DNA from: Herbiconiux sp. VKM Ac-1786
GTDB lineage: Bacteria > Actinomycetota > Actinomycetes > Actinomycetales > Microbacteriaceae
Length of the DNA: 64,000 nt
Reading direction: 5' to 3'
Assembly: GCF_015350805.1 (NCBI RefSeq)
Contig: NZ_JADKSG010000001.1
Span: 2,156,513-2,220,512, forward strand
A program made the translations under genes and the position numbers. The notes beneath the pieces were generated by a model, which saw only the letters and a program-made list of their open reading frames with translations, did not search any database and was not told where the DNA came from. The first letter of the stretch is position 1; each line of letters opens with the position of its first letter. Positions 1 to 64,000 of the stretch are shown one piece after another.

Positions 1-2
1 AG

Positions 3-1622
3 AACAACCTCACCACCTATGACACACAGGTGTGGCAGGGGCTGCGCGACCGGTTCTTCGACCCCGAGTACCCGCTCGACGCCGTTCTGTCCGGCGCGCG
101 CATCCTGATCGTGCAGCCGGACGCCCCGGTGTCGCTCGATTTGAGTATTGACCACGCGTCGGCCTTCACCTTCACCCCGAGTCCGACGGTGAGCGGGTCG
201 CCCGCCGTCGGCGCGACCTTGACGGCGACGGTTCCAACCTGGACACCAGCCGCGACCGGCCGCGCTCTGGAGTGGCGCCGGGAAGGGGTGCCGATCACCG
301 GCGCGACGGCGAGCACCTACACGCTCACGGCCGAGGACGAGGGCCAGCGCGTCACCGCCGTCGCACTGGGCGTAGACCCCGCCGGGCAGGTGACCGCAGC
401 GACGTCGCCGCCCGTGACGGTCGAGAAGACGCTGTTCGGGCCTGTCCCTGAGATCCAGGGCACCCCAGCTGTTGGCGGTGTGCTGACGTCGGTGGTCGGG
501 TCGTGGTCCCCCGAACCAGTTGAGCTGACGTATCGGTGGACACGCAGCGGTGCCCCGATCCAGGGCGCAACGGGTTCGTCGTACACAGTGGCGGCGGCCG
601 ACGCTTCGACGAGCGTGACCGTGGTGGTCACAGGGCGTAAGTCGGGTTATCCCGACAAGGTGTTGGAAGCGGCGGCTGTGGAGATCGCTCCGCTCGGCCC
701 TGATGTGCAGCGGGTTGCGGGGCCGGATCGGTTTGCGGGTTCGGCTTTGGTGTCTCAGAAGGTTGCGCCGATGACGGCGCCGCTTGTGTATTTGGCGAGT
801 GGTGAGGGTTTCGCGGATGCGTTGAGTGGGTCGGCGATCGCGGCTCAGCGGTCGGCGCCCTTGCTGTTGTCGACGGCGGCGTCGATTCCGCAAGTGGTGG
901 CGGATGAGATCGTGCGTTTGAGGCCGTCGAACATTGTGGTGCTTGGTGGTGAGGCGGCGTTGCGACCGTCGGTGGTGGCGCAGCTGAAGGCACTCCGGCC
1001 GGGTGCGACGATCACGCGGATCGGGGGAGCGGATCGGTATGAGATGTCGCGGAACCTGATCGCGCATCCGCAGTTCGGCGCGAAGACGTCGACGGCGGTG
1101 TATGTGGCGACGGGCCGGAACTTCGCCGACGCGTTGAGCGCGAGCCCGGCGGCTGCGGCGCGGAACGTGCCGTTGCTGCTTGTGGACGGGTCGAAGCAGA
1201 AGCTCACGGTGGCGGAGACGCAGTTGCTGACGTCGCGGGGTGTGAAGTCGGTGACGATCTTCGGCGGCTATGCGGCCGTAACGAGGGAGCTTGGGCTGGA
1301 ACTGCGCGCGCGCGCCGACGGCTACACCCGGGTGACGGGTGCTGACCGGTTCGAGGTCTCGCTTGCGATCGCGCAGGAATTCTTCACCAAGCACGGAGAC
1401 ACTGTCTATGTCGCGACGGGTGCGAACTATCCGGACGCGCTCTCGGGTGGTGTGCTGGCGGGGATCACGAATGGTCCGGTGTTCCTGGCGCAGCAGAACT
1501 GCATCGACGCGGGGTTCCTGACCGCGGTGCGGGACTTGAAGCCTAAGCACATCGTGATCCTCGGCGGCCCCGCGGTCATCGGCTTCGACGAGTACCCCTT
1601 CCCCACCTGCCCTGAGGGCTGA
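3..1622 (+). CDS. Secreted Ig-like / cell wall-binding repeat 2 protein, 5' end outside window
   Basis: The reading frame is open from base 3, so the start, signal peptide and N-terminal domains lie upstream of the window. The visible 539 residues align with the C-terminal half of the protein at 3800-6772. Two Ig-like modules come first (motif LEWRREGVPITGA, then a second with YRWTRSGAPIQGA). Three cell wall-binding repeat 2 (CWB2, PF04122) units follow, marked by RVAGPDRFAGS, RIGGADRYEMS and RVTGADRFEVS. CWB2 triplets are known to attach exported proteins non-covalently to the cell wall. From base 633 on the DNA appears identical to the second copy, while the Ig part is clearly diverged. It ends 15 bases before the convergent acyltransferase gene. 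Function is inferred as surface display; the cargo domain is not visible. Confidence 0.85.
   Translation, partial: NNLTTYDTQVWQGLRDRFFDPEYPLDAVLSGARILIVQPDAPVSLDLSIDHASAFTFTPSPTVSGSPAVGATLTATVPTWTPAATGRALEWRREGVPITGATASTYTLTAEDEGQRVTAVALGVDPAGQVTAATSPPVTVEKTLFGPVPEIQGTPAVGGVLTSVVGSWSPEPVELTYRWTRSGAPIQGATGSSYTVAAADASTSVTVVVTGRKSGYPDKVLEAAAVEIAPLGPDVQRVAGPDRFAGSALVSQKVAPMTAPLVYLASGEGFADALSGSAIAAQRSAPLLLSTAASIPQVVADEIVRLRPSNIVVLGGEAALRPSVVAQLKALRPGATITRIGGADRYEMSRNLIAHPQFGAKTSTAVYVATGRNFADALSASPAAAARNVPLLLVDGSKQKLTVAETQLLTSRGVKSVTIFGGYAAVTRELGLELRARADGYTRVTGADRFEVSLAIAQEFFTKHGDTVYVATGANYPDALSGGVLAGITNGPVFLAQQNCIDAGFLTAVRDLKPKHIVILGGPAVIGFDEYPFPTCPEG
633..1612. repeat. 980-bp direct repeat, copy 1 (CWB2 segment)
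   Basis: Line-by-line reading finds no difference from 5783-6762, at a constant offset of 5150 bases. It begins inside the last strand of the Ig-like module (GRKSGYPDKV) and ends two codons before the stop. Both copies are in the same orientation and flank the acyltransferase gene. Confidence 0.95.
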
Positions 1623-1637
1623 CCAGGCCGCTGACGG

Positions 1638-3677
1638 CTATTGCGGGTCATCGCCCATCGCGACTGCCAGGCGCTGGGCAATGATCGGAGCCGCCGTGGT
1701 GACGTAAGTGTTGGTGAGATGGTGCCGATCGCGGTAGACGGTGACGTTCCCGATCACCATGGGACACATCTGATCGCGGCAGTAGAGGTCGCCGACGTCG
1801 ATAAGCCCCGCTCGTGGCTCCATCTCCGCGGCAGCTGTGGTGGTGTCGAACTGCCTCATCGCCTGATCGAAGCCGACGAGGCAGTCGGTCCCCTCGACGG
1901 CCTCACGAGGATGCTCGATCACGCAATCCGTCATGTTCTCGGGAAGGAGGGGATTGTCGATGATACCGATTACGCGGGTGCCCTGGTCCACGGCGCGAGT
2001 CCAGGCTGCGGCGCGGGCTGAGGAGAGGGCCAAGTTCTCGGCCTCGGTGAACTCATCGGGCCGGCTTCTCCCGGTCGTGATGATGGTGTCGTATCCACCG
2101 GCTTCGAGAGCATCCTGAAGTGCCGTTCGACAGGCGACGTACTCTGGCTCGAACTCGGGAGTTGCCCAGATGCAGTTGCGGCCCACGTAGGTGTCGATCG
2201 TCCAGTTGTGTTGATCGGCGACCGAGGCGAGGCCGGCGACCAGCATGGCGGCGTGGGAGTCACCCGTGATGGCCACACGGGTCGCATCCGGGCGGGTCGA
2301 GCCATACGTGCAAGTCTCGACGATCTCGCTGCCTGGCACGTCGTTGTAGCAGTCGTAGGCGATGCCGTTGTCGGTCTTCAACGCGGCGATGCTCGGGTAG
2401 AGATTCTCCCCGAGAGCCTGGCGCCCGCAAGTCGGGTCGACCATCGCGGCAGCGCCCAGACACGGGGGAACGTCGTGCAGCACCTGCTCGACCGCCTGCT
2501 TTCCGTCGGCCGTCTGCGCGCGTGCCGAGAGGAACCCGCCAGCGGGGACCACCAACGCTATCGCCATGGCGCCCACAGTGATCAGTGCGGTGAATCGAGG
2601 GCGTCTCGAGGTCAGCATCGGCAGCGAGCGTCCCGGCTCCTCGACATAGCGCTTCGTCACCGCTGCGAGCACGATCGAGATGACGAGGAGCAGCCACAGG
2701 CCCGGCTGGGAGACCTGTTCTCGGAGCACGTACGGTGCTAAAACGATCAAAGGCCAGTGCCACAGATAGAGGGAGTAGGAGATGTCGCCGGTGTATTGGA
2801 TGGGCCGGAACCGGGCTATCTGGGCGAGAGACCACCTCTCGGGCGTGACGCCGGCCCAGATCACCGCCGCGGTCGAGAGCACGGGGAGTAGAGCCGTGTA
2901 GCCCGGGAAGGGAGTCGACGCCGTGTAGGTCAGCGACGTGGCGACGATTCCGGCCATCCCCGCCCAGCCGAGCACCGCTCGGAGGCGGACCGGTGGCGCC
3001 ACGGCGATTAGGGCCAGGAGCCCGCCGAGTCCGAACTCCCACGCGCGAGTGGGCGTAACGAAGTAGGCCTGTGCGGGATCGGAGATTGTCAGGACGATGG
3101 AGTAGCCGAGGGAGGCCAGGGTGATCCCACCGAGCAGCACCGCGATCACGGATTTCCGGTCAAGCCGCTTCCTTGCGATCCAGATCCCGAGGAGGATCAC
3201 GAGCGGCCAGAGAACGTAGAACTGCTCCTCGACCGACAGCGACCAGTAGTGCTGAACCGGCGAGGCGTTGTTCTCTGCCGCGAGGTAGTCGATCGAGTCG
3301 CCGGCGAGCTGCCAGTTCAGAACGTAGAGCACGGCCCCGGCCATCTGACTGAACCAGTCCCGCCAGAAGGTCACGGGCACGACCGCCCACGTCGCGACGG
3401 CCGATACGAGTACAACGAGCAGCGAGGCCGGTAGCAGACGCCGCGCCCGGCGTGCCCAAAACCGTCCCAGGTCCACCCGGCCGGTCCGAATCGCGTCCTT
3501 CAGGAGATGTGAAGTGATCAAGAAGCCGGAGATTACGAAGAAGACGTCGACGCCCGCATATCCGCCGGGCAGTGCCTCGGGCCACAGGTGGTACACGACG
3601 ACCATCGACACAGCGGCAGCCCGGAGCGCCTGGATCTCCGGGCGCACACCGATCCTCTGTTCTGCGAGTACTCGCAT
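1638..3677 (-). CDS. Acyltransferase 3 / SGNH-type surface O-acyltransferase (OafA-like)
   Basis: This 679-residue protein has an N-terminal acyltransferase-3 membrane domain. Marks are the VYHLWP motif with the conserved His near residue 25, GVDVFFVISGFLIT, RRLLPA, and about ten membrane segments up to residue 390. A C-terminal extracytoplasmic SGNH-like domain starts with GDSHAAML. Such two-domain enzymes take acyl groups across the membrane onto cell-surface polysaccharide, peptidoglycan or lipid. ATG was chosen for an AAGGGGG Shine-Dalgarno just upstream. The gene is convergent with the upstream CWB2 gene and divergent from the second one, and sits between the two arms of the 980-bp repeat. 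The acceptor is unknown; a wall polymer is likely from context. Confidence 0.9.
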   Translation of the reverse strand: MRVLAEQRIGVRPEIQALRAAAVSMVVVYHLWPEALPGGYAGVDVFFVISGFLITSHLLKDAIRTGRVDLGRFWARRARRLLPASLLVVLVSAVATWAVVPVTFWRDWFSQMAGAVLYVLNWQLAGDSIDYLAAENNASPVQHYWSLSVEEQFYVLWPLVILLGIWIARKRLDRKSVIAVLLGGITLASLGYSIVLTISDPAQAYFVTPTRAWEFGLGGLLALIAVAPPVRLRAVLGWAGMAGIVATSLTYTASTPFPGYTALLPVLSTAAVIWAGVTPERWSLAQIARFRPIQYTGDISYSLYLWHWPLIVLAPYVLREQVSQPGLWLLLVISIVLAAVTKRYVEEPGRSLPMLTSRRPRFTALITVGAMAIALVVPAGGFLSARAQTADGKQAVEQVLHDVPPCLGAAAMVDPTCGRQALGENLYPSIAALKTDNGIAYDCYNDVPGSEIVETCTYGSTRPDATRVAITGDSHAAMLVAGLASVADQHNWTIDTYVGRNCIWATPEFEPEYVACRTALQDALEAGGYDTIITTGRSRPDEFTEAENLALSSARAAAWTRAVDQGTRVIGIIDNPLLPENMTDCVIEHPREAVEGTDCLVGFDQAMRQFDTTTAAAEMEPRAGLIDVGDLYCRDQMCPMVIGNVTVYRDRHHLTNTYVTTAAPIIAQRLAVAMGDDPQ

Positions 3678-3799
3678 CCGACCCCCTTCGGTAGGCGGAG
3701 TCTATAGGGCGAGGCTTTCGGCGACGGTCGTTGACGTGTGATGATCGACCTGCCTGGTGTGCACCAGCCGCGGGCGTGAGCACGACGGCGGGGGCCACG

Positions 3800-6772
3800 A
3801 TGCGCGAACGACGGACGGTCTTCGGTCGGGTGACGACGGCATTGGTGGGCATACTGGCCCTAGCGTTGTTGACGCCGGCTGCACCTGTATCCGCGGCCGC
3901 GGCGGCCGAGACGGTGACCATCACCGGCACGGTGACCGGGGAAACTCCCGACGGCCCCGGCCTTGCCGGGATCGAGGTGCGCTTCTACCTTCCGAGCGGC
4001 CCCGAGACCACGGTCACCGATGCGGAGGGCGATTACACCTTCACCGATGTGCCGCTCGATGACGCCGGTTACGTGATCGGCTTCGAACCTCCCTCCGACA
4101 GCGAGTACCTTCGAGACGCGCTGAGTCCCGTCGTACCGGTTGCCGGAGGCCCGAACGTTTTCGACATCGCGCTGGCCAGGGGAGGAACCGTCTCGGGCAC
4201 GATCTCGTTGTCCAACGGCCAGCCGATCACGGGAGGTAAGGCCGTCATCACCGGGGACGGTAGTTTCAGGAAGGACGTCACGCTCGATGCGTCGGGTGAG
4301 TATCGATTCGTGGGGCTCCGCGCTGGCACCTATTGGATCAACGGATACAAGGAGGGCGCGGAGAGCGCCTCTAACAGCGTCCGGGTCGAGCTCGGCCAGG
4401 ACTACACACTGGACCTGACGCTCTCCGCGCCCCGCTTGCCGGGATCCGTGAGTGGGCGCGTGACATCGGAATCGGGGACGCCCCTCAAGGGGATCGAGGC
4501 CTCCCGGAACGGCAGAACCGTCGTCACCGACGCCGATGGGCGTTACACAATTTCTCCGGCCTCTGCTGACACACAGCTGGTCTCGTTCCGGGACCCCGGC
4601 GACATCTATCTCGATGCGTCGACCCCGCAAGGAGTCTCCGTCGGCCAGGGCGAAGCGGTGACTGGCGTCGACGTCGTGCTCCAGGAAGGCGCCACGATCT
4701 CCGGCACCGTGCTCGGCTCCGATGGAGTCGGCTTGCCGTTCTGCACGGTCGGAGACGGGCAGGTGCCCTGGGCCGGCACGGACAGCCGAGGCGACTACAG
4801 GCTGACGGGGTTGGCCAGTGGAACCTACTACCTGTGGGCCGGACCGTACCAGGACGACGTCGAGTACAGCGGCGCCGAGGGGCCCACGATCACCGTCCAG
4901 GCCGGTCAGCACCTCACCGGTGTGAATTTCGTGCTCGAGCGCTGGCCACTGGTGACCGGAACCATCACCCGAGCTCCTCCCGTCGAGGGCGACATCACGA
5001 CGTTCACGGTGGCTTTCGCCTCGTTCGACCCCTCACCCGAAGAGCCGCCACTGGTAAGGATCACGCATCCTGACGCGGAAGGCCGGTACTCTCTTCGGAT
5101 GCCGCCGGAGGACTTCCAGGCGCTGGTCATGGCACCGAGCGGCCCTGGTACCATCGCCACCTCGTACGTCCCCGTGCAGGTCTGGGACGGCTTCCGTCCC
5201 GCCTACTTCGACTTCGATTCGCCCAAGGACCCGGTGCTTTCGGGCGCGCGAGTCATCCGGGTCGATCAGGATTCGCCGCCGACCGTCGACATGACAATCG
5301 ACCGAGGGGTGACCTTCGCCTCGGCTCCCCGTCCGACCGTCAGCGGGACGCCCACAGTGGGCTCGACGCTCACTGCAACGGTCGCGAAGTGGACGCCGGC
5401 GACGACGGACGTCAGGCTCGAATGGCGGCGTGAGGGCGTTCCGATCCCCGGCGCGACATCGTCCACCTACACGCTCACTGAGCAGGATCTGTTCAACCGG
5501 GTAACTCTGGTCGTGCTGGGGAACGACCCGAAGGGGTTCGTGAAAGCGGCGTCGTCGGCTCCTGTGCCGGTGACGCAAGGAATCGCCGGCCCCACCCCCA
5601 CGATCCAGGGCACCGCGGCCGTGGGCAGCACCCTGACGGCGGTGGCGGGCTCATGGAGCCCGTCATCGGTCGAGCTGTCGTACCAGTGGAAGCGCGACGG
5701 AGCGCCGATCGACGGCGCGACCGCCTCGACCTACCTGGTTCAGACTCCGGATGCCGGTCACAGCCTCTCGGTGGCCGTGACCGGGCGTAAGTCGGGTTAT
5801 CCCGACAAGGTGTTGGAAGCGGCGGCTGTGGAGATCGCTCCGCTCGGCCCTGATGTGCAGCGGGTTGCGGGGCCGGATCGGTTTGCGGGTTCGGCTTTGG
5901 TGTCTCAGAAGGTTGCGCCGATGACGGCGCCGCTTGTGTATTTGGCGAGTGGTGAGGGTTTCGCGGATGCGTTGAGTGGGTCGGCGATCGCGGCTCAGCG
6001 GTCGGCGCCCTTGCTGTTGTCGACGGCGGCGTCGATTCCGCAAGTGGTGGCGGATGAGATCGTGCGTTTGAGGCCGTCGAACATTGTGGTGCTTGGTGGT
6101 GAGGCGGCGTTGCGACCGTCGGTGGTGGCGCAGCTGAAGGCACTCCGGCCGGGTGCGACGATCACGCGGATCGGGGGAGCGGATCGGTATGAGATGTCGC
6201 GGAACCTGATCGCGCATCCGCAGTTCGGCGCGAAGACGTCGACGGCGGTGTATGTGGCGACGGGCCGGAACTTCGCCGACGCGTTGAGCGCGAGCCCGGC
6301 GGCTGCGGCGCGGAACGTGCCGTTGCTGCTTGTGGACGGGTCGAAGCAGAAGCTCACGGTGGCGGAGACGCAGTTGCTGACGTCGCGGGGTGTGAAGTCG
6401 GTGACGATCTTCGGCGGCTATGCGGCCGTAACGAGGGAGCTTGGGCTGGAACTGCGCGCGCGCGCCGACGGCTACACCCGGGTGACGGGTGCTGACCGGT
6501 TCGAGGTCTCGCTTGCGATCGCGCAGGAATTCTTCACCAAGCACGGAGACACTGTCTATGTCGCGACGGGTGCGAACTATCCGGACGCGCTCTCGGGTGG
6601 TGTGCTGGCGGGGATCACGAATGGTCCGGTGTTCCTGGCGCAGCAGAACTGCATCGACGCGGGGTTCCTGACCGCGGTGCGGGACTTGAAGCCTAAGCAC
6701 ATCGTGATCCTCGGCGGCCCCGCGGTCATCGGCTTCGACGAGTACCCCTTCCCCACCTGCCCGCGGCGTTGA
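3800..6772 (+). CDS. Secreted multidomain protein: CNA-B/carboxypeptidase-regulatory-like repeats, Ig-like, 3x CWB2
   Basis: The start is placed at ATG 3800, where MRERRTVFGRV begins a classical signal peptide (hydrophobic core LVGILALALLTPAAP, cleavage near VSA-AAA). A TTG further upstream would add 23 non-signal residues. From about residue 40 to 430 there are repeated prealbumin-like modules of the SdrD-B/CarboxypepD_reg kind (ITGTVTGETPDG, GSVSGRVTSESG, ATISGTVLGSDG). Two Ig-like modules follow, then three CWB2 repeats from about residue 690 to the end. The protein is 990 residues. CWB2 units should hold it on the wall; the beta-rich stalk suggests an adhesin or structural role, which is inference. 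Its last 980 bases are an apparently exact copy of 633-1612. Confidence 0.88.
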   Translation: MRERRTVFGRVTTALVGILALALLTPAAPVSAAAAAETVTITGTVTGETPDGPGLAGIEVRFYLPSGPETTVTDAEGDYTFTDVPLDDAGYVIGFEPPSDSEYLRDALSPVVPVAGGPNVFDIALARGGTVSGTISLSNGQPITGGKAVITGDGSFRKDVTLDASGEYRFVGLRAGTYWINGYKEGAESASNSVRVELGQDYTLDLTLSAPRLPGSVSGRVTSESGTPLKGIEASRNGRTVVTDADGRYTISPASADTQLVSFRDPGDIYLDASTPQGVSVGQGEAVTGVDVVLQEGATISGTVLGSDGVGLPFCTVGDGQVPWAGTDSRGDYRLTGLASGTYYLWAGPYQDDVEYSGAEGPTITVQAGQHLTGVNFVLERWPLVTGTITRAPPVEGDITTFTVAFASFDPSPEEPPLVRITHPDAEGRYSLRMPPEDFQALVMAPSGPGTIATSYVPVQVWDGFRPAYFDFDSPKDPVLSGARVIRVDQDSPPTVDMTIDRGVTFASAPRPTVSGTPTVGSTLTATVAKWTPATTDVRLEWRREGVPIPGATSSTYTLTEQDLFNRVTLVVLGNDPKGFVKAASSAPVPVTQGIAGPTPTIQGTAAVGSTLTAVAGSWSPSSVELSYQWKRDGAPIDGATASTYLVQTPDAGHSLSVAVTGRKSGYPDKVLEAAAVEIAPLGPDVQRVAGPDRFAGSALVSQKVAPMTAPLVYLASGEGFADALSGSAIAAQRSAPLLLSTAASIPQVVADEIVRLRPSNIVVLGGEAALRPSVVAQLKALRPGATITRIGGADRYEMSRNLIAHPQFGAKTSTAVYVATGRNFADALSASPAAAARNVPLLLVDGSKQKLTVAETQLLTSRGVKSVTIFGGYAAVTRELGLELRARADGYTRVTGADRFEVSLAIAQEFFTKHGDTVYVATGANYPDALSGGVLAGITNGPVFLAQQNCIDAGFLTAVRDLKPKHIVILGGPAVIGFDEYPFPTCPRR
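5783..6762. repeat. 980-bp direct repeat, copy 2 (CWB2 segment)
   Basis: Second copy of the segment at 633-1612. Codon choice inside it (frequent GGTTTG, GCTTTG, TTGGCG) is less GC3-biased than the preceding part of the same gene, so the segment looks like a shared cassette rather than slow divergence. Confidence 0.95.
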
Positions 6773-6880
6773 CGGTGGAGACGGGGTCCATGGCGGCAGG
6801 ACAATCAGCCGACCTCGCTGATCTTTGGACCCCTGGTCGAAGGATCAGAAATCCGGACGGACTGGCCAGAACGTCCGCGT

Positions 6881-7356
6881 TCAGAGTCTGTCTAGTTGAT
6901 CGTGATCGGTGGTGAGACGTACGTCTAGAGGTTCTCTTTCCTCGTTGTCGCCGGCCACGGCGTAGTACGTGGCGGCGCCAGTATCGCGTGCGTCGAACTG
7001 GATCGGGAAGACACTGACCTCGTTTTGCAGGCCATCTACAGTGCGCCAGTAAAGACGTTCTCCGGTGATCGCAAGCTCCATCTCCCACCCTCGCGCGTAA
7101 TTGGACGAGGTCAGGGTGCGAGCGGGGCTCCCGCTCACCAGGCGCAGGACGCTCAGCGTGTGGGTCTACCGAGGTGCTCGTAGTCGCTTGGCACGCTGAA
7201 CGTGAGCAGCGCTTGTCCACCGGTCGCAATCGACGTCGATGACCAGAACAGTGACAAGACCGTACTTGCCGCAGCTGCTGGAGCGGTCGCCGCAGCGGCG
7301 ATGACCGGCGCTGTCCACGCCGCCCCAAGCACAGTGCGTCGTTCGACGTCCACCAT
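6881..7356 (-). pseudogene. Tat-signal secreted protein split by a frameshift
   Basis: Reading from ATG 7356, a 67-residue frame begins MVDVERRTVLGAAWTAPVIA and continues into an Ala-rich stretch. This is a twin-arginine-type signal common to small secreted actinobacterial proteins. It ends at a TGA at 7153-7155, just after YEHLGRPTR. The next frame is open from 7165 to the stop at 6881 and reads THTLSVLRLVSGSP, then a beta-rich sequence. Joining them by a one-base shift near 7155-7165 gives one plausible secreted protein of about 155 residues. It is therefore either a recent frameshift, a sequencing error, or two short genes (the second from GTG 7138). The family is not recognised beyond its signal type. 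Confidence 0.5.
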
Positions 7357-7420
7357 GAGTCCCCACTCAGCCGTGATCGCTGCACCGAGGCTACCCGGGA
7401 AGCCCTCACCACGCGAAAGT

Positions 7421-7453
7421 GCCCCCGGCCGACCCGCGGGCCGAGCCGGGGGC
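7421..7453 (-). terminator. Hairpin downstream of the DUF4352-like gene
   Basis: GCCCCCGGC at 7421-7429 pairs perfectly with GCCGGGGGC at 7445-7453. On the minus strand the stem is followed by ACTTTC, a weak U-tract. It lies about 75 bases after the stop of the gene at 7529-8143. Confidence 0.55.
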
Positions 7454-7528
7454 TCAGTGATCTGTGCAGATCGGTTCGATGCTAGCTCAGGCGATGACGG
7501 AAGCGAATCCGACCCTGCCTCAGTATCC

Positions 7529-8143
7529 CTACAGGGTGAAATTGAGCACTTGATCAGTCGCCGCGATGGTCACCACGAACCTGCCCGCCAAGTCATCATC
7601 CGCGGGAACGACGATCGCTACGCTCCCCGTCGCGACACCGTTCGGAAACAGACGGGGAAAGTCGAAGAGGGAGTCGGAACGAGCCGGATCGGCCGTCGCG
7701 GAGTGATTGACACCTGCAGAGTCAACGTACGAAAACTGCAGGTCGTCGGAAATCACCGACGTCTCCGTTCCGACATAGCGAGCTTCGACCGGCAGGACCA
7801 TGTAGCTCCGGTCGGCATCGGACGAGTCGTCGGTCAGGGCGCCGATCTCGGGCTGACCGAGCGCGATAGTCCACGCGACGCCGCCCTCGGTGCACACGAC
7901 CGTGGAGCCGAGAGGGTAGGGATGCGCCGCTGACCCGTCGGCGTCGCCTCTGTTTGGATATGGGTCTCCCGTCCCTGGGTCCCCCATCGTGAATCCGAGA
8001 GCGCACCCGCCCGGGTTGTCGGTGCCGTGTGCGCGTGCTGCTTCGGATGTGACGAACACGATCCCTCCCGTTATCAGGCAGATAGCAAGGATTCCGGCTG
8101 TCACGAAAAGCGCGGTCGTGGACTGATTTTTGAATTTGGGCAT
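7529..8143 (-). CDS. Membrane-anchored or secreted DUF4352-like protein
   Basis: The 204-residue product starts MPKFKNQSTTALFV and has a single hydrophobic segment (about residues 10-33), giving a signal anchor or uncleaved signal peptide. The extracytoplasmic part has a glycine/proline-rich linker (PGTGDPYPNRGDADGS), then a beta-sandwich-like domain. Its spacing (WTIALGQPEIG, MVLPVEARYVG, LQFSYVDSAG, GSVAIVVPADD) resembles DUF4352/telomeric-repeat-binding-factor-2-like extracellular domains. Two cysteines (in GGCALG and VVCTEG) could form a disulfide. No enzyme motif is seen. Base composition here is lower in GC than in the core genes, fitting accessory content. A hairpin follows the stop. 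Confidence 0.65.
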   Translation of the reverse strand: MPKFKNQSTTALFVTAGILAICLITGGIVFVTSEAARAHGTDNPGGCALGFTMGDPGTGDPYPNRGDADGSAAHPYPLGSTVVCTEGGVAWTIALGQPEIGALTDDSSDADRSYMVLPVEARYVGTETSVISDDLQFSYVDSAGVNHSATADPARSDSLFDFPRLFPNGVATGSVAIVVPADDDLAGRFVVTIAATDQVLNFTL

Positions 8144-8342
8144 ACTCGGGTCATCTCGTATCTGGTCCGCACATCGGTTGGGTGACCGACGGATGCCTGG
8201 GTGGGGCGCGGAATGAACGGAGTCAATGCTAGGACGCTAGAAGCAGCATGGAGCATGTTCCCAGACGCCGCGGAGGTCGACGAGCAGGCAGCAGAGAATC
8301 GGAGACCCGTCGGTTGTTCATGTGACCGTAACTCGACGCGGG

Positions 8343-8369
8343 TACGATCAGCCGAAATCAGGGAGGTGG
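8343..8369 (+). promoter_or_regulatory. -10 element and strong RBS for the zinc-ribbon micro-gene
   Basis: TACGAT at 8343-8348 fits a -10 hexamer. GGGAGGTGG at 8361-8369 is a near-consensus Shine-Dalgarno placed three bases before ATG 8373. No convincing -35 is seen. Confidence 0.45.
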
Positions 8370-8372
8370 CCG

Positions 8373-8501
8373 ATGATCGCAATAGCGCGCGGATGCGAAG
8401 AGCATGGAATTGTCATGGTCAATCGCTACGAGGGTGTTCAGCGTCAATGGTGTCCCCTGTGCGAGCGAGATTCACCGTCGGGGTGTCGGAACGGGATCTG
8501 A
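8373..8501 (+). CDS. 42-residue zinc-ribbon-like micro-protein
   Basis: This short frame starts at ATG 8373 right after a strong GGGAGGTGG ribosome site and encodes 42 residues. A C8-x2-H11 knuckle (GCEEHG) and a C27-x2-C30 knuckle (WCPLCERD) sit 15 residues apart, which is the geometry of a single small zinc ribbon. No other domain fits in the remaining length. A perfect 11-bp inverted repeat lies downstream. The gene stands alone between the divergent DUF4352-like gene and the MFS gene. A role in nucleic-acid or protein binding is possible but unproven. A longer frame at 8201-8635 in another phase has no such signals. Confidence 0.5.
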   Translation: MIAIARGCEEHGIVMVNRYEGVQRQWCPLCERDSPSGCRNGI

Positions 8502-8565
8502 GCGGTCGGAGCGTCGGCGAGGGTTTCTGGCAGCTCGACGCACCGCGAACCCGGTGGTCGTTCGG

Positions 8566-8608
8566 TGAGCGGGAGTACTTACCGACCACAGGCAGTGACT
8601 CCCGCTCA
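8566..8608. other. Perfect 11-bp inverted repeat with 21-nt loop
   Basis: TGAGCGGGAGT at 8566-8576 and ACTCCCGCTCA at 8598-8608 form a perfect stem. There is no U-tract on either strand. It could be a transcript 3' end for the micro-gene, or an operator or RNA structure ahead of the MFS promoter. Confidence 0.55.
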
Positions 8609-8668
8609 TCAGGATGCTATCCCGGACTGGCATAGTGGGCGGTCACCTGATAGCGGCCTGGTTCGCGG

Positions 8669-8674
8669 TAGCCT
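8669..8674 (+). promoter_or_regulatory. -10 element, leaderless MFS transcript
   Basis: TAGCCT ends seven bases before GTG 8682. This spacing puts the transcription start at or next to the start codon, and no Shine-Dalgarno precedes it. Confidence 0.6.
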
Positions 8675-8681
8675 GTCGCGA

Positions 8682-10001
8682 GTGAGCGGCAGGGGCGGCA
8701 GGGGCGACAAGCGGCAGATCGGGCTGTTCGCCCTGGTCAACCTCGTGCTGCTGGGGTCGCTGACGGCGCCCGTCATCACGGGGCTGCCGCTGCGCATCGC
8801 GGGGCTCGTGGGGGAGGATCAGCGCACCGAGACTCTCGCGTTCGTGACCGTGTGCGGGGCGATCGCGTCGGTGGTCGCGAATCCGCTGTTCGGCATCCTG
8901 TCTGACCGCACGCCGGGGCGGTGGGGGCGACGGCGGCCGTGGCTGCTGGCGGGGGTGGTCGGCGGGTGGGGTGCGTCGCTGCTCGTCGTCAACGCCGACT
9001 CGGTGGCCGCGCTCGCGATCGCGTGGGTGCTCGCGCAGACGGCCTACAACGCCTCGCTCGCCGCGGTGGCCGCCCTGCTCGGAGATCAGGTGAGCGAGCG
9101 CAGCCGGGCCCTCGCATCCGGGATCTTCGGCGCCGCCGCCTTCCTCGGAACGCTGCCTCCGCTCGTGCTGGCCGCGGTGCTGCCCGGGCGCATCGACATC
9201 GTCGTCATGGCCATGCCGACCGTCGCCGTGGTGGTCGTGCTGGTGGCGTGCCTGCTGCTGCAGGATCCGCCGCTGGGTGCTCAGGCCATGACGAGAAGAG
9301 TGGGCAGGCCGGCCCTGCCCGATCGCGACGAGCTGCGGCGGGCCCGGCCGTTTGCCCTGGTCTGGCTGCAGCGGTGCCTGATGCATCTCGCGTTCGGGCT
9401 CGTCACCTCGTTCACCCTCTTCTTCGTCAGCGACCGGATGAGCCTCAGCCCCGAAGCGGCCGGCCCCGTCGTGGCACTCGTCACGCTCGCGGGCGGGGCA
9501 TCCATCGTCGTGTCGGCGCTGGTCACCGGCGCGATCGCCGGCCGGCGCGGCGACTACCGCCGGTACATCGTGCTCGCCGCCGTGGGACTCGCGCTCGCTG
9601 CGGTGCTGCGCGGGTGCAGCACCGAGATCGCCCTGCTGGTGGCCGGAGCGGCGCTCGGCGGGCTCGCCCTCGGCGCCTTCTACGCCGTCGACCTGGCGCT
9701 GGCGCTCCGCACCATCCCTGCGGCCAAGCACGGCGCCTACCTTGGCGTCTTCAACATCGCCGAGACGCTGCCCGCGACCGTCTCGCCCGCCATCGCGACC
9801 GTGCTGCTGCTGATCGGCGGCGCCGACCCCCTCTCGGGCCGGCCCGACGACTACCTGGCCCTGTGCCTGACGGCCGCCGTCGTGGCGCTCGTCGCACTGC
9901 TGCCGCTGCCGGCCCTCCGCGGCGTGCTCACGCGCGAACCCGCGGCCGAACTGGTGACCGACTCCGAGCTCAGCGGCCCGCCCATTCGCTCGCCGAGGTG
10001 A
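8682..10001 (+). CDS. MFS transporter, 12 membrane segments
   Basis: GTG 8682 is preferred over an upstream ATG at 8565 because a TAGCCT -10 hexamer stands seven bases before it. The extra 39 residues would be hydrophilic and unrelated to the fold. The 439-residue protein has about twelve hydrophobic helices and the cytoplasmic loop 2-3 motif LSDRTPGRWGRRRPW. That motif is seen in major-facilitator sugar-type carriers (GPH/SLC45-like) and drug exporters. Substrate is not known. The last 32 bases overlap the 3' end of the convergent MalT-like regulator, so the two messages can form an antisense tail-to-tail duplex. No catabolic gene is linked to it. Confidence 0.85.
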   Translation: MSGRGGRGDKRQIGLFALVNLVLLGSLTAPVITGLPLRIAGLVGEDQRTETLAFVTVCGAIASVVANPLFGILSDRTPGRWGRRRPWLLAGVVGGWGASLLVVNADSVAALAIAWVLAQTAYNASLAAVAALLGDQVSERSRALASGIFGAAAFLGTLPPLVLAAVLPGRIDIVVMAMPTVAVVVVLVACLLLQDPPLGAQAMTRRVGRPALPDRDELRRARPFALVWLQRCLMHLAFGLVTSFTLFFVSDRMSLSPEAAGPVVALVTLAGGASIVVSALVTGAIAGRRGDYRRYIVLAAVGLALAAVLRGCSTEIALLVAGAALGGLALGAFYAVDLALALRTIPAAKHGAYLGVFNIAETLPATVSPAIATVLLLIGGADPLSGRPDDYLALCLTAAVVALVALLPLPALRGVLTREPAAELVTDSELSGPPIRSPR

Positions 10002-12630
10002 TGCCGAGCACCGTCAGCCGCGACACCGCCTCGGCCCGGCTCGTGACCCCCAGCTTGCGGTAGAGCGAGCGCACCTGCGACTTCACGGTGTTCGGCGACA
10101 CCGAGAGCGCGGCCGCGATGTCGGGCAGCGCGGCGCCGGTGCTCAGGTGCCGCGCCACCTCGAGCTCACGGGGTGTCAGACGGATGCCCGACAGCTCACC
10201 CGCGATGAACGCCCGCTCCCGTGCCCGCTCGACCCTCGCGGCCTGCTCGGTCGCGCCCGAGCGCTGCAGCACGGCGACCAGCTCGGTCAGCGCCGGCCGC
10301 GGCACGAACGCGAGCGCCAGCTGCTGGCGGCGCTCGGCGGTGAACGCCAGCGCGGACGCCGCCGCGCGCAGCGTCTGCTCGTCGTCGCCGAGCTGCGCGA
10401 GGGCGGCGGTCGCGAGCACGAGCGCCTCGCCGCGGCTGCGGCTGGAGGCCGCCGGGGCCGACTCGGGCGGCAGCAGCATCAGCGCCTCGTCGGGCAGCCC
10501 GCGGGCCAGCGCGATGCGGGCGCGGCTGACGGCCAGGCGCGGGTCGAGCGAAGCGGGTGCGCCGGACTTGGCGCGGCTGGGCGACGGCACGGGTCCGAGC
10601 GCGCGGATCGCCGCCGGCACGTCGCCGTCGGCCAGGTGCGCCAGCACGAAGGTGTGCCGCAACCGGTCGGTCGAGAACGCCGAGGCGTTGCGGCGGCGGT
10701 GCTGCGCGCGCACGGTGCTCTGCAGCCGGTGCAGCGTCTCGCCCGAGTCGCCCCGCATCAGGCCGATCACCGTGTCGAGGTGGGCCAGCAGGCTCCAGTG
10801 CTCGATCGTCTCGCGGTGCGGGTCGAGGATGCGCACCCGCCGGTCGGCCTCGTCGAGGTCGAAGGCCTCGAGAGCGAGGAAGGCGCGCGCGATCTGGTAG
10901 AAGCTGCCCGAGTAGCCGTCGAGCCAGCCCTCCGGCCAGTCCCGCTGCGACGCCTCGTCGACCGTGGCGGCCGACTCGGGCAGGTCGCCCGCGATGGCGT
11001 GCACGCCGGCCGTCATGCCCAGGGCCAGGATGCCCGCCGTGAGACCCCGGGCGTCGCTCACCGCCGTCGAGCGGGCGAAGGAGTCGAGGGCGAGTTCGGT
11101 GCGTCCGTTGTAGAAGAAGGTGGTGCCGGCCTGGTTCCAGAGCGAGGGCTCGTTCGGCCCGAGCAGCTCGTGGTCGGCGGGCGACATCGAGCGGAGGGTG
11201 TCATGGCAGCGGTCGGCCGCGACGAGGGCCTGGGGCATCCGGCCACTGACACGGAGGGCGGCCGCCTGCACGCCGGCCAGCAGCGCACGGTCGGGCGGGC
11301 TGGCGCTCGAGGCCTGGCGGTTCGCGCCGTAGCTCGCCAGGGCGAAGAACTCGAGTGCGCGCAGACGGTTCGAGCGGCGGGCGTTGTAGATGATGGCCAG
11401 CATCATCGTGACGAGCGGCAGCTTGCGCAGGGTGAGCACCGAGACGTGCGTGAAGAGCTCGCGCACCTGGCTGCCGTGGTTGCGCAGGAGCACGTGCCAG
11501 CCCTCGCGCACGACGGCGGTGGCGAGCGCCCAGTCTTCCTGCTGGCGGGCCCGGGCGAGGGCGCGGTAGACGTAGCCGTGCTCGGCCTCCCAGCGGGCGG
11601 TCGCGAGCTCGAGCGCGCGCACCTCGCGCGGGTGCTCGGCGCGCAGCAGCCGTTCGAACGCCTCGCGCATCAGGGGCGCGTAACGGAAGCGCGCACCGGT
11701 GGCGGGGGAACCGGTGCGAAGGCCGAGGCCCTCGCGCTCGGCTCGGGCGAGCATCCGTTCGCTGTCGTCGTCGCCCGAGAGGGTCGTGGCCAGCTCGAGG
11801 GTGAGCTCGTCGGCGACCGAGGTGCGGGCGAGGAAGTTGACGAAGCGCGACTCCCACTGCTCGGTCGCGATGCGGCGGGCCAGCAGGTCGGCGAGGGCGT
11901 CGGATGCGCGGGGGTGCGGGCGGGCGGGGGCGTGCGCTGCTTCGGCCGCCGTCTGGCCGGGTGACTCGCGGTGGGACGGGGCCTGGGCCTGGGCCAGGGC
12001 TCGGGCGATCAGGGGGGAGCCGCCGGACGCGAGGACCTCGTCGAGGGTGCCGTCGGCCGCCTGCGCGCCGAGGATCGCGCGGGCCTCGTCGGGAGTCAGG
12101 GCCAGCTGCTCGGGGCCGAGCACCAGGGCGTCGAGCGTCAGGGCGAGACCCGGGTCGGTGAGCGCCGAGCCGCTGCGCGCGGTCGTCCTCAGTCGCAGGG
12201 TCGGCAGCTCGTGCGCCTGGGCGATCAGGCCCTCGACGGCCGGCGCCGTCAGTCGGTCGGCGTCGTCGACCACGAGCACGAGCTCGCCGAGGTCGCGGAG
12301 CGCTCGCCGCAGGAGCTGCCAGGGGTCGGTTCCGGCGCTGACCGCCTCGCCGAGGTGCCGGAGCGGGCCGTCGGCCGGGGACAGGCCCGAGGCGATCAGC
12401 TCGTCGGCCAGCTGCTGCACGAAGGCGCGCGTGTCGACGTCGCGGTCACGCACCCGCAGCCAGAGCCCGTCGGCAGCAGTGTCGCGGGCCCACTGGGCGA
12501 GGGCGACCGTCTTGCCGAAGCCCGCGGGGGCGTGCAGGGCGACCACCGGGGTCGGGCCCTCGAGCTGCTCGCTCAGCCGCAGACGGCGGAGGGAGTCGAC
12601 GGGTGTGCGCGGCACTCCCCACAACGCCAT
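9970..12630 (-). CDS. Large LuxR-family (MalT/LAL-type) ATP-binding regulator
   Basis: The 886-residue protein has an N-terminal STAND-type NTPase with Walker A APAGFGKT near residue 37 and Walker B LVLVVDDADR near residue 118. A long helical TPR-like middle region follows. A C-terminal LuxR helix-turn-helix starts at LTPRELEVARHLSTG and includes VSPNTVKSQVRSLYRKLGV. Proteins of this type act as ligand- and ATP-gated activators, as MalT does for maltose genes. ATG 12630 is preceded by GGGGAG and, about 25 bases upstream, by a TAGACT -10-like hexamer. It is convergent with the MFS gene and could control it, but there is no direct evidence of a target. Confidence 0.85.
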   Translation of the reverse strand: MALWGVPRTPVDSLRRLRLSEQLEGPTPVVALHAPAGFGKTVALAQWARDTAADGLWLRVRDRDVDTRAFVQQLADELIASGLSPADGPLRHLGEAVSAGTDPWQLLRRALRDLGELVLVVDDADRLTAPAVEGLIAQAHELPTLRLRTTARSGSALTDPGLALTLDALVLGPEQLALTPDEARAILGAQAADGTLDEVLASGGSPLIARALAQAQAPSHRESPGQTAAEAAHAPARPHPRASDALADLLARRIATEQWESRFVNFLARTSVADELTLELATTLSGDDDSERMLARAEREGLGLRTGSPATGARFRYAPLMREAFERLLRAEHPREVRALELATARWEAEHGYVYRALARARQQEDWALATAVVREGWHVLLRNHGSQVRELFTHVSVLTLRKLPLVTMMLAIIYNARRSNRLRALEFFALASYGANRQASSASPPDRALLAGVQAAALRVSGRMPQALVAADRCHDTLRSMSPADHELLGPNEPSLWNQAGTTFFYNGRTELALDSFARSTAVSDARGLTAGILALGMTAGVHAIAGDLPESAATVDEASQRDWPEGWLDGYSGSFYQIARAFLALEAFDLDEADRRVRILDPHRETIEHWSLLAHLDTVIGLMRGDSGETLHRLQSTVRAQHRRRNASAFSTDRLRHTFVLAHLADGDVPAAIRALGPVPSPSRAKSGAPASLDPRLAVSRARIALARGLPDEALMLLPPESAPAASSRSRGEALVLATAALAQLGDDEQTLRAAASALAFTAERRQQLALAFVPRPALTELVAVLQRSGATEQAARVERARERAFIAGELSGIRLTPRELEVARHLSTGAALPDIAAALSVSPNTVKSQVRSLYRKLGVTSRAEAVSRLTVLGITSASEWAGR

Positions 12631-12655
12631 ACGAGCTCCCCGGTCGGTCAGGAGA

Positions 12656-12661
12656 AGTCTA
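12656..12661 (-). promoter_or_regulatory. -10-like hexamer of the MalT-like gene
   Basis: TAGACT on the minus strand, about 25 bases upstream of ATG 12630, would give a short leader containing the GGGGAG ribosome site. Confidence 0.4.
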
Positions 12662-12720
12662 GGGGCGGGGCGCCACTGCGTTCTTCGCGCCCGGGGCTCG
12701 TGTTCTCACGGGGCTTGTCC

Positions 12721-12726
12721 CAGGAT
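12721..12726 (+). promoter_or_regulatory. -10 element, leaderless transcript of small membrane protein
   Basis: CAGGAT ends seven bases before ATG 12734, the same spacing as at other starts in this window. Confidence 0.45.
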
Positions 12727-12733
12727 GGAGGGC

Positions 12734-12961
12734 ATGTTCTCGAACGTCGACGGCGGTCATGCGCTGATCCTGCTCCTCGGCCTCGCGGCCTTCATCCTCT
12801 TCATCGCCGCGCTGGTGAGCATCATCAAGGCGCCGCGGGCGTCGACCGCCGAGAAGGTGATCTGGGTGCTGGTGGTGCTGATCCTGCCGCTGCTGGGGTC
12901 GATCGTGTGGTTCGTCGTGGGCAAGCGGTTCGCGACGGCGGGTGACCCGCCGCGGGCCTGA
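12734..12961 (+). CDS. PLDc_N-type small membrane protein
   Basis: The 75-residue protein has two hydrophobic helices: ALILLLGLAAFILFIAALV, and VIWVLVVLILPLLGSIVWFV followed by VGKR. This is the pattern of the phospholipase D-nuclease N-terminal (PLDc_N) membrane module found alone in many actinobacterial proteins. ATG 12734 lies seven bases after CAGGAT, suggesting a leaderless message; an in-frame ATG at 12725 would add three residues. It is divergent from the MalT-like gene and eleven bases upstream of the GH16-like gene, so probably co-transcribed. The biochemical role of stand-alone PLDc_N proteins is not known. A sibling is at 14709-14969. Confidence 0.75.
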   Translation: MFSNVDGGHALILLLGLAAFILFIAALVSIIKAPRASTAEKVIWVLVVLILPLLGSIVWFVVGKRFATAGDPPRA

Positions 12962-12971
12962 GGTCGGGCTG

Positions 12972-13760
12972 ATGGACAGGGACTTCCCTCCGGCGCCGGC
13001 GCGGGCGCCCGATGTCGAGGACCGGTTCGTCGGTGGGCGGGTGTGCGACGAGCTGTGGGTGGCCGAGTACCTGCCGCAGTGGACGGCGCCCTCTCGGTCG
13101 GGGGCGCGGGTGGCTCCGGCGGGAGCATCCGGAGTTCGCCTGCTGATCGAGGAGGATCAGCTCGACTGGCGCGAGGAGGATGCGCCGCTGCGGGTGTCGA
13201 ACCTGCAGACGGCGGTGTTCTCGGGGCCGGTGGGGTCGGAGCGCGGGACGCATCGGCATCGGCCCGGGCTGCGGGTTCGCACGGCGGTGCCGACGCGGCT
13301 GCTGTGGACGCCGTCGTCGGGGCGGGTCGACGTGACCGTCAGCGCGAGCGTCGACGAGGGGTGCATGCTCGCGGTGTGGCTCGTGGGGGTCGAGGAGGGG
13401 TCGGCGCGCGACTGCGGGGAGATCTGCGTGGTCGAGATCGATGCGGCGGCGGTGGGGCCTTCTTCGGTTCGGGCGCGGTGCGGGCTCAAGGCGCACGGGG
13501 ATGATCGGCTCGAGACCGACATGCGGTCGGTGACGGTGCCGGTGGGTGCGGCCCGGGCCCACACGTGGTCGGTGGTGTGGGGGCCGGCGGGCACGGTGAT
13601 CGGGTGCGAGGGGCGGGTGGTGTTCTCATCGTCGGCGGCGCCGGGGTATCCACTGCAGCTGATGGTCGATGTGTTCGAGATCGGGCCGCGGTCGGGGGCG
13701 TCGGCGTACCCGAAGTCGGCGGTGGTGCACGCGGTGCGAGGGTGGAGCGGGCCGCTCTGA
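12972..13760 (+). CDS. GH16-like concanavalin A-fold protein, no signal peptide
   Basis: The 262-residue product resembles cytosolic actinobacterial proteins of the glycoside hydrolase 16 / laminarinase superfamily. Recognisable blocks are ELWVAEYLPQWTAP, LRVSNLQTAVFSGPVGS, TRLLWTPSSGRVDV, GEICVVEIDA and YPLQLMVDVFEI. GEICVVEI stands where GH16 enzymes carry ExDxxE; both glutamates remain but the central Asp is Cys, so hydrolytic ability is doubtful. No signal peptide is seen. ATG 12972 is chosen because the upstream GTG at 12942 would run back into the preceding gene. It follows the PLDc_N gene closely. A carbohydrate-binding or transglycosylating role is inference. Confidence 0.75.
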   Translation: MDRDFPPAPARAPDVEDRFVGGRVCDELWVAEYLPQWTAPSRSGARVAPAGASGVRLLIEEDQLDWREEDAPLRVSNLQTAVFSGPVGSERGTHRHRPGLRVRTAVPTRLLWTPSSGRVDVTVSASVDEGCMLAVWLVGVEEGSARDCGEICVVEIDAAAVGPSSVRARCGLKAHGDDRLETDMRSVTVPVGAARAHTWSVVWGPAGTVIGCEGRVVFSSSAAPGYPLQLMVDVFEIGPRSGASAYPKSAVVHAVRGWSGPL

Positions 13761-14016
13761 GCGGCTTGTCCTCGGCGCCTGGGGGGATATGCGGGGGAGC
13801 CGTGAAATGGGGATCACCCGGCGCCCCCGCACCCGTTCATGATCGCTCCCCTGGGGTGCGGTTCGTGTGGCGGCCGGCACTTTTCACCCGACTCTTCATC
13901 CTCCTGGAAAAGCGATGAAAGCTCGCTTCTTCCGCGTCGCAACCCAAAGTGGAAGCTAGTAGTACCCCCGAATAGGGGGCAGACTTCTGGTGGGTGGGGT
14001 AGGAGAGGAGAGAGTC
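13761..14016 (+). other. 256-base intergenic region with CCCCC-GGGGG inverted repeat
   Basis: No gene is supported here. TACCCCCGAATAGGGGG at 13963-13979 is an inverted repeat (CCCCC-gaata-GGGGG) that resembles operators of CsoR/CstR-like repressors and lies about 38 bases before the start at 14017. GGAGAGGAGAG just before 14017 is a strong ribosome site. Confidence 0.4.
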
Positions 14017-14712
14017 ATGTTCACCCTGCCCAATGGGAAGACGGTTGCCGCGCTGTCGGTGGCTGCCGGTCTCATCATGACGCTGGTAGGTGCTCCGGCG
14101 GTGTCGATGGCGGCGCCCACCGGGCCGTCGGCGTCCCCTGTCGACATCGACGCGATGGAGGAGCTGTTCGAGAAGTTCGGGGTGCCCGAGGCGCAGCAGC
14201 ACGTCCTGCTGCAGGAGGCGCGAAGCGGGATCCCGTGGGACGTGTATGCGCCCGCCCCCTCGGTTCGTGAGGCGTGGAATGCCGATGGCTTCACGTACAC
14301 CGTCGACCGGTTCGCGGACGGATCGTTCCGAGCGGTCGGCATCGAGGATCCGCGTCCGGCGAGCCCGGGGGCGGTGACGCAGTGCTCCATCTCGACGGGT
14401 TCGGGCTACTCGAACGCCGACAACTGCCAGATCGACGGTGTCTGGGGCAGCGTGCTGCTCGGCGCCGTGAACGTCGACTACACGATCGTCGACGGGCTGC
14501 CCGATCGGATCACGGATACCGGTTACGGCTATCAGAAGTGCTACGCGCCGACCACCTGTTCGTCTCCCGGGCTCGTGGAGTCCGACGACGTCGAGGATGA
14601 CGGCCCGGCATTCGCTCGGTGGCAGTCGGATGTGACGGCGGCCTGGGGCAGTTGGAACGTGTGGTTCCAGCTCAACGTCGGTGGCGACCGCGCCTATCAG
14701 TCGAACTCATGA
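14017..14712 (+). CDS. Secreted protein of unknown function
   Basis: ATG 14017 follows a strong GGAGAGGAGAG ribosome site. The 231-residue protein begins MFTLPNGKTVAALSVAAG and has a signal peptide with cleavage near VSMAAP. The mature part has a short helical segment (DIDAMEELFEKFGVPEAQQHVLL), then a beta-rich domain (FTYTVDRFADGSFRAVGIED). Four cysteines (QCSIS, DNCQID, KCYAPTTC) could form two disulfides. It resembles exported actinobacterial proteins of unknown role; I do not recognise a named family. Its stop overlaps the next start (ATGA), so expression of the two is coupled. Confidence 0.75.
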   Translation: MFTLPNGKTVAALSVAAGLIMTLVGAPAVSMAAPTGPSASPVDIDAMEELFEKFGVPEAQQHVLLQEARSGIPWDVYAPAPSVREAWNADGFTYTVDRFADGSFRAVGIEDPRPASPGAVTQCSISTGSGYSNADNCQIDGVWGSVLLGAVNVDYTIVDGLPDRITDTGYGYQKCYAPTTCSSPGLVESDDVEDDGPAFARWQSDVTAAWGSWNVWFQLNVGGDRAYQSNS

Positions 14713-14969
14713 GCACCGGATCGGTGGTCCTCGACGAGTCCGTCGAGCCGGTGGTGCCCTTCGGCTTCGAGATCGGAGGTGCACTCGTCGCCGTCGTCTG
14801 GTTGGCGCTGCTCATCGGTGCACTGATCGGAGTGGTGCGCTCGCAGACCCTTTCCGGTGCGCAGCGGGTGCTGTGGGCGGCTGCGGTTCTGCTGCTGCCG
14901 CTCGTCGGTGCGCTCGCGTGGTGGGTGCTGTGGCTGGTGGTGCGGAGTGCGGCGCAGCGTCGCGGCTAG
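14709..14969 (+). CDS. PLDc_N-type small membrane protein
   Basis: The 86-residue protein has two hydrophobic helices (ALVAVVWLALLIGALIGVV and VLWAAAVLLLPLVGALAWWV) separated by RSQTLSGAQR, the PLDc_N layout also seen at 12734-12961. It starts inside the stop of the secreted protein gene (ATGA), so the two are translationally coupled and may act together at the membrane. Its 3' end overlaps the convergent regulator gene by four bases. Confidence 0.75.
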   Translation: MSTGSVVLDESVEPVVPFGFEIGGALVAVVWLALLIGALIGVVRSQTLSGAQRVLWAAAVLLLPLVGALAWWVLWLVVRSAAQRRG

Positions 14970-15274
14970 GCGTCGCCCGCGATGGAGCGGAGGGCGTCGA
15001 GGTGGGTGCGCCAGGCCGCTCGGCCCGCGCGGGTGAGGGTGAGGGAGGTGCGGGGCATCTTGCCCGCGAAGGACTTGCCGATGGTGAGGTAGCCGGCCGC
15101 CTCGAGGGCGGAGGCCTGCTTGCTGAGGGCGGAGTCGGTGATCTCGACGGCATCCCTCACCTCTTTGAAGCTCAGGGTGCCGGCGCGGTCGAGGGCGGCC
15201 ACGATCGAGAAGCGCACCGGGTTGGTGAAGACGTCGTCGAGTCGGTGGCGGGGGTGCGGCTCGGTGGCCGTCAC
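14966..15274 (-). CDS. Winged-helix transcriptional regulator (HTH_27 / ArsR-MarR-like)
   Basis: A 102-residue winged-helix protein: NPVRFSIVAALDRAGTLSFKEVRDAVEITDSALSKQ (read in two parts) forms the recognition helix region and GKMPRTSLTLTRAGRAAW the wing. This matches the small winged-helix DNA-binding family PF13601 that pairs with a membrane protein. It overlaps the end of the upstream membrane-protein gene by four bases (ATGA), so both come from the promoter at 15728-15756. The direct repeats overlapping that promoter are its likely autoregulatory operator. Confidence 0.8.
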   Translation of the reverse strand: MTATEPHPRHRLDDVFTNPVRFSIVAALDRAGTLSFKEVRDAVEITDSALSKQASALEAAGYLTIGKSFAGKMPRTSLTLTRAGRAAWRTHLDALRSIAGDA

Positions 15275-15702
15275 GAGCGGGCCTCGCGGGCGGCGCAGAC
15301 GATGCTCACGACGAGCACGAGGCCCGAGGCGGCGGCCGCGAGCGGCACCGAGCCGTGGGCCCAGATGACCACCGCGAGGGCGGCGGCGTAGCTGACGAAC
15401 CAGGCGGCGATGTAGGCGGTCCAGCGGCGTCCGCGGGAGAAGGCCGAGCGGCCGCGGATGGAGAACATGAAGAACACCAGCAGTGCGAAGACGACCGTGA
15501 GGGTGGCGAAGTAGGCCAGGCCGAAGGTGTCGCCGGTGGTGACGGCCATGGCGAAGGTGCCCAGCGACGTCGCCACGCCGAGGGCGAGGATGAACGTGAT
15601 GTACGGCCAGCGCGTGGCGTTGTGGGCGTCACGGCTGAGGGTCTCGGCGCGATGCAGGAGCTCGCGGGCCTCGTGCGGGGTGACGGTGGGGGTGGTCTCC
15701 AT
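15271..15702 (-). CDS. Four-helix membrane protein paired with the regulator
   Basis: ATG 15702 is fixed by an AAGGAG ribosome site eight bases upstream; a longer frame beyond it is not credible. The 143-residue protein has a hydrophilic N-terminus (EARELLHRAETLSRDAHNAT) and four membrane helices (YITFILALGVATSLGTFAMA, LAYFATLTVVFALLVFFMF, WTAYIAAWFVSYAAALAVVI, LAAAASGLVLVVSIVCA). No catalytic motif is seen. It is first gene of a two-gene operon with the winged-helix regulator, a common actinobacterial pairing in which the regulator represses the membrane protein. Confidence 0.75.
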   Translation of the reverse strand: METTPTVTPHEARELLHRAETLSRDAHNATRWPYITFILALGVATSLGTFAMAVTTGDTFGLAYFATLTVVFALLVFFMFSIRGRSAFSRGRRWTAYIAAWFVSYAAALAVVIWAHGSVPLAAAASGLVLVVSIVCAAREARS

Positions 15703-15727
15703 GGGGATCTCCTTGTCTCGTGAGATC

Positions 15728-15761
15728 AGTATGGCAAGTAGTTTCCAACTTGGCAAGTAGT
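15728..15761 (-). promoter_or_regulatory. Sigma-70-type promoter with overlapping direct-repeat operator
   Basis: On the minus strand TTGCCA (15751-15756) and CATACT (15728-15733) are separated by exactly 17 bases, a near-ideal housekeeping promoter. The decamer GGCAAGTAGT occurs twice on the plus strand (15733-15742 and 15752-15761), 19 bases apart, once over each promoter box, with CAAGT/ACTTG inverted halves between them. Confidence 0.75.
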
Positions 15762-16033
15762 CAGTCGCCGCCTCCGCCACCTCCCCCGTCGCCGCCCCCT
15801 CCGTCGCCGCCGCCACCGCTGTCGCCCCCGCCGCCGTCGGACCAGCCGTCACCGCCGGTGCTGTGGTCGTGGTCGTGGCCGTGGCCGTCGGTGCTGCCCG
15901 AGTCGCCGTAGACGACCGTGGAGCCTCCGCCGTCGCCACCGCGCCCTCGACCGCGGGCCGTCTGCACCACGACCAGCACGACGACGATGAGGATGGCGAC
16001 GGCGACGAGCGCCCCGACGACGATGTTGTCCAT
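15761..16033 (-). CDS. Single-span membrane protein with Gly/His/Asp-rich tail
   Basis: The 90-residue protein starts MDNIVVGALVAVAIL with one membrane helix to about residue 25. A short basic-glycine linker and a low-complexity tail follow, including DGHGHDHDHSTGGDG and an almost pure Gly/Asp end. His/Asp clustering could bind divalent metal. The start is supported by TACCGT six bases upstream, the leaderless pattern. The complementary strand gives a Pro-rich frame that is only a shadow. Translation of such a tail is plausible but not proven. Confidence 0.6.
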   Translation of the reverse strand: MDNIVVGALVAVAILIVVVLVVVQTARGRGRGGDGGGSTVVYGDSGSTDGHGHDHDHSTGGDGWSDGGGGDSGGGGDGGGGDGGGGGGGD

Positions 16034-16039
16034 GCTCCG

Positions 16040-16045
16040 ACGGTA
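16040..16045 (-). promoter_or_regulatory. -10 element, leaderless transcript
   Basis: TACCGT on the minus strand, six bases before ATG 16033. Confidence 0.5.
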
Positions 16046-16126
16046 CGCCCTGGCACGGGCGGGCGCGGGGGCGCTACCCTGGGGCGACGCGGCGGGGTGA
16101 CTGTCGGGGGCTCGGGGGAGTGCGGC

Positions 16127-16909
16127 ATGGTGGGTTCGGCGACGGCAGCGGCGACGACGGCGACGGGGGCGGATGCGCGGGCCCGCGCGGCCCGGATCTG
16201 GTACGGCGCCATCGCGGTGGTGGTCGGGGTCGCCCTGGTCATCCAGATCGTGCTGATCTTCACCGGCGGGCAGGACGTGAACTCGAGCGAGAACACCGCC
16301 GACGAGTCGCTCGCGACGCGGTTCGTGCGGCTGTTCAGCTTCTTCACGATCCAGAGCAACCTGTTCGTGCTCGGAACGTCCGTGGTTCTCGCGCTGAACG
16401 TGCACAAGGACGGGCGCCTCTGGCGCGTGCTGCGTTTCGACGCGCTGATCGGGATCATCATCACGGGGCTGGTGTACGAGACGGTGCTGGCCCGGCTCGT
16501 GCATCCTGAAGGCTGGGCCCTGGCGGCGACGATCGGGTTCCACTACATCTCGCCGTGGGCGACCGTGCTGGGCTGGCTCGTGTTCGGGCCCCGGCCGCGG
16601 ATGTCGTGGGCGACCGCGGCGCTCGCCTTCGTGTGGCCGCTGGGGTGGCTCGTGTACACCTTCGTGCACGGGGCGGTGACGGGGTGGTACCCGTATCCGT
16701 TCCTCGACGTCGACACGATCGGGTTCGGCGACTCGGTGCGGAACTCGGCGGTGGTGCTGGCGATCGCGGTGGTGGTGGCGGTGGTGCTGAGGCTGCTCGA
16801 CGGGCGGCTGCCGTCGCTCGTGCGGGACGCGCCGGGGCGGGTGCCGGGCCGCGTGAGCCGCGACGCACTCGGCGGAACCCCGGATCCGGGCCGGCGCGAC
16901 ACGGCGTAA
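16127..16909 (+). CDS. Pr6Pr-family membrane protein
   Basis: ATG 16127 follows GGGGGAG at a good distance. The 260-residue protein has six membrane segments and the family blocks FFTIQSNLFVLGTSVVLAL, LVYETVLARL, ATIGFHYISPWATVLGWLVFGP and YPYPFLDVD. These identify it as a Pr6Pr-family membrane protein, a group without settled biochemistry. The C-terminal 35 residues are basic and cytosolic. The gene is divergent from the Gly/His-rich protein and upstream of the ABC-transporter cluster. Its stop codon lies inside one of the CACGGCGTAAC elements. Confidence 0.75.
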   Translation: MVGSATAAATTATGADARARAARIWYGAIAVVVGVALVIQIVLIFTGGQDVNSSENTADESLATRFVRLFSFFTIQSNLFVLGTSVVLALNVHKDGRLWRVLRFDALIGIIITGLVYETVLARLVHPEGWALAATIGFHYISPWATVLGWLVFGPRPRMSWATAALAFVWPLGWLVYTFVHGAVTGWYPYPFLDVDTIGFGDSVRNSAVVLAIAVVVAVVLRLLDGRLPSLVRDAPGRVPGRVSRDALGGTPDPGRRDTA

Positions 16910-16974
16910 CCCGGCACCCGGCGCACCGACCGCCCGTGATTCCGGGCGCGGAGGCCCCTCGCCCACGGCGTAAC
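16900..16974 (+). promoter_or_regulatory. Two CACGGCGTAAC elements upstream of the ABC operon
   Basis: CACGGCGTAAC occurs at 16900-16910 (spanning the stop of the Pr6Pr gene) and at 16964-16974, 64 bases apart. A third copy lies before the flavin reductase gene of the same cluster (23596-23606). A shared operator, possibly for the GntR regulator, is inferred. Confidence 0.4.
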
Positions 16975-17082
16975 GTGCGGTGACCGACCGCGCAACACCC
17001 CCGCTGTGCGCCGCGGATAGCGTCCTCTCCATCGACATGACCCCCTGAACCGGGCGGTCATCCACGGAGGAACGGGGCAATC

Positions 17083-18210
17083 ATGAGTGGTCTCTCGACA
17101 GGTCTGAGGGCGGGCATCGCGGCGGTGGGCGCGATGGCCGCCGCGGTCGCACTGGCCGGATGCGCGAACGGGGCGAGCGCGTCGGACGACGCCGTGGCGG
17201 CCGGCGCCGACTGCACGGAGACGACTCCCGCGCACCTCGTCATCGGCACCGCCGACCTCGACGTCTCGTACATCCCGTACGGCATCCTGGCCGACGAGCT
17301 CGGCTACTTCGCCGAGGAGTGCATCGACATGACCATCGACGCGGCGGCGGACGGTCTGCTCCAGTCGCTGACGAGCGGACAGGCCGACTTCGTGATGTCC
17401 TCGCCCTCGGAGTCGCTGTTCGCCGGCAACGGGGCACCGATGGGCGCCGAGATGATCTACAACCTCATCCCCGACCTCAACATCAGCCTCGCGGTGCTGG
17501 ATGACTCGCCTCTGACCTCGGTCGGCGACCTGAAGGGCGCCGTCATCGGCACCTGGGGTCTCGGCCCCTATGCCGACGCCTACGTCTCGCGATCGCTCGA
17601 GCCCTACGGCCTGACCCTCGACGACGTCACCCTGATCGAGACCGGCTACGGCACGACACCGATGCAGGCTCTCGACACGGGGGAGGTGGATGCGGTGCTG
17701 TACTGGCCCGGCCTCTACACATCGTGGGAGCTCGCCGGCTACCCGACGCGGGTTCTCGAGGGCACCGAGTGGTCGTCCACCATGGACGGGATCGGCATCC
17801 TGACCACCGACGAGATCGTCGCCGACGACCCGGAGTTGGTCGAGGGCGTGTCGCGAGCGATCGCCAAGTCGACCGTCTACCTCAAGCGCTTCCCCGAGAG
17901 CGCCGTGCGCGCCTTCTGGGCCGGCTACCCCGAGCGGGCACCGCTCCCCGGTGAGGACGAGACCGCCGCGATGGCGGCCGACCTCGCCATCCTGGACTCC
18001 ACGCTCGTCTCCATGGGGGTCGACGACCGCCCCGACGACACGCTCTGGGGCGACCAGAGCGCCGAGCGGTGGCAGAACCAGATCGACTACTTCGTCGAGA
18101 CCGGGATGATCGCGCCGACCGGCGAGGTGCTCCCGGACACGTTCTTCAGCGCCGACCACATCGCCGCCGCGAACGACTTCGACCACGACGCGATCGTGGA
18201 GCAGAAGTGA
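17083..18210 (+). CDS. ABC transporter substrate-binding lipoprotein (NitT/TauT/SsuA type)
   Basis: The 375-residue protein begins with a lipoprotein signal peptide ending LAGC (Cys near residue 26). The mature part has the NMT1/THI5-like periplasmic-binding fold used for nitrate, sulfonates, taurine and thiamine precursors: TADLDVSYIPYGILADELGYF, LTSGQADFVMSSPSES, VGDLKGAVIGTW and DAVLYWPGLYTSWE. RBS GGAGGAA precedes ATG 17083. Its last bases overlap the ATPase start (GTGA), showing one operon with ATPase, permease and probably the LLM monooxygenase. Substrate is unknown; the oxidoreductases suggest an organic sulfur or nitrogen compound. Confidence 0.88.
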   Translation: MSGLSTGLRAGIAAVGAMAAAVALAGCANGASASDDAVAAGADCTETTPAHLVIGTADLDVSYIPYGILADELGYFAEECIDMTIDAAADGLLQSLTSGQADFVMSSPSESLFAGNGAPMGAEMIYNLIPDLNISLAVLDDSPLTSVGDLKGAVIGTWGLGPYADAYVSRSLEPYGLTLDDVTLIETGYGTTPMQALDTGEVDAVLYWPGLYTSWELAGYPTRVLEGTEWSSTMDGIGILTTDEIVADDPELVEGVSRAIAKSTVYLKRFPESAVRAFWAGYPERAPLPGEDETAAMAADLAILDSTLVSMGVDDRPDDTLWGDQSAERWQNQIDYFVETGMIAPTGEVLPDTFFSADHIAAANDFDHDAIVEQK

Positions 18211-19007
18211 CGCTCGCCCAGTCGGAGCCCCGCGTCGACACCTTCGAGGGATCCATCACCCTCCGCGACGTGACCATGGAGTTCACCACGCGGGACCGGG
18301 CCTCGATCCGGGCCGTCGACACGACGTCGCTCACGATCCCGAGCGGCCAGTTCGTCTCGGTGCTCGGCCCGTCGGGCTGCGGCAAGTCGACACTCCTCCG
18401 GATGATCGCCGGCCTGATGCCGCCGACGTCGGGGTCGGTCTCGATCGGCGGCGAGCCCGTCAGCGGACCGAGCCGCAAGGTCGGCATCGCCTTCCAGACG
18501 CCGTCGCTGCTGGAGTGGTACACGGTGGCCGAGAACATCGCGCTGCCCGCCCGGATGGGCCGTCGTCCGGCCGACAAGCGGTCGGTCGAGCGCCGGGTCG
18601 AGGAGCTGCTGGCCACGGTCAAGCTCGCCTCGCTCGGCGGGAAGTACCCGAGCGAGCTGTCGGGCGGGATGCGACAGCGGGTCGCGATCGCCCGCTCGCT
18701 CATCACCGACCCCGCGGTCATCCTGATGGACGAACCCTTCGGGGCGCTCGACGCGATCACCCGCGAGCACATGCACGACGAGCTGCTGTCGATCTGGCGC
18801 GAGTCGGGGGCGACCGTGCTGTTCATCACCCACGACATCGCCGAGGCCGTCTACCTCTCCGACCGCATCGTCGTGATGTCGCCGAGGCCCGGCAGGATCG
18901 TCGCCGACATCGCCAACGAGCTGCCGCGCCCGCGGAGCTCGGCCACCCGCGCCCTTCCCGAGTTCACGCGCCTCGCCAGCGAGCTCCGCGTGCACATCAA
19001 CCACTGA
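18207..19007 (+). CDS. ABC transporter ATP-binding protein (SsuB/TauB type)
   Basis: GTG 18207 overlaps the stop of the binding-protein gene. The 266-residue protein has Walker [11 protein letters not shown]-loop FQTPSLLEW, signature LSGGMRQR, Walker [13 protein letters not shown] and switch His in [15 protein letters not shown]. The layout is that of nitrate/sulfonate/bicarbonate-type ATPases, which energise import with the neighbouring permease. Longer upstream in-frame sequence belongs to the previous gene in another frame. Confidence 0.92.
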
Positions 19008-19039
19008 CCCATCACCCCCTGACGTCGAAAGGCTCCGCC

Positions 19040-19891
19040 ATGACCGAGGTCCTCCAGCCCGCCGCCACGACGGCGCCGCGTCGCCTGCCCGCCCCGTCGC
19101 GATCGACCGCGCGCACCTCCACGTTCGTGCTCCGCCGGATCCTGACGGTGCTGGCGTACATCCTGGTCGCCCTGCTGCTCTGGCAGGTGTTCATCAGCGT
19201 CTTCGACGTCGACCCGCTCCTCGTGCCCGGACCGATCCCGGTGCTGCAGGCTCTCGGCACCCAGCTCACCTCCCCGGTGATCTGGTCGGCCGCCTGGGTG
19301 ACCTTCCAGGAGGCGATCTTCGGATTCGGTATCGGCGCGACCGTCGGCATGGTCATCGCGATCGCCCTCGCGGAGAGCCGTACCCTCTACCGGCTCGTCA
19401 ACCCCTACATCGTCGCCTTCCAGGCGATCCCGAAGGTCGCCCTGACGCCGCTGTTCATCGTCTGGTTCGGCTTCGGCATCTGGTCGAAGGTCGTGCTGAT
19501 CGCCACCTTCACCTTCTTCCCGGTGATGGTGAACATGTACCAGGGCCTCCGCAGCACGACGAGCGAGGAGGAGGAGCTGATGCGGGTGTCGCACGCCACC
19601 CGGTGGCAGCGCTTCCGGCACCTCCGCCTGTACCGCTCGCTGCCGTACCTGTTCGCGGCCTTCGAGGCGAGCTTCGTGCTCTGCCTGACGGGGGCGGTGC
19701 TGGCCGAGCTGCTCGGCTCGGGCACGAGCGTCGGGCTAGGCACCCTCGTGCAGATGTACACCTCGACCTACAACATGGCCGGCCTGTTCGGCATCATCAC
19801 CCTGCTCTCCCTCTTCGGTGTGGTCTTCGACCTCATCGTGAAGGGCACCGCCCGGGTCGTCCTGCGGTGGAACCGCAGCTCCGGCCACTGA
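19040..19891 (+). CDS. ABC transporter permease (SsuC/TauC type)
   Basis: ATG 19040 follows GAAAGG. The 283-residue protein has six membrane segments and the permease EAA-like loop (EEEELMRVSHATRWQRFRHL, then RLYRSLPYLFAAFEASF). LTPLFIVWFGFGIWSKV is typical of the BPD_transp_1 permeases of the nitrate/sulfonate/taurine group. It completes a one-permease, homodimeric importer with the two genes before it. Confidence 0.92.
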   Translation: MTEVLQPAATTAPRRLPAPSRSTARTSTFVLRRILTVLAYILVALLLWQVFISVFDVDPLLVPGPIPVLQALGTQLTSPVIWSAAWVTFQEAIFGFGIGATVGMVIAIALAESRTLYRLVNPYIVAFQAIPKVALTPLFIVWFGFGIWSKVVLIATFTFFPVMVNMYQGLRSTTSEEEELMRVSHATRWQRFRHLRLYRSLPYLFAAFEASFVLCLTGAVLAELLGSGTSVGLGTLVQMYTSTYNMAGLFGIITLLSLFGVVFDLIVKGTARVVLRWNRSSGH

Positions 19892-19949
19892 TCCGGCACC
19901 GACCACCGATCCAGCACGACCACTGATCCAGCCCAGAACGGACCCCCTC

Positions 19950-21284
19950 GTGGCCTCGAACCAGCAGCACATCAAGCTCATCTGCGACCTCTCGCTCATC
20001 CACTCGAACGCGAAGTGGCTCTACCCCGGGTCGTGGGAGAACTACCCGAAGTACGGCGACCCGGCGCTCTACCTCGACATCGCGCGGATGCTCGAGCGGG
20101 GCAAGTTCGACGGCGCCTTCTTCGCCGACGTGGCGGGCACGCCGATGGTCAACGGCTCGATGAAGGACACCGTCGAACTCGGGGTCGCCTGGCCCCGGCA
20201 CGACCCGATCCCGATGGTGTCGGCCATGTCGGTCGTCACCGAGCGACTCGGCTTCGTCACCACGATGTCGATGACCTACAACCACCCCTTCCACGCGGCC
20301 CGCATGATGGCTAGCCTCGACCACGTCACCCGCGGCCGGGTCGCCTTCAACGCCGTCGTCAGCGGGTTCCCGCAGGAGGGCCAGAACTACGGCTACGACA
20401 CCATCCCCGACCACGAGTGGCGCTACGACCGGGCGGCCGAGTTCCAGCAGGTGCTGACGAAGCTGTTCGAGTCGATCGAGCCCGACGCCATGCTCTGGGA
20501 CCAGGAGACCGGCATCGTCGCGGACGCCTCGAAGGTGCACCGCATCGACCACGAGGGCGAGCACTTCAAGGTCATGGGGCCGCTGCCCGTCGCCCCCTCG
20601 CCGCAGGGACGACCGATGCAGGTGATGGCGGGTCAGTCGGACTCGGGCATGCGCCTCGCCGCGACCTACGCCGACCTGCAATTCGCGGGCGCGAACGGCC
20701 ACGCGGGCAAGGGCAAGCACCGCGCGCGCCTGGACGAGATGTGCCGGTCGGTCGGCCGCGACCCCGACGACGTCGGCATCGTCTGGGCGGGCTCCTTCGA
20801 CGTGGTGTCGGGGCCGGCCGAGGAGGACGAGATCCGCCGGAAGCTGCGCGAGCAGTACTCCGACCGGCTGCTGCACGTGTTCCTCAGCCAGTGGTGGGGA
20901 CTCGACGGGTACGAGATCGACCCCGACGCGTACGTGCACGACGTGATCGCCGAGGTGCGCGGCGCCGGGATCGCGCCGAACTGGGGCTACCTCGACATGG
21001 CGATGACCGCCACGACGCCGACCACGAGCATCCGCGAGTACGCCCGCGAGTGGCTCGTCTACGGGGCCGAGTACATCGGCACGCCCGAGCAGATCGCGGA
21101 CTACATGGAGGAGGCCTTCCACGCGAGCGGGGCGAACGGCGGCTTCATGATCGCTCCGCGATCGGGCGTGCCCGCGGGTATCGAGCGCTTCGTCGACGAG
21201 GTCGTGCCGGTGCTGCAGCGGAGAGGGCTGTTCCGCACCGAGTACTCCGGGGCCACGCTGCGCGAGAACTTCAAGGGCCGGTGA
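19950..21284 (+). CDS. LLM-class flavin-dependent monooxygenase (NtaA/SnaA/DszA family)
   Basis: The 444-residue protein starts at GTG 19950. It matches the NtaA/SnaA/DszA/ScmK branch of the bacterial luciferase-like superfamily, with blocks SWENYPKYGDPALYLDIARMLERG and FDGAFFADVAG, then TYNHPFHAARMMASLDHVTRGR and NAVVSGFPQEGQNYG. These two-component enzymes use reduced FMN from a separate reductase to oxygenate substrates such as nitrilotriacetate or dibenzothiophene sulfone. A flavin reductase is encoded at 23775-24290 in the same cluster. Adjacent importer genes suggest the substrate is taken up and oxygenated. Exact substrate is unknown. Confidence 0.9.
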   Translation: MASNQQHIKLICDLSLIHSNAKWLYPGSWENYPKYGDPALYLDIARMLERGKFDGAFFADVAGTPMVNGSMKDTVELGVAWPRHDPIPMVSAMSVVTERLGFVTTMSMTYNHPFHAARMMASLDHVTRGRVAFNAVVSGFPQEGQNYGYDTIPDHEWRYDRAAEFQQVLTKLFESIEPDAMLWDQETGIVADASKVHRIDHEGEHFKVMGPLPVAPSPQGRPMQVMAGQSDSGMRLAATYADLQFAGANGHAGKGKHRARLDEMCRSVGRDPDDVGIVWAGSFDVVSGPAEEDEIRRKLREQYSDRLLHVFLSQWWGLDGYEIDPDAYVHDVIAEVRGAGIAPNWGYLDMAMTATTPTTSIREYAREWLVYGAEYIGTPEQIADYMEEAFHASGANGGFMIAPRSGVPAGIERFVDEVVPVLQRRGLFRTEYSGATLRENFKGR

Positions 21285-22729
21285 GCCCGCGCCGGCGCGC
21301 ACCCGCCCTGGCGGCGCTGTTCATCGCGCTCTTCTTCGCCGTCGCCTCGAACACCATGGTGCTCACGGGGCTGCCGCAGATCATCGGCGACCTCGACGGC
21401 AGCCCGCTGCAGTACACCTGGATCGTCACCACCTCGCTGCTCGTGCTCGCCGTGACGACGCCCGTCTGGGGGCGGCTGTCGGAGCGCATCTCGGGCACCC
21501 GGCTGCTGATGCTCTCGCTCGGCCTCTACCTCGTGGGCTCGGTCGGCGCCGGAGCGGCGCTCGACCCGTGGACGATCGTCGCGTGCCGCGTGCTGATCGG
21601 CGCGGGAGCGGGAGGGATCGTCACCCTGGTGCAGCTGATCGTGACCGACCTCACGACGCCGAAGGAGCGACCGGCCTACTTCGGTGCGCTCGGCTCGATC
21701 ACCTCGGTCGCCGCCATCCTCGCCCCGGCCCTCGGGGGCATCATCGTCGACCTGGGCGGCTGGCGCTGGGTGTTCTGGTCGACGGCGCCGGTCGCGCTCA
21801 TCGCGCTCGTCATGGTCTGGCGGTTCGCCCCGTCGGTCGCGCCGCAGCATTCGGCACGGGGCCGCTTCGACGTGGCCGGCACCGTCATCATCGCGGCGAC
21901 GGTGACGGTGGCCATGGTCGCGCTCTCCCTGCTGCAGCGGATGCCCGTGCTCGCGATCGCCGTCGGGGTGCTGTCGCTCGTGCTGCTCGGCCTGGCCGTC
22001 CACATCGAGCACCGCGCGGCTCAGCCTCTGGTGCCCGGAGCGCTGGTGCGGAACCGGCACCTTCTCCTCGTGCTCATCGCGTCGGGTGTGGGCGGCGTCG
22101 CCGCGTTCGGCACCTCGGTGTACCTCGCGATGTACTTCCAGACGGTCCGCGGGGCGACCGCCGGAGAATCCGGGCTCCTGCTCATCCCGCTGTCCGTCGC
22201 CACGCTCGTTGCGTCGCTGCTCGCCGGCTACGTCGTCACCCGCACCGGCCGTGACCGAGCGGTGCTCATCGCGGGCATGGTCAGCATCGTCGCCGGGTAC
22301 GGGATGCTCGCCTTCCTCGGTCGCGACACCCCGCTGCCGTTCGTGGTCGTCGCCGGCGCGGCCGTGAGCCTCGGGGTGGGGGCCGTCGGCCAGCAGCTGG
22401 TGGCGACCGGGCAGCGGTTCCTGCGGCGGGACCAGCTCGCCGTCGGGTCGGCGCTGATCCTGTTCCTGCGGAGCCTCGCGACCGTGCTCTGCCTGTCGGG
22501 CTTCGGAGCCCTGCTGGCCTTCGTGGCTTCGCAGTCCCCGGAGTCGTCCGCTGTGCTCGACGGGGTGCGCCTCGTGTTCATCGCCTGCCTGGGCGTGGGG
22601 GCCGTGGGCTTCACCGTCGTGCTGGCGCTGCCGTCGAGGCATCGGGACGAGCGGACCTCGGCAGGAAATGTCCCGATCACATCCCGTAATGAGCCCGAAA
22701 CGGCGGTGTGGTCAACTACTCCCGAGTGA
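21281..22729 (+). CDS. MFS transporter, DHA2/EmrB-like
   Basis: GTG 21281 overlaps the LLM stop (GTGA), so the much longer in-frame extension upstream is rejected. The 482-residue protein has about 14 hydrophobic helices and typical DHA2 blocks: SNTMVLTGLPQIIGDL, TSLLVLAVTTPVWGRLSERI and CRVLIGAGAGGIVTLVQLIV, then LAPALGGIIVDLGGWRWVFW. Family members export toxic compounds; here it may remove the substrate or a product of the monooxygenase. A small inverted repeat spans its stop codon before the GntR gene. Confidence 0.88.
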   Translation: MSPRRRAPALAALFIALFFAVASNTMVLTGLPQIIGDLDGSPLQYTWIVTTSLLVLAVTTPVWGRLSERISGTRLLMLSLGLYLVGSVGAGAALDPWTIVACRVLIGAGAGGIVTLVQLIVTDLTTPKERPAYFGALGSITSVAAILAPALGGIIVDLGGWRWVFWSTAPVALIALVMVWRFAPSVAPQHSARGRFDVAGTVIIAATVTVAMVALSLLQRMPVLAIAVGVLSLVLLGLAVHIEHRAAQPLVPGALVRNRHLLLVLIASGVGGVAAFGTSVYLAMYFQTVRGATAGESGLLLIPLSVATLVASLLAGYVVTRTGRDRAVLIAGMVSIVAGYGMLAFLGRDTPLPFVVVAGAAVSLGVGAVGQQLVATGQRFLRRDQLAVGSALILFLRSLATVLCLSGFGALLAFVASQSPESSAVLDGVRLVFIACLGVGAVGFTVVLALPSRHRDERTSAGNVPITSRNEPETAVWSTTPE

Positions 22730-22737
22730 TGACTCGG
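22722..22737. promoter_or_regulatory. CCGAGT-gatg-ACTCGG inverted repeat before the GntR gene
   Basis: A perfect 6-bp inverted repeat with a 4-base centre, 20 bases before ATG 22758. It may be an autoregulatory operator or a small mRNA hairpin. Confidence 0.35.
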
Positions 22738-22757
22738 TTCTCACGACGAGGGATTCG

Positions 22758-23579
22758 ATGACACGAGCGAATGCAGGGCGACTGAGGGCGGTCGACGACG
22801 AGGCGGTGGCGGCGCTGCTCAGCGAACGGCTGCGCAAGGGCCACGCCCTGCAGCAGTCACCGCGACGTGTCTACTCCCTGCTCCGCTCGGCCATCCGCAC
22901 CGGAGAGCTGCCGGCGCACACCCGACTGGACGAAGCCGATCTCGTCGTCGAGCTGAAGACCAGTCGCAACGCCGTCCGCCTCGCCCTGCAGCAGCTTGAC
23001 GCCGACGGCCTCGTCGACCGCCGGCCGGGCCTCGGCACGGTCGTCGTCTCGCAGATCCAGTCGTTCCCCGTGTTCGAGTGCGTCGGTCCGGCGATCGGGG
23101 TGACCGGTGCACTGCTCCTGCTCGAGAACCAGCGCATCCCGCCGACGCCCTATCTCTCCTCGCGCATCGGCGGTGGCTCGGAGCCGCTGCACATGTCGGA
23201 GTTCCTCGTGCGGGTCGGGGGGCAGACCGTCGGGGTGTTCTCCCGCTACGGGCATGAGCGCGCCGAGGCGCTCGAGCAGGACCGCCCCTTCCTGAAGCCC
23301 GGCGACCTGAGCTGGTACCGGCGCATCCACGGGTCGGCGCCGGGCGACATCCGGGTCGTCATCGAGGCGACGGGGGCGGATGCCCGCACGGCACGGCTCC
23401 TCGGCGTCGAGGAGGGCTCGCCGCTCCTCGTGCGCGAGACGCTCTACTTCGACCAGAACCACGACCCCGTCGAGCTGCACTCGACCTATCTCGACAGCCG
23501 CCGGGCATCCCTGCTCGCCGTCGTGACCGACGGGGAGCTCCAGCACGACGCCGTAGCGCAGGTGATTCCGCCTCGCTGA
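22758..23579 (+). CDS. GntR-family regulator (HutC/UTRA type)
   Basis: ATG 22758 follows GAGGG at good spacing; the in-frame ATG at 22668 lies inside the MFS gene. The 273-residue protein has an N-terminal winged helix (SPRRVYSLLRSAIRTGELPA, then RLALQQLDADGLVDRRPGLGTVV). A C-terminal UTRA-type ligand domain ends with GVEEGSPLLVRETLYFDQNHDPVE and then LHSTYLDSRRASL. Such proteins are usually repressors released by a pathway intermediate. It sits between the exporter and the flavin reductase, so it is the probable controller of the 17.1-24.3 kb cluster. Confidence 0.87.
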   Translation: MTRANAGRLRAVDDEAVAALLSERLRKGHALQQSPRRVYSLLRSAIRTGELPAHTRLDEADLVVELKTSRNAVRLALQQLDADGLVDRRPGLGTVVVSQIQSFPVFECVGPAIGVTGALLLLENQRIPPTPYLSSRIGGGSEPLHMSEFLVRVGGQTVGVFSRYGHERAEALEQDRPFLKPGDLSWYRRIHGSAPGDIRVVIEATGADARTARLLGVEEGSPLLVRETLYFDQNHDPVELHSTYLDSRRASLLAVVTDGELQHDAVAQVIPPR

Positions 23580-23595
23580 GGCGCCGGTGGCGCGG

Positions 23596-23606
23596 CACGG
23601 CGTAAC
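23596..23606 (+). promoter_or_regulatory. Third CACGGCGTAAC element, upstream of flavin reductase
   Basis: Same 11-mer as at 16900 and 16964. Here it sits in GGCACGGCGTAACCGCGTGCC, whose GGCACG/CGTGCC ends form an inverted repeat. Confidence 0.4.
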
Positions 23607-23774
23607 CGCGTGCCGCGGCGAGCAGAAGTGCTGGTGAGATGGCTGTTATCTCGGCATGCCAGGCGTCGGCGCATCGGCGCAACGGTGCGGAAACGACGAC
23701 CTAACGCCGTCGAAACCGCCGCCGTGTTCACTGATGACGTGTCCCCGACCGTCGGCGGCACGGAGGAGGATCTC

Positions 23775-24290
23775 GTGCGAACCATCACCCTGGGCGACCG
23801 GCTCGACATCGAAACGGCATTCGCGGACTTCCCGTCGGGCGTCGCGGCGCTGACCGCGGTGGTCGACGGCGCCCCGACGGGCATGGTCTCGACCTCCTTC
23901 ACCGTCGGCATCTCGTTCGAACCCCCGCAGGTGCTGTTCTCGGTGCAGAAGAGCTCGCGCACGTGGCCGGTGCTGCGGCGGGCCGAGCGCATCGGCGTCT
24001 CGGTGCTCGCCCGAGGCCACGAGGCGGCCTGCCTGCAGCTGGCCTCGCGGTCGCGCGACCGCTTCGCCGGGCTCGACGTGACCGAGGGCGAGGGCGGCGC
24101 CCTCTTCGTCGGCGGGTCGGCGCTGCGGCTCGAGTGCAGCATCCATGCCGAGCACGACAGCGGCGATCACGTCCTGGTCGTGCTCGACGTCGAGCGCCTC
24201 GACGCGACGGCCGACACGGAGCCCCTCGTCTACCACCGCCGCGGCTTCCGCGAGCTGCTCGTCGCCACGCCCCACCGCGACATCGCCTGA
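23775..24290 (+). CDS. Flavin reductase (NADH:FMN oxidoreductase component)
   Basis: GTG 23775 is chosen because GGAGGAGGA stands six bases upstream; the longer frame from 23610 has a basic unrelated extension. The 171-residue protein has the Flavin_Reduct fold: DFPSGVAALTAVVDGAPTGM, VSTSFTVGISFEPPQVLFSV, SSRTWPVLRRAERIGVSVL and a C-terminal VYHRRGFREL. It supplies reduced FMN to a separate monooxygenase, most likely the LLM enzyme at 19950-21284. It is preceded by a CACGGCGTAAC element. Confidence 0.88.
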   Translation: MRTITLGDRLDIETAFADFPSGVAALTAVVDGAPTGMVSTSFTVGISFEPPQVLFSVQKSSRTWPVLRRAERIGVSVLARGHEAACLQLASRSRDRFAGLDVTEGEGGALFVGGSALRLECSIHAEHDSGDHVLVVLDVERLDATADTEPLVYHRRGFRELLVATPHRDIA

Positions 24291-24300
24291 ACGTCCGAGA

Positions 24301-24331
24301 GCCCCGACCGCGCGGGGAGCGCGACCGGGGC
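24301..24331. terminator. Bidirectional GC hairpin between convergent genes
   Basis: GCCCC (24301-24305) pairs with GGGGC (24327-24331) and an inner GCGC pairs with GCGC around a GGGGA loop. It lies in the 62-base gap between the flavin reductase and the convergent secreted-protein gene. No U-tract is seen. Confidence 0.45.
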
Positions 24332-24352
24332 CGGGGGAGGGACGGACGGGCG

Positions 24353-25228
24353 TCAGCCGATCGGGGTGGGGTTCGTCGGGTCGGGCGGCACGGGCAGCGA
24401 GCCCTTGATCTGGTTCTGCGCCTGGCACTGGCTGGTGCAGTTGGTGGCGCCCTGCGAGAGCTCGACGGCGTCCTCGCCGAGCACTCCGCCGAGGCGGCCG
24501 CCCGAGGTGACGAGCCACTTGGTGACTGTGCCGCTCTGGAAGGTCTTCGTGGCGACCTGGGGGCTGTCCTTGCCGAGCAGCATCTGGTGGAAGCCGGTCG
24601 CGCTCTGGGCGGCGGTGACGGCGTCGACGCCGTTGCCGAAGTTGATCTTGCCCGTGTACTGGTTCACGAAGTAGAACAGGCCAGGGCCGAGGGTGTGCAC
24701 GAGCTCGACCGGCTGGGCGAACTCGGGCTCCATCTGGAAGATGCCGCCCTGGGCGCCGTCCTTCGCCTGGATCTTGAACTTGCCGGCCGCGGCCGTGAAG
24801 ATCACGACGAGGGTGTCGTCCTTCACCTCGAGCTGCTTGATCTTCACGGTGCCGATCTGGGTGGGCGTGAGGGTCGGCACCTTGGAGGCGAAGACGACGG
24901 TGGGCTGGGTGACCATTCGCAGAGCATCCGGAGCACCTGTCAGCGTGTAGTCGTAGACGCCGAGGGTCTTCGTGTCGATGCGGAAGGTGTTGTTCAGGCC
25001 GCGCACGGTGACGCTGCCGGATGCCGCCAGGTCCTGCAGCTTGACGTCCTTGCCGGGCGCCGGGTTGTAGGTGGTGCCGTTGACGGTGACGGCGTAGTCG
25101 CCGCCGCCCGCCGAGGGCTTGGCCGATGCCGGAGCGGCTGCGGCGAACGCGCCGGTGAGCGCGGCGGCGGCGATGGCGGTGGCGGCGAGGGCCGCCCGGG
25201 AGGCTCGGCGGATGCGGTGCGTGTTCAT
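24353..25228 (-). CDS. Secreted protein of unknown function
   Basis: The 291-residue product starts MNTHRIRRASRAALAATAIA with a signal peptide (cleavage near ASA-KPS). The mature domain is beta-rich, with NGTTYNPAPGKDVKLQDL, LNNTFRIDTKTLGVYDYTLTG and ALRMVTQPTVVFASKVPT. A C-terminal segment has a close Cys pair (NCTSQCQAQ) and a Pro-rich end. I do not recognise the family; no catalytic motif is visible. It lies downstream of, and on the same strand as, the two-component system at 25325-27396, with 96 bases between, so it may be part of that regulon. Confidence 0.7.
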   Translation of the reverse strand: MNTHRIRRASRAALAATAIAAAALTGAFAAAAPASAKPSAGGGDYAVTVNGTTYNPAPGKDVKLQDLAASGSVTVRGLNNTFRIDTKTLGVYDYTLTGAPDALRMVTQPTVVFASKVPTLTPTQIGTVKIKQLEVKDDTLVVIFTAAAGKFKIQAKDGAQGGIFQMEPEFAQPVELVHTLGPGLFYFVNQYTGKINFGNGVDAVTAAQSATGFHQMLLGKDSPQVATKTFQSGTVTKWLVTSGGRLGGVLGEDAVELSQGATNCTSQCQAQNQIKGSLPVPPDPTNPTPIG

Positions 25229-25324
25229 CGCTGGTCCTTCGGTCGTGAGCGAGAGGGGTGACGGCGGGTGCCGTCTGCCATCAGCCTCGGTGACGGCCGC
25301 GTCCCCGTCGATACGACGTAGGTA

Positions 25325-25966
25325 CTAGTACCCGTTCTCGCGCGCCCAGAGCGCCGCGCTGACGCGGTCGCCGACGCCCAGGCGCCGGAAGATGCTTCCG
25401 ACGTGCACCTTCACCGTGCGCTCGGCGATGCCCAGCTCGTGCGCGATCTGCTTGTTCGCGAGGCCCCTGGCGAGCAGGGTCAGCACGTCGGCCTCCCGGC
25501 CGCGGATGGGCTGCGGGTCGCCGGGGTCGCTCGAGCGTGCGGCTGCGACGCCGGCCCCGGGCAGCAGCGCGTGCGTCACGCGCGGGTCGATCGGCCGCCG
25601 GCCCTGCGCCGCGGCGTGCACGGCGGCGGCGATCTCGGCCGGCTCCGCATCCTTCACCACGTACCCGGTGGCGCCCGCGACGAGGGCGGCCCGCAGGTCG
25701 TCGCCCGTGTGCGACGACGTCAGAATCACGACGGCGAGTTCCGGATGCTCGCGCCGCACGATCCCCGTGGCCTCGATGCCGCCCGTGCCGGGCATCGACA
25801 GGTCCATCAGCAGCACGTCGGGGCGGGTGCGCTCGATCAGCGCGAGGGCGTCGCCGCCGTCGGAGGCTTCGCCCACCACCTCGATGCCGACCTCGGCCAG
25901 CAGGGCGGCGAGACCCGCGCGGACGAGCGGGTGGTCGTCGATCAGGGCGACGGTCACCGGGCTCAT
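25325..25966 (-). CDS. NarL/LuxR-family response regulator
   Basis: The 213-residue protein has a receiver domain (VALIDDHPLVRAGLAALL, phosphoacceptor Asp in VLLMDLSMPG near residue 56, Lys in YVVKDAEPAE) and a C-terminal LuxR helix-turn-helix (READVLTLLARGLANKQIAH, ERTVKVHVGSIFRRLGVGDR). Its ATG overlaps the sensor-kinase stop by four bases, so the pair is translationally coupled. A very long open frame on this strand to 28732 is a GC artefact. Confidence 0.93.
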   Translation of the reverse strand: MSPVTVALIDDHPLVRAGLAALLAEVGIEVVGEASDGGDALALIERTRPDVLLMDLSMPGTGGIEATGIVRREHPELAVVILTSSHTGDDLRAALVAGATGYVVKDAEPAEIAAAVHAAAQGRRPIDPRVTHALLPGAGVAAARSSDPGDPQPIRGREADVLTLLARGLANKQIAHELGIAERTVKVHVGSIFRRLGVGDRVSAALWARENGY

Positions 25967-27396
25967 TCGGTGCCTCCGCGGGCCGCCGGCGCGCCGGGCA
26001 GCTCGAGGCGCCAGCTCGTGCCCGCGTCGGGCGCGGTGGCGACCGCGAGGCCGGCCCCGGCGCTCTGCACCGCATCCACCAGCAGCGGGACGCCCACATG
26101 GCCCGAGGCGGGCGAGCGGAGGAGCTGCGGGTCGAAGCCGCGCCCGTCGTCGTGGATCTCGACCACCACCGACTCCGCACGGGAGCGCCCCCGGGACGCG
26201 GACAGCTCGACCGTCACCTCGGTCACCCGCGCGTGCTTCACCACGTTCGCGAGCACCTCGCGGACGACCCGGAAGACCAGCCGCGCCTCGTCGGGGGCGA
26301 GCGGGCGGTGCGGGCCCTCGACGATCCGCACCTCGACGCCCCGCCCGCGCACGGCGGTTGCCAGGTCGTCCAGCGCCGGCCGGATGCCCGCGGCGGTGAG
26401 GCTCGGCGGGTAGAGGTCGACGAGCAGGGTGCGGAGGCCGCCGAGGTTGGCGTGCAGGGTCGCGGTGGCGTCGTCGAGCCGCCCGGCGAGGGCGGGGTCG
26501 CCGGCCGTGCGCGCCGAGGAGGCGGCCGAGCGGAGGGCCAGGATGCTCGCGGTGAGGTCCTGGATGGCGCCGTCGTGCAGGCGGCCGGCGATGCGCATCC
26601 GCTCGGTCGAGGAGGCGTCGACGGCCTGCAGCAGCATCGTCTCCCGCTCGGCCTGCGCCCGGCGCACCAGCACGAACAGGCGGCGGCCGACGGGCGCGAG
26701 CAGCACGATGAGGGCGATCACGCTGCCGGCGGAGAGCAGCGAGAAGGCGGTCCAGAGCTCGCTCGTGCGGGCGGAGACACGGTCGTAGGGGAAGTACGCC
26801 TCGAACAGCAGCTGCTCGCCGTCGGCGGCGGTGACCGAGTGGTAGGCCTCGAGCAGGGTGCCGCGGCCGCGTTCGAAGCGGTTCTCGGGCGCGCTCAGGT
26901 CGGAGACCTCCGAGTCGACGCCGCCGTCGGTGAGCACCTCGAGCTCCTCCTCGTCGAGGCCGAAGGTCTCGCCGATCAGGCGGGGCTCGTCGGAGTAGAG
27001 GATCGTGCCGTCGGCGTTCCAGATCTTCACCCGCACGACGTCGTCGCCGATCACCTGGGCGCGGATGAGCTCGTCGAACGCGAGGCGCTCGGTCTCGTCG
27101 CTGAGGAGGCCCGCGCCAAGTGCCGGCTCCACCACCACGTCGGCGAGCAGCTCGGCCGAGCGGGCGGCGTCGTTGATCGCCTCGTCCTCGGCGAGCCGCC
27201 GGGCGACGAGCACGCCGACCGCGACGACGACCAGCACCACGAGCGCCGCGGCCGCCACGAGCCGCACGACGAGCGCCCGCCGCGTCGTGCCGCCGCCGGG
27301 GCCCGTGCCGCCGCCCGTCCGCCCTCGCCCCGTCCGCCCTCCGGCGGCCGGCTCGGCGAGCGTCACCCACGGCGCCGCCGTCCGCTCCGCCCCCAT
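25963..27396 (-). CDS. Sensor histidine kinase (HisKA_3, NarX-like)
   Basis: ATG 27396 is supported by CATACT six bases upstream, a leaderless pattern. The 477-residue protein has a basic Gly-rich N-terminus, a first membrane helix (VVRLVAAAALVVLVVVAVGVL, read from about residue 44), and an extracytoplasmic sensor of about 150 residues. A second helix follows near residue 225, then the HisKA_3 box RIAGRLHDGAIQDLTA with the phosphoacceptor His, then HATPase motifs VVREVLANVVKHA and IHDDGRGFD. It phosphorylates the adjacent regulator. Signal unknown; the neighbouring secreted protein is a candidate target or ligand carrier. Confidence 0.9.
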   Translation of the reverse strand: MGAERTAAPWVTLAEPAAGGRTGRGRTGGGTGPGGGTTRRALVVRLVAAAALVVLVVVAVGVLVARRLAEDEAINDAARSAELLADVVVEPALGAGLLSDETERLAFDELIRAQVIGDDVVRVKIWNADGTILYSDEPRLIGETFGLDEEELEVLTDGGVDSEVSDLSAPENRFERGRGTLLEAYHSVTAADGEQLLFEAYFPYDRVSARTSELWTAFSLLSAGSVIALIVLLAPVGRRLFVLVRRAQAERETMLLQAVDASSTERMRIAGRLHDGAIQDLTASILALRSAASSARTAGDPALAGRLDDATATLHANLGGLRTLLVDLYPPSLTAAGIRPALDDLATAVRGRGVEVRIVEGPHRPLAPDEARLVFRVVREVLANVVKHARVTEVTVELSASRGRSRAESVVVEIHDDGRGFDPQLLRSPASGHVGVPLLVDAVQSAGAGLAVATAPDAGTSWRLELPGAPAARGGTE

Positions 27397-27402
27397 CGTC
27401 CC

Positions 27403-27408
27403 AGTATG
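27403..27408 (-). promoter_or_regulatory. -10 element of the two-component operon
   Basis: CATACT on the minus strand, six bases before ATG 27396. Confidence 0.45.
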
Positions 27409-27450
27409 CGCGGGTGTCCCCGATATCGGCGCAGCCGCCTGACGCGATAC

Positions 27451-27480
27451 CGTCACAGAACCGGGTGCTGCGCAGTCGTA
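27451..27480 (+). promoter_or_regulatory. ECF41-type promoter upstream of the sigma gene
   Basis: CGTCACA (27451-27457), 19 bases, then CGTA (27477-27480). The boxes and spacing are identical to 28786-28815, and flanking bases match too (CAGAAC after the first box, GCTG after the second). This fits the published ECF41 pattern of TGTCACA and CGTC boxes. Confidence 0.7.
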
Positions 27481-27526
27481 GCTGGTGGGCGGTGTCTCGG
27501 TGACGCTGCCGCAGGGAGGATGCGCG

Positions 27527-28426
27527 ATGCCCGAGACGACGAGCGACGATGCGTGGGGGCCCGCCCTCGAGGTGTTCGGCGCCACTCGCGGGCGGCTGTT
27601 CGGCATCGCCTACCGGATGCTCGGCAGCGCCTCCGAGGCCGAGGACATCGTGCAGGAGACGTGGCTGCGCTGGCAGGCGACCGATCGAGACTCGGTGCTG
27701 AACCCGGCCGCGTTCCTCGCCACGACGACCACCCGGCTCGCCATCACCGCGGCCACGAGCGCCCGGGCGCGGCACGAGTCCTACGTCGGACCGTGGCTGC
27801 CGGAGCCGGTCGACACGAGCGACGATCCGACGCTCGGGGCCGAGCGGGCGGAGGCCCTGAGCTTCGCGGTGCTGCTGCTGCTCGAGAAGCTGACGCCCAC
27901 CGAGCGGGCGGCCTACGTGCTGCGCGAGGCGTTCGACTACTCCTACGGGCAGATCGCCGAGGTGGTGCAGCTGTCCGAGCCGGCCTGCCGTCAGCTGGTC
28001 AGCCGCGCGAAGAAGCATCTGCAGGCCGCCTCCGCCCGGGCGGTGTCGGGCCGGGAGCAGGAGCGGCTGCTGTCCGCGTTCGTCAGCGCCGCGCAGCGCG
28101 GTGACCTCGAGGCGCTCGAGCGGGTGCTCGCGGCCGACGTCGTCTCGTACTCCGACGGCGGTGGCGCGGTGCGGGCGTCGCGCATCCCGGTGCTCGGCAG
28201 GCTGCGGGTGGCGAAGTTCGTGCGCGCCTTCCACGAGCGGTTCTGGCAGGGCGTCTCGGTGTCGACGCGGCAGATGAACGGCCAGGCGACGGTGGTGCTC
28301 CGGCAGGGAGGGGCCGAGCATCCGTTCGCCCTGGTCACGGTGGTCGCCTCGACGGAGGGCATCGAGCAGGTGCTCTGGATGATGAACCCCGCGAAGCTCG
28401 CCGCGGCCGTGCCCGGTGACCGCTGA
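27527..28426 (+). CDS. ECF41-family RNA polymerase sigma factor (SigJ-like)
   Basis: ATG 27527 is fixed by GGGAGGA six bases upstream. The 299-residue protein has sigma region 2 (RLFGIAYRMLGSASEAEDIV, QETWLRW), region 4 (LTPTERAAYVLREAFDYSYG, QIAEVVQLSEPACRQLVSRA) and a C-terminal SnoaL-like domain. The family hallmarks are DGGG (in YSDGGGAVRASRIPVLG) and NPAKL near the end. In ECF41 factors this fused domain acts as a built-in regulator in place of an anti-sigma factor. The partner genes are usually a carboxymuconolactone decarboxylase, oxidoreductase or epimerase; here NAD(P)-binding proteins follow. A matching promoter upstream suggests autoregulation. Confidence 0.9.
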   Translation: MPETTSDDAWGPALEVFGATRGRLFGIAYRMLGSASEAEDIVQETWLRWQATDRDSVLNPAAFLATTTTRLAITAATSARARHESYVGPWLPEPVDTSDDPTLGAERAEALSFAVLLLLEKLTPTERAAYVLREAFDYSYGQIAEVVQLSEPACRQLVSRAKKHLQAASARAVSGREQERLLSAFVSAAQRGDLEALERVLAADVVSYSDGGGAVRASRIPVLGRLRVAKFVRAFHERFWQGVSVSTRQMNGQATVVLRQGGAEHPFALVTVVASTEGIEQVLWMMNPAKLAAAVPGDR

Positions 28427-28763
28427 GCCGGAGTCGCTGCGGGAGCTGCGGCTCGCCCTGACGCTCGGCGACCGGATCGCGGTCGAGACCGTGCTCGACG
28501 ACGCGGTCGTGCTCGTGGCGGATCGCGGTCGTGACTCGTCGCCGGTGCGCGGGCGCGCGGCGGTCGGCCGGGCGCTGCTCGCCGAGCTGGGAGGCCTCCC
28601 GGGCCGAGTCGTGCTCGGTGCGCACGACGTGAACGGCGAAACGGGCATCGTGGCACGCGCCGACGGGCGGGTCGTCGCCGTGCTGCTGGCCGAGCTGCGG
28701 AACGACGGGGTGGCCGCCGTCTGGCTCGTCACGAGCCCGGCGAAGCTCTCCCGCTGGTGGTGA
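28416..28763 (+). CDS. Stand-alone SnoaL-like protein resembling the ECF41 C-terminal domain
   Basis: The 115-residue protein starts at GTG 28416, overlapping the sigma stop by 11 bases. It begins SLRELRLALTLGDRIAVETV like the start of a SnoaL/NTF2-like fold (compare LLSAFVSAAQRGDLEALERV in the sigma factor) and ends AAVWLVTSPAKLSRWW. That end closely mirrors EQVLWMMNPAKL at the sigma C-terminus. The DGGG loop is not conserved. It is therefore probably a duplicated, detached copy of the sigma regulatory domain. It could act as a partner or competitor in control of the sigma factor; this is inference. Confidence 0.7.
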   Translation: MTAEPESLRELRLALTLGDRIAVETVLDDAVVLVADRGRDSSPVRGRAAVGRALLAELGGLPGRVVLGAHDVNGETGIVARADGRVVAVLLAELRNDGVAAVWLVTSPAKLSRWW

Positions 28764-28785
28764 GGGCGACGGATGCGCGGCAGCC

Positions 28786-28815
28786 CGTCACAGAACGGCC
28801 GGCCGTGCGGTCGTA
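28786..28815 (+). promoter_or_regulatory. ECF41-type promoter upstream of the NAD(P)-binding gene pair
   Basis: CGTCACA (28786-28792) and CGTA (28812-28815) with a 19-base spacer, the same arrangement as 27451-27480. It lies 53 bases before ATG 28868. Confidence 0.7.
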
Positions 28816-28867
28816 GCTGTCAGACGGGCGGGGACTGGCCCCGGGCCGCAGAACGAAGGGCTTCACC

Positions 28868-29617
28868 ATGAGCAGGATCGTCGTCATCGGAGGCACCGGC
28901 CTCATCGGCTCCCAGGTCATCGAGCGTCTCACCGCGCACGGCCACACCGCGATCGCCGCCTCGCCCCGGTCGGGCGTCGACACGCTCACGGGCGCCGGGC
29001 TGGCCGAGGTGCTCACCGGCGCCGACACCGTGCTCGACGTCTCGAACTCACCGTCGTTCGCCGACGACGACGTGATGCACTTCTTCACCACCGCGACGAG
29101 GAACATCGTCGAGGCGGCCCGGGCTGCGGGCGTCGGGCACTACGTGGCCCTCTCGGTGGTCGGCGCCGAGCGGATGCCCGACAGCGGATACCAGCGGGCG
29201 AAGGTCGCGCAGGAGGCGCTCATCACAGGCAGCGGGCTGCCCTACTCGATCGTGCACGCGACCCAGTTCTTCGAGTTCGTGCGCAGCATCGCCGACACGG
29301 CGACCGTGGGCGACGAGGTGCGGCTGCCGTCGGCGCTGATCCAGCCGCTCGCCGCGGAGGACGTCGCGACGGCCGTCGCCCGCGTGACGGCCGGGGCGCC
29401 GCTGAACGGCACGATCGAGATCGCGGGGCCCGAGGAGCTGGGGCTCGACGAGCTCGTGCGGCGGGGGCTGGTGGCGGCGGGTGACCCGCGCACGGTCGTG
29501 AGCGACCCCGAGGCGCCGTACTTCGGCCAGCGGCTCGGCGAGCGGATGCTGCTGCCGGGCGAGGGCGCCACCCTGTTCGAGACGACGTTCGCCGAGTGGC
29601 TCGCGGCGCGGAAGTAG
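28868..29617 (+). CDS. NAD(P)-binding, NmrA/atypical-SDR-like protein (copy 1)
   Basis: The 249-residue Rossmann protein has the dinucleotide motif VVIGGTGLIGSQV at its N-terminus and an atypical-SDR layout (VLDVSNSP, GVGHYVALSVVGAERM, YQRAKVAQEALI, PYSIVHATQFFEF). The lysine in YxxxK-like YQRAK is present. Such proteins are NAD(P)-dependent reductases, isomerases or NmrA-like redox sensors. It lies directly behind an ECF41-type promoter and is followed by a close paralogue, so it belongs to the sigma regulon. RBS AAGGG precedes ATG. Confidence 0.85.
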   Translation: MSRIVVIGGTGLIGSQVIERLTAHGHTAIAASPRSGVDTLTGAGLAEVLTGADTVLDVSNSPSFADDDVMHFFTTATRNIVEAARAAGVGHYVALSVVGAERMPDSGYQRAKVAQEALITGSGLPYSIVHATQFFEFVRSIADTATVGDEVRLPSALIQPLAAEDVATAVARVTAGAPLNGTIEIAGPEELGLDELVRRGLVAAGDPRTVVSDPEAPYFGQRLGERMLLPGEGATLFETTFAEWLAARK

Positions 29618-29623
29618 CGCGAC

Positions 29624-30403
29624 ATGACCATCGTCGTCATCGGAGGCACCGGCCTCATCGGCACCCGCGTGGTCGCGCTCCTCGAGGCGGCCGGCCACGC
29701 GGTCGTCGCCGCGTCGAGGGAGACCGGCGTCAACTCGTTCACCGGCGACGGCCTCGCCGCAGCCCTCGACGGCGCCGAGGTGCTGATCGACGTCTCCAAC
29801 TCCAGCTACACCGACGAGGCGGGTGCGGCCGAGTTCTTCGAGACCTCGACGCTCAACCTCCTCACCTTCGGGGCGGCGGCCGGGGTGGGGCACCACGTCG
29901 CCCTCTCGGTCGTCGGCATCGACCGGCTCGCCACGACGCAGCGGGGCTACTTCCGGGCGAAGGCCGTGCAGGAGATGCTGCTGCGCGACTCGGGCCGCCC
30001 CTACTCGATCGTGCACGCGACGCAGTTCTTCGAGTTCCTGCGCTCGATCGCCGATGCGGCCGGCACCGTGCCGGCGGGCCGCGGCCGGCGTCGGTACGAG
30101 GTGCGGGTGGCGGATGCACTCGTGCAGCCGATGGCGGCCGACGACGTCGCCCGGGCCGTCGTCTCGGTGTCGCTCGGGCGGCCGCTCGGGGCGATCGACG
30201 AGTTCGCCGGCCCCGAGCGGGCGCCGCTCGGCGACTTCGTGCGGAGAGCGCTCGCCGCGGCCGATGATCCGCGGGAGGTCGCGGCCGACCCGCTCGCCCG
30301 CTACTTCGGTGACCTGCTCGAGCCCGGGGAGCTCCTTCCCGGGCCCGCCGCGACGCTCGCGCCGACCCGCTTCGCGGACTGGTTGGGCGCCGATCGGGAC
30401 TGA
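29624..30403 (+). CDS. NAD(P)-binding, NmrA/atypical-SDR-like protein (copy 2)
   Basis: This 259-residue paralogue of the preceding gene starts six bases after its stop. Shared blocks are IVVIGGTGLIGTRVVALLEA, VLIDVSNSSY, GVGHHVALSVVGIDRL, FRAKAVQEMLLRDSGRPYSI and HATQFFEFLRSIADAAG. The tandem arose by duplication but the copies are clearly diverged, so both are likely kept under selection. Co-transcription from the ECF41 promoter at 28786 is likely. Confidence 0.85.
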   Translation: MTIVVIGGTGLIGTRVVALLEAAGHAVVAASRETGVNSFTGDGLAAALDGAEVLIDVSNSSYTDEAGAAEFFETSTLNLLTFGAAAGVGHHVALSVVGIDRLATTQRGYFRAKAVQEMLLRDSGRPYSIVHATQFFEFLRSIADAAGTVPAGRGRRRYEVRVADALVQPMAADDVARAVVSVSLGRPLGAIDEFAGPERAPLGDFVRRALAAADDPREVAADPLARYFGDLLEPGELLPGPAATLAPTRFADWLGADRD

Positions 30404-30407
30404 ACCC

Positions 30408-30443
30408 TTGACAGGAGCGCCTTGTTAGTGTTCAGTCAGTCAC
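30408..30443 (+). promoter_or_regulatory. Promoter and operator half-site of the TetR gene
   Basis: TTGACA (30408-30413) is a consensus -35; TTCAGT (30431-30436) follows 17 bases later. CAGTCAC (30437-30443) repeats one arm of the palindrome at 31061-31076, next to a second CAGTCAG, so the regulator probably binds its own promoter. Confidence 0.55.
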
Positions 30444-31010
30444 ATGAGTGAGACGAGATCGAGGGGGGCGGGCATCCGCTCGACCGCCGAGGATCAGCGG
30501 GTGCGCATCGTCGCCCGCGCCGTCGACGTGTTCGCCGTGTCGGGCTACAAGGCGACCCCGGTCGCCGAGGTCGCCGCGGCGGCGAAGGTGTCGCCGGCGT
30601 ACGTGTTCCGGCTGTTCGAGGGCAAGCTCGGGCTGTTCGTGGCCGCCGTCGACGACTGCTACGCGCAGGTCGCCGCGGCGCTGGTCGCGGCGGGCGGCGA
30701 GGAGGGGACTCCGGCCGCGCGTCTCGAGCTGATGACGCAGGCCTACATCGAGCTCATCCGCGACCGCAGCCTGATCGCCCTGCAGGTGCACGCGCAGAGC
30801 GCCTGCGACGTGCCCGAGATCCAGGACGCGGTGCGCCGCGGCCTCGCCACCGTCGTGCGCGCGGTCGCCGGCGCCTCGGGGGCCGGCGACGACTCGGTGC
30901 AGCGCTTCATCGCCTACGGGCAGCTCTGCCACCTCGTGGTGCAGGCGGGCCTCGCCGAGGTCGACACGGCGTGGGCGCGGGTCGTCGACCACGGCATCCG
31001 GCACGACTGA
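30444..31010 (+). CDS. TetR-family transcriptional regulator
   Basis: The 188-residue protein has an N-terminal TetR helix-turn-helix (QRVRIVARAVDVFAVSGYKA, TPVAEVAAAAKVSPAYVFRL, FEGKLGLF) and a helical ligand-binding C-terminus. It is just upstream of a quinone-oxidoreductase-like gene whose leader carries the palindrome GTGACTG-TC-CAGTCAC, so it most likely represses that gene and itself. The inducer is unknown. Confidence 0.9.
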   Translation: MSETRSRGAGIRSTAEDQRVRIVARAVDVFAVSGYKATPVAEVAAAAKVSPAYVFRLFEGKLGLFVAAVDDCYAQVAAALVAAGGEEGTPAARLELMTQAYIELIRDRSLIALQVHAQSACDVPEIQDAVRRGLATVVRAVAGASGAGDDSVQRFIAYGQLCHLVVQAGLAEVDTAWARVVDHGIRHD

Positions 31011-31060
31011 CCGGGTGACCGCCGCGTCCGCCACAAGAACCATCAGCTTTACCCGCAATT

Positions 31061-31076
31061 GTGACTGTCCAGTCAC
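31061..31076. promoter_or_regulatory. Palindromic TetR-type operator
   Basis: GTGACTG-TC-CAGTCAC is a perfect 7+7 palindrome located 23 bases before ATG 31099, between the TetR gene and the oxidoreductase it probably controls. Confidence 0.7.
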
Positions 31077-31098
31077 ACACAACCAGGAAGAAGACATC

Positions 31099-32145
31099 AT
31101 GACCACCGAACAGATCACCCGCATCGTCCTCCCCGGCCTCGTCGAGCCCTCGGGCCTCGAGGTCACCACTGTCCCGCAGCCCACGCCCGGCCCGGGGCAG
31201 CTGCTCGTCGAGGTCGAGGCCACCGGCATCAGCTTCGCCGAGCAGTCCATGCGCAAGGGCCGCTACTTCGGCCAGCCCGCCTTCCCCTTCACGCCGGGCT
31301 ACGACCTCGTCGGCACCGTCGTCGAGGTCGGCGCGGGCGGCGACGAGCGGATGCTCGGCCGCCGCGTCGCGAGCATGACCAAGACCGGCGCGTGGGCGAC
31401 CCGCGCGGTCGTCGAGGCGCGTGACACGGTACCCGTTCCGGCCGCCGTCTCCGCGGAGGACGCCGAGACCGTCGTGGTCAACGGCGTGACGGCCTGGCAG
31501 ATGCTGAACCGCTCGGCGCGGGTGCGCCGGGGTGGCACGGTGCTGCTGTTCGGGGCGAACGGCGGGGTCGGGGGCATCCTGAGCCAGCTGGCGCTGCACC
31601 AGGGCATCAGGGTGATCGGGGCCGCGTCGCCGCGGCACCACGAGGCGCTGCGGGCGGCGGGGGTCGAGCCGGTCGACTACGCCGACCCCGAACTCGAGGC
31701 GCGCGTGCGCGAGCTGGCGCCCGGGGGAGTGGACGCCGTGTTCGACAACGTCGGCGGCGAGACGGCACGGATGTCCTTCCGGCTGCTCGCGCGGGGAGGT
31801 GCGCTGGTGTCGTACGCGATCGTGGGGGTGCTCGACGACGCCGCCCTGCGCGGATCGCTCGGGCTCTGGAAGGCGTTCCTGGCGGCGATCGGGCAGGCGG
31901 TGCTCTGGAGTGCCCTGCCGAACGGGAAGCGCGCGACGTTCTACGACCTGTGGGCCGGTCACCGGCTGCGCCCGGCCCGCTTCCGCCGGCACCTGGAGGC
32001 CGATCTGGGGCGGATCTTCGCGCTCGTCGAGCAGGGCGTGCTGACCGCCAACATCGCGGCGCGCTTCCCGCTCACCGAGGCGGCGGCGGCGCTCGCGCTG
32101 GCCGAGTCGCGCACGCTGAACGGCAAGGTGATCCTCCTGCCGTGA
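31099..32145 (+). CDS. Zinc-independent medium-chain reductase (quinone oxidoreductase-like)
   Basis: ATG 31099 has AGGAAGAAG upstream; the in-frame GTG at 31015 would place the operator inside the coding region and is rejected. The 348-residue protein has a GroES-like N-terminal domain (GQLLVEVEATGISFAEQSM, PFTPGYDLVGTVVEVG) and a Rossmann domain with GGTVLLFGANGGVGGILSQL. The zinc-ligand residues of alcohol dehydrogenases are missing, as in NADPH:quinone reductases. It probably detoxifies a reactive quinone or enone under TetR control. Confidence 0.88.
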   Translation: MTTEQITRIVLPGLVEPSGLEVTTVPQPTPGPGQLLVEVEATGISFAEQSMRKGRYFGQPAFPFTPGYDLVGTVVEVGAGGDERMLGRRVASMTKTGAWATRAVVEARDTVPVPAAVSAEDAETVVVNGVTAWQMLNRSARVRRGGTVLLFGANGGVGGILSQLALHQGIRVIGAASPRHHEALRAAGVEPVDYADPELEARVRELAPGGVDAVFDNVGGETARMSFRLLARGGALVSYAIVGVLDDAALRGSLGLWKAFLAAIGQAVLWSALPNGKRATFYDLWAGHRLRPARFRRHLEADLGRIFALVEQGVLTANIAARFPLTEAAAALALAESRTLNGKVILLP

Positions 32146-32157
32146 GCCGGGCGGGTC

Positions 32158-32201
32158 TTGTGCACCGCGGTGATCCGTGTTTTATTAACGGTGTCAAATA
32201 A
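32158..32201 (+). promoter_or_regulatory. Promoter with TTATT-N10-AATAA operator before alpha-galactosidase gene
   Basis: TTGTGC (32158-32163), 17 bases, TTTATT (32181-32186). The inverted repeat TTATT (32182-32186) / AATAA (32197-32201) overlaps the -10 and has the shape of ROK-family (NagC/Mlc-like) repressor sites. The stretch is notably AT-rich for this genome. Confidence 0.5.
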
Positions 32202-32258
32202 TTACGGACATCGCGGTCCGCCGGGCGTTCCCGTGCCGTCGGTCGCGGAGAGGAACGC

Positions 32259-34847
32259 ATGAGATCGCAGTCCCGGCTCACCCGATCGGCGGTCGCCACG
32301 GCGGCGCTCGCCGTCGCGGGTGCCCTCGCCCTGGGCGGCACCACCGCCGCCTCGGCCACCCCGACGCCCGCCCCGACCCCGACCCCCGCCGCGACGGCCG
32401 CCCCGACGGCCACACCCACGGTGACCCCCACGGCCACCCCGACCCCCGCCCCCACCGAGCAGCCGAGCGGCGCGAAGCCCCCGCAGACCGCCCCCGCCCC
32501 GGCGCCCGCCCTCCCCGAGGGCGACCTCGCCGCCAAGCCGTACCTCGGCTGGAGCAGCTACAGCATGCAGGTCTACTCCGACGACGGCCAGTGGATCACC
32601 GCCGACCAGATCATCGCCCAGTCCGACGCGATGCACGAGAAGCTGCAGCCCTTCGGCTACGACCACATCAACGTCGACGCCGGCTGGAACGGCGGCGTCG
32701 ACGACCACGGCCGCCCCGTGCCGAGCACGAGCCTCTACCCCGACGGCCTGCAGAGCGTCATCGACCACGTGCACGGCAACGGCCAGAAGTTCGGCCTCTA
32801 CTTCATCCCCGGCATCTCGGCCGAGGTCTCCGACGCCGCCTACCCGATCGCCGGGGCGCCCGGATGCACGACCGCCGACGTGGTGAAGCAACCCCTGCAG
32901 CAGGCCGACTACTGGGGAATCGGCAACCGCATCGACTTCTCCAACCCCTGCTCGCAGGCCTACATCGACTCGATCGCCGAGCAGCTGAAGACGTGGGGCG
33001 TCGACTTCGTCAAGTTCGACAGCGTCACCCCCGGCTCGGGCATCAGCGACCTCTCGGTCGACGCCCGCGACGACGTCGATGCCTGGTCGAAGGCCTTGCA
33101 CGAGCGCGGCATCTGGTTCGAGCTCTCCTGGGCGCTCGACATCCAGTACGCCGACCTCTGGAAGGAGAAGGCCGACGGCTGGCGGGTCGACTGGGACGTG
33201 GAGTGCTACTGCGCCCACGAGGCCCTGGTCAGCTGGGACACCATCAGCCGTCTCTTCCCGCGGATGGCCGACTGGTGGCGCCACGGCGGCCCCGGCGGCT
33301 GGAACGACCTCGACTCGCTGAACGTCGGCAACGGCGCGATGGACGGCCTGACCAAGGACGAGCGCCGCACCGCCGCCACCCTCTGGGCGATCTCGGCCGC
33401 GCCGATGTACGTCGGCAACGACCTCACCCAGCTCGACGACTACGGTCTCGACCTGCTGACGAACCGCGACGTGCTCGCGGTGCAGCAGAACGGCGTGCCG
33501 GCCCAGCCGGTGTCGATGTCGACGAACAAGCAGGTCTGGTACGCCCTGAACGCCGACGGCACCTACACCGTCGCCCTGTTCAACCTCGGCCGCACCGACT
33601 CCGACGTCACCGTCGACTTCGCCGACATCGGGCTGACCGGCGGCGGCGAGGTGCGCGACCTCTGGGCGGGCAAGAAGCTCGGCTCGTTCGACACCTCGTT
33701 CACCGGCTCGGCGATCCCGATCCACGGCGTGCAGCTGCTGAAGGTCACCCCGGCGAAGAACGCGGGCGTCACCGTCAACGACGACGCCCTCCGCGTCTCG
33801 TACGACGTTCCCGACGGCACGGCCGCCGACGGCGAATGGATGCGCAACGGCGGCCGCGAGGTCGCCCCCGTCTCCCAGCCCTTCACCGTCTCGGTCATCG
33901 ACTCGTCCACGGGCGAGGGCGAACCGGCCGTGCCCTCCGACGGACGCTCGGTGACGCTCAACGACGACGCCCAGGGCATCGTCTACAGCGGAACCTGGAG
34001 CCGCAGCTCGGGTCGCGGCCTCGGTGACCACGGCGACGACGTGCACTACACCGAGGCGAACGGCGACGCGTTCCAGTACACCTTCCAGGGAACCGGCATC
34101 TCGTTCGTCAGTGAGACGCACGAGTCGCAGGGCGAGGCCGAGGTCTACCTCGACGGCCAGCTGGTGCAGACCGTCGACGCCCACCTCGACCCGAGCGAGG
34201 GCCGCGGGATCCAGCAGGTGCTGTACAGCGCATCCGATCTGCCGAACGGCAGCCACACCCTGCGGGTCGTGAAGAAGTCGGGCTCGTACCTGCTGCTCGA
34301 CAAGCTCGACGTGGCCGTCGAGAGCCTGCTCGGCCAGAGCACGGCCACGTTCGACAAGGCGGCGGCGACGGATGCGACGGTCGAGCTCCTGCGCGACCCC
34401 GGTGAGCTGGCGGGCATCTCGCACGCCGGCACCGCGCTCGAGGAGGGCACCGACTACACCGTCGAGGGCAGCACGGTCACGATCTCCGCGGCCTACCTCG
34501 GGACGCTGCCGATCGGCGCCGCGCCGCTCGACTTCGCCTTCCGCGGGGACCTGCACGGCGACGTGCACGCGAGCACCGTCGACGGGGCCTTCGCCACCTT
34601 CGGCTTCACCGGCACCGGGGTCTCCTGGGTCGGACCGCTCGCACCCGACCAGGGGAAGGTCGACGTCTACGTCGACGGTGCGTACGTGAAGACGGTCGAC
34701 ACCCACGCCGAGGTGCGCCGCACCGGGCAGACGCTGTTCGAGTCGGCCGGCCTGAAGAACGGCGACCACACGGTCGCCGTGGTCAAGGCGTCCGGCACGG
34801 TCATCCGCGTCGACGCCTTCGCCTACACGGTGAAGAAGGTGAAGTAG
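32259..34847 (+). CDS. Secreted GH27 alpha-galactosidase with X2 and lectin-like modules
   Basis: The 862-residue protein has a signal peptide (cleavage near ASA-TPT), a Thr-Pro-Ala linker to about residue 76, then a GH27 barrel starting PYLGWSSYS and INVDAGWNGG. The likely nucleophile is Asp254 in DFVKFDS; Asp313 in RVDWDVE is the likely acid/base, by position in the family. A beta-sandwich ends the catalytic part near residue 500. Behind it are a lectin-like module (AFQYTFQGTGISFVSETHES), an X2-like module (LLRDPGELAGISHAGTALEE) and a second lectin-like module (FATFGFTGTGVSWVG). It should remove terminal alpha-galactose from plant galactosides outside the cell. RBS GGAGAGGA precedes ATG. 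No sugar importer is adjacent. Confidence 0.88.
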   Translation: MRSQSRLTRSAVATAALAVAGALALGGTTAASATPTPAPTPTPAATAAPTATPTVTPTATPTPAPTEQPSGAKPPQTAPAPAPALPEGDLAAKPYLGWSSYSMQVYSDDGQWITADQIIAQSDAMHEKLQPFGYDHINVDAGWNGGVDDHGRPVPSTSLYPDGLQSVIDHVHGNGQKFGLYFIPGISAEVSDAAYPIAGAPGCTTADVVKQPLQQADYWGIGNRIDFSNPCSQAYIDSIAEQLKTWGVDFVKFDSVTPGSGISDLSVDARDDVDAWSKALHERGIWFELSWALDIQYADLWKEKADGWRVDWDVECYCAHEALVSWDTISRLFPRMADWWRHGGPGGWNDLDSLNVGNGAMDGLTKDERRTAATLWAISAAPMYVGNDLTQLDDYGLDLLTNRDVLAVQQNGVPAQPVSMSTNKQVWYALNADGTYTVALFNLGRTDSDVTVDFADIGLTGGGEVRDLWAGKKLGSFDTSFTGSAIPIHGVQLLKVTPAKNAGVTVNDDALRVSYDVPDGTAADGEWMRNGGREVAPVSQPFTVSVIDSSTGEGEPAVPSDGRSVTLNDDAQGIVYSGTWSRSSGRGLGDHGDDVHYTEANGDAFQYTFQGTGISFVSETHESQGEAEVYLDGQLVQTVDAHLDPSEGRGIQQVLYSASDLPNGSHTLRVVKKSGSYLLLDKLDVAVESLLGQSTATFDKAAATDATVELLRDPGELAGISHAGTALEEGTDYTVEGSTVTISAAYLGTLPIGAAPLDFAFRGDLHGDVHASTVDGAFATFGFTGTGVSWVGPLAPDQGKVDVYVDGAYVKTVDTHAEVRRTGQTLFESAGLKNGDHTVAVVKASGTVIRVDAFAYTVKKVK

Positions 34848-34881
34848 AGGGAGCGACGCGCACCTCGCCCGGCGTCGCCGC

Positions 34882-35823
34882 TCAGTAGAGCAGCGGCGCC
34901 GGTGCGAGGTTCGCGGTCTGGTCGCCGACGAGCGCGAGGTCGCGCGGGTCGAGTTTCGCGACCTCGGTGCGGCCCGTGAGCTCGTCGAGCTCGACCCAGA
35001 AGATGTTGGGGCTGCGGGTGGAGCCGAAGTAGTAGACCCGGTTCGTCAGGTCGGCGCCGGAGCGCCACCAGGTCGGGTAGACGTCGCCCGTCGTGTACGG
35101 GGCGCCGTAGGGCACCGACACGTTCGAGATCAGCTGGAAGACGCCGGCGACGGCCTCCTCGGCGCTCTCGGGCTCGGGCAGGTAGTGCAGGAAGTAGGCC
35201 GAGCGCACGAAGCGGTCGGTCGAGCTGATGTCGCCGGGCGGCGGCAGCTCACCGCCGAAGGGGCGGTAGCGGGCGAGGTTCTCGAGCTGCCGGTCGAGCG
35301 TGGGGGAGTTGGCCATCACCGTGTACTCCGGCCCGTGGTGCACCACGAGCTCGCCGCCGACGGGCTCGATCACGGCCGAGTCGCCCGTGGCGTCCTCGAT
35401 CGCGATGTGCACGCCGAGCTGGATGCCGCGGAAGGTGGGCGAGGTGATGCGGATGCGGCCGATGTCGGCCACCGCCTCGGCCACCGTGGCGTAGTTGTCG
35501 AGCAGGTACTGCACCCACAGCGCGTTCGCGACGGAGGGCCGCCCGTCGGGCTCGGGGAAGGCGACGTCGTCGGGGTTCAGGTAGAGCGCGTGGGCGCCGA
35601 GGCCCTTCTCGTTCAAGCCGTCGACCGTGCCCATGCCCCACATGCTCACGGCGACGCTGGAGTACCGCGACGTCCAACGGTGGCTCTCGTGGTCGCCGTT
35701 GCCGCTGCGCTCGGTGCCGCGCGGCACGAACCAGAGCTCGGGCTCGTCGCTGACGGCCCAGTCCATGCAGCGGCTGACGGTCTTCGCGACGTCGTTCGTG
35801 TTCCAGAGGATGCGCGTGCACAT
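34882..35823 (-). CDS. Choloylglycine hydrolase-family Ntn amidase
   Basis: The 313-residue protein begins Met-Cys-Thr-Arg; Cys2 becomes the N-terminal nucleophile of this Ntn-hydrolase family after Met removal. Other family signs are LWNTNDVAKTVSRCMDW, WTSRYSSVAVSMWG, DGLNEKGLGAHALYL and YTVMANSPTLDRQLENL. Members cleave linear amides: bile-salt conjugates, penicillin V, or N-acyl homoserine lactones. No signal peptide is seen. The ATG lies seven bases after TACGCT (minus strand). The upstream in-frame extension to 36027 crosses the divergent gene and is rejected. Natural substrate unknown; quorum-signal or N-acyl amide hydrolysis is possible. Confidence 0.9.
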   Translation of the reverse strand: MCTRILWNTNDVAKTVSRCMDWAVSDEPELWFVPRGTERSGNGDHESHRWTSRYSSVAVSMWGMGTVDGLNEKGLGAHALYLNPDDVAFPEPDGRPSVANALWVQYLLDNYATVAEAVADIGRIRITSPTFRGIQLGVHIAIEDATGDSAVIEPVGGELVVHHGPEYTVMANSPTLDRQLENLARYRPFGGELPPPGDISSTDRFVRSAYFLHYLPEPESAEEAVAGVFQLISNVSVPYGAPYTTGDVYPTWWRSGADLTNRVYYFGSTRSPNIFWVELDELTGRTEVAKLDPRDLALVGDQTANLAPAPLLY

Positions 35824-35830
35824 AGGCGTG

Positions 35831-35836
35831 AGCGTA
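35831..35836 (-). promoter_or_regulatory. -10 element, leaderless amidase transcript
   Basis: TACGCT on the minus strand, seven bases before ATG 35823. Confidence 0.6.
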
Positions 35837-35853
35837 GCGCCTCCCCGGGCCGC

Positions 35854-35859
35854 TACCCT
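35854..35859 (+). promoter_or_regulatory. -10 element, leaderless transcript of divergent membrane protein
   Basis: TACCCT, six bases before ATG 35866. With the element at 35831 it makes a compact divergent pair of leaderless promoters. Confidence 0.6.
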
Positions 35860-35865
35860 CGGGAC

Positions 35866-36237
35866 ATGACCGAACCCGAACTGCCGCCCGCCGTGAAGGC
35901 GTGGCAGCTGCCCGGGCAGTGGCTGCGCGAGGAGAAGTTCTGGCGCGACATCGGCACCCGCGTGCTCGCGGGCGTGATCACGGCCGCGATCGTCTACCTC
36001 GGCGCCCTGGTGCTCGGCTACCTGCACACGCCCGAGCTCGGGGCCGGCCTCGCCCTGCTGCTCGGCCTCGCGGTGGCGGCGGTGCTGCTGCTCGTGGCGG
36101 TCGTGCTCGCGAGCCGGCTGCCCGCGCGGCGCCGCTCGGGCGGCGCGATCGCGCTGAGACTCGCCGTGTCGGTGCTGCTGGCGCTCGCCGCCCTCGCCGT
36201 GGCGGCGGCGGTCGTCACCGACGCCCTGCGCCCCTGA
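35866..36237 (+). CDS. Small membrane protein, three helices
   Basis: The 123-residue protein has a hydrophilic N-terminus (MTEPELPPAVKAWQLPGQWL) and three hydrophobic helices (VLAGVITAAIVYLGALVLG, LALLLGLAVAAVLLLVAVVL, LAVSVLLALAALAVAAAVV). No family is recognised with certainty. The start is fixed by TACCCT six bases upstream. Its 3' end overlaps the convergent LuxR gene by 23 bases. Confidence 0.7.
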   Translation: MTEPELPPAVKAWQLPGQWLREEKFWRDIGTRVLAGVITAAIVYLGALVLGYLHTPELGAGLALLLGLAVAAVLLLVAVVLASRLPARRRSGGAIALRLAVSVLLALAALAVAAAVVTDALRP

Positions 36238-37789
36238 CCCAGGGCTGGGCCGCGCGTTCCAGGTCGCGCCGGTTCCGCACCCCCACCTTGCGGTAGATGC
36301 TGCGCAGCTGGGTCTTGACCGTGTTGGGCGAGACGAACAGCGTCTCCGCGATCGCCGCCGTGCCCTGCCCCTCCAGGAGCGCCGCGAGCACCGCCTTCTC
36401 GCGGGGCGTCAGCGCCGCGAAGGGATCGGGATCGGCGTCACGGGCGGCGGCGAGGAGACGGTCGGCCAGGGCATCCGGAACCGCCCCGGCCGGCGAGGCC
36501 GCGAGAAGCGCGGCCAGCTCGCCCCGGGGCAGCACGAGCAGCGACCGCAGCAGGCCGTGGGTGCGCGCGAGGTCGAGTGCCGGCGCGAACGTCGCGGCGG
36601 AGGTCGACGGGGCGGTGGCGGCATCGTTCCGCTGGGCGCCGGCGGCGAGGGCGAACGCCGAGACCAGCACGCGCGGCTCGGCCGTGGCGGCGGCGATCAG
36701 CGGAGCGATGCGCCGGCCGGACGCCGCGAAGTCGCCGGCCTCGGCCGCCGCGCTCGCCTCGATCACGAGCGCGATCCGCCCGATCGGGGAGCGGTCGTCG
36801 GCGCCGATCGCGCTGAGAGCCGCACGGGCCTCGGCGCGGTTGCCGAGCGCCGAGAACAGCAGCGCGCGGGCGAGCGCCACGAACCCCGCGGAGCCGGTGG
36901 CGCTCCGCACCGCCTCGGGCTGTCCGGCGGCGGTGGCGTCGATCTGGCTGAGCACGGCGAGGGCCGAGCCGGCGTCGCGGGCGAGCAGGGCGGCGAGCAG
37001 CTTCTGGGCGGGCCAGCGCTCGGTCACGCCCGCGAGGTCGGCGGCGGCGAGGGTGCGGGCCGCCTCGTCGAAGCGCAACTCGTCGATCAGGAGCAGGGTC
37101 TGCGCGAACACGGCCGAGATCGAGGCGCGGGTCTGCCACCACTCGCCGTCGGCGTCGGGGAGGGCGGCGAGCCGGTTGCGGGCCTGCACGTTGCGACCGG
37201 CGAGCGCGTGCAGCCAGGCGAGGCTGCCCGCGGCCCTGGCCTGCATGATGACGTGGTCGATCAGCACAGCGTGGTCGAAGCACTCGGTGTACTCGCGGGT
37301 GGCGGCGTCGAGGTCGCCGGCGTACTCCCACACCATCGCCCACTGGAACTCCAGCTCGGGCAGCGCCTGCACGAGCTGCTCGCGGGCCTCGGGGGTGGCC
37401 TCGTCGACGGCCGCGCGAGCCTCGCGCACGGCGGCGACGGCGTCGGCGAGCCGCCCGTTGGCACGCCCGGCTGCGGCGCGGCCGGTCAGCTGCGCGAGCA
37501 GGTCGAGCAGCGTGCGCGGCGGGGGCGAGGCCGCCGTGCCGCGGAACCGGGTGGACTTCGGGGCGTCGTTCTCGACGAAGCGGTTGACGTACTCGACGGC
37601 GTGCGCCCAGCGCGGACTGGCCGCCAGCACCTCGGGCGGCAGCGCGGTGACGGTGCGGCGCAGCAGCTGCGGCTCGTTCGCCAGCAGGGTCGACCAGCGG
37701 GTGTCGAGCGCGGCGACCACACCGACCCAGTCCTCGGCCGCCACGAGCCGGTCGAGGTCGTGCTCGAGGTCGTCGTGGTAGTCCGTCAC
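36215..37789 (-). CDS. LuxR-family regulator with TPR-like region
   Basis: The 524-residue protein starts at GTG 37789, preceded by AGGGGAA and, about 22 bases upstream, by TAGGGT. An all-helical Ala-rich region of about 440 residues resembles TPR-type sensory parts of LAL regulators but lacks the NTPase domain. The C-terminal LuxR helix-turn-helix reads LTPREKAVLAALLEGQGTAA, then IAETLFVSPNTVKTQLRSIY and RKVGVRNRRDLE. It is similar at the C-terminus to the regulator at 9970-12630. Targets unknown; the VanZ-like gene lies just upstream on the same strand. Confidence 0.85.
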   Translation of the reverse strand: MTDYHDDLEHDLDRLVAAEDWVGVVAALDTRWSTLLANEPQLLRRTVTALPPEVLAASPRWAHAVEYVNRFVENDAPKSTRFRGTAASPPPRTLLDLLAQLTGRAAAGRANGRLADAVAAVREARAAVDEATPEAREQLVQALPELEFQWAMVWEYAGDLDAATREYTECFDHAVLIDHVIMQARAAGSLAWLHALAGRNVQARNRLAALPDADGEWWQTRASISAVFAQTLLLIDELRFDEAARTLAAADLAGVTERWPAQKLLAALLARDAGSALAVLSQIDATAAGQPEAVRSATGSAGFVALARALLFSALGNRAEARAALSAIGADDRSPIGRIALVIEASAAAEAGDFAASGRRIAPLIAAATAEPRVLVSAFALAAGAQRNDAATAPSTSAATFAPALDLARTHGLLRSLLVLPRGELAALLAASPAGAVPDALADRLLAAARDADPDPFAALTPREKAVLAALLEGQGTAAIAETLFVSPNTVKTQLRSIYRKVGVRNRRDLERAAQPWVRGAGRR

Positions 37790-37835
37790 TGCTGTTCCCC
37801 TGTCCGCGACAACCCTAGCGAAGCCGGGGGACGGG

Positions 37836-38405
37836 TCAGAGCTGCAGGGTGCCCGGGGCCCAGGCGTCGCGGGGCGGGGGCGGCGGGAGCGCCACGGCCC
37901 GGCGGCGCAGGCGCTGCTCGCGGCGGCGGCGCCAGCGCGCGAGCAGGGCGCCGGCCACGAGAGCGCCGGCCAGGCCGCCGAGGGTGTTGGCGATCACGTC
38001 GTCGACCGTCGCGAACCGCGCGGGCAGGAAGACGAACTGCGTCAGCTCGATCGCGACCGAGCCGGCGAAGCAGAACAGCACGGCGAGACCCCAGATGCGG
38101 CGTCCGAGCAGCAGCCCGAGCAGCAGCCCGAGGGGGACGAAGAGCGCGATGTTCGACAGGAACTCGACCTGGGGGTAGCCGAGGAACTCCAGCAGGTGAC
38201 GGTCGTGCAGGCCCTTCAGGATGCGCGCGAGCATCCCTCTCGCCTTCTCGTCGACGGGCGAGGGCCACATCACGACGACCAGCACGGCCGCGGCGTACAG
38301 GAGCAGCAGCACGGCCGCGATCGGCCGCGCTCTCGACGGCCTGGATGCGGACGGGCGGGCTCTGGTCGGACTGGTCAGGACGCCTCCCCGGTAGCGAGTG
38401 ACCAT
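37836..38405 (-). CDS. VanZ-family membrane protein
   Basis: The 189-residue protein has four membrane segments with the VanZ pattern: AVLLLLYAAAVLVVVMWPSP, EFLSNIALFVPLGLLLGLLL, LFCFAGSVAIELTQFVF and VDDVIANTLGGLAGAL. VanZ-like proteins are linked to low-level teicoplanin resistance and envelope functions. The start at ATG 38405 is the only one giving the full N-terminus, but no good ribosome site precedes it. A basic Arg-rich tail and a PPPPP segment end the protein. Confidence 0.85.
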   Translation of the reverse strand: MVTRYRGGVLTSPTRARPSASRPSRARPIAAVLLLLYAAAVLVVVMWPSPVDEKARGMLARILKGLHDRHLLEFLGYPQVEFLSNIALFVPLGLLLGLLLGRRIWGLAVLFCFAGSVAIELTQFVFLPARFATVDDVIANTLGGLAGALVAGALLARWRRRREQRLRRRAVALPPPPPRDAWAPGTLQL

Positions 38406-38456
38406 CGTATCCGGCGGCGGCTGGGCGAGCTGTGGGATCATGCTCTCGGGGGGACG

Positions 38457-39665
38457 ATGACCGCATTCGAACGGCCCGCCGCGGGCGCGGTCTCGGCGGC
38501 CACGCTGGCGTTCGGCGTCAGCGCGCTCGGCGTCGCGGTGGTGCTCGTGCTGCTGCGCGCCGTCTACCTCCCGGCCGACTCGGTCTGGCCCGCGCTCGGC
38601 TTCCTCGTGCCGATCGCGTTGCTGATGCTCGTCGCCCGGCGCCGACTCGGCTGGTGGGCGACCGTGCTGCACCTGGTGGTGGCCGCCGTCTGCATCGGCG
38701 GCTACTCGGCGGTCATCCTGACCGAGTCGGGGGAGGCGGTGGCGGAGTCGCCGTTCATCCTCGCGCTGCCGCAGCTCGCGGTGATCTACACCGTGGCGCC
38801 CGCCGTGATGGGCGCCGGCAACCTCGTCGCCATCGCGGCGGCCTATCTGCTCGGCCAGGGCGCGGTGCTGGCGGCGGCCGCGGCGAGCGGGCGCTTCCCC
38901 GACTTCGACGGCTTCACCGCGGTGCTGACCGCCGTCGTGCTCGCCGTGGGCGTGGCCGACCTGATCACCCGCCGCGGGGCCGACCGCGACGCCCGCTCGG
39001 TGGAGCGCGCCCGCCGCGAGGCCGACGCGCTGGCCTACCAGCGCGAGGTGGAGGCGCAGGTGATCGCGCTGTTCCACGACACGGTGCTCGGCGAGCTCAC
39101 CCTGCTCTCGCACCTGACCCCCGGGCCGCTCCCGCCGGGGCTGGCCGACGCCCTGCGCCGCGACCTCGCCCTGATCGAGACCGGACGGCTCTGGCCCGAG
39201 GAGCACCCCTCCGCCGCCGGCCGGGCCGTCGAGGACGTGCCGCTGCCCGCCGCCGTGGCGCGTGCCGTCGCGGGCGGTCAGGAGCGCGGGCTGAGGATCG
39301 ACCTGGCGGGCGACCTCGCCTCGCTGCAGCGGCTCGCCCCCGCCGTCGCTGAGGCCGTGGGGCTCGCCCTCGAGCAGGTGCTCGTCAACGTGCACCGGCA
39401 CGCCGGCACCGAGACGGTCGAGGTCGTCGTCGACGGCGCCGCCCGCGAGGTGGTGCTGATGGTCAGCGATGCCGGCGTCGGCTTCGCGCCCGACGAGGTG
39501 GGCGCCGACCGCCTCGGCGTGCAGCACTCCATCCTCGGCCGCATCGAGGCGGCGGGCGGCCGGGCCCAGCTGTTCACCGCTCCGGGCAGCGGCACCGCCT
39601 ACCTGTTCAGCCTGCCCCCGGCCCCCGAGAACGTCTGGCCCGAACCCGAGCGGGCGAGCGGATGA
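38457..39665 (+). CDS. Orphan membrane sensor histidine kinase (HisKA_3-like)
   Basis: ATG 38457 follows GGGGGGA. The 402-residue protein has about five to six N-terminal membrane helices, then a dimerisation segment with VIALFHDTVLGELTLLSHL. Its His-Asp-Thr matches the phosphoacceptor box of NarX/LiaS-type kinases. HATPase motifs EQVLVNVHRHAG and MVSDAGVGFAPDE follow. Its stop overlaps the next gene (ATGA). No receiver-domain regulator is encoded nearby, so its partner lies elsewhere, or the next gene modulates it. Confidence 0.83.
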   Translation: MTAFERPAAGAVSAATLAFGVSALGVAVVLVLLRAVYLPADSVWPALGFLVPIALLMLVARRRLGWWATVLHLVVAAVCIGGYSAVILTESGEAVAESPFILALPQLAVIYTVAPAVMGAGNLVAIAAAYLLGQGAVLAAAAASGRFPDFDGFTAVLTAVVLAVGVADLITRRGADRDARSVERARREADALAYQREVEAQVIALFHDTVLGELTLLSHLTPGPLPPGLADALRRDLALIETGRLWPEEHPSAAGRAVEDVPLPAAVARAVAGGQERGLRIDLAGDLASLQRLAPAVAEAVGLALEQVLVNVHRHAGTETVEVVVDGAAREVVLMVSDAGVGFAPDEVGADRLGVQHSILGRIEAAGGRAQLFTAPGSGTAYLFSLPPAPENVWPEPERASG

Positions 39666-40834
39666 TCGGCTTCCTGTCCTGGCGGATCGCCCCCCGCCGC
39701 GCCGCCCCCATCGTGGCCGGTGCACTGCATCCGCTGCTCGCCGTCACCGCGATCGCGCTCGTGGCGGTGGCCGTGGTGCGCACGGTGACCGATGCGGAGC
39801 GGATCGGGCATCCGGTGCTCGCCGTCGGTGCGATCGTGGCCGTGGTCGTGACGGGTCTGTCGCTCGTGGTGTCGACCGACCCGGTGCGGCCGCCGACCGG
39901 CACCGTCGCCTTCGCCCTGACGGTGGCGGCGGCGCTCGCCGCCGACGTGCTGTCGTCCGCGGCCGCGTGGGGGGCGTCGAACGTGCTGTGGGACGACTGG
40001 GGGCCCGTGGTGGTGGGCGTCGTCATCCTCTCGTTCAGCATGTTCCGGCCCGGGCGCGAGCTCGCGGCGGCGACCGTGCTGGCGCTCGCGGTCGTGGGCA
40101 CGATCAGCGCGGTGGAAGCCGGCGACCTCCCCGAGACCGTGTCGCCGCTCACCTCGGCCGTGATCGCCTGCACGCCGGTGCTGCTGCTCGGCGTGGCGTC
40201 GTCGGTGTTCTCGTACCGGATGAGCCTCACGCTGGCGCGCCAGCAGGAGCTGGCCGCGCGGGCGCAGCGGGGCCTCGCGCGGCGGGTGCGCATCCGGCTG
40301 CGCGAGCTGATGCGCGACTCGGGCCGCGCCGAGCTCTCGGCCGAGGTGGTGCCGTTCTTCGAGGAGGTGCTGGCCCGCGGCGAGCTCGCCCCCGGCGACC
40401 CGGCGCGGGCGCGGCGGCTCTCGGCGGTGCTGCGCTCCGAGATCCTGGCCGGGTTCGGACTGCCCTGGCTCGAGCGGCTGAAGCGGGCGCGGCCCGGGCG
40501 GCTCGTGGTGCACGATCCCGCGGCGGTGGCCGAGAGCATGCCGGTGGAGCAGAAGGTGGCGCTGCGGGCGCTGCTCACGGCGCTGCTCGCGCATCCGGAG
40601 ACCGAGGCCTCGGCGCTGCACGTGCGGGTGACCGAGGTGGGGGAGCATCGCAGCGTGTTCGTGCGGGCGCCGTGGACCGCGGGGGAGCAGACCGCCCGGC
40701 GGGCCCTCGGCGGCTTCGTCGCCGTGATGGGCACCGCGTTCGGCCGCTCGCAGGTCACGATCGGCGAGGGGGAGCTGCGGCTGCTGTTCGCTCAGAACCC
40801 GCGCGTCACCGACGCCGGGCCGTGGCATGACTGA
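39662..40834 (+). CDS. Membrane protein coupled to the kinase, possibly a degenerate kinase homologue
   Basis: The 390-residue protein starts within the kinase stop codon. It has about five to six N-terminal membrane helices (LLAVTAIALVAVAVVRTVT, VLAVGAIVAVVVTGLSLVV and others), a linker helix (LTLARQQELAARAQRGLARR) and a soluble C-terminal domain. That domain resembles an HATPase fold in layout (VEQKVALRALLTALLAHPET, SALHVRVTEVGEHRSVFVRA) but lacks the N, G1 and G2 ATP-binding boxes. It may be a pseudokinase partner of the histidine kinase. I do not recognise a named family. Confidence 0.65.
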   Translation: MIGFLSWRIAPRRAAPIVAGALHPLLAVTAIALVAVAVVRTVTDAERIGHPVLAVGAIVAVVVTGLSLVVSTDPVRPPTGTVAFALTVAAALAADVLSSAAAWGASNVLWDDWGPVVVGVVILSFSMFRPGRELAAATVLALAVVGTISAVEAGDLPETVSPLTSAVIACTPVLLLGVASSVFSYRMSLTLARQQELAARAQRGLARRVRIRLRELMRDSGRAELSAEVVPFFEEVLARGELAPGDPARARRLSAVLRSEILAGFGLPWLERLKRARPGRLVVHDPAAVAESMPVEQKVALRALLTALLAHPETEASALHVRVTEVGEHRSVFVRAPWTAGEQTARRALGGFVAVMGTAFGRSQVTIGEGELRLLFAQNPRVTDAGPWHD

Positions 40835-40846
40835 GGTGGGAGGCGC

Positions 40847-41707
40847 CTAGTCGTCGATGCTGCGGCTGCGCGGCTGCACCATCGGGATCTCGTCGATGCC
40901 GCCCGAGAGGCGGGCGATGGCGGCCTCGGCGTCGTAGTTCGGGTCGGGCACGATGAACGACGAGGTGATGGCGTGGTAGGAGATGGCCGCGAGCGACACC
41001 TCGGCCGAGCGGCCCTCGTTCTCGATGTTGTAGCGCGCCTCGACGAGGTCGGGGATGATCGCCCGCGAGATGCCGAGGCCCTCGATGACGGCCGAGGAGG
41101 CGACGACCAGGGGGCGGTAGTCGTCGTTCAGGTCGGGGCGGAGGCGGTAGCCGACCGCGGGGATGATGTTGCGGTAGAACACCTCCATCTGGTCGAGGAA
41201 GGCGAGCTCGCTGTTGCGCAGCGACTCGATCACCCGGTCGCGCACGGCGGAGGGGTAGGAGAGGGCGGTCGCGGCCAGGGCCACGTAGGTGCGCCACTGC
41301 ACCGAGGAGGTGACGGCCTCGAAGTTCTGCTCGGCGGCGAGGCTGACGACGTCGAGGTAGATGCGACGGCGGCCCTCGGAGGTGCGCAGCTCGTCGGCGC
41401 GGAAGCCGAGGTACTCCCAGGTGGCGACGAGCGACTCCTCGTCGGCACGGCCGGGGGAGACCTGGTTGGCGACCTCGCTGAGCAGGTCTTCGAAGAAGGC
41501 CTCCTTGGTCTCCCAGAGCTTGTAGACCGCGCTGCGGGGCACGCCGGCCTCTTTGATCAGGTCGTCCATCAGGAGGTGCTCGAAGCCGACCGTGAGGCCG
41601 TTGGTCTGCACGAGACCCATCGCCGTCTGCAGCAGGGCGGTGCGCACCTCGTCCTTGGGCACCTTGCCGCGGCCTGCCGCGGACTTCCCCCAGCTGTTCT
41701 CTGACAT
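40847..41707 (-). CDS. TetR-family regulator, long form
   Basis: At 286 residues it is longer than the usual 190-220. The N-terminal helix-turn-helix is EVRTALLQTAMGLVQTNG, LLMDDLIKEAGVPRSAVYKL, WETKEAFFEDLL. The C-terminal extension (SSFIVPDPNYDAEAAIARLS and beyond) is unusual. GAGAGGGG precedes ATG 41707. It is divergent from the LuxI-like/ThiF-like gene pair. A 7+7 inverted repeat, TTGGGAC-ATAAC-GTCCCAA, lies 25 bases upstream of its start and is the likely operator for both directions. Confidence 0.88.
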   Translation of the reverse strand: MSENSWGKSAAGRGKVPKDEVRTALLQTAMGLVQTNGLTVGFEHLLMDDLIKEAGVPRSAVYKLWETKEAFFEDLLSEVANQVSPGRADEESLVATWEYLGFRADELRTSEGRRRIYLDVVSLAAEQNFEAVTSSVQWRTYVALAATALSYPSAVRDRVIESLRNSELAFLDQMEVFYRNIIPAVGYRLRPDLNDDYRPLVVASSAVIEGLGISRAIIPDLVEARYNIENEGRSAEVSLAAISYHAITSSFIVPDPNYDAEAAIARLSGGIDEIPMVQPRSRSIDD

Positions 41708-41731
41708 CGATCAGCCCCTCTCGGAATCATT

Positions 41732-41750
41732 TTGGGACATAACGTCCCAA
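41732..41750. promoter_or_regulatory. TetR-type operator TTGGGAC-ATAAC-GTCCCAA
   Basis: Perfect 7-bp arms (41732-41738 and 41744-41750) with a 5-base centre in the divergent gap between the long TetR gene and the LuxI-like/ThiF-like genes. Confidence 0.7.
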
Positions 41751-41901
41751 GTTGCAAACGAACACGACCCGCTCTTATGCTCGATTTCACGGCACCCAGC
41801 GCGCGCGGACCAGCCGGTCGATCCCCACCCAGGTGAACAATCGGAGGAACCCGCAGTGCTCCGTGTGGCTCTCACCTCCGAATTCTGCCAGAGGACCGCC
41901 G

Positions 41902-42792
41902 GTGTCGCGCATTGATCGCACCATCTCCAACGCGGCCGTCATCCCACTCATCGACGGGTCGCCCGCCTTCGTCGTCGAGCCGGAAGCCCGCCTCGCCTCG
42001 GGGGTGATCGCCGTGAACGGCGTCGCCCTCCCCGGCTTCGAGGAGGCGTACCGGCAGCACTTCGAGTTCCGCCGCCGCGTCTACGTGGAGCAGACCGGCC
42101 AGCTCGACCCCTCCGACCTCTCCGACGACGGGCTCGACCGCGACGAGGACGACGCCCGCTCGGTGACGTTCGCGATCTTCGAGAACGCGCCGGAGGGCGT
42201 GCGCATCGTCGGCGTGGCCCGCGCCATCATCAAGGGGGCCGTCGGCGTCGACCGGCCGCTGCCGGTGGAGGACTTCTGCCCCGAGGTGTTCGCCGAGCAT
42301 CCGCTGCCCGAAGGGAGCGCCGAGGTGTCGCGCGTGATCGCCCGGCACGAGCGGGTGGCGATGCAGGAGCTCATCCAGTGGCACCTGTTCGCGATCATCT
42401 CCTCCTACTTCACCACCCACGGCCTCGGGCGGGCCTTCGCGATCATCGAGCCCTGGCTCGAGCGGCACCTCGCGGGGATGCTCTCCATCTGGAGCATCGG
42501 CGAGCCGCGCTACATCGAGCACTACCTCGACTACAACCAGCCGGTCGAGTTCGACCAGCCGGGCTCGGCCGACCGCATCAACGAGCGCAACGCCACCATC
42601 CTCGGCCAGCTCGCGGCGGCCGACGGAGAGCTGCAGTACTTCGGGCGCATCTCGCGGGCGCAGCGGGCGCTCGCGGTCGAGTCGGGGGTGGCGCCGGATG
42701 TTCGGGCCGGGGCTGGTGCGGGTGCCTCTGCGGGTGCGGGTGCCTCTGCTGGTGTCGACGCCGCTGCCGGCGAGGTCGCCGAGAGCCTGTGA
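41902..42792 (+). CDS. LuxI/FeeM-like GNAT, putative N-acyl amino acid or autoinducer synthase
   Basis: GTG 41902 follows AGAGGA; the ATG-type frame from 41752 crosses the operator region and is rejected. The 296-residue protein has the autoinducer-synthase/N-acyl-amino-acid-synthase GNAT signature. A receptor loop of YRQHFEFRRRVYVEQTGQLD is followed by an acidic DLSDDGLDRDEDDARSVTFA, then RIVGVARAI, AEVSRVIARHERV and GLGRAFAIIEPWLERHLAG. Such enzymes join an acyl chain from acyl-ACP or -CoA to an amine. The C-terminal tail is Gly/Ala/Ser low complexity. The next gene encodes an E1-like enzyme 16 bases on, so a two-step biosynthesis is likely. Confidence 0.7.
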   Translation: MSRIDRTISNAAVIPLIDGSPAFVVEPEARLASGVIAVNGVALPGFEEAYRQHFEFRRRVYVEQTGQLDPSDLSDDGLDRDEDDARSVTFAIFENAPEGVRIVGVARAIIKGAVGVDRPLPVEDFCPEVFAEHPLPEGSAEVSRVIARHERVAMQELIQWHLFAIISSYFTTHGLGRAFAIIEPWLERHLAGMLSIWSIGEPRYIEHYLDYNQPVEFDQPGSADRINERNATILGQLAAADGELQYFGRISRAQRALAVESGVAPDVRAGAGAGASAGAGASAGVDAAAGEVAESL

Positions 42793-42808
42793 GCGAATCG
42801 CTGCGCCG

Positions 42809-43771
42809 ATGAGATCGCTGAGCGACCCCGAGTTCTCGCGCAACTACGGCTTCTGGAGCGAGGCGGAGCAGCGGGCGCTCACCGAGTCGCGCGTCGCGAT
42901 CGCCGGGGTGGGCGGCGTCGGCTTCCAGGTCGGCACGAAGCTCGCGCGGATGGGTGTCGGGAGCTTCAGCATCGCCGACCCCGAGGTGTTCGAGCGGGCC
43001 AATGCGAACCGCGTGCCCGGAGCGAGCGCGCTGAGCTACGGCCGTTCGAAGGCGACGGTGTTCCGCGAGGAGGTGCTGGCCATCAATCCGTCGGCGGTGG
43101 TCGACGTCCACGGCGACGGCGTCACGCCCTCGAACGCGGCCGAGTTCCTCGCGGGCGCCGACCTCGTCTTCGACGAGTCGGAGACGACTCAGCCCGAGAT
43201 CGGCACGGCCATCGCCCGTCAGGCGCGCGCCCAGGGCATCGCCGACCTGCTCGTGGTGAACGTCGGCTTCTCGTCGATGGCGACGGCGTTCGGGCCCTCC
43301 GGGCGGTTCACCTTCGAGCGCTACATGGGCCTGCCCGAGGGTGCGCCGCTCGACGAGATCGCGCAGCTGTCGGTCGACTTCTCACGCGTCCTGCCGTACG
43401 TGCCGCCGTACAGCGACCTGCGCGGACTCGCGGCGGTCGCCACCGCGGGCCCTGACGGCACGCATCCGTCCCTGCCGTCCATCGCTCCCGGCGTCGACCT
43501 CGCCAGCGCGCTCGGCAGCACGCAGGCGTTCCTGCACCTGATGCACCGCAAGGGGCTGGGGCAACGCCGCCGCCGGCCCGTCTGGGCGCCGCGGGTGGCC
43601 GTGCTCGACGCATACACGGTGACCGGCCGCATCATCCGCGCGTCGAAGGCGACGCACCTGCGGCACCTGCTCGTCGCCGCCGCGCGCGACCGCGCCGGGC
43701 GCAACCCGCGGGGCTCGTACACGCACGAGGACATCGCCCGGCGGGCCCGTCTCGACGACGCCGATCGATGA
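42809..43771 (+). CDS. ThiF/E1-like adenylating enzyme without cysteine
   Basis: ATG 42809 is 16 bases after the previous stop; the ORF extension upstream overlaps that gene. The 320-residue protein has an E1-type ATP-binding Rossmann core: FSRNYGFWSEAEQRALTESR leading to VAIAGVGGVGFQVG (glycine motif residues 33-38), then ADPEVFERANANR supplying the Asp, Asn and Arg for ATP. FDESETTQPEIG fills the usual adenylation position. There is not one cysteine in the protein, so it cannot form an E1 thioester or carry the CxxC zinc sites of ThiF/MoeB. Acyl-adenylate use for amide or N-P bond formation, as in MccB-type enzymes, is inferred. Confidence 0.8.
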   Translation: MRSLSDPEFSRNYGFWSEAEQRALTESRVAIAGVGGVGFQVGTKLARMGVGSFSIADPEVFERANANRVPGASALSYGRSKATVFREEVLAINPSAVVDVHGDGVTPSNAAEFLAGADLVFDESETTQPEIGTAIARQARAQGIADLLVVNVGFSSMATAFGPSGRFTFERYMGLPEGAPLDEIAQLSVDFSRVLPYVPPYSDLRGLAAVATAGPDGTHPSLPSIAPGVDLASALGSTQAFLHLMHRKGLGQRRRRPVWAPRVAVLDAYTVTGRIIRASKATHLRHLLVAAARDRAGRNPRGSYTHEDIARRARLDDADR

Positions 43772-43943
43772 CTTCGATGTCATCGGCGGAACTGCCCTAG
43801 CACACCCCGACATGCGGCTTCTGCCCCGTGTATTGGGGGCGCGTGACCGTGTAATGTGAGGCTGACGGTGACGTCATTAGCGCCCCTGTTTCATGGTCGT
43901 AAGGGTAACGGCTGAACATGGCAGGCGGTGTCGACGTCTCCTT

Positions 43944-43976
43944 GCGGGATGAGAGTATCGGGTCCTCTCATCCCGC
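43944..43976. other. Perfect 12-bp hairpin, 9-base loop
   Basis: GCGGGATGAGAG (43944-43955) and CTCTCATCCCGC (43965-43976) are exact complements. TAAATCTATTG follows, so the U-tract is poor. It lies in the 255-base gap between the ThiF-like and glyoxalase-like genes and may end the former transcript or serve as an operator. No gene is supported in that gap. Confidence 0.65.
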
Positions 43977-44013
43977 TAAATCTATTGAGGGGCGCGTCTC
44001 AGGCCACCCGCGC

Positions 44014-44019
44014 TACGGT
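44014..44019 (+). promoter_or_regulatory. -10 element, leaderless glyoxalase-like transcript
   Basis: TACGGT, seven bases before GTG 44027. Confidence 0.6.
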
Positions 44020-44026
44020 CGGTGAC

Positions 44027-44416
44027 GTGAAACTGAACCGCGTGCACCACATCGCCGTCATCGCCACCGACTACGAGCGCTCGAAGGCCTTCTATCTCGA
44101 CGTGCTCGGCTGCACCCTGCTGACCGAGGTCTACCGGGGCGAGCGCGACTCGTGGATGGGCGACCTCGCCCTGAACGGCGAGTACCTGATCGAGCTGTTC
44201 TCGTTCCCGAACCCGCCGGCGCGCCCCTCGGGCCCCGAGGCCACCGGGCTCCGTCACCTGGCCTTCGAGGTCGACTCGGTTCCGGATGCGCGGGCCGAGC
44301 TCGTGGCCAAGGGCGTGCGCTGCGAGGAGCTGCGGGTCGACCCGCACACCGGGCGGGAGATGCTGTTCTTCTTCGACCCCGACGGGCAGCCGCTGGAGCT
44401 GTACGCCGCCGCGTGA
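44027..44416 (+). CDS. VOC/glyoxalase-fold protein (YaeR/GloA2-like)
   Basis: GTG 44027 is preferred to an upstream ATG because TACGGT stands seven bases before it. The 129-residue protein has the two paired beta-alpha-beta-beta-beta units of the vicinal oxygen chelate fold. They are VHHIAVIATDYERSKAFYLD and LGCTLLTEVYRG in the first half, TGLRHLAFEVDSVPDARAEL and FFFDPDGQPLELY in the second. Metal ligands His (HHIAV), His (RHLAF) and Glu (PLELY) are in place. It may be a lactoylglutathione-lyase-like metalloenzyme or a bleomycin-resistance-like binder; the reaction is not known. Confidence 0.85.
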   Translation: MKLNRVHHIAVIATDYERSKAFYLDVLGCTLLTEVYRGERDSWMGDLALNGEYLIELFSFPNPPARPSGPEATGLRHLAFEVDSVPDARAELVAKGVRCEELRVDPHTGREMLFFFDPDGQPLELYAAA

Positions 44417-44468
44417 CCTTTCGTCGCACTCTGCGCTCCGTCTGAGTTCGGATGCGCTTGCCCTTGGT

Positions 44469-44484
44469 TCGAAGATGTGTTCGA
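44469..44484 (+). promoter_or_regulatory. LexA-like SOS box overlapping the radical SAM promoter
   Basis: TCGAAGATGTGTTCGA differs at one position from the actinobacterial SOS consensus TCGAAC-N4-GTTCGA. It ends eight bases before ATG 44493 and overlaps the TTCGAAT segment that would serve as -10. Confidence 0.5.
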
Positions 44485-44492
44485 ATGTCGGC

Positions 44493-45665
44493 ATGCGCTG
44501 GACAGGACAGACCCTCTCATCGGAAGCGCCGGCCGCCCTGCCCGGGCTGGCGCGGCTCAGCAATCTCGTGCGCACGGTGCAGACCCCGGAGTTCGCGGGC
44601 ATCACCTTCCACGAGGTGCTCGCCAAGAGTGCGCTGAACCACGTGCCCGGAGCGAGCTCGTCGCTGCCGTTCGCCTGGACGGTGAACCCGTACCGCGGCT
44701 GCTCGCACGCCTGCGTCTACTGCTTCGCGCGCCCCACCCACGGCTACCTCGACCTCGACGCCGGCGACGACTTCGACCGGCAGATCATCGTCAAGGTCAA
44801 CGTGGGCGAGGTGCTCCGCAAGGAGCTGTCCAAGAAGTCGTGGGGGCATCACCCGGTGGCCCTCGGCACCAACACCGACCCGTATCAGCGCGCCGAGGGC
44901 CGCTACGCGCTGATGCCCTCGATCATCCGGGCCCTCGCCGAGTCGGGCACCCCGCTGTCCATCCTCACCAAGGGGTCCCTGCTGCGGCGCGACCTCGACC
45001 TCATCGCCGACGCCTCGCGCGTGGTGCCGGTCAGCCTGGCGATGTCGATCGCGATCTACGACGACGAGCTGCAGCAGTCCATCGAGCCGGGCACGCCGAG
45101 CACGAAGGCGCGGCTCGCCACGGTCACCGCCGTACGGGAGAAGGGGCTGGACTGCCAGGTCTTCCTGATGCCGGTGCTGCCGTTCCTCACCGACTCCGTC
45201 GAGCACCTGGAGCACGCCGTGTCGCTGGCCGCCGAGGCGGGCGCCTCGAGCGTCGTCTGGTCGGCGCTGTACCTGAAGCCGGGCGTGCGGGAGTGGTACA
45301 CCGGATGGCTGCAGCGCGAGCATCCGGAGCTCGTCGCCCCGTACGCGAAGCTGTTCGCGCGGGGCAGCTACGCGCCGAAGGAGTACCGGGAGTGGCTGGC
45401 GGCGCGCATCCGGCCGATCCTGCGGCGGCACGGGGTCGGGAGCGGGCGGCTGTCGCCGGTCACCGGCGGGGTGCTGCCGGCGGGCGCGGGCGACGGGGTG
45501 CTGCAGTGGGGGAGCTTCGGGGCGGGTGGTGCGGATGTGTCCGGCGCCGGGGCGGCTGGCGCAGGGGTGTCCGGTGCTGGGGTGTCCGGTGCTGGCGCTG
45601 ACGGGCAGATCGACGGGGCGGCGGTGCCGGCTCTGCTGCCGGCGGGGCAGCCGACGCTGTTCTGA
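44493..45665 (+). CDS. Rv2578c-family radical SAM protein
   Basis: The 390-residue protein contains the radical SAM cluster motif C-x3-C-x2-C in YRGCSHACVYCFARPTHGYL, and other family blocks (ALGTNTDPYQRAEGRYALMP, GTPLSILTKGSLLRRDLDLI, VFLMPVLPFLTDS). It belongs to the SplB-like Rv2578c group. ATG 44493 is the first start after the SOS-like box; 44475 would place the box within the gene. The C-terminal 60 residues are low complexity with a VSGAG repeat. The SOS-like box suggests a DNA-damage link, but the substrate is unknown. Confidence 0.85.
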   Translation: MRWTGQTLSSEAPAALPGLARLSNLVRTVQTPEFAGITFHEVLAKSALNHVPGASSSLPFAWTVNPYRGCSHACVYCFARPTHGYLDLDAGDDFDRQIIVKVNVGEVLRKELSKKSWGHHPVALGTNTDPYQRAEGRYALMPSIIRALAESGTPLSILTKGSLLRRDLDLIADASRVVPVSLAMSIAIYDDELQQSIEPGTPSTKARLATVTAVREKGLDCQVFLMPVLPFLTDSVEHLEHAVSLAAEAGASSVVWSALYLKPGVREWYTGWLQREHPELVAPYAKLFARGSYAPKEYREWLAARIRPILRRHGVGSGRLSPVTGGVLPAGAGDGVLQWGSFGAGGADVSGAGAAGAGVSGAGVSGAGADGQIDGAAVPALLPAGQPTLF

Positions 45666-45686
45666 CGGGGCGGTGGTGGCGGGGCA

Positions 45687-45692
45687 TAGGGT
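45687..45692 (+). promoter_or_regulatory. -10 element, leaderless tdk transcript
   Basis: TAGGGT, six bases before GTG 45699. Confidence 0.6.
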
Positions 45693-45698
45693 GTTCGG

Positions 45699-46310
45699 GT
45701 GGCGAAACTGTATTTCCGGTTCGGGGCGATGAACAGCGGCAAGAGCACCGCGATGCTCCAGGCCGCCTACAACTACGAGGAGCGCGGCCAGCAGGTGCTG
45801 ATCGCGAAGCCCGCGGTCGACACCAAGGGCGACATGCAGATCGTCTCGCGCCTCGGGGTCACCCGTGACGCCGACTTCCTGATCGCACCCGACACCGAGG
45901 TGCGCGCCGAGTTCCAGAGCCGGCGCGACGAGGTCGTGCGCGAGACCGGGGTCGACGTCAGCTGCCTGCTGGTCGACGAGGCGCAGTTCCTCACACCCGG
46001 GCAGGTCGACGACCTGCTGCGCATCGCCATCCTCGACGGGGTGCCCGTGCTGGCGTACGGCATCCGCAGCGACTTCCAGACGGAAGGGTTCCCGGGGAGC
46101 ATCCGTCTGCTGGAGGTCGCGCACAGCCTCGAGGAGCTGAAGACGATCTGCCGTTGCGGCCGCAAGGCCATCTTCAACGCGCGCACGATCGGCGGGCGCT
46201 ACGTGTTCGACGGGGCGCAGGTCGCGATCGACGGAGAGGACGTCACCTACGAGTCGCTCTGCGGGGCGTGCTATCTCGAGGAATCGCACGGCCGCCTCGG
46301 CCATCACTGA
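45699..46310 (+). CDS. tdk: Thymidine kinase
   Basis: The 203-residue type II thymidine kinase phosphorylates thymidine for salvage. P-loop GAMNSGKST is near residue 10, the Walker B/lasso LLVDEAQFLTPGQVDDL in the middle, and zinc ligands in CRCGRKA and CGACY near the end. GTG 45699 is fixed by a TAGGGT element six bases upstream. It is a single-gene unit after the radical SAM gene. Confidence 0.95.
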   Translation: MAKLYFRFGAMNSGKSTAMLQAAYNYEERGQQVLIAKPAVDTKGDMQIVSRLGVTRDADFLIAPDTEVRAEFQSRRDEVVRETGVDVSCLLVDEAQFLTPGQVDDLLRIAILDGVPVLAYGIRSDFQTEGFPGSIRLLEVAHSLEELKTICRCGRKAIFNARTIGGRYVFDGAQVAIDGEDVTYESLCGACYLEESHGRLGHH

Positions 46311-46379
46311 CGGGTCGAAGACGACCCGGGTGCGGCTGAGCCGGCCGTGCGGTGGGAACAGACGGCTAGCGGCCGGCGG

Positions 46380-46529
46380 CTAGCGGCGGCGGCTGAGGGC
46401 GGGCCTGGCCGCGAACGTCCAGTCCGACTGGTCGCGGAGCTTGATGGAGCGGCCGACGGCGAGTGCGATGCCAGTGGCACCCACCACCCAAGCGGTGGCC
46501 ACGAGTGCGGCGATAGCGATGAAATCCAC
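46380..46529 (-). CDS. 49-residue single-helix membrane protein
   Basis: A short frame from GTG 46529, preceded by GAAGGGAA, encodes one hydrophobic helix (FIAIAALVATAWVVGATGIA), then a basic-aromatic tail (RDQSDWTFAARPALSRRR). It lies downstream of the tRNA-Pro terminator on the same strand. Similar tiny membrane proteins occur in actinobacteria but no family name is known to me. The good ribosome site supports it. Confidence 0.55.
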   Translation of the reverse strand: MDFIAIAALVATAWVVGATGIALAVGRSIKLRDQSDWTFAARPALSRRR

Positions 46530-46584
46530 GGTGATTCCCTTCGAGCACGGGTCGGGGTGCCCGGTTGAGAAGAGGATACGCACA

Positions 46585-46618
46585 AAACCGGCCAGAGCGT
46601 GGTAACTCTGGCCGGTTT
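46585..46618 (-). terminator. Intrinsic terminator of tRNA-Pro
   Basis: AAACCGGCCAGAG (46585-46597) pairs perfectly with CTCTGGCCGGTTT (46606-46618) around an 8-base loop. On the minus strand the stem ends in TTTT. It lies nine bases after the tRNA 3' end. Confidence 0.85.
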
Positions 46619-46626
46619 CTGATGTG

Positions 46627-46700
46627 TCGGGGTAGCGGGATTCGAACCCACGACCTCCTCGTCCCGAACGAGGCGCGCTACCAAGCTGCGCCACACCCCG
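46627..46700 (-). tRNA. tRNA-Pro (anticodon CGG)
   Basis: On the minus strand the 74-base sequence begins CGGGGTGTGGCGCAGC. It has a GCGC D-arm, anticodon arm CCTCG-TTCGGGA-CGAGG (anticodon CGG, reading CCG), T-arm GTGGGTTCGAATCCCGC, and acceptor end TACCCCG with discriminator A. The 3' CCA is not encoded. Confidence 0.95.
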
Positions 46701-46886
46701 AATTCACCACCACGCGAGCGCGGTTGGAACTCAACAAGAATACCCGATATTCCAGCGCCGCGAGACCACTCGCGTGGAACTGGGCCCGCGCGCGGCTCCC
46801 GGTCGGGTGGGAACGGGGCCGTTGGGGGTCGGCGCGTCGCCGCCGTCCGGTCGGTGCCGAACCGCCGCCGGGGTCAGCCGGCGGGG

Positions 46887-47822
46887 TCAGCTCGCGCGGG
46901 CCGTGAGCGTCAGCAGCGTGGCCTCGGGCGGGCAGGCGAACCGCACCGGCGCGTAGATCGACGTGCCGAGCCCGGCCGACACGTTCAGGTGCGCCGAGTG
47001 GAAGCCGTGCCGCCACAGGCTCAGCCCCTTCACCTGGTCGCGCGGGATGTCGCAGTTCGTCACGAGTGCCCCGAACCCGGGCACGCAGACCTGTCCGCCG
47101 TGCGTGTGTCCGGCGAACATCACCTGGGCGCCATGGGTCACGAACGAGTTCAGCACGTACTGGTACGGCGCGTGCGCCACGCCGATCGAGACCCGCGGGC
47201 CGCGATCGGCGTTCTCACGCAGCTCGTCGAGGGCGCCGGGGATGCGCTCGAGCTTGTCGAAGCGGCGATGCGGGTCGTCGACGCCGAAGAAGTCGATGAT
47301 CGTGCCGTTCACCTCGGTGGTGACGGCCCGGTTGTTCAGGTTCTTCCAGCCGAGCGAGTCGAAGAAGCCCTCGAGCGCCGCCGTGTCGAGCCGCTCCGAC
47401 GAGTGCGCGTGCTTCGACGGGCCCAGGAAGTACCGCAGCGGGTTCTTCGGCGACGGCCCGAAGTAGTCGTTCGAGCCGTTCACGTAGACGCCGGGCACCC
47501 CCGCGAACACGTCGAGGGCCGAGCGGATGCCCGACAGCCCGTCCCGGTGGCCGAGGTTGTCGCCCGTGTCGACCACGAGGTCGGGCTTCAAACGAGCGAG
47601 CTCCCGCACCCACTCCTGCTTGTGCGTCTGCCACGGCGCCATGTGCAGGTCGGACAGGTGCAGTACCCGGATGTCGTCGGCACCCGGAGGCAGCACCTCG
47701 ACGGTCGCCGTGCGCAGCGTGAAGCGGTTGCGCTCGATCAACGTGCCGTAGGCGAGGGCTCCGGCGCCGGCCGCCGCGACCACGCCGATGGCGGTCGCGG
47801 CGGCCCGCGGTAGAGCGGACAC
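46887..47822 (-). CDS. Membrane-anchored metallophosphoesterase
   Basis: The 311-residue protein starts at GTG 47822, with an N-terminal membrane anchor (AAATAIGVVAAAGAGALAYG). The calcineurin-like metal motifs follow: DLHMAP, DTGDNLG, NGSND in place of GNHD, AHAP and GHTHGGQ. It starts five bases after the penicillin-binding protein gene ends, so they form an operon, a common actinobacterial linkage. It probably hydrolyses a phosphodiester at the envelope; substrate unknown. Confidence 0.88.
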   Translation of the reverse strand: MSALPRAAATAIGVVAAAGAGALAYGTLIERNRFTLRTATVEVLPPGADDIRVLHLSDLHMAPWQTHKQEWVRELARLKPDLVVDTGDNLGHRDGLSGIRSALDVFAGVPGVYVNGSNDYFGPSPKNPLRYFLGPSKHAHSSERLDTAALEGFFDSLGWKNLNNRAVTTEVNGTIIDFFGVDDPHRRFDKLERIPGALDELRENADRGPRVSIGVAHAPYQYVLNSFVTHGAQVMFAGHTHGGQVCVPGFGALVTNCDIPRDQVKGLSLWRHGFHSAHLNVSAGLGTSIYAPVRFACPPEATLLTLTARAS

Positions 47823-47827
47823 CGGGG

Positions 47828-50332
47828 TCAGCCCTTCGTGGTGACGCGGAGCTTGTCGGAGCCCGCGCGGATCGGCTGGCCGGCCGCCGGGTTGCTCGCG
47901 GTCACCTTCGCGTTGCCGGAGGACGGGCCGTCGAACACGATCTGGCCCGCGCCGATGCCGGCGCCGGTGATGGCGTTCTTCGCCGCCTCGGGGCTGAGCC
48001 CGACGAGGTTCGGAACCGTGCGGAGCTGGCCGTTGGAGGTGAACACCTGAACGGTCGAGCCCTTGGTCGCGGTGCCCGAGGGCGAGCTCGAGTCGACCAC
48101 GCCGGCGGCGCGGGTCGAGTCGATCTGGCCGCCGTCCTGGAAGTCGAAGCCGGCCGAGGTGATCGCGTCGCGGGCGGCGTCGATCGTCATGCCGGCCACG
48201 TTCGGGATGCTCACCTGAACGCCGTTGACCAGGGTCGACTGGGCCGTGGGGAAGGCCGTGCCGCCGTATTTGCCGTCGGCATCCGTCATGTACTGCTTCC
48301 AGACGGAGTGGCGCACGTTGCCGCCGCCCTGACCCATGATGTCGGTGTTGCGGATCGAGACCGTGCCGACCACGTTGCCCACCCAGACCGCGGTGGCGAG
48401 CTCGGTGCTCGCCCCGACGAACCAGGTGTCCTTCTCGGAGTCGGTGGTGCCGGTCTTGCCGAAGTGCGGGATGCCGTCGTTCGGGTTCGACGCGGTGGCC
48501 GTACCGCCGTTGATGACGCCCTGCAGCGCGGTCGTCATGGCCGCGGCGATGCTCGGGTCGACCGCCTGGCTGCAGGTGGTCTGCGGGGCCGGCACATCGT
48601 TGCCCGAGGCGTCGACGATGCGCTCGATGGCCACGGGGGAGCAGTAGGTGCCCTCGTTGGCGACCGCGGCGAACGCGGCGGCCATGGTCATCGGAGCGAT
48701 CTCGTTGGTGCCCAGCACGTCGGCCGGGTTCTCACCCAGTGGGCCGCCGTCGGCGCGGTGCACGCCGAAGGCCTCGGCCGTCTTGCGGATCTCGCACTGG
48801 TCGAGCTTCTGCGCCATGCGGAGGAACGCGAGGTTCACCGAGTCGGCGGTGGCCTTCGACACCGTCACGTTGCCGGGAGCGGCGCCGCCGTCGTTCTTCA
48901 CGGAGTAGGTGCCACCGTTGCCGCCGGTGCAGCTGTCGCGGAACTGGGCGAGGTTCAGGGTGCCCGGGTTTCCGTTGATGATGTCACCGAGCGAGTGGCC
49001 CGTCTTCAGCCACTCGGCGAGGGTGAAGATCTTGTAGGTCGAGCCGACCTGGAAACCGGTCGAGCCGCCGTAGGCGTAATCGGTCGCGTAGTTGATCGCC
49101 GAGGCGCCCTCGTTCGTGGCGGTCACCTCGGGGTCGTCGCTGAAGTCCTTGTTCTGCACCATGGCGAGCACCTTGCCGGTGCCGGGCTGCACGGTGACGA
49201 GCGAGGAGCCCAGGTCGAAGCCGGAGCCCGCCTTGGGCACGTAGGCGTTCATCGCCGCCGCGCCGGCAGCCTGCAGGTCGAGGTCGAGCGTGGTGTAGAT
49301 GTCGTAGCCGCCGGTCTTGAAGTTGTTCCAGCGCGAGTCCTCGTCGGGCCCGAACGCGGCGTCGTTCTTCACGATGCGGGTGATGTAGTCGCAGAAGAAG
49401 CCGGCGCTGATCTCGTTCGCGGTCTGGCAGCCGGTCGACTGGATCTGGATGTTCGGCGTCACGGGCGTGGCGATCGCCTCGTCGTACTGCGCCTGCGTGA
49501 TCTTGTGCTCCTTGAGCATCGCGGGCAGCACGTCCTTGTCGCGGCGAGCCTGGTTGTCGGCCACGTTGTCGGGCTCGTCGATGCGGAGGTCGTTCGGGGC
49601 GTTGACCGTCGCGATCAGGCTGGCGGCCTGGGCGACCGACAGGTCGGTGGCGTTGACACCGAAGTAGTACTGAGCGGCCGACTGGATGCCGTAGACCCGG
49701 CCGCCGAACGGGGCGATGTTCAGGTAGCCGAGGAGAATGTCGTCCTTCGAGAACTCCTTCTCGAGGCCGATCGCGAGCTTGATCTCCTTGAGCTTGCGGT
49801 CGATGCTCGTCTTCGTGGCCTCTTCGTAGGCCGCGTCGCGCTCGGCCTCGTCCTGGATGGCCTCGGCCTTCTGCACCTGGATGTTGCGCACGTACTGCAT
49901 CGAGATCGTCGACGCACCGCTGGCGGAGGTCTCGAGCGCGTTGCCGGCGGCGGCGCGCAGGGTGGCCGCGACGTCGACGCCGCCGTGGCTGTAGAAGCGC
50001 GGGTCCTCCACAGCGACCACCGCGTCCTTGACGAAGGGGGAGATCTGGTCCCAGCCCACTTCCTCGCGGTTCTGCTCGAACACGCTCGCGAGCAGCACGT
50101 TGGAGCCGTCGGACTTCGTCGCGTAGATGTTGGTCTTCTGCGCGAGGGCGTCGGGCTTGATGTAGCTCGGGAGGTTCTCGAACATTCCGATGGAGTTGTT
50201 CGCGGCGATACCGGTGACGGCGAGTGCAGGCGTGACCATAGCTGTCACCAGGATGCCCGCGATTGCGCTCATACCGACGATGCCCAGAATGGCTCCGACC
50301 ACACCGCTAGCCGTGGCTTTAGGGGCAGACAT
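47828..50332 (-). CDS. Bifunctional class A penicillin-binding protein with PASTA domains
   Basis: The 834-residue protein has an N-terminal membrane helix (VVGAILGIVGMSAIAGILVT), a GT51 glycosyltransferase (VEDPRFYSHGGVDVAATLRA with the catalytic Glu), and a transpeptidase domain with SxxK in GSTYKIF, SxN in DSVNLA and KTG in FGKTGTTDS. Two C-terminal PASTA repeats follow (SIPNVAGMTIDAARDAITSA and TVPNLVGLSPEAAKNAITGA). It polymerises and cross-links peptidoglycan. ATG 50332 is chosen because TACCCT stands seven bases upstream; an ORF start at 50410 would overlap the divergent gene. Confidence 0.93.
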   Translation of the reverse strand: MSAPKATASGVVGAILGIVGMSAIAGILVTAMVTPALAVTGIAANNSIGMFENLPSYIKPDALAQKTNIYATKSDGSNVLLASVFEQNREEVGWDQISPFVKDAVVAVEDPRFYSHGGVDVAATLRAAAGNALETSASGASTISMQYVRNIQVQKAEAIQDEAERDAAYEEATKTSIDRKLKEIKLAIGLEKEFSKDDILLGYLNIAPFGGRVYGIQSAAQYYFGVNATDLSVAQAASLIATVNAPNDLRIDEPDNVADNQARRDKDVLPAMLKEHKITQAQYDEAIATPVTPNIQIQSTGCQTANEISAGFFCDYITRIVKNDAAFGPDEDSRWNNFKTGGYDIYTTLDLDLQAAGAAAMNAYVPKAGSGFDLGSSLVTVQPGTGKVLAMVQNKDFSDDPEVTATNEGASAINYATDYAYGGSTGFQVGSTYKIFTLAEWLKTGHSLGDIINGNPGTLNLAQFRDSCTGGNGGTYSVKNDGGAAPGNVTVSKATADSVNLAFLRMAQKLDQCEIRKTAEAFGVHRADGGPLGENPADVLGTNEIAPMTMAAAFAAVANEGTYCSPVAIERIVDASGNDVPAPQTTCSQAVDPSIAAAMTTALQGVINGGTATASNPNDGIPHFGKTGTTDSEKDTWFVGASTELATAVWVGNVVGTVSIRNTDIMGQGGGNVRHSVWKQYMTDADGKYGGTAFPTAQSTLVNGVQVSIPNVAGMTIDAARDAITSAGFDFQDGGQIDSTRAAGVVDSSSPSGTATKGSTVQVFTSNGQLRTVPNLVGLSPEAAKNAITGAGIGAGQIVFDGPSSGNAKVTASNPAAGQPIRAGSDKLRVTTKG

Positions 50333-50339
50333 AGAATCC

Positions 50340-50345
50340 AGGGTA
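50340..50345 (-). promoter_or_regulatory. -10 element, leaderless PBP transcript
   Basis: TACCCT on the minus strand, seven bases before ATG 50332. Confidence 0.6.
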
Positions 50346-50382
50346 AGCGACAACCATGAGAAAAGCCGAGAAAGGGGCGCCC

Positions 50383-50538
50383 GTGCCCGCCTGGGAATAC
50401 GTGACGACACCTCTGATGATCCACAACACGACCGGCATCCTCAACACCTGGGGCTCCGAGGGATGGGAGCTCGTGCAGATCGTGACCGGCCCCGAAGGCG
50501 GCCTGGTGGCCTATATGAAGCGGCCCGTCCAGGGCTGA
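50383..50538 (+). CDS. DUF4177-like small protein
   Basis: GTG 50383 is chosen because AAAGGGG lies six bases upstream; an in-frame ATG at 50356 has no such site. The 51-residue product starts with PAWEYVTTPLMIHNTTGILN and contains WGSEGWELVQIV and GGLVAYMKRP. The EYxTxPLxxH...GWELVQV pattern is that of short DUF4177-like proteins often next to RidA genes. Function is unknown. It is divergent from the PBP gene and upstream of RidA. Confidence 0.75.
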   Translation: MPAWEYVTTPLMIHNTTGILNTWGSEGWELVQIVTGPEGGLVAYMKRPVQG

Positions 50539-50585
50539 TCGAGGGCTGCTTCGCCGCGATCCCGGCCCCGTCGGTCGGGCTCCGC

Positions 50586-50591
50586 TAGCGT
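50586..50591 (+). promoter_or_regulatory. -10 element, leaderless RidA transcript
   Basis: TAGCGT, seven bases before ATG 50599. Confidence 0.6.
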
Positions 50592-50598
50592 GGGTCGC

Positions 50599-51069
50599 AT
50601 GTCTCAGATCACTGCGCGACTCGCCGAACTCGGCATCGAACTTCCCACCGTGTCGGCTCCGGCCGGCGCCTACATCCCCGCCACGATCAGCGGGAACCTC
50701 GTCTTCACGGCGGGGCAGCTGCCGTTCGTGGGCGGAGCCCTGGCCGCGATCGGCAAGGTCGGCGAGGGCGACGGTCTCGTCTCGCCGGTCGACGCCAAGG
50801 CTTACGCGGCCACCGCGGCGCTGAACGCCCTGGCCGCCGTCGAGAGCGTGATCGGGTCGCTCGACCGGGTCGTGCGGATCGTGAAGGTCACGGGGTTCGT
50901 GGCCTCCGACCCGTCGTTCACCGGGCAGCCCGGCGTGATCAACGGCGCCTCGGAGTTCCTCGCCGACGTGTTCGGGGATGCGGGCATCCACGCGCGGTCG
51001 GCCGTCGGCGTGGCGGTGCTGCCGCTGGACTCGCCGGTCGAGGTGGAGCTGATCGCCGAGTTCGCGTAA
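50599..51069 (+). CDS. RidA-family (YjgF/YER057c) protein
   Basis: The 156-residue protein is of the longer YjgH/TdcF-like RidA group: YIPATISGNLVFTAGQLPFV, AALNALAAVESVIGSLDRVV, RIVKVTGFVASDPSFTGQPG and SAVGVAVLPLDSPVEVELIA. RidA proteins speed hydrolysis of reactive enamine/imine intermediates from PLP enzymes; the catalytic Arg of true RidA (usually before SAVxVxxLP) is present in HARSAVGV. After the stop there is a short GCTGCC repeat and then the convergent acs. Confidence 0.88.
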   Translation: MSQITARLAELGIELPTVSAPAGAYIPATISGNLVFTAGQLPFVGGALAAIGKVGEGDGLVSPVDAKAYAATAALNALAAVESVIGSLDRVVRIVKVTGFVASDPSFTGQPGVINGASEFLADVFGDAGIHARSAVGVAVLPLDSPVEVELIAEFA

Positions 51070-51138
51070 GCGCTGCCGCTGCCGCTGCCGCTGCCGGCCG
51101 CGGCCGCCGCGTGTGCTGCGGCGGCCGCGTCTTCGGCG

Positions 51139-53118
<1,980 letters not shown>

Positions 53119-53265
53119 GTGTCGTGTCGCTCCTTCGCGAAGACCAACCGGTTCGTGCCGTCACTCGGGCGGCTGCCGTCTACGACGATAGTCCACCCCT
53201 CCGGAGCCAGATCAACCGCCCCGGGGCGGTCGCGCGACACGGTCACTGAGAATTCGCTGGAGTGG

Positions 53266-53294
53266 TTTGTGGAAGTGTTTCGAGTGGGTAAACT
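53266..53294 (+). promoter_or_regulatory. Promoter of the 6C RNA
   Basis: TTTGTG (53266-53271), 17 bases, TAAACT (53289-53294). The start would be near 53301. Confidence 0.65.
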
Positions 53295-53300
53295 CGGTGT

Positions 53301-53402
53301 TACCGGACGTCAAGTTCGGATGCAGCGCACTAGCGATTCCCCCCAATCCAGCGTTGCTGCGGCGGCACCCTTCCCCCCATTGGGTGCCGCCCCTTCTTTT
53401 TA
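53301..53402 (+). ncRNA. 6C small RNA
   Basis: Two hairpins each hold a run of six cytosines in the loop: GATT-CCCCCC-AATC (53335-53348) and GGCGGCACCC-TTCCCCCCATT-GGGTGCCGCC (53361-53391). CCTTCTTTTT follows the second, so it is also an intrinsic terminator. This matches the actinobacterial 6C RNA (B11 in Mycobacterium tuberculosis), an abundant small RNA whose C-rich loops pair with G-rich ribosome sites. A good promoter stands just upstream. Its place beside tad pilus genes also matches the mycobacterial neighbourhood. The rest of the 53119-53544 gap shows no gene; the 3' part holds the tadA promoter. Confidence 0.88.
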
Positions 53403-53532
53403 ACGAACGCCTCGGCTCCGGCCGGGGCGTTCGTCGTTTCCGCCGGCTGCCCTCATCTTCTGCACAGCGGGCGCGCGTCCCTGGTTACCGCACAGCTTCT
53501 CCGATCGACGGATGCTCGGCAGCGGCCCCTCG

Positions 53533-53538
53533 TACGGT
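53533..53538 (+). promoter_or_regulatory. -10 element, leaderless tadA transcript
   Basis: TACGGT, six bases before ATG 53545. Confidence 0.6.
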
Positions 53539-53544
53539 CACCCC

Positions 53545-54756
53545 ATGACCACCACCGCCCTCACCCGACTCCACCGCTCCGACGAGGTCTTCGGCCCGCT
53601 CGCCCCCTACCTCGTCGACCCCGCGGTCACCGACCTCTTCGTCAACGGCCACCGCGAGCTCTGGGTCGACCGCGGTGCCGGTGCGGCCCGTGATCCGAGT
53701 TGGACCTGCCCGGGCGAGGACGCCCTGCGAGCGTTCGCCGTGCGGCTGGTCGCCCGCGGCGGCCGCCACCTCGACGAAGCGACCCCGTGCGTCGACGTGG
53801 AGGTCGAGGGCGTCCGCGTGCATGTCGTCCTCCCGCCGATCGCGGTCGGTGGAACGGTCATCTCCGTCCGCGTGCCCGGAACCTCCCGCCCCGACCTCGA
53901 CGACCTGGCCCGCCGCGGCCTCTTCGGCGCCGGACCGGCGGGTCTCGCGCGCCGGGCCTTCGTCGAGCAGGCCGTCCGCGACCGGGTCAACCTGCTCGTC
54001 ACCGGCGCCGGCGGCAGCGGGAAGACCACCTTCCTCGCCGCGCTGCTCGGGGCCGCCGATCCCGCCGACCGCCTCGTCGTGATCGAGGACGTCGCCGAAC
54101 TGCGCGTCGAGCATCCGCACGTCGTCTCGCTCGAGGCGCGCCAGCCGAACCTCGAGGGCGCCGGCGGCATCGGCCTCGCCGAGCTGGTCCGCCAGGCCCT
54201 TCGCATGCGGCCCGACCGCCTCGTCCTTGGGGAGTGCCGGGGCGCCGAGATCCGCGACCTCCTCGCCGCGCTCAACACCGGCCACGACGGCGGCGCCGGC
54301 ACCCTGCACGCGAACGCCATCGCCGACGTCCCGGCCCGCCTCGAGGCCCTCGGCGCCCTCGCGGGCCTCGACGCCGCCGCCCTTGCCCGCCAAACCGTCA
54401 GCGCCGTCGGCCTGGTCCTCCACCTCCGCCGCACCCCCGCCTCGCGCACGTCCCCCGCCCCCACGCCGACCACACGCCCGCCCACCGCCTCCCTCAGCGA
54501 CCCCGCCGCCTTTCCCGGCGACCCAACTCACCTCCGCGATGACGCTGCGGGCCGTGCTGCCATTGCCGGTAGTCCTTCCATCGCCGGTGCTCCGGATGCC
54601 CACGCCCGCTCGGTCCGCGTCCTCGATGGCCTCGGACGTTTCGCGCTCACCCCCTCGGGCCATCTCACCATCGTGTCCATCCCCCTTCCCGGGTCGCCTG
54701 CGACCTCGGCTTCGCGTGCCCGGCGCGGGGCGGCGCCCGTGCCTGGGGCGGCGTGA
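53545..54756 (+). CDS. tadA: TadA/CpaF-type secretion ATPase
   Basis: The 403-residue ATPase powers Flp/Tad pilus assembly. An N-terminal domain with YLVDPAVTDLFVNGHRELWV leads to the VirB11/PilT core: Walker A TGAGGSGKTT, VVIEDVAELRVEHPHVVSLE, MRPDRLVLGECRGAEIRDLL and HDGGAGTLHANA. The C-terminal 80 residues are Pro/Ser/Thr-rich and poorly conserved. ATG 53545 is fixed by TACGGT six bases upstream. Its stop overlaps the next start (GTGATGA). This is the Rv3659c position of the mycobacterial locus. Confidence 0.9.
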   Translation: MTTTALTRLHRSDEVFGPLAPYLVDPAVTDLFVNGHRELWVDRGAGAARDPSWTCPGEDALRAFAVRLVARGGRHLDEATPCVDVEVEGVRVHVVLPPIAVGGTVISVRVPGTSRPDLDDLARRGLFGAGPAGLARRAFVEQAVRDRVNLLVTGAGGSGKTTFLAALLGAADPADRLVVIEDVAELRVEHPHVVSLEARQPNLEGAGGIGLAELVRQALRMRPDRLVLGECRGAEIRDLLAALNTGHDGGAGTLHANAIADVPARLEALGALAGLDAAALARQTVSAVGLVLHLRRTPASRTSPAPTPTTRPPTASLSDPAAFPGDPTHLRDDAAGRAAIAGSPSIAGAPDAHARSVRVLDGLGRFALTPSGHLTIVSIPLPGSPATSASRARRGAAPVPGAA

Positions 54757-55916
54757 TGACGGCGTCGGCCCCGCGGGCGGTGAGCCTCCGCCGGCGCGAT
54801 CGCGTCCGCACTCCGGAGGCCGATCGGAGCGCCGCCGTGGTCGAACGCCTGGCGGCCCTGATCGGAGCCGGTGTCGCGCCCGCGCAGGCGTGGCGCTACC
54901 TCGCCGAGGTCGAGCCGCACCCGCAGGTCGCCGCGGTCGTCGCCCGCCTCGACGGTGGCGCCGACGTCGCCCACGCCATCGCCGGCGCCGCCGCTTCGGC
55001 GGCCGGCTCGGCGCACCGCGGCCGCGCGAGCGCCGCCACCGAGTCGTGGCACGTGCTCGCGGCGGCCTGGTCGGTGGCGACCTCCGCCGGAGCTCCGCTC
55101 GCGCATTGCCTCGACGACATCGCGGCCACGCTCCGCGGCCTCGCGCAGGCCGAGCGCGACACCTCGGCCGCGCTGGCCTCGCCGCAGGCGACCACCCGCC
55201 TCGTCCTGTTCCTCCCCGTGATCTCCATAGCCGGCGCGTCCCTCCTCGGGCTCGACACCCTGCAGGTCCTGCTCGGAACCCCGCCCGGCCTCGTCTGCCT
55301 CGCCGGAGGGATCGCCCTCACCGCCCTCGGAGCGCTCTGGAGCCGCCACCTCGTGCGCCGAGCCGCCCCCATCGACCGCGCCCCCGGCCTCCTCCTCGAC
55401 CTCACCGCCGTAGCCATCGCCGGCGGCGGCTCCCTCCCCGCCGCCCGCACCCTGGCCCTCACCACGATCGAACGGCTGGCCCCCACGGCCCTCGCCCCAC
55501 CACCAGATCGCCCGGCATCCACCCAATCGGCACCGGCCCAACCGACACCCGGTCGGCCGGCATCCCGTCAGCCGGCATCCCGCCAGCCGGCGTTCGGCCA
55601 GCCAGCACCCGGCCCCTCGGCGTCCGGTCGGCCGGCGTCATCCAACCAGTCGGCGTCTGGCCAGTCGGGGTCAGAGCAGCTGTCCGTGCTCGCCGAGGTG
55701 CTCGCGCTCGCCGAGCGCTCCGGTGCGCCCCCGGCGCAGCTTCTCCGCTCCGAGGCCCTCCGCCTCCGCCGCGAATCCGTCGCCCGCACCCAGCGCCGCA
55801 CCGCCGAGCTGGGCGTCTGGCTCATGCTCCCCCTCGGAACCTGCGTCCTCCCCTCCTTCCTCCTCCTGGCAGTCGCCCCGCTCCTCCTGGCGGCCCTCCC
55901 TCCCGCCCTCCTCTAA
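54753..55916 (+). CDS. TadB-TadC fusion (type II secretion F-like membrane protein) with repeat insert
   Basis: The 387-residue protein has two halves that each look like a T2SF domain. The first has AAWSVATSAGAPLAHCLDDI and AATLRGLAQAERDTSAALAS with two membrane helices. The second has LLLDLTAVAIAGGGSLPAAR and LALAERSGAPPAQLLRSEAL with a C-terminal helix pair (WLMLPLGTCVLPSFLLLAVA). These correspond to TadB and TadC, inner-membrane platform proteins usually made from separate genes. Residues about 249-309, inside the TadC half, form a Pro/Ala/Ser/Gln insert built of pentapeptides (PASRQ-like), encoded by 15-bp tandem repeats. Start is GTG 54753 or ATG 54756. Confidence 0.75.
   Translation: MMTASAPRAVSLRRRDRVRTPEADRSAAVVERLAALIGAGVAPAQAWRYLAEVEPHPQVAAVVARLDGGADVAHAIAGAAASAAGSAHRGRASAATESWHVLAAAWSVATSAGAPLAHCLDDIAATLRGLAQAERDTSAALASPQATTRLVLFLPVISIAGASLLGLDTLQVLLGTPPGLVCLAGGIALTALGALWSRHLVRRAAPIDRAPGLLLDLTAVAIAGGGSLPAARTLALTTIERLAPTALAPPPDRPASTQSAPAQPTPGRPASRQPASRQPAFGQPAPGPSASGRPASSNQSASGQSGSEQLSVLAEVLALAERSGAPPAQLLRSEALRLRRESVARTQRRTAELGVWLMLPLGTCVLPSFLLLAVAPLLLAALPPALL
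55552..55641 (+). repeat. 15-bp tandem repeat within tadBC
   Basis: Six 15-bp units, the first two being GTCGGCCGGCATCCC and GTCAGCCGGCATCCC, encode PASRQ-type pentapeptides. Units decay toward the 3' side and weaker units extend on both sides. Confidence 0.8.
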
Positions 55917-56034
55917 CGCCGGCCCCGGCGGCGCCGCACCACGAGCTTTGATGCCGCCCCCCACAACCTCTCACAGCCACGACTGCCCGCGGCCACTACG
56001 ACCACTCACCATCACCACTACGAAAGGACGCACC

Positions 56035-56328
56035 ATGACATCCACGAGATTTGAGCCGGTCTGCGCTCTCTGCGCGGCGCTCGACACCCTGGAGCGAGGC
56101 GCCGACGGCACCGCGCGGGCCGAGACGCGGGGACGCGACCGGAGGGGGTGGCGGCACAGGCTTCGTGTCGCCGTCGCCGACGAAAGCGGCGCGGCGACCG
56201 CCGAGTATGCGGTCATCCTGCTGGCGGCGGTCGGGTTCGCCGGGCTGCTGCTGGTCATCCTGCGGGGCGACGAGGTGAAGAGCATGCTGACGGATCTGGT
56301 GCATCGTGCCCTCACATCCGCCGGTTGA
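56035..56328 (+). CDS. Flp pilin-like DUF4244 protein
   Basis: ATG 56035 follows GAAAGGA. The 97-residue protein has a long N-terminal region (with CALCAALDTLERG), then the pilin-like segment DESGAATAEYAVILLAAVGF, AGLLLVILRG. The Glu-Tyr pair before the hydrophobic helix is typical of Flp prepilins cleaved after Gly. DUF4244 proteins occupy this place in actinobacterial tad loci. The 118-base gap before it shows no other gene. Confidence 0.85.
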   Translation: MTSTRFEPVCALCAALDTLERGADGTARAETRGRDRRGWRHRLRVAVADESGAATAEYAVILLAAVGFAGLLLVILRGDEVKSMLTDLVHRALTSAG

Positions 56329-56947
56329 TCGACGGCCCGGCTTTCGCATCGGGGTCCGGCGCGGCCCGACGGGCGGCCTGGGCGTCAGCGTCCGGCGCGG
56401 CCCGACGGGCGGCCTGGGCGTCAGACTCCGGGGCGGCCCAAGCAGCGGCCTGGGCGTCGAAGCTCAGCGCAGCGTAGGCGACAGCCTGGGTGTGAGAGCC
56501 GGGAGCGGCCTGGGCGACGCCCTGGGTTTCGGAGCCGGGCGCAGCCGGAGCGACGGCACGGGTGGTGCGGGGCGTGTTGCGAGCGGGCGCGCGGGTTCGG
56601 CGCTGCGGCGGGTGCTGGCCGAGGAGCGGGGGTCGGTGGCGGCGGAGTTCGCCGTGGTGCTTCCGGCCGCCGCGATCGTGCTCGTCATGGGGTTGGGGCT
56701 CGTGCAGCTCGGCACCGTCCAGGTGAGGTTGACGGATGCCGCCGCCGATGCGGCACGGCTGATCGGACGGGGCGAGAGCGCGGACGCCCGGGTCGCCGCC
56801 GCGCATCCGGGTGCCACCATGACGGAGAGTCGCACGGGGGCGGTGGTCTGCGTCACGGTGTCGGCCCGGGTCTCCGTGGGCTCCGGGCCGGCAATCCCGT
56901 TCGAGGGGACGGGCTGTGCCCTCGATGACACCCGGGCGGCTCCATGA
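56306..56947 (+). CDS. TadE-like pseudopilin with a 36-bp-repeat N-terminus
   Basis: The recognisable part is VLAEERGSVAAEFAVVLPAA, AIVLVMGLGLVQLGTVQVRL, TDAAADAARLIGRGE, a TadE-like hydrophobic pseudopilin. Upstream, the frame is open to GTG 56306, which overlaps the previous stop, and encodes repeats of RRGPTGGLGVSV type. The true start is uncertain: GTG 56306 gives 213 residues including the repeats, GTG 56612 gives a compact 111-residue TadE. No ribosome site settles it. Two cysteines (VVCVTV, TGCALD) may form a disulfide. The stop overlaps the next start (ATGA). Confidence 0.7.
   Translation: MPSHPPVDRRPGFRIGVRRGPTGGLGVSVRRGPTGGLGVRLRGGPSSGLGVEAQRSVGDSLGVRAGSGLGDALGFGAGRSRSDGTGGAGRVASGRAGSALRRVLAEERGSVAAEFAVVLPAAAIVLVMGLGLVQLGTVQVRLTDAAADAARLIGRGESADARVAAAHPGATMTESRTGAVVCVTVSARVSVGSGPAIPFEGTGCALDDTRAAP
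56354..56533 (+). repeat. 36-bp tandem repeat (minisatellite), five units
   Basis: Units start at 56354, 56390, 56426, 56462 and 56498. The first two differ only at the last base; later ones decay. The period is 12 codons, so unit gain or loss keeps the tadE-like frame. Confidence 0.85.
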
Positions 56948-57450
56948 GGGCGCAGGCCAGGTCGAGCGACCGGCGAAATCCGCGCCGGTCAGGTGACCGT
57001 CGTCCCGGTCGTCTCGTGCCGGGGACAGAGGACAAGGGGGAGGAGGGCGGCGGCTCGGTCGTCGGGCTGGCCGTCGTGGCCGCGCTGGCCGCCGCGGTGG
57101 TGGCGTTCGCGCCGTTCGGCGGTGCGCTCGCCGCGCGCCAGGCGCTGGTCGGGGCCGCCGACGCGGCCGCGCTCGCCGCAGCCGACACGGCGTCGGGCCG
57201 GGTGAGCGGCGACCCCTGCGGGGCGGCGGCGGCCGTCGCCGGGGCTCTGGGCGTGATCGTTGCCGGGTGCACGGTGGACGGCGGGGGAGTGGCGGTGGTG
57301 ACCGTGTCCACGACGATCCTCGGCATCCCTCTCGCCGCCGAAGCCCGGGCGGGCCCGCCGCCCCACCCGGAATCGAGAGGGAGCGAGAGGGGCCGACCCG
57401 GGCGGGCGGAGTCAGGTCAGGAGGAGACGACCGCCTCCACGTACCGGTAG
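56944..57450 (+). CDS. Rv3654c-like TadE/TadG-type protein (helicase/secretion neighbourhood)
   Basis: The 168-residue protein overlaps the tadE-like stop (ATGA). After a basic N-terminus it has GGGSVVGLAVVAALAAAVVA, then ALAARQALVGAADAAALAAA and DTASGRVSGDPCGAAAAVAG. This is the pattern of the TadE-like family found next to secretion ATPases and helicases in actinobacteria (Rv3654c). Two Cys are conserved (DPCG, AGCTV). The Gly/Pro/Arg-rich C-terminus runs 34 bases into the convergent small gene, so the functional end may be near residue 140. Confidence 0.8.
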   Translation: MRAQARSSDRRNPRRSGDRRPGRLVPGTEDKGEEGGGSVVGLAVVAALAAAVVAFAPFGGALAARQALVGAADAAALAAADTASGRVSGDPCGAAAAVAGALGVIVAGCTVDGGGVAVVTVSTTILGIPLAAEARAGPPPHPESRGSERGRPGRAESGQEETTASTYR

Positions 57451-57653
57451 TCGACCGCGCTCGGCCGCTCCGAGTCGGCGTACTCCAGGCCCGAGGCCCG
57501 GCGGTACAGATAGGACTTGCTGCGGGTGGCGGCGGGGATGCTCAGCCGCGCGTGCGGCTCACCCGCATCCGTGAAGTCGGTGCGGATGGTCTTGCCCTCG
57601 AGCGGACCGTCGGTGAACTTGGCGGTGTAACTGCCTTTGTCGACAGGCGACAT
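57417..57653 (-). CDS. Small hypothetical protein
   Basis: ATG 57653 is preceded by GAGGAAAGGG; the longer frame from 57809 is rejected. The 78-residue product begins MSPVDKGSYTAKFTDGPLEG and contains KTIRTDFTDAGEPHARLSIP and LYRRASGLEYADS. It has no membrane helix and no known motif. Similar short beta-rich proteins exist in Microbacteriaceae. It is convergent with the tad locus and divergent from topA. Confidence 0.7.
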   Translation of the reverse strand: MSPVDKGSYTAKFTDGPLEGKTIRTDFTDAGEPHARLSIPAATRSKSYLYRRASGLEYADSERPSAVDYRYVEAVVSS

Positions 57654-57877
57654 GATGCGATGCCCTTTCCTCATTGAAGTGGTCGATGACCATTGTCCCC
57701 CTCGCGGGGGCCCGCGCAACGCCCGTCGATCATCTGCGAAGAAGGGATCGGCGGCGTCCGGACGGGAATCAGCGGGCATCCACGCGCGTTTCCGCAACGG
57801 CGACCGCACGATTAGGCACCTCCCGGTTGGGGGTGTGTATGGTGTGCCTGACAGATCGCATATATAAGGAGAAACCT

Positions 57878-60800
57878 TTGCCCAGCCCGAGAAAGCTCGT
57901 CATCGTCGAGTCCCCGACGAAGGTGAAGTCGATCGCCCAGTACCTCGGCGACGGCTTCGATGTGCTTGCCTCGGTCGGTCACATCCGCGATCTGGTCGAA
58001 CCGAAGAACCTCCCGCCCGAGCTCAAGAAGGGCTCGCTCGGCAAGTTCTCCGTCGACGTCGAGAACGGCTTCGAGCCGTACTACGTCGTCTCCGACGCCA
58101 AGAAGAAGACCGTCGCCGAACTGAAGAAGGCACTCGCCTCCGCCGACGAGCTCTACCTCGCAACTGATGAAGACCGCGAGGGCGAGGCCATCGCGTGGCA
58201 CCTCCTGCAGGTGCTGAAGCCCAAGGTGCCGGTCAAGCGCATGGTCTTCCACGAGATCACCCGTGAGGCCATCGAGGCCGCCCGCGACAACACCCGCCAG
58301 ATCGACGACGCCCTCGTCGACGCGCAGGAGACCCGCCGCATCCTCGACCGCCTCTACGGCTACGAGGTCAGCCCCGTGCTCTGGCGCAAGGTCGGCCCCG
58401 GTCTGTCCGCCGGCCGCGTGCAGTCCGCCGCCACCCGCCTGGTCGTCGACCGCGAACGGGAGCGCCTGGCGTTCACGAGCGCCAACTACTGGGACCTGAC
58501 GGCCACCCTCGCCCCTGGCGAGACCGCGAAGACCGCCCCCGAGAAAGACGCGTTCGACGCCCGCCTGGTGCGCCTGAACGGCGAGCGGGTCGCGTCGGGC
58601 CGCGACTACGACGAGTCGGGTCAGCTCAAGGGCAAGGCCGTGCCGCTCGGCGAGGCCGCCGCCACCGCCCTGAAGGATGCGCTGCAGGCCGACGGCGTCG
58701 ACATCCGCGTCAGCGCGCTCGAGAGCAAGCCCTACACCCGTCGCCCCGCGGCGCCGTTCACCACCTCGACCCTGCAGCAGGAGGCGGCCCGCAAGCTCCG
58801 CTTCTCGGCCCGGCAGACGATGAGCGTCGCCCAGTCGCTCTACGAGAACGGCTACATCACCTACATGCGAACCGACTCGCCGTCGCTCTCGCAGCAGGCG
58901 ATCAACGCGGCGCGCAACCAGGCCACCAAGCTCTACGGCGCCGACACCATCCCCGACAAGCCGCGGCTGTACAGCGGCAAGGGCAAGAACGCGCAGGAGG
59001 CCCACGAGGCCATCCGCCCCGCCGGCGAGGTCTTCAAGACCCCGTCCGAGCTGTCGGGCACGCTGCGCGGCAACGACTTCCGCCTCTACGAGCTGATCTG
59101 GAAGCGCACCGTCGCCTCGCAGATGGCCGACGCCAAGGGATCGACCGCCTCGGTCACCATCACGGCCGGCCCCGTCGAGGTCGCCGAGCTGGGCGGCACC
59201 ACCACCGCCGAGTTCTCGGCCTCCGGAACGGTCATCACGTTCCGCGGCTTCCTGCACGCCTACGAGGAGAGCCGCGACGAGGAGCGCAACGCCGCCGCCG
59301 AGCCCACCGAGGCGAAGCTGCCCGTGCTGAAGGAGGGCCAGGAGCTCGCCGCCGTCGCCCTCGACGCCGCCGGCCATGACACCACGCCGCCGCCGCGCTA
59401 CACCGAGGCCAGCCTCGTCAAGGCGCTCGACGAGCTCGGCATCGGCCGCCCCTCCACCTACGCGTCGATCATCTCCACGATCGTCGACCGCGGCTACGTC
59501 ACACCCCGCGGCCAGGCCCTGGTGCCGAGCTGGACGGCCTTCTCCGTCGTGCGCCTCCTCGAGGACTTCTTCGCCGAGCTCGTGAACTACGACTTCACCG
59601 CAGCGCTCGAGGCCGACCTCGACAAGATCGCCGACGGCGAGGAGGATCGCGTCGACTGGCTGAAGAGCTTCTACTTCGGCAGCGAGGGCCACCCCGGCCT
59701 CCGCAGCGTCATCGACAACCTCGGCGAGATCGACGCCCGCGCGGTGAACTCGGTGACCATCACCGACGACATCACGCTGCGCATCGGCAAGTACGGCCCC
59801 TACCTTGAGGTGCTCGACCCCTCGGGCGACGTCGAGGCTCCGCCCCGCCGCGTCAACCTGCCGCAAGACCTCGCTCCCGACGAGCTCACCCCCGAGAAAG
59901 CCCGCGAGCTCGTCGACGCGCCCGTCGTCACCGACCGCGTCATCGGCATCAACCCCGAGAACGGCAAGCAGGTCGTCGCGAAAGACGGTCGCTTCGGCCC
60001 GTACGTGACCGAGCTCGACCCCGAGCCGGCTCCGGATGCGGTGGTCGCCTCGACGACGGATGCTCCCGCCACCGGGTCCGCGGCCACCAAGGCCCCGGCG
60101 AAGAAGGCTCCGGCGAAGAAGGCCGCCGCCGTCAAGCCGCGCACCGCCTCGCTGTTCAAGTCGATGGATCTCGCGTCCATCGACCTCGACACCGCGCTGC
60201 GGCTGCTCGACCTGCCGCGCACCGTCGGCGACGACCCCGAGTCGGGCGAGCCGATCACCGCCCAGGGCGGCAAGTTCGGCCCCTACCTGAAGAAGGGCAC
60301 CGACACCCGCTCGCTCGAGAGCGAAGACCTGATCTTCGAGATCGACCTGCCGGGAGCGCTCGAGCTCTTCGCCCAGCCCAAGTACGGGGCCCGCCGGGCC
60401 TCGTCGGCGCTGAAGGAGTTCGAGGCCGACCCCGAGAGCGGCAAGCCGATCCGGGTGAAGGACGGCCGCTTCGGCCCGTACGTCACCGACGGCACGACCA
60501 ACGCCACGATCCCGCGCGGTGAGACCGTCGAGGAGATCGACTTCGAGCGCGCGGTTCAGCTGCTCGCCGACAAGCGCGCCAAGGGGCCGGCGAAGCCGCG
60601 CGCCAAGGCGGGCGCGGCTAAGACCACGGCGGCCAAGAAGCCGGCGGCCAAGAAGGCCCCTGCGAAGTCGACCACCGCCAAGACCACGGCGACCAAGACC
60701 ACGGCCGCCAAGACCACCACCGCCAAGACCACGGCGACCAGGACCACGGCCGCCAAGACTACGGCGGCCAAGACCACGGCATCCAAGACTACGGCGGCCA

Positions 60801-61006
60801 AGACTACGGCGGCCAAGACCACGGCGGCCAAGTCGACGGCCACGAAGACGACGGCAGCGAAGACCACCGCGGCCCGAACCACGGCAGCCAAGACCTCCGC
60901 AGCGAAGACGACGGCAGCGAAGACCACCGCGGCCGAGACCCCCGCCGCGAAGACCCCCGCCGCCAAGGCGGAGGCCGCCGCCGGCACGGGCACCCCCGCG
61001 TCGTGA
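57878..61006 (+). CDS. topA: DNA topoisomerase I
   Basis: The start is TTG 57878: AAGGAG lies six bases upstream and SPRKLVIVESPTKVKSIAQYL begins two residues later; the upstream extension to 57674 is not credible. The 1042-residue enzyme relaxes negative supercoils. It has TOPRIM (VIVESPTK and YLATDEDREGEAIAW), the active-site Tyr in GYITYMRTDSPSLS, and C-terminal GRFGPYV/GKFGPYL repeats near residues 705, 800 and 865. From about residue 905 it has a Lys/Thr/Ala tail of AKTTA units. Actinobacterial TopA tails are Lys-rich and support processivity; the threonine-heavy repeat is unusual. The next gene overlaps its stop (GTGA). Confidence 0.95.
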   Translation: MPSPRKLVIVESPTKVKSIAQYLGDGFDVLASVGHIRDLVEPKNLPPELKKGSLGKFSVDVENGFEPYYVVSDAKKKTVAELKKALASADELYLATDEDREGEAIAWHLLQVLKPKVPVKRMVFHEITREAIEAARDNTRQIDDALVDAQETRRILDRLYGYEVSPVLWRKVGPGLSAGRVQSAATRLVVDRERERLAFTSANYWDLTATLAPGETAKTAPEKDAFDARLVRLNGERVASGRDYDESGQLKGKAVPLGEAAATALKDALQADGVDIRVSALESKPYTRRPAAPFTTSTLQQEAARKLRFSARQTMSVAQSLYENGYITYMRTDSPSLSQQAINAARNQATKLYGADTIPDKPRLYSGKGKNAQEAHEAIRPAGEVFKTPSELSGTLRGNDFRLYELIWKRTVASQMADAKGSTASVTITAGPVEVAELGGTTTAEFSASGTVITFRGFLHAYEESRDEERNAAAEPTEAKLPVLKEGQELAAVALDAAGHDTTPPPRYTEASLVKALDELGIGRPSTYASIISTIVDRGYVTPRGQALVPSWTAFSVVRLLEDFFAELVNYDFTAALEADLDKIADGEEDRVDWLKSFYFGSEGHPGLRSVIDNLGEIDARAVNSVTITDDITLRIGKYGPYLEVLDPSGDVEAPPRRVNLPQDLAPDELTPEKARELVDAPVVTDRVIGINPENGKQVVAKDGRFGPYVTELDPEPAPDAVVASTTDAPATGSAATKAPAKKAPAKKAAAVKPRTASLFKSMDLASIDLDTALRLLDLPRTVGDDPESGEPITAQGGKFGPYLKKGTDTRSLESEDLIFEIDLPGALELFAQPKYGARRASSALKEFEADPESGKPIRVKDGRFGPYVTDGTTNATIPRGETVEEIDFERAVQLLADKRAKGPAKPRAKAGAAKTTAAKKPAAKKAPAKSTTAKTTATKTTAAKTTTAKTTATRTTAAKTTAAKTTASKTTAAKTTAAKTTAAKSTATKTTAAKTTAARTTAAKTSAAKTTAAKTTAAETPAAKTPAAKAEAAAGTGTPAS
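60600..60980 (+). repeat. 15-bp tandem repeat encoding the TopA AKTTA tail
   Basis: About twenty 15-bp units of the type AAGACCACGGCGGCC, with variants (AAGACTACGGCGGCC, AAGACGACGGCAGCG), in frame at the 3' end of topA. Confidence 0.88.
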
Positions 61007-61620
61007 CCGGCGTCTTCATCACCCTCGAGGGCGGTGACGGCTCGGGCAAGACCACCCAGTCCACCCTCCTCGAGGAGTGGCTGACCGCCCGGGGCCGCAC
61101 CGTCGTGCGCACCCGGGAGCCCGGCGGCACCGACTTCGGCACCGAGGTGCGCGAGATCGTGCTGCACAGCCGCGGCTTCATCACGCCGCGCGCCGAGGCG
61201 CTGCTCTACGCCGCCGATCGCGCGCAGCACATCGCCACGAAGGTGCGCCCGGCCCTCGAGCGCGGCGAGGTCGTCGTGCAGGACCGCTACCTCGACTCCT
61301 CGGTCGCCTACCAGGGCGCGGGGCGGGTGCTCGACGCCGAGGAGGTGCGCGACCTCTCGCTCTGGGCCGTCGAGGATCTGCTGCCCGACCTCACGATCCT
61401 GCTCGATCTCGACGAGACGGCCGCTCGTGCCCGCCTCGACAGCGCCGACAAGCCGTTCGACCGGCTCGAGGCGGAGAAGGGCGAGTTCCACGCGCGCGTG
61501 CGGGCCGCCTTCCTCGCCCTGGCCGAGCGGGAGCCCGCCCGGTTCCTGGTCGTCGACGCGTCGGCCGATCCCGAGACGATCGCGGCGAGCATCCGGAACC
61601 GCGTCGCGACCCTGCTCTGA
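61003..61620 (+). CDS. tmk: Thymidylate kinase
   Basis: The 205-residue enzyme makes dTDP from dTMP. P-loop EGGDGSGKTT, TREPGGTDFG, the DRY motif in VQDRYLDSSVAYQGAG, and ARARLDSADKPFDRLE in the lid region are all present. GTG 61003 overlaps the topA stop. topA-tmk-holB order is common in actinobacteria. Confidence 0.96.
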   Translation: MTGVFITLEGGDGSGKTTQSTLLEEWLTARGRTVVRTREPGGTDFGTEVREIVLHSRGFITPRAEALLYAADRAQHIATKVRPALERGEVVVQDRYLDSSVAYQGAGRVLDAEEVRDLSLWAVEDLLPDLTILLDLDETAARARLDSADKPFDRLEAEKGEFHARVRAAFLALAEREPARFLVVDASADPETIAASIRNRVATLL

Positions 61621-61636
61621 CCCCCACGGCGGGGCA

Positions 61637-61716
61637 GCCCACAGCGACCCGCCCACAATGACCCCGCCCACAGCGAGGCCGCCCACGGGGACTCCGCCCA
61701 CGACGACCCCGCCCAC
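61637..61716 (+). repeat. 15-bp tandem repeat in the tmk-holB gap
   Basis: GCCCAC recurs at 61637, 61651, 61666, 61681, 61696 and 61711, giving a 15-base period of degenerate units such as GCCCACAATGACCCC. It ends 32 bases before the holB -10 element. The 139-base gap holds no gene. Confidence 0.75.
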
Positions 61717-61747
61717 CGCCCAGCGGCGCACTGTCAGGGGCGGCCGA

Positions 61748-61753
61748 TAGATT
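61748..61753 (+). promoter_or_regulatory. -10 element, leaderless holB transcript
   Basis: TAGATT, six bases before ATG 61760. Confidence 0.6.
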
Positions 61754-61759
61754 GGAACC

Positions 61760-63004
61760 ATGACCGTCTGGAGCGACCTCACCGGCCAGTCGGCCGCCAT
61801 CGAGGTCTTCCGCGCGGCCGCTGAGAGCTCGCTGCGCCCGCGCACCGAGCCGAACGACGCCCAGCACCAGAACCCGACACCGGCGACGGATGCGCGTTCC
61901 ACCCCCGACTCGATGACCCACTCCTGGCTCATCACCGGCCCGCCCGGCTCGGGCCGCTCCAACCTCGCGTACGCCTTCGCCTCGGCGCTGCTCTGCCGCT
62001 TCGGCGGCTGCGGCGTCTGCCCCGACTGCACCCAGGTCGCCGCCCGCACCCACCCCGATCTCGCGGTGCTCGCGACTGAGCGCGTCATCATCTCGATCGA
62101 CGAGGTGCGCAAGCTCGTCTCGTCGTCGCAGTTCTCGCCGTCCGTCGCCCGCTACCGCGTCGTGGTCATCGAAGACGCCGACCGCATGCAGGAGCGCACC
62201 TCGAACGTGCTGCTGAAGGCGCTGGAGGAGCCGCCCGAGCGCACGGTGTGGATCCTGTGCGCCCCGAGCGAGGCCGACCTGCTGCCCACGATCCGCTCGC
62301 GCGTGCGCTCGGTGCGCCTGCGCGTGCCGAGCACCGACGACGTGGCGAGCCTGCTGCAGCGCCGCGACGGCGTCGACGCCGCCACCGCCGAGCGCGCCGC
62401 CCGCGAGTCGCAGAGCCACATCGGCATGGCCCACCGCCTGGCCACCAACGACGAGGCGCGGGCCCGCCGGGCCGAGACCCTCGACCTGGCCCTCGGCATC
62501 CGCTCGGTCGGCGACGCCGTGCGCGGGGCCGCCCGCCTGCTCGAGATCGCGGGCGCCGACGCCCAGGCGATCACCGAGGAGCGCGACGCCGAGGAACGCG
62601 CGAACGCGCTCCGCTCGCTCGGCGTCGAACCCGGGCAGGCCGTGCCGCTCGCGCTCCGCGGCCAGATGAAGGCACTCGAAGACGACCAGAAGCGGCGGGC
62701 CACCCGCAGCCTCCGCGACGGCATCGACCGCATCCTCACCGACCTGCTCTCGCTCTATCGCGACACCGTGCTCGTGCAGCTCGGCGCGCCCGAGAGCGTC
62801 GAGCTCGTGAACGAGGCCATCGGCGACCGGGTGCGCGACGTCGCCGCCGGCGCCGAGCCCACCCAGACCCTCGCGGCGATGGATGCCATCGCCGACGCCC
62901 GACGCCGCATCGCCGCGAACGTCGCTCCGGCCCTCTCCCTCGAGGCCATGCTCATCACGCTGGCCGAGGCCGGCCGCACCGCCGCACGAAAGGTCTCCTC
63001 GTGA
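61760..63004 (+). CDS. holB: DNA polymerase III delta-prime subunit
   Basis: The 414-residue clamp-loader subunit has the AAA+ fold with a degenerate P-loop (GPPGSGRSN, Arg in place of Lys), as expected of the non-hydrolysing delta-prime. A zinc-binding cluster CRFGGCGVCPDC, the Walker B-like VVIEDADRM, NVLLKALEEPPERTVWILCA and a changed SRC motif (IRSRVRSV) are also seen. A short unconserved N-terminal insert (residues 35-55) is present. The next gene starts within its stop codon. Confidence 0.92.
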   Translation: MTVWSDLTGQSAAIEVFRAAAESSLRPRTEPNDAQHQNPTPATDARSTPDSMTHSWLITGPPGSGRSNLAYAFASALLCRFGGCGVCPDCTQVAARTHPDLAVLATERVIISIDEVRKLVSSSQFSPSVARYRVVVIEDADRMQERTSNVLLKALEEPPERTVWILCAPSEADLLPTIRSRVRSVRLRVPSTDDVASLLQRRDGVDAATAERAARESQSHIGMAHRLATNDEARARRAETLDLALGIRSVGDAVRGAARLLEIAGADAQAITEERDAEERANALRSLGVEPGQAVPLALRGQMKALEDDQKRRATRSLRDGIDRILTDLLSLYRDTVLVQLGAPESVELVNEAIGDRVRDVAAGAEPTQTLAAMDAIADARRRIAANVAPALSLEAMLITLAEAGRTAARKVSS

Positions 63005-64000
63005 GTCGTCCCCGTCCCGCCCGCCGAACGTCCCGCCGAACGACCCGGCGCGTCACCGCGTTCGTGGCGATCGCCACGGCCGCCGTGCTCGCCCTCTCGG
63101 GCTGCGCGACCTGGTTCACCAGCGACTACGGGAACGGCGGCTCGACCGGCGGCTCCGGCGGAGACGGCGGCGGCGCGGGCGGCACCAGCACCTCGACGCC
63201 CACGGCCGAAGACGTGCCGGCCGAGCTGCAGCCCTTCTACGGCCAGATCCTCGAGTGGACGGCCTGCAGCGGCTCCTTCCAGTGCGCCACGGCGAAGGCC
63301 CCGCTCGACTGGTCGAACCCCACGGGCGACACCGTCGACCTCGCGCTGATCAAGAAGCCGACGAGCGGCACCAAGCAGGGCAGCCTGTTCGTGAACCCCG
63401 GCGGCCCCGGCGGCTCGGCCTACGACTTCGTCGAGCAGTCGGCCGACTACGCGGCACACCCCACCCTGCAGAGCGCCTACGACCTGATCGGCTACGACCC
63501 CCGCGGCACCGGCCACTCCGACGCCGTGAAGTGCCTCACCGACGAGGAGCGCGACGCCTACCTCTACGACCTCATCCCGGGTGAGCGCGGCTTGGCCGAG
63601 TGGATCGCGGCCTACACCGCCGCGGCGAAGGACTTCGCCGACAAGTGCGCCGAGAACACCGGCCCGCTGCTGGAGTTCATCGACACCGACAGCACCACCC
63701 GCGACCTCGACATGCTGCGCGCGGTCGTCGGCGACCCGAAGCTGAACTACCTCGGCTACTCCTACGGCACCTTCCTCGGGGCCGAGTACGCCGAGAACTT
63801 CCCCACGAAGGTCGGGCGCATGGTGCTCGACGGCGCCGAAGACCCCTCGTCCAGCGGCTTCGACATCAGCATCTCGCAGGCGGCCGGCTTCGAGCAGGCG
63901 CTGAAGAACTACCTCACCGCCTGCGCCGACCGCAGCGACTGCTGGTTCCAGGGCTCCGCTGATCAGGCGCTGACGGGCATCCAGAAGCTGCTCGCGAAGG
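63001..64000 (+). CDS. Exported alpha/beta hydrolase lipoprotein (TAP/SlpD-like), 3' end outside window
   Basis: GTG 63001 overlaps the holB stop and the frame is open to the window end (333 codons). An Arg-rich N-terminus leads to a lipobox LALSGC (Cys near residue 36), a Gly/Ser/Thr linker, then a TAP-like alpha/beta hydrolase. Oxyanion region VNPGGPGGSAYDF, YDLIGYDPRGTGHSD and nucleophile elbow GYSYGTFLG (Ser) are present. The C-terminal TAP domain with the Asp and His is beyond the window. Homologues are cell-surface tripeptidyl aminopeptidases or esterases. Confidence 0.88.
   Translation, partial: MSRPRPARRTSRRTTRRVTAFVAIATAAVLALSGCATWFTSDYGNGGSTGGSGGDGGGAGGTSTSTPTAEDVPAELQPFYGQILEWTACSGSFQCATAKAPLDWSNPTGDTVDLALIKKPTSGTKQGSLFVNPGGPGGSAYDFVEQSADYAAHPTLQSAYDLIGYDPRGTGHSDAVKCLTDEERDAYLYDLIPGERGLAEWIAAYTAAAKDFADKCAENTGPLLEFIDTDSTTRDLDMLRAVVGDPKLNYLGYSYGTFLGAEYAENFPTKVGRMVLDGAEDPSSSGFDISISQAAGFEQALKNYLTACADRSDCWFQGSADQALTGIQKLLAK

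Follow-up and report, generated by a model that had tools for sequence, protein, structure and literature searches.

A conserved TetR-linked pair of a LuxI/FeeM-fold acyltransferase and a cysteine-free ThiF enzyme in Herbiconiux, a candidate synthase of cyclized N-acyl amino acids

In the 64,000-nucleotide stretch of Herbiconiux sp. VKM Ac-1786 DNA analyzed here (the window), genes for a TetR-family regulator, a LuxI/FeeM-fold acyltransferase (GNAT) and a cysteine-free ThiF enzyme formed a conserved unit (Table 1), which confirmed the observation made in an earlier note on this DNA. The two enzymes probably acylate an amino acid with a fatty chain and then close a ring. We give even chances to the locus being a self-regulated two-enzyme synthase of a saturated, cyclized N-acyl amino acid, with feedback through TetR and a product that serves as a diffusible cue. 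The earlier note had called the pathway undescribed. This did not hold for the enzyme pair, which is not new as a kind because acyl-oxazolone pathways combining an N-acyltransferase with a ThiF cyclase have already been published, as excerpts of PMC10404671 and PMC12856293 make clear.

Table 1. Features of the locus and the unlinked nitroreductase
Feature	Position	Strand	Remarks
TetR-family regulator, 286 aa	40847..41707	-	Divergent from the pair; TetR_N match
Predicted 19-bp palindromic operator, TTGGGACATAACGTCCCAA	41732..41750	.	Between the TetR and acyltransferase genes
Candidate promoter of the pair, TTGCAA-18-TATGCT	41752..41781	+	Directly adjoins the operator; read by eye
LuxI/FeeM-fold N-acyltransferase (GNAT), 296 aa	41902..42792	+	
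Cysteine-free ThiF/E1-like adenylating enzyme, predicted cyclase, 320 aa	42809..43771	+	PF00899
Unlinked nitroreductase, 276 aa	C1:98100 (own genome)		Weak oxidase profile match

The co-conservation proposed for the three genes was borne out by a survey of gene neighborhoods. TetR adjoined the pair in all 14 Herbiconiux loci with intact upstream DNA and in 17 of the 18 other Microbacteriaceae loci of one compared set, with the adjacency seen in Herbiconiux, Agreia, Leucobacter and Cryobacterium. Thirteen window genes were compared. The Leucobacter and Cryobacterium loci, which offered at most about 6 kb of flank, had only the triad in common with the window; Agreia loci shared the triad and up to four downstream window genes. 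Since the triad was kept while its flanks differed, we counted this pattern in favor of a two-enzyme synthase. The upstream histidine kinase genes (38436-40834) were rejected as members of the unit: among the other Herbiconiux loci, 13 had long flanks, and 9 of these carried homologues next to TetR; no compared locus from outside the genus did.

Wide conservation of the ThiF protein was ruled out by its patchy distribution. Relatives were found in 13 of 249 genomes of the family and 12 of 294 genomes of the class of G283 (both at E 1e-20), and, at 1e-30, in 3 of 396 genomes of the phylum, own genome counted, and 1 of 245 genomes of the class of Acetobacterium, the one being Acetobacterium. Phage or plasmid cargo was likewise rejected. 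Eighteen stretches of viral_contigs matched a pattern, with no confirmed relative among them; matches in phage records (10) were partial and weak and those in plasmids (109 records) distant, with 80% coverage reached in none.

From the features described below, we infer substrates, ring closure, repression, a TetR ligand and a signaling role as follows. The GNAT would take the acyl group of a thioester (acyl-CoA or acyl-ACP) and attach it to an amino acid at the amine. Using ATP, the ThiF enzyme would adenylate the carboxylate of the resulting N-acyl amino acid, and attack by the amide oxygen would give a 5-oxazolone (azlactone). We propose that, with no flavin oxidase linked to the pair, this ring would remain saturated. 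TetR would repress the pair from the palindrome until the product or a precursor relieved repression, so that output would feed back on synthesis. The compound would most likely act as a diffusible cue.

By analogy, the order envisaged in the note, N-acylation followed by carboxylate activation and ring closure, agrees with the literature on enzymes of the same kind. In the oxazolone pathways OxzAB, TyzACB and TrzAS, as excerpted, an amino acid is N-acylated and then cyclized by a ThiF homologue (PMC10404671, PMC12856293). TyzB and TrzS carry out ATP-dependent cyclization, and TrzS formed the saturated ring in vitro when its oxidase was disabled or oxygen was withheld (excerpts of PMC12856293). 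There are counterpoints: the saturated ring was not seen for the C5 compound in recombinant cells with TrzA and TrzS (same excerpts), and N-acyl tyrosine producers carrying ThiF genes yielded no oxazolones according to passages of PMC12479983.

The regulator matched TetR_N at 24.6 bits (cut-off 24), and its PDB profile matches fell within query positions 5-96, the DNA-binding region at the N terminus. Mean pairwise identity in alignment A2 was 67% for residues 81-200 and 46% for the DNA-binding part (22-80). The note had credited TetR with its own operator, and a conserved 19-bp palindrome beside the TetR gene bears out this prediction. Its position was kept in 14 aligned intergenic regions (Herbiconiux/G063 group), and a search of 15 carrier genomes, G063 and 14 of Herbiconiux, found it at the locus in every one. 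Elsewhere in these 15 genomes there were two 1-mismatch sites in total; a reversed-pattern control gave none. Both boxes of the candidate promoter were mostly kept in the intergenic alignment, and this promoter was absent from the list of a mechanical promoter scan. A shared palindrome was looked for in the intergenic DNA of the Leucobacter/Agreia group, and none was seen.

Because the palindrome is almost confined to the triad locus, no broad regulon acting through it was seen. A near-unique operator fits metabolite feedback control as well as a signal. It would suit a product that is a membrane or stress lipid, with TetR a mere feedback regulator rather than a signal receptor; membranes can include N-acyl amino acids among their constituents, and cell pellets yielded C12:0-tyrazolone (excerpts of PMC10404671). 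We consider this account somewhat unlikely, since sensor genes of unrelated types adjoin the pair in other lineages.

The ThiF protein matched PF00899 at 85.9 bits and retained the ATP-site residues G33, G35, G36, G38, R68, K81 and D122. The absence of cysteine, which the note had pointed out, extended to the catalytic position in the orthologues, whose aligned sequences conserve none. L080 and a second Acetobacterium ThiF carry N instead of D122 and, judging from this substitution, may be inactive. The best NCBIfam models were PRK08223 (149.6 bits), PRK14851 (114.7) and PRK14852 (96.1), each under its cut-off. The ThiF, MoeB and TcdA models gave 58.5 bits or less, and the TrzS (Rv1355c) model, at 47.7 bits, did no better than the ThiF/MoeB models. 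The ThiF/MoeB equivalogs fell short by a wide margin (58.5 versus 159 for PRK08644, 52.1 versus 275.25 for TIGR02356 and 29.5 versus 376.55 for TIGR02355). These scores and the tree ruled out a MoeB/ThiF cofactor role. In this tree, where TrzS stood for the published cyclases, the window ThiF and TrzS fell in different clades, with TrzS, the cyclase that has been tested biochemically, on a long, weakly placed branch (82/22).

At the place of the D-G/A-x-D of MoeB, TcdA and PRK14852, the clade of the window ThiF carries D-E-x-E, so its chemistry could differ; N151xG153 are further clade-specific positions. These residues would also suit an enzyme that, instead of closing a ring, joins the activated N-acyl amino acid to a second group (amine, thiol or hydroxyl) and so forms a linear amide or ester. 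Many kinds of coupling are carried out by E1-like folds, and MccB was a weak PDB match. We find such coupling improbable: the nearest experimentally described partners of these acyltransferases cyclize (PMC10404671, PMC12856293, as excerpted), and the Leucobacter and Cryobacterium loci, compared for window genes only, hold none beyond the triad.

No linked or fused flavin-dependent oxidase was found at the window locus. In 35 carrier genomes, judged by eye from the gene coordinates, no PF00881 (nitroreductase) gene shared a contig with the pair at a distance of less than about 35 kb, and the oxidase profile matched none of the scanned GNAT-ThiF loci except L097. Five of the 35 carrier genomes searched lacked PF00881 genes altogether; one of them, G287, is an unclassified MAG. 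A nitroreductase was present in G376, a Saccharimonadia carrier. An oxidase could act in trans, in which case the pair would form a ring that the unlinked nitroreductase of 276 aa would desaturate to ordinary tyrazolone-like lipids. This protein matched the oxidase profile weakly (26 bits), and most other Herbiconiux genomes searched had comparable top nitroreductase matches. We nevertheless regard its involvement as decidedly improbable. It is not linked to the pair, nitroreductases are missing from the five carriers above, and its NCBIfam scores, computed on the 219-aa matched part, were far under the cut-offs (BluB, 46.8 versus 150; Acg, 46.7 versus 199).

The fold of the GNAT was closest to AHL synthases and FeeM. 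Its top nine structural matches were all AHL synthases, which places it in the LuxI fold, and it belongs to the FeeM/BjaI fold group of N-acyltransferases found in acyl-oxazolone systems. Pfam Autoind_synth did not match the window GNAT; the relatives L074 and L082 exceeded its cut-off. L097, a PRK14852 member, has FeeM, ThiF and a flavin oxidase in a single chain. Its N terminus scored 153.1 bits with Pfam FeeM and, in hhalign against the GNAT profile, a probability of 2.4%. FeeM-ThiF fusions without an oxidase occur in Saccharimonadia, where L137 and L166 exceeded the FeeM and ThiF cut-offs. A tryptophan is characteristic of LuxI, and its column was not invariant in the GNAT alignment. To our knowledge, AHL synthesis requires no ATP-dependent carboxylate activation. 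These two points, and the fact that FeeM shares the fold group of AHL synthases and is the ThiF-joined part in L097 and L137, make it very unlikely that the GNAT works from S-adenosylmethionine as a genuine AHL synthase to which ThiF is accessory, despite its best structural matches and although Bernard et al. 2020 (PMC7567580) assign to AHLs the LuxI homologues that adjoin sensory kinases in genomes of CPR bacteria. AHL synthases and FeeM are also the nearest kinds reported for TyzA (excerpt of PMC10404671).

Relatives of the pair in Saccharibacteria adjoined a histidine kinase, and some were a single FeeM-ThiF protein. Receptor-type neighbors in other lineages comprised a histidine kinase with response regulators, and GGDEF-HD and LuxR-HTH proteins. 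The Autoind_synth cut-off was exceeded in 6 of 294 genomes, four with the window ThiF clade (G283, G289, G376 and G428), one with a TrzS-type ThiF (G506) and one with a methyltransferase (G314). Matches that fell short of it came from eight genomes. A window-type ThiF was present in four of these (G344, G360, G366 and G575), two (G308 and G447) had a kinase and no window-type ThiF, and in two (G443 and G444) neither was seen. These exceptions ruled out a rule that every Saccharimonadia LuxI gene has a window-type ThiF. In L081 (Uhrbacteria), ThiF was present and a GNAT was not detected. A single clade of the 11 Saccharimonadota rows was rejected (AU p 3e-40), and one of Microbacteriaceae with Rathayibacter was not (p 0.085); this pattern may reflect transfer or old paralogues.

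The missing oxidase step and the related pairs next to receptor-type genes hint at an unrecognized class of bacterial signals. Tentatively, and with more doubt than belief, we suggest a separate class in which LuxI/FeeM-fold and ThiF enzymes, as two proteins or fused into one, make a saturated, cyclized N-acyl amino acid read by receptors interchangeable across lineages. Microbacteriaceae would use TetR, Saccharibacteria a membrane histidine kinase together with response regulators, and other lineages GGDEF-HD or LuxR-HTH proteins. If so, the LuxI-like genes of Saccharibacteria and Microbacteriaceae would make a non-AHL product, against the assumption so far, and most Saccharibacteria LuxI-kinase loci would not be AHL systems. 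Actinobacteria and the epibiont phylum might then have a common signal chemistry; cultivated Saccharibacteria are, in the literature as excerpted, epibionts of Actinobacteria. The oxidase-free arrangement would show that a two-enzyme unit can exist alone. The physiological role of oxazolones has been termed a major unresolved question (excerpt of PMC12856293), and regulator-linked pairs in culturable Herbiconiux, Agreia and Leucobacter would make it testable with one reporter promoter and an LC-MS comparison.

Titles, abstracts and passages of the open-license literature described no oxidase-free GNAT-ThiF-TetR or GNAT-ThiF-kinase unit. In a published ThiF network, nodes are colored by having as neighbors "an FDO, an acyltransferase, or both", and that figure may therefore already include pairs with an acyltransferase alone; the excerpted text accompanying it does not describe one (PMC12856293). 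The CPR LuxI-kinase loci of Bernard et al. 2020 (PMC7567580) are probably of the same kind as the Saccharimonadia synthase-kinase loci seen here, although the main text assigns them to AHLs and contains neither ThiF nor adenylyltransferase. The window GNAT resembles LuxI-family AHL synthases (BjaI, RpaI and EsaI) in fold, in most conserved positions by LuxI numbering and in having a linked regulator. Unlike them, it has a ThiF partner, its sequence gives no sign of S-adenosylmethionine use, and TetR or a histidine kinase stands beside such pairs. The N-acyl tyrosine clusters for thalassotalic acids, kyonggic acids and stieleriacines also combine an N-acyl amino acid synthase with ThiF, but contain a nitroreductase, and oxazolones were not observed from them (passages of PMC12479983). 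As in OxzA/OxzB, TyzA/TyzC/TyzB and TrzA/TrzS, a FeeM/BjaI-group acyltransferase adjoins a ThiF with an intact ATP site. Unlike those acyl-oxazolone systems, the window pair is without a fused or linked flavin-dependent oxidase, its ThiF sits in another clade than TrzS, and it has a divergent TetR with an operator of its own.

The acyltransferase (GNAT) gene and the ThiF-family gene, together called the pair, are separated by 16 bases. Neither the ThiF protein nor the TetR regulator encoded beside them contains a single cysteine. Protein sequences and coordinates thus bear out the earlier note, which had placed a cysteine-free ThiF 16 bases after the GNAT.

Coordinates of features in the window and in compared loci
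Sequence	Position	Feature	Length	Remark
Window	38196-40834	Histidine-kinase-like gene and overlapping second gene		Second gene membrane-like by eye
Window	40847-41707	TetR regulator	286 aa	Divergent from the pair; TetR_N barely passed
Window	41732-41750	Predicted operator palindrome		Adjoins candidate promoter
Window	41902-42792	GNAT	296 aa	No Pfam match of its own
Window	42809-43771	ThiF-family protein	320 aa	PF00899 passed
Window	46626-46700	tRNA-Pro (cgg)		Sole tRNA found in the window
L075	4337-9929	Acetobacterium dehalogenans locus
L077	5264-9843	Rathayibacter sp. locus
L096	3879-6762	Rhodococcus qingshengii plasmid pN9T4-3 locus
L181	3611-7831	Locus of genome G506
L182	3989-7903	Locus of genome G314
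L183	5998-9914	Locus of genome G308

Within the genus (Herbiconiux, Microbacteriaceae), 15 of 16 genomes carry the GNAT, that of our strain among them; G012 lacks it. The three genes are co-conserved: they occur together in 14/14 same-genus carriers with intact upstream DNA, a count excluding G008, whose locus is cut by its contig. Among 33 loci retrieved with ThiF as the query, the GNAT adjoins ThiF in 32 and a TetR is found at 24. The nine without it are L054, which lies on a truncated contig, Rathayibacter L077, and seven others whose names do not place them in Microbacteriaceae. Of 13 window genes compared, Leucobacter and Cryobacterium loci have only the triad in common, and Agreia loci the triad plus up to four downstream genes. 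Downstream of the pair in L077, the opposite strand encodes a membrane-like protein and a LuxR-type HTH response regulator. In the window, the second gene overlapping the histidine-kinase-like gene had no Pfam match above cut-off; both genes are retained beside TetR in 9 of 13 other Herbiconiux loci.

The predicted operator, TTGGGACATAACGTCCCAA, lies beside TTGCAA-18-TATGCT, the candidate promoter read by eye. Substitutions aside, it is retained in each of the 14 regions aligned for the Herbiconiux/G063 group; in L033, a compared locus, the changes are matched across both half-sites. The palindrome occurs at this locus in every carrier genome searched (14 Herbiconiux plus G063) and at only two further sites, each with one mismatch (one in G005, one in G014); the reversed-pattern control gave 0. 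Being nearly confined to the triad locus, it makes the TetR look dedicated to its own locus. This distribution speaks for feedback control and against a wide regulon acting through this operator. Mean pairwise identity of the TetR proteins is 46% in the DNA-binding domain and 67% and 60% in the part beyond, as expected if a ligand is shared while operators diverge.

The best NCBIfam models for the window ThiF were PRK08223 (149.6 bits), PRK14851 (114.7) and PRK14852 (96.1), followed by ThiF and MoeB models (58.5 or less), with the TrzS (Rv1355c) model at 47.7 bits, all below their respective cut-offs. In a 44-row ThiF tree, it falls in a clade of 20 rows (100/100) that spans Microbacteriaceae, Saccharibacteria, Acetobacterium and other MAGs. 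A wider 30-row branch (93/87) adds a stand-alone Bdellovibrio protein (L098) and L097, a full PRK14852 protein of 989 aa on a Nitratidesulfovibrio plasmid, which joins FeeM (153.1 bits), ThiF (312-588) and an Acg-like oxidase (620-985) in a single chain. TrzS, a tested oxazolone synthase, forms a long branch of weak placement (82/22). In the alignment, ATP-site residues are retained in the ThiF clade, most of which has D-E-x-E, as opposed to D-G/A-x-D in MoeB, TcdA and PRK14852. Carrying the chemistry over from related enzymes, we consider it most likely that the GNAT would form an N-acyl amino acid from an acyl thioester and an amino acid, that the ThiF would activate it with ATP, that ring closure would give a saturated oxazolone, and that this product would relieve TetR.

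Nitroreductases (PF00881 search) occur in 30 of 35 carrier genomes; on the contig that carries the pair, none lies closer to it than ~35 kb, as read from coordinates and contig extents in assemblies of which some are fragmented. The nearest is ~37 kb away, in Acetobacterium. The five carriers with zero PF00881 genes are Saccharimonadia G283, G285, G289 and G403 and the unclassified MAG G287; G289 is titled a complete genome, and the other four may be incomplete. G376, the fifth Saccharimonadia carrier searched, has one nitroreductase, on a different contig from the pair. An oxidase profile built from the TrzS and L097 domains was searched against ORFs of L001-L137, L164-L166 and L181-L186 and matched L097 alone among GNAT-ThiF loci; one unlinked nitroreductase of our strain matches it weakly (26 bits). 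Acetobacterium dehalogenans is a strict anaerobe, in which an oxygen-dependent desaturase would not work. Its locus, L075, has ThiF in two copies and GNAT in three, two of the latter intact and the other split across two overlapping frames. In L096, a GNAT and a ThiF of the same general kind as the pair are separated by an IS256 transposase gene, with no annotated nitroreductase within the stretch.

Relatives of the pair lie beside receptor-type genes. The order GNAT, ThiF, histidine kinase, with response regulators upstream, is found in L074, L076, L080 (titled only 'bacterium'), L082, L132-L137 and L166; the regulators are 3-4 kb off in L076 and L136, and the L134 kinase is cut by its contig. 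L085 ends ahead of any kinase domain, its short upstream stretch showing no regulator, and L094 has GNAT and ThiF only within the short stretch compared. GNAT and ThiF form a single protein of 547-558 aa in L134, L135, L137 and L166; among the three scanned for domains, L137 and L166 exceed both FeeM and ThiF cut-offs and L134 that of ThiF alone. Scanned kinases exceed the HisKA and HATPase_c cut-offs; those of L166 and L184 also have HisKA_7TM, the membrane part of the others being judged by eye. In a third lineage (f74), two GGDEF-HD proteins flank the pair in L164, and one GGDEF-HD and two LuxR-HTH proteins lie near a convergent GNAT and ThiF in L165. These loci are related to one another, so their counts are not independent events. 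From such neighbours, we infer a signalling role for the pair.

In L181, a LuxI-family gene overlaps a TrzS-type ThiF gene next to a histidine kinase gene, with the oxidase absent, a predicted second cyclase type in the same kinase setting. L182 and L183 carry a LuxI/FeeM-like gene, then a methyltransferase gene (Pfam-scanned in the L182 copy), plus a histidine kinase gene, perhaps another signal chemistry.

Among published systems, TyzA N-acylates Tyr and Phe, the ThiF homologue TyzB performs ATP-dependent cyclisation and TyzC the desaturation (PMC10404671); TrzA and TrzS are the Trp counterpart (PMC12856293). According to the latter paper, TrzS assays gave the saturated ring when the oxidase was disabled or oxygen was limiting, but it was not observed for the C5 compound in recombinant cells. 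The ThiF network of that paper distinguishes nodes by whether an oxidase, an acyltransferase or both lie next to them, so pairs with an acyltransferase only may be in that figure already. In CPR genomes, Bernard et al. 2020 (PMC7567580) found a sensory kinase next to 18 LuxI homologues, which they counted under AHL; 'ThiF' and 'adenylyltransferase' are absent from the main text of that paper. The earlier note had proposed a candidate undescribed biosynthetic system: in the literature searched, this appears to hold for the variant without oxidase, with a dedicated regulator and a wider receptor link, while the chemistry itself has a close precedent in the acyl-oxazolone pathway (PMC10404671, PMC12856293).
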